In this document: positions 1 through 28,762 of the stretch, one piece after another
Numbering within the stretch: position 1 is the stretch's first letter
How the letters are laid out: every line of letters starts with the position of its first letter
Source of the DNA: a virus
Direction: 5' to 3' (one strand)
DNA length: 28,762 bases
Virus record (IMG/VR): IMGVR_UViG_3300042314_001958
Coordinates: 1 to 28,762 of that record
Translations under genes and position numbers: made by a program
The notes under the pieces: model-generated
Databases searched by the model: none
What the model was told of the DNA's origin: nothing
Seen by the model: the letters and a program-made list of their open reading frames with translations, nothing else

Positions 1-92
1 GACGTTATAACGATGCTATTACCATCACGCTTAGGATGGATATACGCATGCTCTGGTTTGCGCATGTCATCTAGAAAAAGGTTATAGCTCAT
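1..92 (-). CDS. Partial cREC-like (LFLDDxRxP) protein, N-terminus only
   Basis: The minus strand opens with ATG at 92-90 and stays open to the window edge, giving about 30 residues that begin MSYNLFLDDMRKPEHAYIHP. The LFLDDxRxP start is typical of small phage and bacterial proteins classed as cyclic-phosphate-processing receiver-like (cREC) domains, in which the paired aspartates are an acidic pocket. Only the N-terminus is present, so the family call rests on one motif. The start codon overlaps the stop of the thioredoxin gene by 4 nt (ATGA), which argues for a real, translationally coupled gene at the end of the minus-strand cluster. Confidence 0.6.
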   Translation of the reverse strand, partial: MSYNLFLDDMRKPEHAYIHPKRDGNSIVIT

Positions 93-328
93 TGATCTTG
101 CTTAATGCGTTTAATAATATCTTCAGTACCCTGAATTATATCTACAACCTTCTCTTCTTCCATAACTAAAAGACGTGGAACAGACTTAATGTTGTTCTCT
201 TTAAAGAAAGCAATATCAACATCTGCATCCTTTACTTCTACTCTATCTGCTAGATTGTCAGCTTTGAGTCGTGCCTTAACTACTTGACACGGACCGCACC
301 AACCTGCACTTGCTAAAATTAATTTCAT
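89..328 (-). CDS. Small thioredoxin/glutaredoxin-like protein
   Basis: This 79-residue protein has a thioredoxin fold signature. A WCGPC redox motif lies at residues 10-14 (catalytic Cys11 and Cys14), after a short beta strand (MKLILASAG), and the expected cis-proline is in SVPRLL at residue 51. At 79 residues it is shorter than bacterial thioredoxin (about 105) and nearer glutaredoxin size, although the active site is thioredoxin-type. In T4-like phages such proteins usually reduce ribonucleotide reductase; no such gene is in this window, so the partner is unknown. It overlaps the next gene by 4 nt and the upstream gene by 4 nt. The upstream leader is A/C-rich (ATAAACAACA) with no Shine-Dalgarno. 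Confidence 0.88.
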   Translation of the reverse strand: MKLILASAGWCGPCQVVKARLKADNLADRVEVKDADVDIAFFKENNIKSVPRLLVMEEEKVVDIIQGTEDIIKRIKQDQ

Positions 329-543
329 TGTTGTTTATTGTTTCTTAAAATTTCTAAGTATTCGGAATAACCTACTAAAGTATCGAGATCAATTTCAGAA
401 CTAATCTCTTCACCTTCCAGCCATTCACGAAGAGGCTTTTTACCAAAAGCAGCGTCATGACCGTCTCTATAGCTAGAGGTAGGCGGTTCTGATTTAATGT
501 ACCGACCTGTAATGTCATTCTTTGCTATATTACCTGTTGCCAT
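325..543 (-). CDS. Small hypothetical phage protein (72 aa)
   Basis: This encodes 72 residues starting MATGNIAKNDITGRYIKSEP. I recognise the style (a short 'A.xNIAKNDxTG' start followed by a FGKKP segment) as one seen in unnamed proteins of marine T4-like phages, but I know no function. It is mostly polar with an acidic C-terminal half, and has no membrane segment, signal peptide or metal motif. It overlaps the thioredoxin gene by 4 nt and starts 2 nt after the preceding stop, so it fits the operon. GGAG lies well upstream of the ATG, too far to be a normal ribosome binding site. Confidence 0.7.
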   Translation of the reverse strand: MATGNIAKNDITGRYIKSEPPTSSYRDGHDAAFGKKPLREWLEGEEISSEIDLDTLVGYSEYLEILRNNKQQ

Positions 544-545
544 AA

Positions 546-749
546 TTATTCGTAAATTTCACTCCTTACCTTAAGAGTATATTCGTCCTCTGTTGAGCAA
601 TTAAACATATAGTCATAAAGCCAATCATTATCCCAGCCGAGTTCTTCAGTCAACTCGGAATAAATAAGTTCTTGCGCTTGTTGAAGTTTAATTACTGCTT
701 CTCTCGCTGTCTCTACTTTCGCTTGTTGTTCTTGGTTTAGCTTCTTCAT
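546..749 (-). CDS. Small hypothetical protein, helical (67 aa)
   Basis: From ATG at 749 the product is 67 residues starting MKKLNQEQQAKVETAREAVI. It has a charged amphipathic helix (residues 3-35, many Gln, Glu and Lys) followed by an aromatic, acidic tail (GWDNDWLYDYMFN). I do not recognise a family. An earlier in-frame ATG at 776 would add nine residues; I prefer 749 because MKKLNQ is the more usual start and leaves less overlap. It overlaps the 688-864 gene in another frame by about 60 nt, which is long even for this compact cluster, so one of the two might be spurious. Both look protein-like. Confidence 0.62.
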   Translation of the reverse strand: MKKLNQEQQAKVETAREAVIKLQQAQELIYSELTEELGWDNDWLYDYMFNCSTEDEYTLKVRSEIYE

Positions 750-864
750 AACGTTCTTTTGCTCTGTTATAAGCAAGTGCTAGGTTTAATTGCTGTATTG
801 TTTTTGGATTACATGGAAATGTTTTACCACGAAAGGTATATAGTTTTTCTTCTTCAGCTTTCAT
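688..864 (-). CDS. Small hypothetical protein (58 aa)
   Basis: A minus-strand frame from ATG at 864 to TAA at 690-688 gives 58 residues starting MKAEEEKLYTFRGKTFPCNP, followed by a helical segment (LNLALAYNRAKERYEEA). It fills what would otherwise be a gap of about 80 nt between the genes at 749 and 854, and its start overlaps the upstream gene's stop by 11 nt, as is usual here. The first 45 residues look real; the Ser/Arg-rich last 15 lie inside the overlap with the 546-749 gene and look like out-of-frame translation of it. Function unknown. Confidence 0.55.
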   Translation of the reverse strand: MKAEEEKLYTFRGKTFPCNPKTIQQLNLALAYNRAKERYEEAKPRTTSESRDSERSSN

Positions 865-1570
865 ACCATCTATCTATTTTTTCTCTGTATTCTTCAATTA
901 AAATTCTAATGTTACTTAGCGCATTGCTCAGATCCTCTTCGTCAAAAATAGCATATGCAAGTTTAGTCTCTCTATCGATATTATCAATAAGCTTTTGTTC
1001 AGCTGTAGGATATTTTTGACGATTCTCTCTGAACCGCTCTTCCATTTCTTTGCGTTGAGCTGCAACCTTTGCTTTACTCTCTGCAAGTTCTTCGTCGGTT
1101 AATTTTTGTGGCTCTTCATGTTTAACTAACTCGATATCACCAACTAACTTACCATCTTTAAAAAGTGCGGAATATTCTATCCACCCACGGACGAACCTCA
1201 TCCATTCATCGCTATTTCCAGCATGATCATCGAGTTCGTGATATTCTGGATGACTGTAGCTTTCATAGAAGTGAATGTTTCCACTAAAACATTCTTTCTC
1301 ATACCACTCTGCATCGACTACAAAGCGACCCATTGCGGCTATCTTTTCACTAAACGGTGCATCGTCAGCAACCTTTTTGCCCTCATCCCAATGACCTTCA
1401 ACCTTCTTAAACCACAATTGACCATTCCCATCAATCCTGTAGGTTGACATTGCTTGGTTTGGTGTGTCTTTCGTTTGAAAGGCAATATCACTTACTTTAT
1501 CTCCCCAATGAGAGATAATCACATCTGGCAACTCTGGTAGAGTTGTTCCTACTCTTATATAATCGAACAT
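854..1570 (-). CDS. Hypothetical phage protein (238 aa)
   Basis: This encodes 238 residues starting MFDYIRVGTTLPELPDVIIS. The N-terminal half (1-130) is a compact aromatic-rich domain containing FQTKDTPNQAMSTYRID (residues 31-47), a motif I associate with unnamed proteins common in cyanophage-like and marine T4-like genomes. The C-terminal half (about 150-238) is highly charged and predicted to be helical or coiled-coil (QRKEMEERFRENRQK). There is no catalytic motif, signal or membrane segment, and I cannot assign a role. This is one of the few starts with a purine-rich AGGA directly beside the ATG. It is followed by an 11-nt overlap with the next small gene. Confidence 0.78.
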   Translation of the reverse strand: MFDYIRVGTTLPELPDVIISHWGDKVSDIAFQTKDTPNQAMSTYRIDGNGQLWFKKVEGHWDEGKKVADDAPFSEKIAAMGRFVVDAEWYEKECFSGNIHFYESYSHPEYHELDDHAGNSDEWMRFVRGWIEYSALFKDGKLVGDIELVKHEEPQKLTDEELAESKAKVAAQRKEMEERFRENRQKYPTAEQKLIDNIDRETKLAYAIFDEEDLSNALSNIRILIEEYREKIDRWYES

Positions 1571-1608
1571 TCCTATGACGGTATCCTCACTCTCTATTTG
1601 TTAGTTGT

Positions 1609-1773
1609 TTATTTTGTTAATGATTGCGCTACAATCAAGCCCAAGTTAGATATTGCATATCCTCCCCAGACTACGCCCCATGCGTAGTTTTGTTTATAGC
1701 AATGAGCAATGCATACACAAGTATATAGTACGAATGCTAAAAATACAACTATATTTTCAAATGTTAACTGCAT
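1609..1773 (-). CDS. Small membrane protein (54 aa)
   Basis: A short minus-strand frame from ATG at 1773 to TAA at 1609 encodes 54 residues starting MQLTFENIVVFLAFVLYTCV. Residues 7-24 form a strong hydrophobic helix. A second, weaker hydrophobic stretch (GVVWGGYAISNLGLIVA, about 33-49) follows a short polar turn with CYKQNYAW. This predicts a two-helix inner-membrane hairpin. Small proteins of this form, with a KQNY...YAxSNxGLI pattern, recur in T4-like phages of aquatic bacteria. It overlaps the end of the 1764-2009 gene by 10 nt and fills an otherwise empty 190-nt gap, which supports it. Function unknown. Confidence 0.75.
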   Translation of the reverse strand: MQLTFENIVVFLAFVLYTCVCIAHCYKQNYAWGVVWGGYAISNLGLIVAQSLTK

Positions 1774-2009
1774 ATACTTTTACTAAAGTTTTTAACCGCT
1801 GATCTCGCACCGTTAGGTACATAATATTTGCGCTTCTCTTTCCAGCTATCTGCTGAATGAATCTCGATTTCCCCGGCGGTTTTATGACCATATATCATTA
1901 CACCACGAGGTCTAGGTATATCTGGACCAGAAAAAGCACACGACTTACAACTACGAAGACCGAGCTCCTGCCGACCTTCCTCTACTAGGTTTCCACATCC
2001 ACAGAACAT
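1764..2009 (-). CDS. Small Cys-rich hypothetical protein, putative zinc binder (81 aa)
   Basis: This encodes 81 residues starting MFCGCGNLVEEGRQELGLRS. The paired motifs CGC (3-5) and CKSC (20-23), with a RQELGLRSC connector, form a CxC...CxxC arrangement suggesting a small zinc ribbon. The rest (PRPRGVMIYGHKTAGEIEIH) is typical of unnamed T4-like phage proteins that often start with a short zinc-ribbon module. The role may be nucleic-acid or protein binding, but that is inference. It is the last minus-strand gene before the divergent HNH gene. A TATAAT hexamer sits 5 nt upstream of its ATG, without a recognisable -35. Confidence 0.72.
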   Translation of the reverse strand: MFCGCGNLVEEGRQELGLRSCKSCAFSGPDIPRPRGVMIYGHKTAGEIEIHSADSWKEKRKYYVPNGARSAVKNFSKSICS

Positions 2010-2036
2010 AACTTATTATATTAGAGTTCCTTAATA

Positions 2037-2096
2037 AGCCACTCTCAATTTTTTAAACAAAGGTGCGAGCTATGCATATACTAATTGAGAGTGGCT
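2037..2096. repeat. Perfect 14-bp inverted repeat upstream of the HNH gene
   Basis: The arms at 2037-2050 (AGCCACTCTCAATT) and 2083-2096 (AATTGAGAGTGGCT) are exact reverse complements with a 32-nt loop. The loop holds TGCGAGCTATG (2064-2074), which recurs at 2125-2135 over the HNH start codon. The ATG in the loop opens an eight-codon frame (2072-2098, MHILIESG, stop TAA) that runs through the right arm. No U-tract follows, so this is not a standard terminator. It could be an mRNA switch over the endonuclease gene, an operator, or an insertion scar. Confidence 0.7.
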
Positions 2097-2132
2097 AAAA
2101 GTATTTAGATCGATTAAATAATAATGCGAGCT

Positions 2133-2714
2133 ATGAATTATAAAAAAATTTACGATAGTATTATCGACCGTGCTAAATCCAGGTCTTTAATAGAATGTTA
2201 TTCAGAAAAGCATCATATTATACCCCGTTGTATGGGTGGTAGCGATGATACAAATAATATAGCAGTTTTAACACCAGAAGAACATTACGTTTGCCATCAG
2301 CTACTAGTAAAAATACATCCAAATGTTAGAGGGCTGGCTACTGCAGTATTTTTAATGTGTTGCGATAGTAAAAATCATAAACGGTACAATAATAAAGTAT
2401 ATGGCTGGTTAAGAAGAAAAGCATCATTATTATTAAGAACATCAATTACAAAAACATGTAAAGTGTGTGGAGATAGTTTTTCTATATGGCCGTATAAACT
2501 TAAAGATACCTTTAATAGTGGTAACTGCTGTAGCAAATCATGTAGTAATAGGTACCGTAAAGGTACTATAAAGAGTAAAAAACAAGAACGTATATGTATT
2601 AACTGCAATAACGCGTTTCTAATTTTACCTTCACGTATATTATTAGGTGAAGGTAAGTTCTGTAGTCGTTATTGCAGCAATACCTACCGTCGAAAGCTAT
2701 CTTCAAGTTTATAG
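2133..2714 (+). CDS. HNH homing endonuclease with two zinc-finger-like modules
   Basis: This plus-strand gene sits among minus-strand genes. From ATG at 2133 it encodes 193 residues (a start at 2124 adds MRA). The HNH core is KHHIIPRCMGGSDDTNNIAV from about residue 26, with His27/28, Asn41/42 and His51 as candidate HNH residues, followed by EEHYVCHQLL. Residues from about 107 on hold two copies of a CxxC...CSxxCSNxYR module, likely zinc-binding and DNA-binding. This is the build of free-standing phage homing endonucleases, which cut an allele lacking the gene and spread by repair. Its 3' end overlaps the convergent 2709-2891 gene by 6 nt. An upstream hairpin and repeated start context may control it. 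Isolated orientation supports recent insertion. Confidence 0.85.
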   Translation: MNYKKIYDSIIDRAKSRSLIECYSEKHHIIPRCMGGSDDTNNIAVLTPEEHYVCHQLLVKIHPNVRGLATAVFLMCCDSKNHKRYNNKVYGWLRRKASLLLRTSITKTCKVCGDSFSIWPYKLKDTFNSGNCCSKSCSNRYRKGTIKSKKQERICINCNNAFLILPSRILLGEGKFCSRYCSNTYRRKLSSSL

Positions 2715-2891
2715 ATTTCCGTTATCAGCTACCCATGACATAATCTCATAATGGAATCCTTTTTCAGAGATATTAGGCTTTACACTTATATAAGCTACAG
2801 GCTCTACACCGTCACCTTCTTTATATACCATCACACGATCTGTTTCTGAGTCAAGCTCAAACCGATATTTACCAATTACACCTTTATACAT
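2709..2891 (-). CDS. Small hypothetical protein (60 aa)
   Basis: This encodes 60 residues starting MYKGVIGKYRFELDSETDRV. Alternating hydrophobic and charged residues suggest a small beta-sheet fold (FELDSETDRVMVYKEGDGVEPVAYI, read across residues 11-36). No family is recognised. Its ATG overlaps the stop of the upstream gene by one base (TAATG), which implies translational coupling. Its 3' end collides with the convergent HNH gene (6-nt overlap, TTATAG), so insertion of the endonuclease may have reshaped its terminus. The upstream leader is A/C-rich (AACAAACAATA) with no Shine-Dalgarno. Confidence 0.65.
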   Translation of the reverse strand: MYKGVIGKYRFELDSETDRVMVYKEGDGVEPVAYISVKPNISEKGFHYEIMSWVADNGNL

Positions 2892-3115
2892 TATTGTTTG
2901 TTACGTTCTTGTTCAAGTAGTGAGAGAAAGTTAGCTGCAAAAGCCAATTTGTACATTGGATTAGTAAGCTCTAATACCTCACCGACGATGTTATTTATAA
3001 TATTTCGGATATTAATATCAATAACTTTCTCTAAACCGTCTACAATTTCGTATTTCATATCGATAAGAACACCATCTTTCGTATCGTGCATATCGATCAT
3101 TCTAAATATATTCAT
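2891..3115 (-). CDS. Small hypothetical protein (74 aa)
   Basis: This encodes 74 residues starting MNIFRMIDMHDTKDGVLIDM. It is Ile-rich, with a central INIRNIINNIVGEVLEL helix and a final helix (YKLAFAANFLSLLEQERNKQ). No catalytic or metal motif is visible and I do not recognise it. It begins one base inside the stop codon of the DUF932 gene (TAATG) and ends one base inside the next start, so it is the middle member of a tightly coupled trio and may act with DUF932. A similar-length frame on the opposite strand is a shadow. Confidence 0.65.
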   Translation of the reverse strand: MNIFRMIDMHDTKDGVLIDMKYEIVDGLEKVIDINIRNIINNIVGEVLELTNPMYKLAFAANFLSLLEQERNKQ

Positions 3116-3951
3116 TACGCAGTAAGAATCTCAAGAGCTTTGTTAGAGAGGTTCTCAGTAGAAAGAGTACGTACGAGCTTCTCAGGCGTAAATTTGCGAT
3201 GAGATTCATACTCTGTAATTGCGTTCAAGGCATCCCACATCGTCTTTCCTTCATTACCAATGCCTTTAGAAAAGCGCTCGACAATTGACTCGCGCTTACC
3301 AAGCAGCTTGGTAGAATCCTCTTTGTTGTTACGAGATGGAATAAGACGCTGAACTAGCTGTCTCATTTGATCCTCATTAAACTTCTTACCTTGGAGCATC
3401 TCTACCGTTTTATTAAATGTTTTAACGATATTAATATTACTCTCAATCTTTGAAATCAAACCACTGACGCTTTCATCGAACGAGAAGGAGTGACGAAGGC
3501 CTTTTCCTCTACGTTGTTCTGCTTCCTGCTTGACAATGTGAAGCATATTATCACACACAATGCGTCGTGTTGATGGAATAATCTTATTCGAATTTGAACC
3601 AGAGTTGTCAATCACAGTATAAAACATACCGTCAACTTTATCACCGTTGATATCAAATTGTTCGTTAAGTTTTGATTGAAGTACAATTCGCTTACCGTTT
3701 CGTGAAAACGTATATCCTACATGTTCAATGCCACCAACGCGCTGCGTAGCGGTATCAACAATATCGAGCATTTCATCTAGCTGGATTGGTCGATACTTAT
3801 CACGACACACTCCGAGGTGGTCTCGCGTATCTTCACGCATCAGTGTATACAATCCTTTGACCCTCTCTCCACGCGAGTCAAAGACTTCTTCTTTTACAAC
3901 ATTGAACCGAGGAATTTCCTCTAGCGATGTAATGTTAGTAATGAATCCCAT
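3115..3951 (-). CDS. DUF932-family phage/plasmid-like protein
   Basis: This 278-residue protein has the DUF932 pattern: an N-terminal block with LYTLMREDTRDHLGVCRDKYRPI (about 35-57), a middle block RIVLQSKLNEQF with VDGMFYTVIDNSGSNS, then IPSTRRIVCDNMLH (about 126-139), and a charged helical C-terminal third. DUF932 proteins are widespread in phages and plasmids, and their biochemical role is not established; links to replication or host takeover remain guesses. Length is within the family's usual range (about 250-350). The gene follows the zincin-like gene with an 11-nt gap and is coupled to the small gene downstream. GC and codon use look slightly richer than in the sugar genes nearby, but I did not measure this. 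Confidence 0.82.
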   Translation of the reverse strand: MGFITNITSLEEIPRFNVVKEEVFDSRGERVKGLYTLMREDTRDHLGVCRDKYRPIQLDEMLDIVDTATQRVGGIEHVGYTFSRNGKRIVLQSKLNEQFDINGDKVDGMFYTVIDNSGSNSNKIIPSTRRIVCDNMLHIVKQEAEQRRGKGLRHSFSFDESVSGLISKIESNINIVKTFNKTVEMLQGKKFNEDQMRQLVQRLIPSRNNKEDSTKLLGKRESIVERFSKGIGNEGKTMWDALNAITEYESHRKFTPEKLVRTLSTENLSNKALEILTA

Positions 3952-3962
3952 ATTATTTTATT

Positions 3963-4460
3963 CTATTGTGTTGTTTTGTTGTTTGTTTCTAATTGCAGAT
4001 CGTTATTGTCTACCTTTTCATTATGGCACAGTTCCTTAAAGATATCAAGATCATATTTTTTAAATTTACTTTCTATTATTTTGTACTGCTTGTAAATTTT
4101 GCAGACTTCTGTAGCAAGCTTTTCAAATTTACGCGCATCTTTCTCTTCTGGTGAGCTATAATAATTCCAATAACTAGTGTATGTGAAATCAATTTCGTTA
4201 CACTCTTCTCTTAATTGCATGCAATGCCTTACTTCATGAAGAAGGGTTGCAATAATAAATTTTAACGAAGTTCCTTCGTTAGTGTTTATGCAGATAACTT
4301 TACGCTTGTCGTAATAATATGAATAGCTACGTTTTGATCTTTCTACACGTAGAGTAACTTTCCTCTTTAGTTTTACAAACCTACTCAATATAAACGAAAT
4401 GAGGTCGTAATCAATATTAGTAATCTTAACTATACCGTTCGTTGGCTTGAATTTAATCAT
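3963..4460 (-). CDS. Zincin-like (HExxH) protein
   Basis: This encodes 165 residues. A helix ending ATLLHEVRHCMQL holds the HExxH zinc-binding and catalytic motif (His75, Glu76, His79). Downstream, SSPEEKDARKFEKLATEV (about 99-116) offers a possible third ligand on a second helix, as in small single-domain zincins of the SprT/ImmA type. A basic beta-rich N-terminus precedes it (KLKRKVTLRVERSKRS). This suggests a metal-dependent protease acting in the host cytoplasm, or a structural relic of one; the substrate is unknown. No signal peptide is visible. It overlaps the gene upstream (4457-4639) by 4 nt. Confidence 0.7.
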   Translation of the reverse strand: MIKFKPTNGIVKITNIDYDLISFILSRFVKLKRKVTLRVERSKRSYSYYYDKRKVICINTNEGTSLKFIIATLLHEVRHCMQLREECNEIDFTYTSYWNYYSSPEEKDARKFEKLATEVCKIYKQYKIIESKFKKYDLDIFKELCHNEKVDNNDLQLETNNKTTQ

Positions 4461-4639
4461 CCCACTTTACGTATAATAGGATCGTCACAACCAGATTGCA
4501 AGAGTCTCTCTCTAGCTAGTTGCGCTTCATCAAAAGTATCAAGTTTTTCTTTGAGAATTTTTAATAGACCATCCTTACCTTCTCGATATTCGATAAGGTA
4601 TGCGCCATACTTAAAGGGCTGTCTAATCTTTTTTCTCAT
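4457..4639 (-). CDS. Small hypothetical protein (60 aa)
   Basis: This encodes 60 residues starting MRKKIRQPFKYGAYLIEYRE. It is strongly basic at the N-terminus, followed by a beta-like segment and a helix (FDEAQLARERLLQSG). No recognised family; the size and helix suggest a small phage accessory protein. It starts inside the end of rmlB (17-nt overlap) and ends inside the start of the zincin gene (4 nt), linking the sugar cassette to the rest of the operon. No Shine-Dalgarno precedes the ATG. Confidence 0.65.
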   Translation of the reverse strand: MRKKIRQPFKYGAYLIEYREGKDGLLKILKEKLDTFDEAQLARERLLQSGCDDPIIRKVG

Positions 4640-5609
4640 ATTTAGATTTATAGTATAATAAGGTTTTTATTATTCCATCGTCAAAATTAATTTGGGTTTT
4701 GAGAGAATCAATGTTATTATAAATAGACTCCATCTTGTAACATAAATCGTGACCTGGTCTATCTGCTACAAACTCTATATAATTATTAATTAAATAACCT
4801 CTATCATATCGCTCATTTACATTAACTAAGTGCTTTATAATTTTACGGATTAGCTCAATATTCTCGTATCGTTTCTCGCCCCAAATATTATATAACGATC
4901 TAGCATTTTCAATATGCAAAATCTCTAATAGTGCTTTAGCATGGTCAGAAACAAATATCCATTCGCGCATATTCTTTCCATCGCCATACACAGGAATTTT
5001 CTTACCCTGGTGTAGTGTACGAAAAATAGTAGGTATTAATTTTTCGTCGTGTTGACGCGGACCATAATTATTACAGCAACGCGTAACAGTAATGTCTAGC
5101 TCGTAAGTAGTTCTATAAGAAAATGCTAACATATCCGAACCTGCTTTTGATGCAGAATAAGGCGATCTAGGATTAATAGGCGTTGTCTCTAGAAAGGGGT
5201 AATCATCGTAATGCAAATGCCCGTATACCTCATCAGTAGAAACATGTACCATTCTAGCGTCAGGTACATACTTTCGCATGCATTCTAGAACATTACCAGT
5301 ACCAACTACATTAGAATTGACAAACGATAGAGGGTCTGTGATAGACCTATCGACATGAGATTCCGCAGCAAGGTGGATAATGTATCCTGGAAGATGTTTC
5401 TTAAATATATTATGTAGTTCTTCATCGCAGATGTCAATATAGTAATTAATTACCCGAGGGTCAGTCGCCACATTATTTATATCAGAACCTACTCCTAGCT
5501 TGTCGATATTAATAATTTTTTGAATACTATTATCTTTTAAGAGCTCATCGATAACATGTGATCCAATAAATCCACAACCCCCGGTAACTAAGTATATTTT
5601 ATTATTCAT
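4623..5609 (-). CDS. rmlB: dTDP-glucose 4,6-dehydratase
   Basis: This 328-residue extended short-chain dehydrogenase/reductase matches RmlB. The NAD-binding Rossmann motif TGGCGFIGSH is at residues 9-18, the STDEVYG motif at 124-130 carries the dehydratase Asp-Glu pair, and the catalytic YxxxK is Y151/K155 (PYSASKA). RCCNNYGPRQHDEKLIP and MREWIFVSDHAKA are conserved substrate-side segments. It converts dTDP-glucose to dTDP-4-keto-6-deoxyglucose in the cytoplasm. Length is close to the usual 330-360. Its start overlaps the end of rmlA by 8 nt, so the two are coupled. All visible key residues are present, so it should be active. Confidence 0.93.
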   Translation of the reverse strand: MNNKIYLVTGGCGFIGSHVIDELLKDNSIQKIINIDKLGVGSDINNVATDPRVINYYIDICDEELHNIFKKHLPGYIIHLAAESHVDRSITDPLSFVNSNVVGTGNVLECMRKYVPDARMVHVSTDEVYGHLHYDDYPFLETTPINPRSPYSASKAGSDMLAFSYRTTYELDITVTRCCNNYGPRQHDEKLIPTIFRTLHQGKKIPVYGDGKNMREWIFVSDHAKALLEILHIENARSLYNIWGEKRYENIELIRKIIKHLVNVNERYDRGYLINNYIEFVADRPGHDLCYKMESIYNNIDSLKTQINFDDGIIKTLLYYKSKYEKKD

Positions 5610-6336
5610 GCAATCCTACTTTCTTATTAGTTCTGTGCTCAATAGCCTTTATTAAATTTGCACATTCGAGAAGATCATTATGATTACCGCAGTCAAACCA
5701 GAACCCGTCTAGCTCTTCTACTGATAACCCTTCTTCCTCATTTAATTTACTAATAAGGTCAACAATTTCAAGCTCTCCTCTTTTTGATGGCTTTAATGAT
5801 TTAGCTAGCCCTACCGCAGCGTGTGTAAATACATACAGACCAACAACTGCATTATCACTTACGAATTCTGTAGGCTTTTCGATAATATTAACCAAATTAT
5901 TTTTATCATCTAATTCTGCAACTCCATAAGCTGATGGGTCTTTTACTTTGTAGGTAAAAATAGTATTAGGTTCAGCTTTTAACTCTTTATTAGTAATAAA
6001 GACATTATCACCTAAAATGAGAGCTACATCATCATTAACTCCAATAAAATGCTCGCCTATAATAAACGCTTCTGGCAATCCGCCAGGCTTTTCTTGAATA
6101 GCATACTCAAGTTTTAACCCATATTGCGCACCATCTTTTAATTGATCTTGGAACAATCTACACTGCTGTGCATCGGATGTAATAATTAAGATCTCTATAA
6201 TGCCCATATCCTTCAGAGTCTGAAGAGGGTAGTAAATCATTGGTTTATTATAAACACAATGTAGTTGCTTTGATACTGCTCTCGTTGTAGGTGAAAGTCT
6301 CGTGCCTTTACCTCCTGCCAAAATAATACCTTTCAT
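5602..6336 (-). CDS. rmlA: Glucose-1-phosphate thymidylyltransferase, shortened
   Basis: This encodes 244 residues. The nucleotide-binding signature LAGGKGTRLSPTT (6-18) and the Lys31-Pro32 pair are present, as are LGDNVF (Asp110, metal ligand), EKPGGLPEA (82-90), and the C-terminal GELEIVDL and FWFDCGNH motifs. It activates glucose-1-phosphate with dTTP to dTDP-glucose for RmlB. Bacterial RmlA is usually about 290 residues. This copy stops soon after the ANLIKAIE helix, lacking the final 40-50 residues that build an allosteric and oligomer surface, and is shorter after LGDNVF. It may therefore escape feedback inhibition by the end sugar (inference). It overlaps rmlB by 8 nt and lies 1 nt after the reductase gene. 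Confidence 0.92.
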   Translation of the reverse strand: MKGIILAGGKGTRLSPTTRAVSKQLHCVYNKPMIYYPLQTLKDMGIIEILIITSDAQQCRLFQDQLKDGAQYGLKLEYAIQEKPGGLPEAFIIGEHFIGVNDDVALILGDNVFITNKELKAEPNTIFTYKVKDPSAYGVAELDDKNNLVNIIEKPTEFVSDNAVVGLYVFTHAAVGLAKSLKPSKRGELEIVDLISKLNEEEGLSVEELDGFWFDCGNHNDLLECANLIKAIEHRTNKKVGLHE

Positions 6337-6337
6337 A

Positions 6338-7186
6338 TTACTTTATATTGCTTAATGCTTGACCAATAGCTGATCCTTCGGTTTGAATCTCAAAATCAGG
6401 AAATAATGTTTTAAGTTTATCTATAGATAATACACAATTCGATCTTGGTGCTGTAATATTAATACCCTCGATATCTACGAACTTCCAATTTTTATTTTCT
6501 AAATTATAAGCTTTCATAATTCCTGTTACAAACTCTGCATCTTGAGCCTCAGGATTTACAAAGTTAATAACGCCAATAGAACTTGTTGAAATATTCTTAG
6601 TAATAATATACTCAATGAAATTACACAAATCCGGAATATACGTTTTGGAGTTCTTATAGTTGACTAGATTATCATATTTTAGAATCTTAGTAATATAACT
6701 CCTTTCATTTAAATCATCACTGAAAGGCATTCTTACTCGAATAGTACATCCGTAATCGTTTAAGGTCTCAAACGCATGCTTCGATTTAGAATAAAAAGAT
6801 GAATGATCGTATAAGCCGAAATTTGGCTCGTCATGCTCTGTAAATTCCTTATCATAACCTGTATAGATACAGCCAGACGAAATATGAATATATCCAATAC
6901 CCGTATCTTTACAAATTTTACTTATTTTTAAAGGTAAGAGAACGTTAAGATACCAGCATTCCTTCTTTTTAATCTCTCCTTCATCTACATTAGGTCTTCC
7001 CGTAAACCCAGAGCAGTTAACAACATAACTAATGTCGTTGTTGAGAATAAATTTTCTAAGCTCTAAATTATTGGTGTAGTCTAGATCTTTTTTCGACTTT
7101 AAATAATAATTAATATGCTCTTTAGCTGAATGACAAAACAATTCAGTTCCAACATACCCGGCTCCTAAAATTAAAACATTACTCAT
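6338..7186 (-). CDS. RmlD-like NAD(P)-dependent sugar reductase/epimerase
   Basis: This 282-residue Rossmann protein has LILGAGYVGTEL (5-16) as its dinucleotide-binding motif, HISSGCIYTG (101-110) with the catalytic Ser/Thr position, and YxxxK at Y132/K136 (FYSKSK). A family-like segment VVNCSGFTGRPNVDE (55-69) matches the RmlD pattern of VVNAAAYTxVDxAE. It probably reduces a dTDP-4-keto-6-deoxy sugar from RmlB. No RmlC epimerase is visible, so the product may be a fucose- or quinovose-type sugar rather than rhamnose; the exact stereochemistry is inference. It lies between rmlA (1-nt gap) and the 7179-7514 gene (8-nt overlap). Confidence 0.8.
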   Translation of the reverse strand: MSNVLILGAGYVGTELFCHSAKEHINYYLKSKKDLDYTNNLELRKFILNNDISYVVNCSGFTGRPNVDEGEIKKKECWYLNVLLPLKISKICKDTGIGYIHISSGCIYTGYDKEFTEHDEPNFGLYDHSSFYSKSKHAFETLNDYGCTIRVRMPFSDDLNERSYITKILKYDNLVNYKNSKTYIPDLCNFIEYIITKNISTSSIGVINFVNPEAQDAEFVTGIMKAYNLENKNWKFVDIEGINITAPRSNCVLSIDKLKTLFPDFEIQTEGSAIGQALSNIK

Positions 7187-7514
7187 CTATTTGTTCGGTT
7201 TCAATCTTATTATATTTGAAACCTGTAAATTTGCCAGCTAAAACAATTTTATATTTTTTAAGAGAGGCTGGAGGTACCATAGATAAATCAGTCAAACAAA
7301 CAATAGAACATTGCTGCCCGTCATTATTATAGTAAGACAGGATACCAGACCCTGTTATATCGTAAAACTCACCTTTATAGCTCGCAGCAGTATTGCATAC
7401 ATTTTTAACTATAAGAAATTTTTCATCTCCTATGGAAAAGACATCCATTGGATGAAGTTCGTTTATTGAAAGGAATTCACCACTCATACTATCTTTAGTA
7501 TAAAATGCGCTCAT
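7179..7514 (-). CDS. Hypothetical protein upstream of the sugar cassette (111 aa)
   Basis: This encodes 111 residues starting MSAFYTKDSMSGEFLSINEL. It appears beta-rich, with FSIGDEKFLIVKNVCN and QCSIVCLTDLSMVP segments and an acidic tail (ETEQIDE). There is no membrane segment or known motif, and I do not recognise it. It overlaps the reductase gene by 8 nt and is probably the first gene of the sugar operon, since the genes upstream carry their own late-type promoter. It could be a small partner of the sugar pathway or unrelated. Confidence 0.65.
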   Translation of the reverse strand: MSAFYTKDSMSGEFLSINELHPMDVFSIGDEKFLIVKNVCNTAASYKGEFYDITGSGILSYYNNDGQQCSIVCLTDLSMVPPASLKKYKIVLAGKFTGFKYNKIETEQIDE

Positions 7515-7520
7515 TTAAAA

Positions 7521-7991
7521 TCAACAGTGATAATTAAGATAACGCTGCGCGGCCTTAGCAGTATTGTTACCTTTGTTTTTCTGCTTGGATTTTAATGCTT
7601 TAGCTTTAGAGCATGTCATTTTACCTGATACTTGTCTTTTTAGGATACCTGGTCTAACAGGCTTATGAATATCCTCAGCATCTTCACTTGAGTTTTTAAC
7701 GCAATTATTAACGCGTACACCTCCCTTTAGTTTAGTGCCTACTTTATGATAACCCTCCCAACAGCTTTTATCTAATCTTCTCTCCTCATCCTCACTTTTT
7801 GGCTTAGACTCTACAGCTTTGAGCTTTGTATAATATTGAGGATCTTCTGCTAAATGATGCTTTGCAATTATAGTAGCAATAGCTCTATAATTTGTATGTT
7901 CTAATTCAACTTCGATCCCTTTTTTTAGCTCTTCAGGATCGTATTGAATTTCAGGATTTACCTCTTTGAAGAATGACTTAAATGCCTTCAT
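7521..7991 (-). CDS. DUF5661-type protein with CWxGYxxxG module (156 aa)
   Basis: This encodes 156 residues with two recognisable modules. Residues 25-57 (GIEVELEHT, then IAKHHLAEDPQYYTKL) match what I recall as DUF5661, a short helical domain found in phages and bacteria. Residues 77-98 (CWEGYHKVGTKLKGG, then NNC) are a cysteine-flanked motif very common in marine phage proteins of unknown role. A basic C-terminal tail rich in Lys and Ala follows, suggesting nucleic-acid contact or capsid location. The gene has a consensus TATAAATA box 5 nt before its ATG, so it is expected late in infection and may be a virion component. Confidence 0.75.
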   Translation of the reverse strand: MKAFKSFFKEVNPEIQYDPEELKKGIEVELEHTNYRAIATIIAKHHLAEDPQYYTKLKAVESKPKSEDEERRLDKSCWEGYHKVGTKLKGGVRVNNCVKNSSEDAEDIHKPVRPGILKRQVSGKMTCSKAKALKSKQKNKGNNTAKAAQRYLNYHC

Positions 7992-7996
7992 TCATA

Positions 7997-8004
7997 TATT
8001 TATA
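7997..8004 (-). promoter_or_regulatory. Late promoter box TATAAATA (gene 7521-7991)
   Basis: An exact match to the T4 late promoter octamer on the minus strand, 5 nt before the ATG at 7991. It overlaps the stop codon of the upstream 8000-8215 gene. Confidence 0.75.
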
Positions 8005-8215
8005 GATTCTCACGAATATACTCTATAATATCATTATAAGTACATTCCTCGTTTTCAGCGATACACGTTTCTATTTGTTCTCTAAAACATACAGACATCT
8101 CTGATAATTCATCATCATCCATGTCTATTTCCAATAATGTAGATATTTCATCTAGTGATTCTTGTATTTTATCGAAATGGTTTTCAAGTTTCTTTAAAAG
8201 AGTCTCTTTTTTCAT
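8000..8215 (-). CDS. Small acidic hypothetical protein (71 aa)
   Basis: This encodes 71 residues starting MKKETLLKKLENHFDKIQES. It is wholly helical in appearance, with an amphipathic helix (1-30) and a strongly acidic middle (EIDMDDDELSEM). It contains two cysteines and has no catalytic motif. Acidic helical proteins of this size in phages are often inhibitors or DNA mimics, but nothing here proves that. A weaker box (CTAAATA, 6 nt before the ATG) may give late expression. The gap to the nuclease gene upstream is 18 nt. Confidence 0.65.
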   Translation of the reverse strand: MKKETLLKKLENHFDKIQESLDEISTLLEIDMDDDELSEMSVCFREQIETCIAENEECTYNDIIEYIRENL

Positions 8216-8233
8216 TGATTCTATTTAGGTTTT

Positions 8234-8935
8234 TTAGCTCAAAACCTCTAATTTATTTTGCTTGTAGTGTGTTAAAATGTTCTGAATGTCGCTCTTAAGG
8301 TAATTGCAGTGAATAGGCTGCCATTTATCCTCTTTGAGATAAAAGACTATAATCTTTTTACATTTTTTACCTGAGATTTTTTCATACATATAAGCATACA
8401 TTGACATCTGAAGAGCGTAATTATTAAACTCACAATAAGGTAAATGACTTATAGGATCTTTGAAGTGGTCGTTAAAGTCACTAGAAAAGTTAAATCTTTT
8501 GTTAGTTTTAAAATCTCCAATAGTAAAATAATCACCATGATCGTAGATTAGATCAGCAGTACCAGCTACGACATACTCATCATTATGGAGTAAGTTCTCA
8601 CTATATATTTTCTTGTACTTATCAATGGAGTAAGATATAACTTTATCGTATGATTTGTAAAGCCAGTCGTAATCATCGGCTTTTTCACCAAAGCTAACAT
8701 AGTTCTCCATTAACTTGTGAATTTTAGTACCTCTATCAGTAGCTTTTTTATTTTCCTTTTGCCACATCTCTAAAACCATTTCCTGCGATACACCCTCTCT
8801 CTCAGCTATTCTAAGTGAATGTTTATCTTTATCAAACGGCGTTTTATATTTGCCTAGCAGAGTAGTTACCGAGACATATTGCTCGTCAGTCTTAGAGTTT
8901 GTATATGTATGCTTTTCTTCATTAAAGACGATCAT
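8234..8935 (-). CDS. PD-(D/E)XK (RecB/Cas4-like) nuclease
   Basis: This encodes 233 residues with the ordered motifs of a RecB-family nuclease: RGTKIHKLME (69-78, motif I region with His), EYVVAGTADLI (120-130, Asp128), TIGDFKTNK (138-146, Asp141 and Lys143 of the D-x-K core) and QMSMYAYMYE (176-185, the QxxxY helix). All catalytic positions are present, so it should be an active single-domain exonuclease or endonuclease needing Mg2+ or Mn2+. No iron-sulfur cysteine cluster like that of Cas4 is seen. The role may be DNA recombination or processing, or host DNA breakdown. It is the most upstream minus-strand gene, facing the divergent fibre gene across a 46-nt gap. Confidence 0.85.
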   Translation of the reverse strand: MIVFNEEKHTYTNSKTDEQYVSVTTLLGKYKTPFDKDKHSLRIAEREGVSQEMVLEMWQKENKKATDRGTKIHKLMENYVSFGEKADDYDWLYKSYDKVISYSIDKYKKIYSENLLHNDEYVVAGTADLIYDHGDYFTIGDFKTNKRFNFSSDFNDHFKDPISHLPYCEFNNYALQMSMYAYMYEKISGKKCKKIIVFYLKEDKWQPIHCNYLKSDIQNILTHYKQNKLEVLS

Positions 8936-8968
8936 TTAATAAAAATATAGTAAAAGTTAGCAATTGCA

Positions 8969-8976
8969 AATAAATA
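8969..8976 (+). promoter_or_regulatory. Late promoter box AATAAATA (fibre gene 8982)
   Basis: A one-mismatch T4 late box lying 5 nt before the ATG at 8982. It decides the start: the longer TTG start at 8964 would lie upstream of or within the box. Confidence 0.7.
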
Positions 8977-8981
8977 CTAAT

Positions 8982-10397
8982 ATGGGTATAAAGATTTCCG
9001 AGCTTCCTGTAAGTACAGTACCATATAGTGGTACTGAACTAATCCCACTTGTACAGTCGAGTGTAACTAAAGCTGGTAGCCTGACCTCGTTAGTGAATTT
9101 TCTATCAGGAGCACTACTTGCTGATTCAGAGTTACAACCTCTTACGGGGGCCTGGCAGTCAAATTACACGACAACTAATTCTAATAGCGCTAATTGGAGT
9201 AGTAATTACACGACAACTAATTCTAATAGCGCTAATTGGAGTAGTGTCTATACAACAGTAAGTTCTCTTAGCGCGGCTTGGGAAGAGTCAGCAGAGATTT
9301 TACCAACAGTAACCAACTATCTTTCTACAAATAATGTAATATTAAGCTCAGCTACTATATTAAATACACTCTCTGCTAGAGCTTATGTAAATAACCCAAC
9401 AGGTAAGACGATATATGTCGATGCTGCTACAGGTACAGATACACGAACTGGTCTTAGTAAATATGATCAATTTAAACCATACGCTACACTCTCAGCTGCA
9501 GAAACTGATTCAGTAACCGATGATTTAGTTTATGTAAGAGCAGGAACATATGAAATTAATTCTCAGATCAACCTTAATAGTGAGGGTGATTTATATTTTG
9601 AAAATGGAACAACTGTTAATATCGCATCAGGTGTTACAGCGTTTTCATATAGTCAAAATTCTGTTCCAATTAATATTAGAGGATATGCAGATTTCATATT
9701 AGCTGCGGGTGCAACAGGTGTATTAACAATGAGTGGTAATAATACAACAGTTGTTAATTTTGAGTGTAGTTCTATCGTTAATCCAACAAATAATTCTACT
9801 GGTACACTCTTTAATTGTGCGTCAGGTGTGTTGGGTGTTGATGTAAGATTAATACAAGCGGTAGCTGCTACTGTGTTTAATATCACTGGTACTGGAGTTG
9901 TCACATCAAGAATTCCATATGTATATTGTGGAAGATTTGTTAATGGTTCTGGTACAGCTTTTCCAGGTAATGGTGCTCGTGCTCAGATAAATGCTGACGC
10001 TTGGACGTTAATTACATACAACGCAACAGCTGGTATGAATCTAAGTTTAATTGCAACTAGCTTTAGAATAGTTAATTATAATCATGTTGGTGTAGGTGCT
10101 GCATTAAGTTGGACAGAAAATACCACATCAGAATCTCATGTTTTCCGAGGAATTACTTGGGGTAGTTTGGCTGGTCAACCGCATATAACATTTGCTTCTA
10201 CAGATGGTTCAACAAGTGCCAAAATTATCAGATTAGACCAAACAAATATAATGCGATACGCAGCGACAAACAGTTTAAGCTCTAATGTGCCTATAAATGT
10301 AGGAACATATGGTACATTTGCATCAGTGCCAGCAACTTCAAACGTTACATTTAAGATTGGTTCATTCACAGTAGATACAGACGTAAACAATTACTAA
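8982..10397 (+). CDS. Tail fibre with beta-helix domain and shared N-terminal repeats
   Basis: From ATG at 8982 this encodes 471 residues. Residues 1-45 (MGIKISELPVSTVPYSGTEL, then IPLVQSS) form the attachment start common in phage fibres. A 14-residue repeat NYTTTNSNSANWSS occurs twice in tandem, followed by TNYLSTNNVILSS, shared with the 17983 fibre. Near residue 135, KTIYVDAATGTD starts a DUF1565-like parallel beta-helix (pectin-lyase-like) that runs through most of the rest. No catalytic site is recognised. It should be a trimeric receptor-binding or glycan-binding fibre. It is the first plus-strand late gene and has its own late box. The start at 8964 (TTG) is less likely. Confidence 0.85.
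   Translation: MGIKISELPVSTVPYSGTELIPLVQSSVTKAGSLTSLVNFLSGALLADSELQPLTGAWQSNYTTTNSNSANWSSNYTTTNSNSANWSSVYTTVSSLSAAWEESAEILPTVTNYLSTNNVILSSATILNTLSARAYVNNPTGKTIYVDAATGTDTRTGLSKYDQFKPYATLSAAETDSVTDDLVYVRAGTYEINSQINLNSEGDLYFENGTTVNIASGVTAFSYSQNSVPINIRGYADFILAAGATGVLTMSGNNTTVVNFECSSIVNPTNNSTGTLFNCASGVLGVDVRLIQAVAATVFNITGTGVVTSRIPYVYCGRFVNGSGTAFPGNGARAQINADAWTLITYNATAGMNLSLIATSFRIVNYNHVGVGAALSWTENTTSESHVFRGITWGSLAGQPHITFASTDGSTSAKIIRLDQTNIMRYAATNSLSSNVPINVGTYGTFASVPATSNVTFKIGSFTVDTDVNNY
9162..9245 (+). repeat. Tandem 42-nt repeat (two units) in the fibre gene
   Basis: Two near-identical 42-nt units start at 9162 and 9204 and encode NYTTTNSNSANWSS twice. A 51-nt tract over the second unit (9203-9253) is identical to 18132-18182 in another fibre gene. 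Confidence 0.88.
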
Positions 10398-10402
10398 TAG
10401 AT

Positions 10403-10410
10403 AATAAATA
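10403..10410 (+). promoter_or_regulatory. Late promoter box AATAAATA (fibre gene 10416)
   Basis: A late-type box 5 nt before the ATG at 10416, in the 18-nt gap after the previous stop. Confidence 0.7.
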
Positions 10411-10415
10411 AACAC

Positions 10416-11828
10416 ATGGGACAACAAACACTATACAACGATTTGGTAATAAAAGGAACGCTAGTAGCAGGTCTTTCCTCAGTTGCCACGAGCGCGGGTT
10501 CTATAGCTTTAGGTGTAAAAAATACCGCTAGTAATATCTACGCTGCTATAGGTGGCGGTAATTCTAATACAGCTAGTGGCGATTTTTCTACAATAGGTGG
10601 TGGCTGTGGAAATTCTTCTAGTGGTTCTGGATCTACTATAGGTGGTGGAGGAAGTAATAGCGCTGGTGTTGCATCTACTGTAGGTGGTGGATATAGTAAC
10701 ACAGCTAGTGGTGACTATTCTACGGTAGGTGGTGGTACTGGTAATGGAACTTATGATACTATTACTACAATAGGTGGTGGTGCTAGTAATTTTGCCTTTG
10801 CAATTGGGTCTACAATAGGTGGCGGTACTAGTAATGCAACTTATGGTAATTATTCTACGGTAGGTGGTGGAGGAAGTAATAGTGCTAGTGGTAATTATTC
10901 TATTATAGCTGGTGGCTGTTTGAATTATACTGCTGATAATTATTCTACTATAGTAGGGGGTTATAGCAGTATAGCTACTGGCAATGGTTCTTTTGTAGGT
11001 GGTGGTGGTTCGAATACGGCTAGTAAGACCGGTTCTACAATAGGTGGCGGAGGTTGTAATAAAGCTAGTGCTATTTATTCTACTATAGCTGGCGGATTTA
11101 CTAATACGGCTAGTGGATCTGGTTCTTTTATCGGTGCTGGATATAGTAACACAGCTAGTGGTTATAGTTCTTTTGTAGGTGGTGGTTTTTGTAATATAGC
11201 TAGTGGTGTCTATTCTACGGTAGGTGGTGGTGGTTGTAATGGAACTTATGATTCTAATACTACAATAGGTGGTGGTACTGGTAATTTTGCCTTTGCAATT
11301 GGGTCTACAATAGGTGGCGGTAGTGGTAATGTAGGTAATGGTAATTATTCTACGGTAGGTGGCGGTAGTAGTAATGTAGGTAATGGTAATTATTCTACTA
11401 TAGCTGGTGGTGGTTGTAATAGTGCTAGTGGTAATTATTCTACTGTAGCTGGTGGTGGTTGTAATAGTGTTAATAATTCTTACGCTACTATAGGTGGTGG
11501 TGCGGGCAATAATATAAGTGGTTTTTACGGTACTATAGGAGGTGGTGGGTGTAATATATCTAGTGGTGACTATTCAACTATAGTTGGAGGCTTTAGCAGT
11601 AGAGTGAGTGGTGTTGGTTCAAGCATTCTCGGAGGTGCCTGTAACGATATACGCTCTACAGCAACATGCTCTTCTATTATAGCAGGGGCAAGTATAATAG
11701 CTCTATCAGCTAATACAGCGTATACACCGTGTATAGTACTTACTAATGTACCTATTACCTCTGCTGGGTTAGGAACAGGATCTGTATGGAGATGTACTAC
11801 TAGCAATCAGCTTTATATAGTACCTTAA
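10416..11828 (+). CDS. Repeat-array fibre/adhesin (YadA-head-like 15-residue repeats)
   Basis: This encodes 470 residues. After a 45-residue N-terminal region (MGQQTLYNDLVIKGTLVAGL), about 25 units of a 15-residue repeat run from residue 46 to about 420, with consensus GGGxSNxASGxYSTI. The pattern resembles the left-handed beta-roll of trimeric YadA-type heads and Hep/Hag repeats, with one unit per turn. The C-terminus (from about 422) is a different, non-repetitive domain ending in SVWRCTTSNQLYIVP, a likely trimer cap. Cysteine occurs in nine units at nearly the same position. It is probably an extended, variable host-contact fibre. DNA is rich in GGTGGT tracts, so repeat number is prone to change. 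Lengths of 300-600 are common for such fibres. Confidence 0.85.
   Translation: MGQQTLYNDLVIKGTLVAGLSSVATSAGSIALGVKNTASNIYAAIGGGNSNTASGDFSTIGGGCGNSSSGSGSTIGGGGSNSAGVASTVGGGYSNTASGDYSTVGGGTGNGTYDTITTIGGGASNFAFAIGSTIGGGTSNATYGNYSTVGGGGSNSASGNYSIIAGGCLNYTADNYSTIVGGYSSIATGNGSFVGGGGSNTASKTGSTIGGGGCNKASAIYSTIAGGFTNTASGSGSFIGAGYSNTASGYSSFVGGGFCNIASGVYSTVGGGGCNGTYDSNTTIGGGTGNFAFAIGSTIGGGSGNVGNGNYSTVGGGSSNVGNGNYSTIAGGGCNSASGNYSTVAGGGCNSVNNSYATIGGGAGNNISGFYGTIGGGGCNISSGDYSTIVGGFSSRVSGVGSSILGGACNDIRSTATCSSIIAGASIIALSANTAYTPCIVLTNVPITSAGLGTGSVWRCTTSNQLYIVP
10551..11680 (+). repeat. Array of about 25 degenerate 45-nt repeats
   Basis: The coding repeats have a 45-nt period (15 codons). A larger duplication is visible: 10786-10827 and 11281-11322 are identical over 42 nt and 495 nt apart, exactly 11 units. 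Confidence 0.88.
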
Positions 11829-11864
11829 TCTTGAAAATTACTAAAAAGCTACTAAATTATAGTA

Positions 11865-12752
11865 GTGTCAAAGTTAACAGTTTTTCATATTGAAGGTGGG
11901 ATAGGTAAGCATGTAGCAGCTACAGCTGTTATAGAGTGCTATAAAAAACATAATCCTGATAGAGATGTCATAGTAGTGTGCGCTTGGCCAGAAGTATTCC
12001 TTAATAATAAATTTGTAAAGAGAGTTTATAAACTAGGCCTAACTCCTCATTTTTATAGTGAATATATTCACAATAAAAATGTAGAGGTTTATGCACACGA
12101 ACCGTATAAGACCACGTCACATCTTACAAAAAAACTACCGCTAATTCAATCGTGGTGTGAAATGATTGGAATAAAATATAATGGAGAGCTTCCGCGCATT
12201 TTTCTTAATTTTAGAGAGCGTGAAGTAGCTAGTAAAACTATAGTCGTCTCCGCTGACAAACCGGTGCTTATATTCCAACCCTTCGGTGGTCCAGGTAAAG
12301 AGCATCAAGAGTTTCCATATTCTTGGATGCGAGATATCCATCCTAGTATAGCACAAGAGTTAGTAAACAAATTAAAAGAAAAATATACAGTAGTTCATAT
12401 ATGCTACGACTTTCACCCTGTGCTTGAGAACTGCATACGTATCGATCAGGTATTACAGAAGAAAGTCTTATTTGGTCTTCTTGAGTACGCTCAAGCAAGA
12501 TTGCTTATTGATTCCTCCTTGCAGCATGCAGCAGCTGCTTTAGGACTCAAATCTACCGTAGTATGGATAGCAACACAACCAGAAGTGTTCGGTTACGATA
12601 TGCATACAAATATTAAACCTAAAACAGAGTTTCCGGAAGGTACAGTAGACTCTTACCTCTTCGACTATAACTTTACAGGCTCTATACACGAGTGCCCGTA
12701 TATGGATCCTTCAGAGATCTTTGATGTAGATGCTATTCTTAAAACATTATGA
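11865..12752 (+). CDS. GT9-like glycosyltransferase (heptosyltransferase-type)
   Basis: From a GTG start at 11865 this encodes 295 residues, beginning MSKLTVFHIEGGIGKHVAAT. The N-terminal GGIGKHV glycine loop, the mid-protein FQPFGGPGKEHQEFPY stretch, and the C-terminal LLIDSSLQHAAAALGLKSTV with TQPEVFGYD follow the two-Rossmann (GT-B) layout and acceptor-side motif of family 9 heptosyltransferases (typically 320-350). The C-terminal nucleotide-sugar site is the clearer half. It may add a sugar to fibre, virion or host-surface glycans; substrate unknown. A 6-bp hairpin (11849-11865) ends on the start codon, which might limit initiation. It overlaps the sulfotransferase by 4 nt, implying joint action. 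Confidence 0.72.
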   Translation: MSKLTVFHIEGGIGKHVAATAVIECYKKHNPDRDVIVVCAWPEVFLNNKFVKRVYKLGLTPHFYSEYIHNKNVEVYAHEPYKTTSHLTKKLPLIQSWCEMIGIKYNGELPRIFLNFREREVASKTIVVSADKPVLIFQPFGGPGKEHQEFPYSWMRDIHPSIAQELVNKLKEKYTVVHICYDFHPVLENCIRIDQVLQKKVLFGLLEYAQARLLIDSSLQHAAAALGLKSTVVWIATQPEVFGYDMHTNIKPKTEFPEGTVDSYLFDYNFTGSIHECPYMDPSEIFDVDAILKTL

Positions 12753-13567
12753 AGAAATTATTATTCAACTCATCATTACCGAGATCAGGCTCTACACTAA
12801 TACAAAATATTTTTGCACAAAATCCTGATTTCTATTGCACGCCTACCTCAGGCACTCTTGAGCTAATTTACGGAGCTAGAGCAAACTTTAGTTCAGATCC
12901 TACATTTAAAGCTCAAGACTCTGAGCTAATGAAAAAGGGGTTTCAGAGCTTTTGTTATAATGGATTAAATGGATTTTATAATGCAATAACAGATAAGCCT
13001 GTAGTATTAGAAAAATCAAGAGGGTGGGGGATACACTACGACTTATTACAATTTGTTCTAAGAAAACAACCTAAAGTTATATGTATGGTTAGAGATCTTA
13101 AACAGATAGTTGCTTCTATGGAAAAGAAATTTAGAGCTGCTCCTGAAACAGACAGCGGTATAGTTAATCACGCTGAGTTGAGAAATACATCAACTCCAAA
13201 GCGCGTTGACTACTATCTAGCTACTCAACCACTCGGTTTAGCGTTAGAAAGACTAAGTGAGATCTTCAGGCAAGGGTTAAATGAGAAGATGATGTTTATT
13301 AGATACGAAGATTTATGCAGTTCACCTGAACAAACGCTCAAAACCATATATAATTACTTCGAGCTACCATTCTACGAATATCACAACTTTAATAATATTG
13401 AGCAGGTAACAGAAGAAGATGATTCTCTATATGGTATTTTCGGTGATCATAAGATTAGAACTAAATTAGAGAAAGCAGACAACACACCAGAAAAAATATT
13501 AGGTTTAGATGTTTGTAACTGGTTAGATAATACTTATAATTGGTATAAAAATCTTTTAAAATATTAA
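12749..13567 (+). CDS. PAPS-dependent sulfotransferase
   Basis: This 272-residue protein has the two PAPS-binding motifs of cytosolic and Golgi-type sulfotransferases. A P-loop-like 5'-phosphosulfate motif LPRSGSTLIQ is at residues 10-19, and a 3'-phosphate motif VICMVRDLKQIVAS has Arg115 and Ser123. Later YEDL and similar segments fit the family. It should transfer sulfate from PAPS to a hydroxyl, probably on a carbohydrate. It starts inside the stop of the glycosyltransferase gene (ATGA) and sits among fibre genes, so the likely target is a glycan made by the neighbouring enzyme or a host-surface glycan; this is inference. Sulfotransferases are uncommon in phage genomes. Confidence 0.85.
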   Translation: MKKLLFNSSLPRSGSTLIQNIFAQNPDFYCTPTSGTLELIYGARANFSSDPTFKAQDSELMKKGFQSFCYNGLNGFYNAITDKPVVLEKSRGWGIHYDLLQFVLRKQPKVICMVRDLKQIVASMEKKFRAAPETDSGIVNHAELRNTSTPKRVDYYLATQPLGLALERLSEIFRQGLNEKMMFIRYEDLCSSPEQTLKTIYNYFELPFYEYHNFNNIEQVTEEDDSLYGIFGDHKIRTKLEKADNTPEKILGLDVCNWLDNTYNWYKNLLKY

Positions 13568-13574
13568 AGACGTG

Positions 13575-13582
13575 AATAAATA
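13575..13582 (+). promoter_or_regulatory. Late promoter box AATAAATA (gene 13588)
   Basis: A late-type box 5 nt before the ATG at 13588. Confidence 0.68.
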
Positions 13583-13587
13583 TACAT

Positions 13588-13833
13588 ATGAGTTTACAAA
13601 TTACATTATCAGAACCAAAGACAATTGTTAAACAGCCTGAAGTTACAGAAACTATCTCTGAAATAACTATTGATAGAATCGTTGATATCCCTGGTGAGCG
13701 GAAAGTTTTTGCTTTCGCTAAGGGTAGCAGAATTGAGTTAGACCAACTTTCCGGTGATAACTATGATACACCAAGCGAGTGGACTAATCAAGACGTAATT
13801 GATGCAGTAAAAGCACATTACGGTATTGCTTAA
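13588..13833 (+). CDS. Small hypothetical late protein (81 aa)
   Basis: This encodes 81 residues starting MSLQITLSEPKTIVKQPEVT. A Thr/Ile/Val-rich N-terminal half (ETISEITIDRIVDIPGERKV) suggests beta strands; the C-terminal part (TPSEWTNQDVIDAVKAHYGIA) is helical. It has no cysteine, membrane segment or enzymatic motif. Its own late box and an intrinsic terminator after it (13861-13894) make it an independent late transcription unit, so it is probably a small virion or assembly protein. I cannot name it. Confidence 0.72.
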   Translation: MSLQITLSEPKTIVKQPEVTETISEITIDRIVDIPGERKVFAFAKGSRIELDQLSGDNYDTPSEWTNQDVIDAVKAHYGIA

Positions 13834-13860
13834 ATTATAAAATAACAATCTTTTATTACT

Positions 13861-13894
13861 AATCGGATATAGCCTAGTGTTATATCCGATTTTT
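13861..13894 (+). terminator. Intrinsic terminator before fibre gene 13911
   Basis: Arms 13861-13871 and 13881-13891 are perfect 11-bp inverted repeats with a 9-nt loop (GCCTAGTGT), followed by a T-run. The next box, TATAAATA, starts 2 nt after the T-run. Confidence 0.88.
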
Positions 13895-13895
13895 G

Positions 13896-13903
13896 TATAA
13901 ATA
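13896..13903 (+). promoter_or_regulatory. Late promoter box TATAAATA (gene 13911)
   Basis: Exact T4 late octamer, 7 nt before the ATG at 13911 rather than 5; an extra AT doublet explains the difference. The 16 nt TTTTTGTATAAATAAT here also occur on the minus strand before gene 21751. Confidence 0.8.
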
Positions 13904-13910
13904 ATGGTAT

Positions 13911-14429
13911 ATGGCAGAGACCAAAATATCTCAACTCACAATATCTCCTTCTATAGATGGTACAGAGTATCTTATAGTTGATAATACAGAGGTTACCAGG
14001 AGAACTACTATTAATTCGCTTTCTACTGTATATTCCTTGACTAATAAACAGGAGTTTAACGAATTAAAAAATGAGTTTAACGAATTAAAAAATGGTATAG
14101 AAACGCTCTCTGGTAATTGGGCAGGTTACTTAAAAGTAAATAACATTATAGAAGATTATAATATTCAACCGTCTGATGCTGGTGGAATAATAACATATAC
14201 TGGAACTCAAAATATTACATTGACCGTAACCAGTGACATAAACACGACGGGATTTACTACGACTTTTTCACAGTTAAGTTCAGGTACTATAACAGTCGTA
14301 CCTGCAAATAACTATAGCGGTAGTCTTATCTCTTATGGCGATCTATACACAACAGCAGGTAAAGGAGCTGTAGCATCAGTAATTAGAACAAGTAACGATA
14401 CATTCTTAATATCCGGACTATTACAATGA
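13911..14429 (+). CDS. Short fibre or fibre-base protein (172 aa)
   Basis: This encodes 172 residues. The start (MAETKISQLTISPSIDGTEY, then LIVDNTE) has the KISxL...GTE attachment pattern shared with the fibre at 8982. A heptad EFNELKN is exactly duplicated (residues about 48-61) and should form a trimeric coiled coil, leading to ETLSGNWAG, then a beta-rich C-terminus (NITLTVTSDINTTGFT with TITVVPANN). It probably links a longer fibre or spike to the virion. Its stop overlaps the start of the giant beta-helix gene by 4 nt, so the two are expected to be made together, likely as parts of one fibre. Confidence 0.75.
   Translation: MAETKISQLTISPSIDGTEYLIVDNTEVTRRTTINSLSTVYSLTNKQEFNELKNEFNELKNGIETLSGNWAGYLKVNNIIEDYNIQPSDAGGIITYTGTQNITLTVTSDINTTGFTTTFSQLSSGTITVVPANNYSGSLISYGDLYTTAGKGAVASVIRTSNDTFLISGLLQ
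14052..14093 (+). repeat. Exact 21-nt tandem duplication encoding a heptad
   Basis: Two identical 21-nt units (14052-14072 and 14073-14093) each encode EFNELKN, adding one coiled-coil heptad without changing register. Confidence 0.9.
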
Positions 14430-17400
14430 TCTCACCAGGAATACTTGCTTCGATAGTAGATATCAATGGACCTGATGCGAGAAAATTTGCAGATAGGAAT
14501 ACCGTATATGTATCACCAACAGGTAAGGATGGTTATCTTGGAGCAACCCCTAATTTACCTGTTAAGACATTTACAGCAGCTAAAAATATACTTACGAGAT
14601 TAAAAGTAGGGCAGGATAGGGATAGATATTTAAAACTAGATGGTGGAGTTCACTCTTATGAGGCGACATATGAAAATAGTGCTTTATCGCTAGACTATAA
14701 TGATAATAATATCTTTAATAAAAATTTATATATTGAGAGGTCAAGCGTCACAGCACCTATTATAGAAGGATCGCACTATTTTACTGAGGATTTACCTGTA
14801 ACATCTAACGGATTAATTAAAGTAAAATTACCTGAGGGATATTCATATAGTTTGTATACGACTGAAAAGCAGATGATGCTAGATGATGATAGAATATTCC
14901 CAGCACGGTTTCCTAAAGAAGGTGTTTTTTATTACGCTGGAGCAAAAAGAACAGTAAACAATGTACCAGGATTTACTATAAATGACCGGTATACTAATTT
15001 TTGCAAGAGTTTATCTTCACTTTTTACGAACAATAGTAATACTAACCCTAGAATTATAAGAGGTGGGGATTTTTATAATAACGTAAGCTCAATTACTCTT
15101 AATTCACTTTCTTCAAATCCTTCTAAAACACAATTCTTTTTTACTTTGGGGTTTGATGTAGGTAATGTGGGCATATCAATTATACCTTTTGGTGAATATA
15201 GTAATTATAATCTCAGTGAATTAGCTCACAATTTTTGTACGCTACCAGGAGAGTTTGTTAAAAGTGTAGAAAATGAAGAAATTTTTATCTACATCAAGCC
15301 TTATAAAGAGACTACAAGCAGATTCAAGTTACTAACTTCAGTAGGACAAGGTATTGCAATAAAAGGGGCAGAAAATGTAGTTATAAAAGATATAACCATA
15401 AGACACTTTTATACAGGTGCTACCATATCAGACTACACAAGAAGAACTACATTAACAGGATGTACTATAGAGAAAAATGTAAATGGAATAAGACAAACAG
15501 AGGCAGCAAATACTACACTGTACAAAAATATAATATTTGATCATATATCCAATGGTATAATAAATATTGGTGTATCTGGCTTTAACTGCGATAATAATAT
15601 AATATTATATAGCGGCACTGCTAATAGTGTTGGTCTAGATGTAGGCGGCGGTGCAACAGCTTTAGGATTTACCGGGCGTGGCTGGGGTAATACACCTAAT
15701 ATGAATACTCCGACGCGACTAATATCAGCAACACCAACAACCTTCACATTAGCCATATCTTCCCTACCTTCTATTGTGGATAGTAGAAGTCCTCTTGACT
15801 ATAATTTTGTATATGATTTTGGTGGTTATTTAGAAGTTACTTCAGGTCCTTTAGCTGGTGAACGTAGATTATGTATAGGGCTGGTTACTACAGATTATCA
15901 ACGTACAGCTACTTTTGGTATTAAGGATAAATGGAATTTAATAAATGGTTATACATCACCTCAACCAGGTGATACAGTCAAATATGTAAGTGGTCAATTT
16001 AGTAGAAAAAGTTCGCGTAATAAAATTACAAATAATTATGCTAAATATTCCGGGTATGGTGTATTACATGGAAGTTCGACATATGTCGATATAATTTCTG
16101 GTAATCACTTTTCAAATAGCGGGTATGGATTTAGTAATGACATGGGTTGTCTGTATTATGGATTCGGTGGTGGAGCTAGCTTTACTGACCAAACATACAT
16201 TTATAATAATCTTGCTCTTAATATCAGACAGACTCCAGGTCTTTCTAACGGTAATGGACTGTATTCTGAAGAGCAAGGAAGATTTATAACTTGGTATAAT
16301 AATATAATACGCGGAGCTGGCAGCTCGTTTCTATCTAACGGGATGTGCAATACTACAATGTATAATAATATATTTTTAGATAGTTATGGATCGATGAATT
16401 CAGGCCGTGAACAAAAAAGAGACCAGTTTAGCTACACGGTTAATAGTTTAAATATTATTACCCAAAGCTCTAACTTCTTCGGTATATCAGCGTTTAATAA
16501 CATTTGGTATTCAGCTTCTGCTATAATGCCTCTGCTTTATCCAGAGTTAAACTCTAGCGTTAAGATTATACCCATGTTCTCAGGAGGCGGTACACAATAT
16601 GCTTCTCGTGTAGTTCATTCTACTACAACACGAAGCAATGACGCATATAGATCTATAGCGAAAATTACAGCTAACTCTTATAATAGGTTTGATGTGTATT
16701 TTGAACCATTGTTTGAAGTAACCTATGACGAGGAAACAGGGATGGAAATATTTGCTGAGTATTTTAATCTTTCCGGTGGTGCGATAACTCTAGTGGATAC
16801 AAGAGATGTACCGTATATCGTTAATTTTAGTATTGATAATCAGCTTCCAAAAAATGGTATATACGGCACAGCAAGTAATTTTTCAACACATCGTACATTC
16901 ACTGTTCCACTTAGCTCAAATCTAGAAATATATCAAATAAGCGAGGCGATAAGCAAAACAATACAACTATCCTCAAGAAATGTAAACACAGATAATCTTA
17001 CAGCGTATAATTACGGGTATTCTGTATCTCTTGTATTGCCGAGTAAGGTCTACAATACTGCAAGAGTGTTACCTTTAACTGCAGGTACTAATACTAGCTT
17101 TAATATATATCGAAACATTGGATCTGATTCTGCCATAACCGGATGGAATAGTAACTTCTATCACATACGCGTTGGAGATAGAGAGGGTAGACCTATGTAT
17201 GAACAAGCAGAAGAGTTACAACGCTTTTATGTTAAAAGTGGTAACTGGGTATACGGTAGCAGCAATATGAGTACTGTAAATATGTCTGTATCTACAAATT
17301 GCGGAATAGATGGTTACATGTACCCATGGCAGGTACCTGTTAGTGCTTGGTTTATTAGAACCGCACCTACGACGAGACTATACCCTTCCATACCAAATAA

Positions 17401-17974
17401 TTCATTCTTAATTAAAAGATCAGTACCTCTATATACCTCAAGAGATAACTGTTTTTATACTACACTAACATCTAATATACAAAATATTGCTCTATCGGCA
17501 GATGAAAACGCGTTTAGAGGTAGAGTTTGTAATGATATAAATGGAAATACATTCGCTGTTTGGAGTAGTCTTACAGGAGGATCCAGCTATACCAATACAA
17601 TCTGCGCTTATAACTCATCAACCATTGTTGTCAATCCTTCTGCTGGGTTCGAAACTATTGTACCTTTTGAAGGAGGATCAATCTTCCAAGATCCTAAATT
17701 AGATTTTACAACTTATCAAGTAGCGGATGATTCACCAGTATTATCTCTAGGATTTAAGAATATAGATGTTTCAAAGATTGGATTGAGATCAGATGGTGAT
17801 GATAGTTGGCTGACAAAGGTTCAAACTCTGACAGCATCGGTTATATATGGTAGTGCAGACTGGTCAGAGTTTAAATATGGTAATCACAATGAAATATCAC
17901 AACTAAGACTTACTCAACCTGATAGCTCTCTATACCTCCAGCCAGATGGTAGTAGTTTATACTATTTGATATAA
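14426..17974 (+). CDS. Giant right-handed beta-helix tail spike/fibre (1182 aa)
   Basis: This 1182-residue protein is the largest in the window. After a short start, TVYVSPTGKDGYLG (from about 26) and LPVKTFTAAKN match the DUF1565 entry to a parallel beta-helix. Asn- and Ile-rich turns run through the 300-400 region (AIKGAENVVIKDITIRHFYT, TTLYKNIIFDHISNGI) and again near 530-660. The C-terminal 400 residues are more mixed, with aromatic-rich beta domains. This build is typical of tail spikes that bind or cleave surface polysaccharide; I cannot identify a catalytic pair, so enzymatic activity is open. Its start codon overlaps the stop of the 13911 gene (ATGA). No independent late box is needed, and none is seen. 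Confidence 0.82.
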   Translation: MISPGILASIVDINGPDARKFADRNTVYVSPTGKDGYLGATPNLPVKTFTAAKNILTRLKVGQDRDRYLKLDGGVHSYEATYENSALSLDYNDNNIFNKNLYIERSSVTAPIIEGSHYFTEDLPVTSNGLIKVKLPEGYSYSLYTTEKQMMLDDDRIFPARFPKEGVFYYAGAKRTVNNVPGFTINDRYTNFCKSLSSLFTNNSNTNPRIIRGGDFYNNVSSITLNSLSSNPSKTQFFFTLGFDVGNVGISIIPFGEYSNYNLSELAHNFCTLPGEFVKSVENEEIFIYIKPYKETTSRFKLLTSVGQGIAIKGAENVVIKDITIRHFYTGATISDYTRRTTLTGCTIEKNVNGIRQTEAANTTLYKNIIFDHISNGIINIGVSGFNCDNNIILYSGTANSVGLDVGGGATALGFTGRGWGNTPNMNTPTRLISATPTTFTLAISSLPSIVDSRSPLDYNFVYDFGGYLEVTSGPLAGERRLCIGLVTTDYQRTATFGIKDKWNLINGYTSPQPGDTVKYVSGQFSRKSSRNKITNNYAKYSGYGVLHGSSTYVDIISGNHFSNSGYGFSNDMGCLYYGFGGGASFTDQTYIYNNLALNIRQTPGLSNGNGLYSEEQGRFITWYNNIIRGAGSSFLSNGMCNTTMYNNIFLDSYGSMNSGREQKRDQFSYTVNSLNIITQSSNFFGISAFNNIWYSASAIMPLLYPELNSSVKIIPMFSGGGTQYASRVVHSTTTRSNDAYRSIAKITANSYNRFDVYFEPLFEVTYDEETGMEIFAEYFNLSGGAITLVDTRDVPYIVNFSIDNQLPKNGIYGTASNFSTHRTFTVPLSSNLEIYQISEAISKTIQLSSRNVNTDNLTAYNYGYSVSLVLPSKVYNTARVLPLTAGTNTSFNIYRNIGSDSAITGWNSNFYHIRVGDREGRPMYEQAEELQRFYVKSGNWVYGSSNMSTVNMSVSTNCGIDGYMYPWQVPVSAWFIRTAPTTRLYPSIPNNSFLIKRSVPLYTSRDNCFYTTLTSNIQNIALSADENAFRGRVCNDINGNTFAVWSSLTGGSSYTNTICAYNSSTIVVNPSAGFETIVPFEGGSIFQDPKLDFTTYQVADDSPVLSLGFKNIDVSKIGLRSDGDDSWLTKVQTLTASVIYGSADWSEFKYGNHNEISQLRLTQPDSSLYLQPDGSSLYYLI

Positions 17975-17977
17975 ATA
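17970..17977 (+). promoter_or_regulatory. Late promoter box TATAAATA (gene 17983)
   Basis: Exact late octamer 5 nt before the ATG at 17983, overlapping the stop codon (TAA 17972-17974) of the spike gene. Confidence 0.75.
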
Positions 17978-17982
17978 AATAT

Positions 17983-20433
17983 ATGCCTGATTATATAGTT
18001 AAGTCGCATATAGATACATTTCTTAAAACTGATACACTAGCCAGCGCTAGAACTTCTTTAGAGGTACCGAGAACATCTGATTTTCAATCGCTCTGCTCTA
18101 CCGTTCAAGCTTCTAGTGCTAATTGGAGTAATAATTACACGACAACTAATTCTAATAGCGCTAATTGGAGTAGTGTCTATACGACTGTATGCGCTACTAG
18201 TGCATCTTGGGCTGCAGGTGGTACTAATTTAGCTACAGTTACTAACTACCTATCTACAAATAATGTATTATTGAGCTCAGCAGTAGTTAGTAATCTTACT
18301 GGAGCTAATGTATTCGCTACTACCCTAAATACGGTTAAGCCACAAACAATTTACCAAGGTAAGGTTCTATCTGTTACTATAGGTAACAGCCTAACTGCAA
18401 ATCTGCAAAGAGCGGGTAGAATGACAATGGGATATGTTAGTCCTGGAACTAACAGTGTATTAAATCTATCTGCTACTTCAACTAACAGGTTTCTTGAAGG
18501 GGACGCTGTAGGAATTTGGAATACAAGTTCAAATAGACTTAGCGTTACTTATACATCTCCTGAAGGTTTGAGAACTCCAATTACTTCATTCTTAGGTGGA
18601 GGTGGATATAACACAGGAAGTACTACTCTTCAGTTTAGAAATGAAACTTTTGTTGTTCAGGAATTGCAAGATCATAATATTTCAGGAGTAGCTGCAGAGT
18701 TAAAAATCGAATCAATTCAACCACAAGATCCTGGTACACCCTTCACTACAGTAGGTAGAGGCTCCTTTGTGCATGGATTAACGCTACAGGGCGGTCATCC
18801 TAAGTTTACTAATGGATCAGATCACTTTCACTTAATTCAAAACGGCGCCGGTGGTGGATATCAAACAATTAACGGAGGTTATACTCACACGCCGCAGCGC
18901 ATCACACAACATACACTAGCATTTAGAGGACCTGAAGTAACAGCGCCTATTGTTGCTGCATACGGAGCATCTTTAACTGCAAACCAGATAGCACCGCCTT
19001 ATACAGTCGACCCAGTAAGTGATAGCAATTACCTAGCAGTTTGGACAAGTAGCTACAATACAAGTCTAACTGTTGGTAAAATAATATATTTTTCTGTCTC
19101 CCCTACTGGTATAGATAACGAGTCCTTAAGAAAGATAGGATTTACAGCTGCATCGTTTCCTGCAAAAATTATTTCAGTAAACGATACGGGCACAGCACAA
19201 TCTAATGCAGATATACCTGCAGGTCAAGCTCTACCCGCAACTGCAACGAAGCATTTTAGATTACAGCCGTTTAATCTCTCAATAGATAACTGGCTGGGAG
19301 CTACTACAACACGCGCAAGTCTTGTACCAGCCTTTACAAACAGTGTAATAAACACAGCAGAGGTTATAAGACTACCAGGAGATCCGCTATTAGTTCCTGA
19401 CTCGCAAATTATTTCTTTAAGTTCAAAAGGAGGTTATAATACCGTATCTATGCGTAATAGTTGTGAGTTAGTGTTTAATACAGCTAATACTCCCTTGTTA
19501 TCAGCAAAACTACCGTTTCTTTACGAGAGTCTTCCTGTTATTGTGTTGTTGTCTGATTCTAGAGACTTAAGTGCTATTAACTATAATGGACTAACGCCAG
19601 GTAGTGCAAAAAGTCAGTATGGTATGGTACAAGGAGCAAACGGGGAAATCATACCATCAACGCGAAATTACTCACAACAATCATATGACGGGTATATATA
19701 CAGATCTTCGCCAACTGAAGTTATAATACGTTTAGGCCAACAAAGAGGAACAGAAGAATCTCGACTCCAGAAATTCGCAACCCCAAACATAGAATTTTTC
19801 TTGGATAGACCGGGAATAACGAATGGTATTTTCAGTTTAACAACACCACCTAATGGACTATCTTCTGTGGATCTAAATGGATATAGAGTAAACAACATTA
19901 GTCCAGCATTCTGTAATAATAAGTTCGGTATTTGGTCAAGTAATGGTGTTAATTATACGCTGCCGCCAATTATGAAAAGCGGATTGGAATTTGCTTCATT
20001 TGCTCCTATTTCTTCTTCTGATTTACAGCTGTATGTTTATGCTGGAAACAAAGACCCTGTACATAGACCAGTAGCTGGTTTGCAGCTTTTCTCATATGAG
20101 CGTTATCCTACCACACAGTCAGAATTAAAAGAATCCGGAGGTGTAGTTTCAAGATTTGCTCTAGGACCAAGTTGTGAAGGGTTTGATAGAGATACCGCGG
20201 TTGTAGGATTTGGATCTACAGCTTATCATTATAGAAGCATGGCTATAGGACATAGAGTTGAAACACTCTCAGCCCAAGAAATAGCTATAGGTATTGATGA
20301 GAGTGTATTAAGAGTAGGTCTAAGCAGTCTATCTATATCTCCAGCTATGTTGAGTACTAACGGTGTAGATACGTTTTTAAAGATAAAGCGAGACAATGGA
20401 CCTATGTATGGTCTTAAATTGCAGCCATTATAG
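17983..20433 (+). CDS. Large tail fibre (816 aa) sharing an N-terminal module with gene 8982
   Basis: This encodes 816 residues starting MPDYIVKSHIDTFLKTDTLA. Residues about 42-110 repeat the SANWSxNYTTTNSNSANWSS unit and TVTNYLSTNNVLLSS segment of the 8982 fibre, with 51 nt of identical DNA. The middle (about 110-730) is a long, unique, beta-rich shaft or head with no motif I know. Near the C-terminus, MAIGHRVETLSAQEIAIGID resembles YadA-type trimeric head turns, before a tail ending LKIKRDNGPMYGLKLQPL. The shared base with a different tip is how phages swap host range. It converges on the neck gene 20443-21390 with only 9 nt between stops and no obvious terminator. Confidence 0.8.
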   Translation: MPDYIVKSHIDTFLKTDTLASARTSLEVPRTSDFQSLCSTVQASSANWSNNYTTTNSNSANWSSVYTTVCATSASWAAGGTNLATVTNYLSTNNVLLSSAVVSNLTGANVFATTLNTVKPQTIYQGKVLSVTIGNSLTANLQRAGRMTMGYVSPGTNSVLNLSATSTNRFLEGDAVGIWNTSSNRLSVTYTSPEGLRTPITSFLGGGGYNTGSTTLQFRNETFVVQELQDHNISGVAAELKIESIQPQDPGTPFTTVGRGSFVHGLTLQGGHPKFTNGSDHFHLIQNGAGGGYQTINGGYTHTPQRITQHTLAFRGPEVTAPIVAAYGASLTANQIAPPYTVDPVSDSNYLAVWTSSYNTSLTVGKIIYFSVSPTGIDNESLRKIGFTAASFPAKIISVNDTGTAQSNADIPAGQALPATATKHFRLQPFNLSIDNWLGATTTRASLVPAFTNSVINTAEVIRLPGDPLLVPDSQIISLSSKGGYNTVSMRNSCELVFNTANTPLLSAKLPFLYESLPVIVLLSDSRDLSAINYNGLTPGSAKSQYGMVQGANGEIIPSTRNYSQQSYDGYIYRSSPTEVIIRLGQQRGTEESRLQKFATPNIEFFLDRPGITNGIFSLTTPPNGLSSVDLNGYRVNNISPAFCNNKFGIWSSNGVNYTLPPIMKSGLEFASFAPISSSDLQLYVYAGNKDPVHRPVAGLQLFSYERYPTTQSELKESGGVVSRFALGPSCEGFDRDTAVVGFGSTAYHYRSMAIGHRVETLSAQEIAIGIDESVLRVGLSSLSISPAMLSTNGVDTFLKIKRDNGPMYGLKLQPL
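18132..18182 (+). repeat. 51-nt tract identical to 9203-9253
   Basis: Exact direct repeat between two fibre genes about 9 kb apart, same strand and same reading frame; a substrate for homologous recombination. Confidence 0.88.
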
Positions 20434-20442
20434 TGCAATCTA

Positions 20443-21390
20443 TTAATAATAACTACCGTATATATCTGTATTATTAACAGACATATCTAATACTTTTGTC
20501 TTAGAATCTGTATCAACATCGCCAGGATACGATTTAGCATCTGACGGTGTAACACCAGGTATATTAGATGAAAGTATACCAGAGAACGAATTCTCGAATA
20601 CTTGTTGATTTTGCGGTTCTTTTGGTGCACCAGGCTCGAACGAGTATTCGTATCTCTTGGCTCTTAATCTATAAACATAGTGACCTAATAGAGGATTTAT
20701 AGAAGATACATCTTGATCTACTCTCTCAGTAACTTCAAATATTTTAGCTCCACGACCGTTTGGTCTATCACAACCAAGAGGTGATACCTGAATAAGATCT
20801 CCTGACTTAGGTTCAACAGCTTGACCATTATTAATGTATCTATTAATAGCTTCATAATCACCACCGATTAGGTCAAAGCCACCAGTTTCAGAGTTTTCCG
20901 TGACAATATCAAACAACATATTTGTTATAATATTTTCAGAAGATTGAGTCTGCATATATGTGATATAATCTTCATACGAAAGTATATCCCCTTGTTGTGT
21001 TCGTATGAAGAAATCTCTTCCAGCTATAGTATCTTCAAAAGTTTTAATATGAACATAGCCTGTTAATTCATCATCAGACGCAAAGCCAAACTTAGAGAGA
21101 TTGATAGCATTTTCACTTAACTCTATATACATCATTAATGTAATAGGACCGTAAAATACAGCTGTGGGATGCTCACCATACAGAGTATCTGCTGCAGATA
21201 AATTAAAAGTATTTACATAGTAGTCAACAGGTATACCAAAATTATTAATTAGATCACCAAATGAAGTATCATATATAATTTGCTCAGCTTGAAAATTGCC
21301 AGGGTTGAGAAACTGCCCACAACCAGGACTAGCAACTGCAGCAAATACACCTTCAGCAGTACATTGAGATTTACTAGAACTACAAGCCAT
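20443..21390 (-). CDS. gp14-like neck (head completion) protein
   Basis: This encodes 315 residues. The core follows the pattern of T4-type gp14: FGIPVDYYVNTF (51-62) and DTLYGEHPTAVF (68-79), then MMYIELSENAINLSKFGFAS (86-105), and near the C-terminus PKSGDLIQVSP with LGHYVYRLRAKRYEYSFEPG. gp14 joins the head portal to the tail. T4 gp14 is 256 residues; this one has an extra Cys-rich N-terminus (CSSSKSQC, then SPGCGQ) and a longer C-terminal tail. The call rests on motif order, not on a search. It starts 11 nt inside the end of the upstream minus gene, so the two are coupled, and lies opposite to the terminase, unlike the T4 order. Confidence 0.72.
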   Translation of the reverse strand: MACSSSKSQCTAEGVFAAVASPGCGQFLNPGNFQAEQIIYDTSFGDLINNFGIPVDYYVNTFNLSAADTLYGEHPTAVFYGPITLMMYIELSENAINLSKFGFASDDELTGYVHIKTFEDTIAGRDFFIRTQQGDILSYEDYITYMQTQSSENIITNMLFDIVTENSETGGFDLIGGDYEAINRYINNGQAVEPKSGDLIQVSPLGCDRPNGRGAKIFEVTERVDQDVSSINPLLGHYVYRLRAKRYEYSFEPGAPKEPQNQQVFENSFSGILSSNIPGVTPSDAKSYPGDVDTDSKTKVLDMSVNNTDIYGSYY

Positions 21391-21751
21391 TGTTTTTCTT
21401 TCTATTTCTTAAAATTCCTCTCTGTAAACCTTCTTCATCTTCGTACATTTCTACTTCTACATCAGAATTTCCTAGTGTTTTGATACCGGGTTCAAACTGA
21501 GTTCCGTATAGAGATAGAATAGATAGTAGTGGCTGACCTGCTATCTGAACATTGTTAGACTTTCCATTACATATACTATCAATAACCGGATGTTTGTGAG
21601 AATATTCTTTCTTAAAGGCATTTTTATGCTTTCTGTTGTGTGGATCATCCAGCAACTTACCGTTAGTACCTGATCTTAGCTTAGCTATGCCGAATAGTTG
21701 GCTATTTTGCTTTGTAGCATACTCAACCAAATACTCTCTAAAAGTAATCAT
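21380..21751 (-). CDS. Hypothetical late protein (123 aa)
   Basis: This encodes 123 residues starting MITFREYLVEYATKQNSQLF. The MITFREYLxE start is common in small T4-like virion and assembly proteins but is not diagnostic. The middle is basic (NRKHKNAFKKEYSHKHP), the C-terminus acidic then basic (EVEMYEDEEGLQRGILRNRK). A consensus late box 5 nt upstream, directly after an intrinsic terminator, makes it the first gene of a two-gene late unit with the neck protein. Location suggests a head-tail junction or packaging partner, but this is inference. Confidence 0.68.
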   Translation of the reverse strand: MITFREYLVEYATKQNSQLFGIAKLRSGTNGKLLDDPHNRKHKNAFKKEYSHKHPVIDSICNGKSNNVQIAGQPLLSILSLYGTQFEPGIKTLGNSDVEVEMYEDEEGLQRGILRNRKKNNGL

Positions 21752-21756
21752 ACTAT

Positions 21757-21764
21757 TATTTATA
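21757..21764 (-). promoter_or_regulatory. Late promoter box TATAAATA (gene 21380-21751)
   Basis: Exact late octamer on the minus strand, 5 nt before the ATG at 21751 and 1 nt after the T-run of a terminator. Confidence 0.82.
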
Positions 21765-21765
21765 C

Positions 21766-21799
21766 AAAAAAGCCCGGTAGTCGTTAAACTACCGGGCTT
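21766..21799 (-). terminator. Intrinsic terminator after gene 21818-22783
   Basis: Arms 21770-21781 and 21788-21799 form a perfect, GC-rich 12-bp stem with a 6-nt loop. Read on the minus strand it is followed by six T, a strong rho-independent terminator placed 19 nt after the stop of the acidic protein gene. Confidence 0.92.
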
Positions 21800-21817
21800 A
21801 TTATAGTTAAGTTTTAA

Positions 21818-22783
21818 TTATTGCTCAAACATTGATTTGCCTGTCTTAAGCGAACCAACCTTGTTGCTCTTACCCATGTTAGGCTGCTTAGCATTTACAA
21901 GAGCGTGGCCGTGATCGCCATCTGAACCTACTTTATCTGTATAAGCTGAAGTAGCGCTGCCTGATTGTGTTTTGAGATTACCAACTTTGTTATTCTTACC
22001 GTAGTTAATTTCTTTGGAAAGATTGTCCGCGCCGAGGTCTTCTTCGTCCTCATCCCAGAATCCTTCTTCAGCTTCTTCTGGCTCGCCTTCTTCCATGTCG
22101 TCTTCTAACTCAGTGTCACCTTCTTCATCACCGAAACCGCCTTCTTCTTCACCACCCATAGCAGCCCCGATAATATCTAAAAGTTTTTCTGCGGTTGCGC
22201 GATCAAGCGTGATAGTTACATCACCTTCGCTGTCAACTTCATCACCTTCACCTTCAATGCCAAGAGCGTCTAGCTCGTTTGCATCATCCATTTCGGAGCC
22301 CATAGGCATACCACCTTCTGGCTGACCCATGACGTTTTCATATAATTTATCAAAGATTGATTTCTTTCTCATAAAATTATTTATGCTAGCCTTGGCAATT
22401 TTTCTACTTTCTTTAATAGTTTCTTCACTTTCTTTATCTTTATCCTTTTTAACTGGTTTCTTACCCTTAGTAAACATTCCCTTTTTAGGCTTGTCTGTTT
22501 TTTCACTTTCTTCATCTTCTTCAAGATTATCAGGTTGTGATAAATTTTTAATATTGTAGAGGTTATCTTTTAGATCTTTATCTGACATCTTCTGACGGTC
22601 TATTTTAGAAGGTACATAACCGGCTGTTTCTAATGGACCTCCTTTAATAAGTGGAGCTTCACCAATTTCACCTGGCTTAACCGTAGTTCCAATTTTACCT
22701 TCAGATACTAGCTTATGTTTCATGCTGTTTAACATACTTCCATAAACTTGCCCAATACTCGAGAAGTCGTTTTGTTTTGACAT
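21818..22783 (-). CDS. Acidic low-complexity late protein, possible prohead core or scaffold
   Basis: This encodes 321 residues. It is mostly disordered: a Lys/Glu-rich stretch (about 90-125), a short ordered helix (INNFMRKKSIFDKLYENVMG, about 134-153), a beta-like insert (DVTITLDRATAEKLLDIIGA, about 188-207), a long acidic run (about 210-250), and two copies of a NKVGxLKT motif near the C-terminus (the last ending GKSMFEQ). Acidic, disordered proteins of T4-like phages include prohead core and scaffold components; that is my best guess, with no direct homology. It has its own late box and terminator, so it forms a single-gene late unit divergent from the terminase. Confidence 0.72.
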   Translation of the reverse strand: MSKQNDFSSIGQVYGSMLNSMKHKLVSEGKIGTTVKPGEIGEAPLIKGGPLETAGYVPSKIDRQKMSDKDLKDNLYNIKNLSQPDNLEEDEESEKTDKPKKGMFTKGKKPVKKDKDKESEETIKESRKIAKASINNFMRKKSIFDKLYENVMGQPEGGMPMGSEMDDANELDALGIEGEGDEVDSEGDVTITLDRATAEKLLDIIGAAMGGEEEGGFGDEEGDTELEDDMEEGEPEEAEEGFWDEDEEDLGADNLSKEINYGKNNKVGNLKTQSGSATSAYTDKVGSDGDHGHALVNAKQPNMGKSNKVGSLKTGKSMFEQ

Positions 22784-22788
22784 ATATA

Positions 22789-22796
22789 TATTTATA
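22789..22796 (-). promoter_or_regulatory. Late promoter box TATAAATA (gene 21818-22783)
   Basis: Exact late octamer on the minus strand, 5 nt before the ATG at 22783. It fills the 17-nt divergent gap to the terminase, whose own promoter is not obvious. Confidence 0.8.
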
Positions 22797-22800
22797 GATT

Positions 22801-23457
22801 ATGTCCAAAAAGTCCGACAAAACTGAGTTTTATTTAGGAAATCCTAATCTTCCAGCAGCTGGTGCAGTAATAGCTTACGAGCCATGGATGATAAAGGAGC
22901 TTCAAAAAGCTAAAGATAATATATTATATTTTGCAGAAAATTTCTTCTATATTATTAACCTAGATAGAGGTAGAGAGAAAATAAAGATGCACCCTTGTCA
23001 AAAGCGAGCTATTCGCAAGATGAGAGATAATAGATTCTTTATTCTCTTAGCATCTAGACAGATCGGCAAGTCTACTATGATGACCATTTATATTTTATGG
23101 CAGGCTTGCTTTATGGATGATCAGAGAATTCTTCTAGTAGCAAACAAAGAGGCTACTGCTATTGAAATCTTTCAAAGAGTGCGTCTAGCGTTCGAAGAAC
23201 TTCCAGTATGGTTAAAGCCTGGGGTTAAGGAATATGGTAAAACCTCAATGACACTAGATAATGGTAGTAGGATAGGTATTACGACTACAACAGGTACGGC
23301 TGCTCGTGGTCAGTCTGTTAATTGTGTAGATGGTAGAACGACAATTACCTTACGTGATAAAGAAAGTGGTGATGTATTTGATTGTACTATGGAAGATCTA
23401 GAAAGTTTATTAAAGGGCGGAGATATTATACCAGTTTTTATAAATGAATCAGCTTAA
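22801..23457 (+). CDS. Large terminase N-terminal half fused to N-intein (fractured gene 17)
   Basis: This encodes 218 residues. Residues 1-174 are the first part of the T4-type terminase ATPase (gp17-like): adenine-side Gln67 (KMHPCQKRA) and Walker A ASRQIGKST (84-92). At Cys175 (codon 23323-23325), directly after GTAARGQSVN, the terminase reading ends and a 44-residue N-intein begins (CVDGRTTITLRDKESGDVFD), containing the block A start and then a stop at 23455. Walker B and the nuclease are missing here and lie in the gene at 24249. The intein half is short, ending before block B, as in the atypically split TerL inteins known from metagenomes. Splicing should join Asn174 to Cys115 of the second protein. 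A clear promoter is not seen. Confidence 0.9.
   Translation: MSKKSDKTEFYLGNPNLPAAGAVIAYEPWMIKELQKAKDNILYFAENFFYIINLDRGREKIKMHPCQKRAIRKMRDNRFFILLASRQIGKSTMMTIYILWQACFMDDQRILLVANKEATAIEIFQRVRLAFEELPVWLKPGVKEYGKTSMTLDNGSRIGITTTTGTAARGQSVNCVDGRTTITLRDKESGDVFDCTMEDLESLLKGGDIIPVFINESA
23323..23454 (+). other. N-intein coding segment (44 residues)
   Basis: Starts with the nucleophile Cys and block A-like VDGRTTITL; ends at the gene's stop. The last 14 residues (KGGDIIPVFINESA) extend past the length of the shortest known N-halves. Confidence 0.87.
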
Positions 23458-23487
23458 CGCCATTTCATCTAAAACCAATCGTTTATA

Positions 23488-23495
23488 CATAAATA
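23488..23495 (+). promoter_or_regulatory. Late promoter box CATAAATA (endonuclease 23501)
   Basis: A late-type box 5 nt before the ATG at 23501. It supports that start over the ATG at 23444, which lies upstream of the box. Confidence 0.72.
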
Positions 23496-23500
23496 AATAT

Positions 23501-24247
23501 ATGCGTAAAAATGATCCTAACGATAACAGAAAATTTAACTATTTGTATAAAATTACAAATATAACTAATAATAAAATTTATATAGGGGTTCATAGAACTG
23601 ATAATATGGAGGACGGTTATATGGGAAGCGGAACTAATATTAAAAGAGCTATAAGTAAGTATGGTATTGAAAATTTTAAAAAAGAAATAATAGCTATTTA
23701 TAGCACGTATAAAGAAGCATTAGAACACGAGAGTAGTATTGTTACTGAAGATTTTATTAATAGTGTCGATACATATAATATAAAAGTAGGAGGGTATGGG
23801 CCGTGCATTTTTTCTGAGGAGCATAAAAAGAAAGTTTCAGAATCTAGAAAAAAACGATTTAAAGAAGAACAGGAATTTAGAAAAAAATACTTAGATGCTG
23901 CTCGTAATATAGAACGAAGAAAAAAAATTAGCATAAACCATAAAAAATGGATAGAGGATAATCCAGATCAGCACAGGGAAAGAATGTTAAAAATTAATAC
24001 AAATTCTGATAAAATTAAAAAAACAGCTCTATGGCATCAAGGAAAAAAACGTAGCGCTAATGCATGCAAAAATATAAGCGAGGGTATTAAAGCTTCATTA
24101 GAAGATCCTGAGGTTAGAAAGAGAAGATCAGGTATAGGCTGTAAGTACTACTACAATCCTGATACAGGTGAAGCTAGGAGATTTATGATTAGTGATAATA
24201 TTCCTACGGGATGGAAATTAGGTACAGGTCCACGAACAAATAAATAA
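23501..24247 (+). CDS. GIY-YIG homing endonuclease inside the split terminase
   Basis: From ATG at 23501 this encodes 248 residues. The GIY-YIG nuclease core is at the N-terminus: NYLYKIT (13-19) and KIYIGVHRT (25-33, with Tyr27, Gly29 and Arg32), then YMGSG (40-44) and a likely catalytic Glu77 in EALEHES. A NUMOD3-like DNA-binding segment (FSEEHKKKVSESRKK, 104-118) and a basic linker follow, and a C-terminal YYYNPDTGEARRF domain with IPTGWKLG is common in phage endonucleases. It is free-standing, with its own late box, lying 43 nt after the N-half stop and 1 nt before the C-half start. It probably spreads the fractured terminase locus by cutting intein-less alleles at the insertion site. Confidence 0.9.
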   Translation: MRKNDPNDNRKFNYLYKITNITNNKIYIGVHRTDNMEDGYMGSGTNIKRAISKYGIENFKKEIIAIYSTYKEALEHESSIVTEDFINSVDTYNIKVGGYGPCIFSEEHKKKVSESRKKRFKEEQEFRKKYLDAARNIERRKKISINHKKWIEDNPDQHRERMLKINTNSDKIKKTALWHQGKKRSANACKNISEGIKASLEDPEVRKRRSGIGCKYYYNPDTGEARRFMISDNIPTGWKLGTGPRTNK

Positions 24248-24248
24248 T

Positions 24249-24590
24249 ATGGCTGATTTAACTAATTATAAATGTTACAATAACTCTAAATATGAAATTC
24301 TAACCCATAAAGGATTCAAGGATTTTAAAGGTTTATTAATAGGTAATAATTCTAATAAAATTAGATTGAATTTATCTTATAATAAAGAGTTAATATGCAC
24401 TCCTAAACACAAACTATTTTCCGAAGAGAGTGGGATAATTTTTGCTGAAGATCTTCAAGTTGGTAGTAGGTTGTATGGTGGGGTTGAGGTAACCTCTATA
24501 GAAAAATATACTGATGAAAAAGAGGTTTATGAGATTCTCGAAGTAAGTGATAATCACGCATATTATGCAAATGGTGTCTTATCTCATCAA
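24249..24590 (+). other. C-intein coding segment (114 residues) ending His-Gln
   Basis: Carries splicing blocks B, F and G. The last codon is CAA (Gln) instead of the usual Asn, followed by TGC (Cys +1). Confidence 0.9.
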
Positions 24591-25769
24591 TGCCTAGTAA
24601 TTGATGAGATGGCCTTTATCGAACCTCATTTAGTTGAAGAGTTTTGGAAATCAGTTTTTCCTATTATTACTTCATCTAAAAAATCTAAAGTGTTTGTTTG
24701 TTCTACTTCTAATGGTACAGATAACTTATTTTATAAGTTATATGATGGTGCAGAAAAAGGAGAGAACGGATGGGCTTATGATAAGATTAAATGGGATGAG
24801 GTACCAGGTAGAGATGAAAAATGGGCTGCTAACACTAGACAGGCAATTGGTTCTATAGAAGCTTGGCTTCAGGAATTTGAATGTCAATTCTTATCTTCAG
24901 GTGAATCGTCTATTGATGAAGCTCTTTTCTTAGAGATGTCACAGCAATGTACGGAACCTAAAATACTATTAGACGAAGGTAATTATAAAATATGGGAGGA
25001 GCCTGATTCCTCTAGAGTTTATGTTGCGGGAGTTGATATATCTGAAGGGGTTGGTATCGATGCTTCAGTTATGCAGATTTTAGATATAACAGATCTAAAA
25101 GATATAAAGCAAGTAGCTACTTACCATAACAGACATATACCACCGTTAGAGTTTGCTAATAAAGTTCATACTATTCTCAAAAACTGGGGATCACCTTTAG
25201 CCTTAATAGAAAGAAATAATTGCGGTGCGCAGGTAGTTGATAGATTGGCTTTTGATATGGGTTACGAGAAGGTAGTGTCATATGGTGCAAAAGTTGCAAA
25301 TAGAGCAAAACCTCAAATGGGTATGATAGCTCATACTAATACCAAATATAAAGGAGTTATGAATATGCGCTACTTTATAAATGAGATGAGATCTGTTACT
25401 ATAAGAGATATAGACACCCTTAAAGAGCTTAAAGATTTTGTAAGATATCCTAATGGTACCTGGAAGGCAAAAGGAGGTTATCATGACGATAGAGTAATGT
25501 CGTTAATGTATGCATTGTTCATTTTAGAAAAAGAGTTAACGGAAAGATATTTTGAAATAGTAGAACTCGATGATCACGGAAAGCCTAGTTTTATAGAACC
25601 TATGGATTTTGGCGTTGCTATGTTTGAGGATCCTACCTCTATATATAATGATTTCGAGGTAGTAGGATTAAATAATACATACATGACACCTGTAGTATTC
25701 GGTATGGGTGATTCAGAACAAGTAGCAGAAATAGAATTTTTACAACAAGACGGCTGGACCACACTATGA
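24249..25769 (+). CDS. C-intein fused to large terminase C-terminal half (fractured gene 17)
   Basis: This encodes 506 residues. Residues 1-114 are a C-intein: MADLTNYKC start, KYEILTHKGFKDFKG, block B CTPKHKLF (Thr51, His54), block F with VYEILEVSDNHAYYANGV, and block G ending VLSHQ (His113, Gln114). Extein Cys115 (codon 24591-24593) begins terminase again at Walker B, LVIDEMAF (116-123), followed by the STSNG coupling motif (152-156). The RNase H-like nuclease has Asp263 (VAGVDISEG), Glu322 (ALIERNN) and Asp413/Asp414 (GYHDDRV). Spliced with the first half the product is about 566 residues (T4 gp17 is 610). Its 3' end overlaps the tube-fold gene by 4 nt (ATGA). Confidence 0.92.
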   Translation: MADLTNYKCYNNSKYEILTHKGFKDFKGLLIGNNSNKIRLNLSYNKELICTPKHKLFSEESGIIFAEDLQVGSRLYGGVEVTSIEKYTDEKEVYEILEVSDNHAYYANGVLSHQCLVIDEMAFIEPHLVEEFWKSVFPIITSSKKSKVFVCSTSNGTDNLFYKLYDGAEKGENGWAYDKIKWDEVPGRDEKWAANTRQAIGSIEAWLQEFECQFLSSGESSIDEALFLEMSQQCTEPKILLDEGNYKIWEEPDSSRVYVAGVDISEGVGIDASVMQILDITDLKDIKQVATYHNRHIPPLEFANKVHTILKNWGSPLALIERNNCGAQVVDRLAFDMGYEKVVSYGAKVANRAKPQMGMIAHTNTKYKGVMNMRYFINEMRSVTIRDIDTLKELKDFVRYPNGTWKAKGGYHDDRVMSLMYALFILEKELTERYFEIVELDDHGKPSFIEPMDFGVAMFEDPTSIYNDFEVVGLNNTYMTPVVFGMGDSEQVAEIEFLQQDGWTTL

Positions 25770-26335
25770 GCAATACCTATCAACAATCATCTTTAAACAA
25801 ATCTAGAATAGATAAGTTTAAGCTTGTCTTTCAGGTACCAAATGCTTTAAAGAGCATTAGTGAAGGTGTAAGAAGTAATAGTTCTGTAATACAGGATACT
25901 ATGCAATTCTCTATTTACGGAACAGTAGTACCTACGATTACCGTTCCAGCTCTGGAGATAAGATATGCAGGTAGTACCCTTTATAACTCATCACATAATA
26001 AATCACCATACCCACCAGTTACTGTAAATTTCACCATAGATAATGAATATTCTAATTACTGGGTAATATATAAATGGTTAGATCTACTACACAGTCAGGT
26101 AGAAGGTATTTTTGACGAGAGTGATATTATAACTAATGATAATTTTAAAGATTATCAAACAGATATGACAATATACGGTCTCGATGAATTTAATAATGAA
26201 AAAATTCGTTTCACATATACAAAGTCTTTTCCTACCGACCTGGGCGGTATAAACTTTAACTATAGAGACTCAGCTGAAATCGAATCTTCCTTTACTTTTG
26301 TATATTCACAGTTACATACTACGCTTTTAAATTAA
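25766..26335 (+). CDS. gp19-like tube-fold tail protein (189 aa)
   Basis: This encodes 189 residues starting MSNTYQQSSLNKSRIDKFKL. The pattern FKLVFQVP (18-25), VPTITVPALEIRYAGSTLYN (about 53-72), PPVTVNFTIDNEYSNYWVIY and the final SAEIESSFTFVYSQLHTTLL reads as the T4 gp19 tail-tube fold (gp19 is 163 residues). It could be the main tube or a tube-like partner at the tail end; the gene starting at 28699 may also be tube-like, so I do not give a gene name. Its start overlaps the terminase stop, and the sheath follows 30 nt later, consistent with a packaging-tail operon. Confidence 0.72.
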   Translation: MSNTYQQSSLNKSRIDKFKLVFQVPNALKSISEGVRSNSSVIQDTMQFSIYGTVVPTITVPALEIRYAGSTLYNSSHNKSPYPPVTVNFTIDNEYSNYWVIYKWLDLLHSQVEGIFDESDIITNDNFKDYQTDMTIYGLDEFNNEKIRFTYTKSFPTDLGGINFNYRDSAEIESSFTFVYSQLHTTLLN

Positions 26336-26352
26336 AAATTAAACAGAATTGC

Positions 26353-26360
26353 CATAAATA
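26353..26360 (+). promoter_or_regulatory. Late promoter box CATAAATA (tail sheath)
   Basis: A late-type box 5 nt before the ATG at 26366. Confidence 0.75.
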
Positions 26361-26365
26361 ATTAC

Positions 26366-28675
26366 ATGGCAAAACGAACAATTAATTCTCCAGGCGTAGA
26401 AATTAGAGAGAGAGACCTTTCCCTTAGAGTACCTACCGCTGCCGGTACTAACGTATATGTAGCAGGATTTTCGGATCAAGGTCCTTTCGATGAGGTATTA
26501 GATGTAACCTCTCTAACAGAATTTGAAAATATCTACGGTACACCTAAAACACCTGCTGAGAGATACTTCTACCACACAGTTAAATCTACTCTTAACTCTA
26601 CTGCGAGTTTAAAAGTTAATAGAATTCCTTACGGTAGTGGTTCTGGTGAAGGCTTCGGTTCGTTTTATTCAGTTTTAGGTTACCCTGTAACAGCAGTAGG
26701 TTCGTCAACACTAGATACTACCTCTGGTACTTACTTAGTAGGAAAACCAACTCAATTTACTACAGACCAGACAGGTTACCAAGCTCTAGTTGATGGCTCT
26801 TTATTCACTAACGGGTGGTCAGCAACAGCAGCAACAAGTTTTAATAGCTTACAAAGTCTATCAGGAGCTGGTATCGTTATAATCAACAAAGCTCAGACAG
26901 TTATCGACGGCAAATTTAACGGTTATTATATTGGTATTTCGGATAATACTAATATCAACCCTGCTAGTAACTACGACGCTATCCTACAAGCAGCTACAAC
27001 AACCTCTACACCAGGTGCTGCTGGATCAAAGAATTTTATTAACATTCCAACTAGTAGATTGGCGTTTGCCCTTACAGCTACACCAGCATTTGGTAATAAT
27101 CCTGCTGTAAACTCCATATCACAAGTTATGGAAGAAAAACTTACAAACTACGATACTTCTACAAGAGAGTTTGACGACACTCTTAGCATTGGTGTTTTCA
27201 AGATTAGACAATCGGTATTTAGCAACGATGCTAATGAGCTCGATTATCTTCTTGAGGAAGGATATAACGGATCTATCGGATATTACAGACAAATTAACAG
27301 TGAAGTGGGTGGGCCTCCAGTTAACTTCTTCTTAGAAAATATTGAAAATGACTCTAGAAACATTGATATCTTAGTTAACCCTTACATGTCTGACGTGTTT
27401 GGAGGTATTAGATTGAATAACGACGGTACTCCTTCTAAGAAAATCAGAGTTATAACCAATCAGTTAAGAAATAGCTTAGCGTCAACTCTAAGTGCTTCGG
27501 TCTCAGCAATTGCTGGTTGTTCCTTCTCACAATTAACCGCTGCAGAAAGCGCCTTAAGTTATGCTGATTCACTATTCCCACTAGGAGCTTATGGTGAGAC
27601 CAAATTGAATCAAAAAGACATTGGCAACTTACCAGCTAAACTAACAAGAGCACTTGACAGAATTCGTAACGATGAAGTTTTTAATATCGATGTTATTGCT
27701 GAGGGTGGTCTTGGTACAATCTGGACTACAGTATGTTCAACAAGTCTAAATTACTTCGATGATACTAAGACAAGTACTGATATTAACGCTCTTAGAACTT
27801 CTAATGATCTTACAAACACAGCCGCGCGCGATTATTACACAACGATAGCGAATCAGTTTATTACATTCTGCGGACCTATCAAGGACGGCGGTCGTGGTGA
27901 CATTCTTTTCGTAGCAGATCCAATTAGACAGATCTTAGTATCTGGTAAGCAGTCTAAAGTAATAGACGACCCTACTAAAAACTTCTCGCGAGACATTTAC
28001 TGGGCGATGAGACACCAGTTTGAAAATATCAATACTTCGTACGCTACCGTATTTGGTAACTATATGAAGGTATATGATGATTATAGCGGTCTTTACATTT
28101 ACGTTCCACCGTCTGGTTTCGTAGCAGCTAAGCTAGCTTCAACTGACTCAGATGTAGGTCCATGGGCTGCTCCTGCAGGATTTAATAGAGGCATTATTAC
28201 TGATGCTATCGACTTAGCAATTGCTCCTAACCAAAGACAGCGTGATGAGCTTTACAAGGTTAATATTAATCCTATAACAAGATTCCCTGATCAAGGATTA
28301 GTAGTATTCGGTCAAAAGACAATGCTTAAGAAGCCAAGTGCTTTCGATAGAGTTAACGTAAGAAGAACCTTCTTATACCTTGAGAAAGTAACCAAGCAAG
28401 TAATGAAGTTCTTCTTATTCGAGAACAATACACTCTTCACAAGAACAAGAGTTATTAACACACTTGTACCATTCTTTGAGAGAGTTAAGGCTTCGGATGG
28501 ATTGTATGATTACTTAATCGTATGTGATGAGCGTAACAACACTCCTGAAGTAATCGACAGTAACGAGTTAGTTGTTGACATCTATCTCAAACCAGTTAGA
28601 ACAGCTGAGTTCATCTTAGTTAACTTCTACGCAACCAGAACAGATACCAACTTCGAAGAGTTAGTTGGGGGTTAA
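26366..28675 (+). CDS. Contractile tail sheath protein (gp18-like)
   Basis: This encodes 769 residues. The start MAKRTINSPGVEIRERDLSL, the early VYVAGFSDQGPFDEVLDVTS, and the YGTPKTPAERYFYHTVKSTL segment are typical of T4-type sheath proteins. The middle has insertion domains, and the C-terminal ordered part includes FPDQGLVVFGQKTM, VNVRRTFLYLEKVTKQVM and a final VNFYATRTDTNFEELVGG. T4 gp18 is 659 residues, so the extra length is likely in surface domains. The sheath contracts to drive the tail tube through the envelope, confirming a myovirus. It has its own late box, and codon use looks more ordered, as expected of a highly expressed gene. Confidence 0.95.
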   Translation: MAKRTINSPGVEIRERDLSLRVPTAAGTNVYVAGFSDQGPFDEVLDVTSLTEFENIYGTPKTPAERYFYHTVKSTLNSTASLKVNRIPYGSGSGEGFGSFYSVLGYPVTAVGSSTLDTTSGTYLVGKPTQFTTDQTGYQALVDGSLFTNGWSATAATSFNSLQSLSGAGIVIINKAQTVIDGKFNGYYIGISDNTNINPASNYDAILQAATTTSTPGAAGSKNFINIPTSRLAFALTATPAFGNNPAVNSISQVMEEKLTNYDTSTREFDDTLSIGVFKIRQSVFSNDANELDYLLEEGYNGSIGYYRQINSEVGGPPVNFFLENIENDSRNIDILVNPYMSDVFGGIRLNNDGTPSKKIRVITNQLRNSLASTLSASVSAIAGCSFSQLTAAESALSYADSLFPLGAYGETKLNQKDIGNLPAKLTRALDRIRNDEVFNIDVIAEGGLGTIWTTVCSTSLNYFDDTKTSTDINALRTSNDLTNTAARDYYTTIANQFITFCGPIKDGGRGDILFVADPIRQILVSGKQSKVIDDPTKNFSRDIYWAMRHQFENINTSYATVFGNYMKVYDDYSGLYIYVPPSGFVAAKLASTDSDVGPWAAPAGFNRGIITDAIDLAIAPNQRQRDELYKVNINPITRFPDQGLVVFGQKTMLKKPSAFDRVNVRRTFLYLEKVTKQVMKFFLFENNTLFTRTRVINTLVPFFERVKASDGLYDYLIVCDERNNTPEVIDSNELVVDIYLKPVRTAEFILVNFYATRTDTNFEELVGG

Positions 28676-28685
28676 TATAACATAG

Positions 28686-28693
28686 AATAAATA
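28686..28693 (+). promoter_or_regulatory. Late promoter box AATAAATA (gene 28699)
   Basis: A late-type box 5 nt before the ATG at 28699. Confidence 0.7.
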
Positions 28694-28698
28694 ATCAT

Positions 28699-28762
28699 AT
28701 GGCTAAAACAGAGCAAAAAATTAGTAAGTTTTATAGTATAGCAGCGAGTAGAGACTTCTCGA
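28699..28762 (+). CDS. Partial tail gene, possibly tail tube (gp19-like)
   Basis: The gene starts at ATG 28699 and runs off the window after about 21 residues (MAKTEQKISKFYSIAASRDF). The KFYS...SRDF start is like the beginning of tail-tube proteins in marine T4-like phages, and the position after the sheath is where gp19 lies in T4. Too little is present for a firm call. It has its own late box and a 23-nt gap after the sheath stop. Confidence 0.55.
   Translation, partial: MAKTEQKISKFYSIAASRDFS

What the first reader, a model, noticed from the sequence alone, without database searches (positions are those of the whole stretch)
22801..25769. Large terminase made as two proteins that must be joined by a split intein, with a homing endonuclease gene between
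Seen: the terminase stops being terminase at Cys175 of the first gene and resumes at Cys115 of the second. The ends are a 44-residue intein-like N-half and a 114-residue C-half with blocks B, F and G. A free-standing GIY-YIG gene with its own late box fills the gap. Known: fractured genes with split inteins and intervening endonucleases were described from marine metagenomes, and an atypically split TerL intein (AceL-TerL) has a very short N-half. Inference: active packaging motor forms only by trans-splicing, so DNA packaging is gated by two separately started transcripts.
Basis: partly seen in the sequence, partly recalled or inferred. Interest (0 to 1): 0.88.

Follow-up and report, generated by a model that had tools for sequence, protein, structure and literature searches.

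The report
Phage packaging motor split by intein
In this bacterial virus the gene for the DNA-packaging motor is cut in two by a self-splicing protein element with a DNA-cutting enzyme gene in the gap; the two protein halves must be stitched together after translation, and the sequence shows that the whole package recently jumped in from a related virus.

Summary
Confirmed, and an example of a known kind. TerL 1-174 plus a 44-aa intein N-half (22801-23457), a Seg-like GIY-YIG endonuclease gene (23501-24247) and a 114-aa intein C-half plus the rest of TerL (24249-25769) form a fractured gene with an atypically split intein at Walker B (GQSVN|CLVIDEMAF). Joining the exteins gives 566 aa, 558 identical to the intact TerL of L004. 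About 30 viral loci carry the same split intein with Cys1, block-B His, Cys+1 and dN/dS well below 1. The 1,268-nt cassette is 99.7% identical to L002/L003 between flanks 62-91% identical, and near-identical empty alleles exist: recent homing. Loci that lost the endonuclease keep its 3' remnant and stay split. Closest known: AceL/GOS/Cat-TerL. 'Gating by two separately started transcripts' is not supported: only the endonuclease has an in-register late box, and the C-half abuts its stop codon. Splicing itself was not tested. The most surprising result lies in relatives: TerL in four ORFs joined by three split inteins (L256, L317), one ORF supplying only the 11-residue Walker B segment.

The parts
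22801..23322 (+). TerL N-extein, residues 1-174 (ATPase domain with Walker A)
   Evidence: PHROG terminase 2.9e-47, PF03237 5.5e-6; 99% identical to intact TerL of L004
23323..23454 (+). Intein N-half, 44 aa, starts Cys1; stop codon 23455-23457
   Evidence: Absent from empty alleles L004/L072; homologous to N-halves of about 30 loci and to the first ~40 residues of the contiguous intein L121
23489..23495 (+). Late-promoter-like box ATAAATA, 5 nt before the endonuclease ATG
   Evidence: ATAAATA-N5-ATG 11 found against 0.34 expected
23501..24247 (+). Free-standing GIY-YIG (Seg-like) homing endonuclease gene, 248 aa (the ORF is open from ATG 23444, which overlaps the N-half)
   Evidence: PHROG 314 homing endonuclease 2.1e-41, PF19835 SegE 2.2e-5; start conserved in L007; YIG, Arg, Glu77 and Asn93 positions invariant in three divergent members
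24249..24590 (+). Intein C-half, 114 aa, blocks B (TPKH), F and G, C-terminal Gln
   Evidence: TIGR01443, PF14890; family profile finds Cat at 1.9e-15
24591..25769 (+). TerL C-extein from Cys+1 (Walker B CLVIDEMAF, then nuclease domain), with stop codon
   Evidence: PF17289 1.6e-7, PHROG 2 terminase 2.8e-27

Best explanation
A mobile fractured-gene cassette: an atypically split class 1 intein inserted at the Walker B site of the phage terminase, travelling with its own GIY-YIG homing endonuclease gene. Shown by sequence: exact insertion, conserved intein halves under purifying selection, empty alleles, and a recent-transfer footprint. Inferred: the N-TerL/intein-N and intein-C/C-TerL chains are made separately, associate and trans-splice through Cys1 and Cys+1 to give a 566-aa TerL; the endonuclease cuts intein-free terL alleles of co-infecting phages so that repair copies the cassette in. 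The split is tolerated because splicing restores the protein; no regulatory role is needed.
For: Intein blocks and PDB/HMM matches; sister contiguous intein L121 models as an intein fold, pLDDT 91.6, all top PDB matches inteins; exact empty alleles and predicted 566-aa product with 558/566 identities to L004; about 30 split homologues with Cys1, block-B His and Cys+1; dN/dS below 0.4 in both halves; no other TerL match in large related contigs; cassette 99.7% identical to L002/L003 between flanks 62-91% identical, donor-like sites just 5' of the insert; endonuclease-less split loci with 3' remnants; C-half abuts the endonuclease stop.
Against: No splicing or cleavage was observed. The C-terminal residue is Gln and not the usual Asn, and the penultimate His varies in the family. 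The N-half alone gives no HMM or PDB hit. The 5' flank contains sites that fit neither a pure L002 donor nor a pure L004 recipient.
Confidence: 0.91

Rival explanations
1. The two TerL pieces work together as a genes-in-pieces enzyme without splicing (as was reported for NrdA broken by a homing endonuclease), and the intein remnants are inert tails.
For: Gene-in-pieces NrdA without splicing is cited in PMC10448857 and PMC3322345; splicing was not tested here.
Against: Inert tails should decay: both halves keep their catalytic residues and dN/dS stays well below 1; Cys+1 is kept in every split locus, although intein-free TerLs can have Leu, Val or Thr there; the break lies inside the ATPase core right before Walker B.
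Confidence: 0.05
2. The gap is a group I or II intron carrying the endonuclease and is removed from the RNA, giving one contiguous intein-bearing chain.
For: GIY-YIG endonucleases often sit in group I introns; weak TIGR01453 'group I intron endonuclease' hit.
Against: No Rfam match in the gap even at E<=1; relatives with gaps of only 26-139 nt are still split; the C-half keeps its own start codon next to the endonuclease stop.
Confidence: 0.02
3. The split serves regulation: separate transcripts of the two halves time DNA packaging.
For: The endonuclease has its own late box, which could also serve the C-half downstream.
Against: No box before the C-half in any of 21 loci; patchy presence with near-identical empty alleles and endonuclease turnover fit a selfish element, not a conserved control.
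Confidence: 0.02

Closest known systems
AceL-TerL, GOS-TerL and their consensus Cat (natural atypically split TerL inteins; PMC11766414)
   Same: Short N-half and long C-half with block B in the C-half, Cys+1, in a phage large terminase; family profile finds Cat at 1.9e-15.
   Different: N-half 44 aa (25 and 37 in AceL and GOS), C-terminal Gln, inserted before Walker B. Inteins of another TerL site (WLQEF|C, L073) are far closer to Cat (3.6e-15 against 3.3e-6); the native sites of AceL/GOS were not available here.
Fractured genes (Dassa et al. 2009, doi 10.1093/nar/gkp095; not readable here, known from citations and memory)
   Same: Conserved phage gene broken by a split intein with a free-standing endonuclease gene in the gap, and a control element that comes with the endonuclease.
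   Different: The endonuclease is GIY-YIG/Seg-like; from memory the paper's new family was Vsr-like, which occurs here at the same site in L087. I could not check whether that paper lists GIY-YIG or TerL cases.
gp41-1 split intein
   Same: Best single-sequence PDB match of the C-half, 6.2e-7; phage-type split intein.
   Different: Split canonically with a long N-half and a short C-half (general knowledge), unlike 44/114 here.
TerL inteins of cultured T4-like phages (Maynard, PMC3868846; Campylobacter IBB_35, PMC3322345; two-gene TerL of phiR1-RT and SG1)
   Same: Intein in the same gene, some of them split with an endonuclease ORF in the gap.
   Different: phiR1-RT and SG1 are split a few residues downstream (IDE|C) with a TnsA-like ORF in the gap; Maynard's is described as an intein interrupting one coding sequence.
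T4 Seg / SegE GIY-YIG homing endonucleases
   Same: Domain and about 30% identity to Seg-like genes of T4-like phages.
   Different: Those are free-standing between intact genes (general knowledge); this one is locked into a split intein.

Membership tests
Class 1 intein | Nucleophile at position 1, block-B TxxH, blocks F and G, Asn or Gln at the end, Cys/Ser/Thr +1 | tested here: met
   Cys1, TPKH, NHAYYANGVLSHQ, Cys+1; conserved in the family. The end is Gln, the rarer choice.
Class 1 intein | HINT fold | tested here: met
   Shown for the contiguous sister L121 (pLDDT 91.6, top PDB matches inteins), not modelled for the window halves themselves; sequence matches
Class 1 intein | Splices | not testable with these tools
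   Needs expression; purifying selection is indirect support
Atypically split TerL inteins (AceL/GOS/Cat) | Naturally split with short N-half and long C-half that holds block B | tested here: met
   44 + 114 aa, separate ORFs 791 nt apart
Atypically split TerL inteins (AceL/GOS/Cat) | Sequence kinship to AceL/GOS/Cat | tested here: met
   Cat is the best PDB match of the family profile, 1.9e-15
Atypically split TerL inteins (AceL/GOS/Cat) | Same insertion site in TerL | tested here: inconclusive
   Native AceL/GOS flanks not available; Cat-like inteins here sit at another site (L073)
Fractured gene | Conserved gene broken by a split intein with a free-standing endonuclease gene between the halves | tested here: met
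   empty alleles
GIY-YIG homing endonuclease | GIY-YIG motif with catalytic Arg and Glu, and evidence of homing | tested here: met
   Motif and invariant residues, families, transfer footprint; cleavage not tested
T4-like large terminase | ATPase (Walker A and B) and RNaseH-like nuclease domains | tested here: met
   PF03237 in the N part, PF17289 in the C part; Walker A SRQIGKST and Walker B LVIDE in sequence
Group I intron | Conserved catalytic RNA core in the gap | tested here: not met
   No Rfam match at E<=1 in 23200-24700

The most novel reading that the evidence does not exclude
In relatives of the window the same kind of TerL is assembled from four separately translated chains by three different atypical split inteins (L256/L314, L317). 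One 153-155-aa chain carries only 11 residues of terminase, CLVIDEMAFIE, the Walker B strand, between the C-half of one intein and the N-half of the next (also in L315/L316 and L282, with two split inteins). Such a motor would need two or three non-cross-reacting trans-splicing reactions. The window is the one-cassette state of that series.
Probability: 0.78. Interest if true: 0.85.

Novelty: new member of a known kind. Interest (0 to 1): 0.62.

Why it matters
It gives a dense natural series for one intein site in an essential phage gene: empty alleles, contiguous mini-inteins, split with a GIY-YIG or a Vsr-type endonuclease, and split with the endonuclease deleted but its remnant left. That makes the origin of split inteins directly testable: the split state outlives the endonuclease. 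It adds about 30 natural atypical split inteins, mostly ending in Gln, as raw material for protein ligation. Relatives with two or three split inteins in one gene are natural tests of intein orthogonality.

Tried and rejected
Intron in the gap: Rfam at gathering and at E<=1, nothing. Host genomes: a scan of prokaryote genomes with the C-half alignment found no relative. N-half alone against NCBIfam and PDB: no meaningful hit, too short. Endonuclease profile against PDB sequences: no useful relative. Separate promoter for the C-half: an ATAAATA lies 2 nt before its ATG, out of the 5-nt register, and none is conserved in relatives. Intein tree: shallow support and long branches of the contiguous members, so the ancestral state was not decided; it does show endonuclease type changing inside one supported clade. 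Assembly error: rejected, since L002 and L003 and about 30 other contigs show the arrangement. Dassa 2009 could not be read.

Full report
Observation. ORF 22801-23457 encodes TerL residues 1-174 and then 44 residues beginning CVDGRTTITL. ORF 24249-25769 encodes 114 residues ending HAYYANGVLSHQ, then CLVIDEMAF and the rest of TerL. Between them, from ATG 23501, lies a 248-aa GIY-YIG protein. Both outer ORFs hit terminase families (PHROG 2.9e-47 and 2.8e-27; PF03237 and PF17289), the middle one homing endonucleases (PHROG 2.1e-41; SegE family 2.2e-5). The C-half carries intein blocks by TIGR01443 (above its cut-off), PF14890 (1.1e-6, below Pfam's curated cut-off) and PDB matches to gp41-1 and Cat.

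Empty sites. Of 80 loci found with the C-half in viral contigs most carry a TerL uninterrupted at this site; L004 and L072 are 98-99% identical to the exteins and read GQSVN-CLVIDEMAF without insert. Joining the window's exteins gives 566 residues, 558 of them identical to L004. The insert, 23323-24590, is therefore exact and lies immediately before Walker B.

Recent transfer. L002 and L003 carry the same cassette with 3 mismatches each in 1,267 aligned nt, while the TerL exteins differ by 9-25% and the next genes by 36-38% at the nucleotide level. Against the empty alleles the window is 98-99% identical in the 300 nt 3' of the insert but only 90% in the 261 nt 5' of it. In the last 58 nt of the N-extein 6 of 7 informative sites match the L002-type donor; 3' of the insert nearly all match the empty-allele lineage. 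This is the pattern of homing with one-sided co-conversion. L002 need not be the actual donor.

A conserved family. Scans with the C-half, the endonuclease and the N-half found the intein at this TerL site in about 40 loci, some of them the same virus in different assemblies. About 30 are split, typically with N-halves of 31-47 aa and C-halves of 113-117 aa, and with Cys1, block-B His and Cys+1. The C-terminal residue is Gln in 29 and Asn in 3 of the 32 split sequences listed, and Asn in the 4 contiguous ones. dN/dS is below 0.4 in both halves for all measurable pairs, though several synonymous distances are saturated. In related contigs of 60 to 204 kb the pieces are the only TerL matches. 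The contiguous sister intein L121 models confidently (pLDDT 91.6) and its best PDB matches are inteins. A profile of the family finds Cat, the consensus of AceL-TerL and GOS-TerL, at 1.9e-15 (Cat as described in PMC11766414).

States of the site. The same site is contiguous in L121, L123-L126, L133 and L135; split with GIY-YIG in most; split with a Vsr-like 408-aa ORF in L087 and a shorter ORF of that look in L315; split with an unidentified 160-aa ORF in L084/L085; and split with gaps of 26-139 nt and no gene in L091, L098, L107, L122 and L317. The short gaps of L107, L317 and L098 still encode the end of the endonuclease (none of 300 shuffles as good); L122 and L091 are weaker (1 and 5 of 300). 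These loci lost the endonuclease and stayed split. In the intein tree the supported clade of the window mixes GIY-YIG, Vsr-like and empty-gap members, so endonucleases turn over while the split stays; deep branches are unresolved.

Expression. ATAAATA-N5-ATG occurs 11 times in the window against 0.34 expected and marks tail and other genes. The endonuclease has it; the C-half does not. In 21 related loci 8 endonuclease genes and no C-half have the strict box, and the C-half start is within -17 to +7 nt of the endonuclease stop in 20. The C-half is best read as coupled to the endonuclease ORF, and the box as something that came with the endonuclease. Nothing points to timing of packaging by two transcripts, though it is not excluded.

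Mechanism. Shown: anatomy, conservation, selection, empty alleles, transfer, endonuclease loss. Inferred from established intein and homing biology: trans-splicing through Cys1 and Cys+1, and cutting of empty alleles in mixed infections. Untested: splicing activity with a C-terminal Gln, and the endonuclease's target.

Comparison with the known. This is a fractured gene of the kind named by Dassa et al. 2009 (cited in PMC10448857; the paper itself was not readable) with an AceL/GOS-like atypical split intein. It differs in the Walker B site, the 44-aa N-half, the Gln end and the GIY-YIG partner. Inteins at another TerL site (WLQEF|C, L073) are much nearer to Cat (3.6e-15 against 3.3e-6), so the window's intein is probably a separate allele. 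I file it as a new member of a known kind.

Relatives that go further. L256 (same contig as L314) has TerL in four ORFs with three split inteins (before Walker B, 11 residues later, and at WLQEF|C), separated by a GIY-YIG gene, a TnsA-like endonuclease gene (PF08722 1.3e-9) and a 280-aa ORF. L317 has the same three split sites with only the TnsA-like gene left, its 5' end being cut by the contig. L315/L316 and L282 have the first two. The second ORF carries only CLVIDEMAFIE (CLVIDECAFVE in L282) of terminase. No second TerL is seen in these contigs, but L256 and L317 are short. A search of the held papers for split intein, terminase large subunit, phage and trans-splicing together gave none; that library is partial. 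The cultured phages phiR1-RT and SG1 have TerL in two genes split at IDE|C with a TnsA-like ORF between, so the idea can be tested in the laboratory.

Noticed in passing
L256:393-6019 (= L314), L317:1-4250: TerL in four ORFs with three split inteins (before Walker B, 11 residues later, and at WLQEF|C); the second ORF holds only 11 residues of terminase.
   Followed up: partly
L315/L316:1789-7494, L282:4995-8940: Two split inteins 11 residues apart in one TerL; L315/L316 also have a contiguous intein at Walker A, and in the first gap a 274-aa ORF resembling the start of the Vsr-type gene of L087.
   Followed up: partly
L383 (Yersinia phage phiR1-RT g166-g168), L386 (Salmonella phage SG1): Cultured T4-like phages with TerL annotated as two genes; sequence shows a split intein at IDE|C with a 199-aa TnsA-like ORF in the gap annotated 'hypothetical protein'.
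   Followed up: partly
L007:2760-4451, L069:1922-3868, L315:1789-3483: Contiguous intein with a LAGLIDADG domain inside Walker A (RQIGK|ST) of the same TerL family.
   Followed up: no
L084:about 950-1464, L085: A 160-aa ORF that does not look like an endonuclease fills the gap between the intein halves.
   Followed up: no
L098, L107, L317: gaps between the halves: Remnants of the 3' end of the deleted endonuclease gene in loci that remain split.
   Followed up: yes
L027:2-865: A 49% identical GIY-YIG gene sits directly upstream of an intact terL, a possible free-standing stage.
   Followed up: no
window: 11 sites, e.g. 10404, 13576, 17971, 23489, 26354: ATAAATA box exactly 5 nt before ATG, far above chance and with hardly room for a leader; genes here show no clear Shine-Dalgarno sequence.
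   Followed up: partly
window:2124-2714: HNH-like ORF (weak PF01844, E 0.0056) on the strand opposite to its neighbours, perhaps another homing endonuclease.
   Followed up: no
window:4623-7186: Three adjacent ORFs that read like nucleotide-sugar genes (dTDP-glucose type dehydratase, pyrophosphorylase, reductase), by eye only.
   Followed up: no
window:10416-11828: 470-aa protein built of repeats like IGGGxxNxASGxxST among tail-fibre-like genes, by eye only.
   Followed up: no
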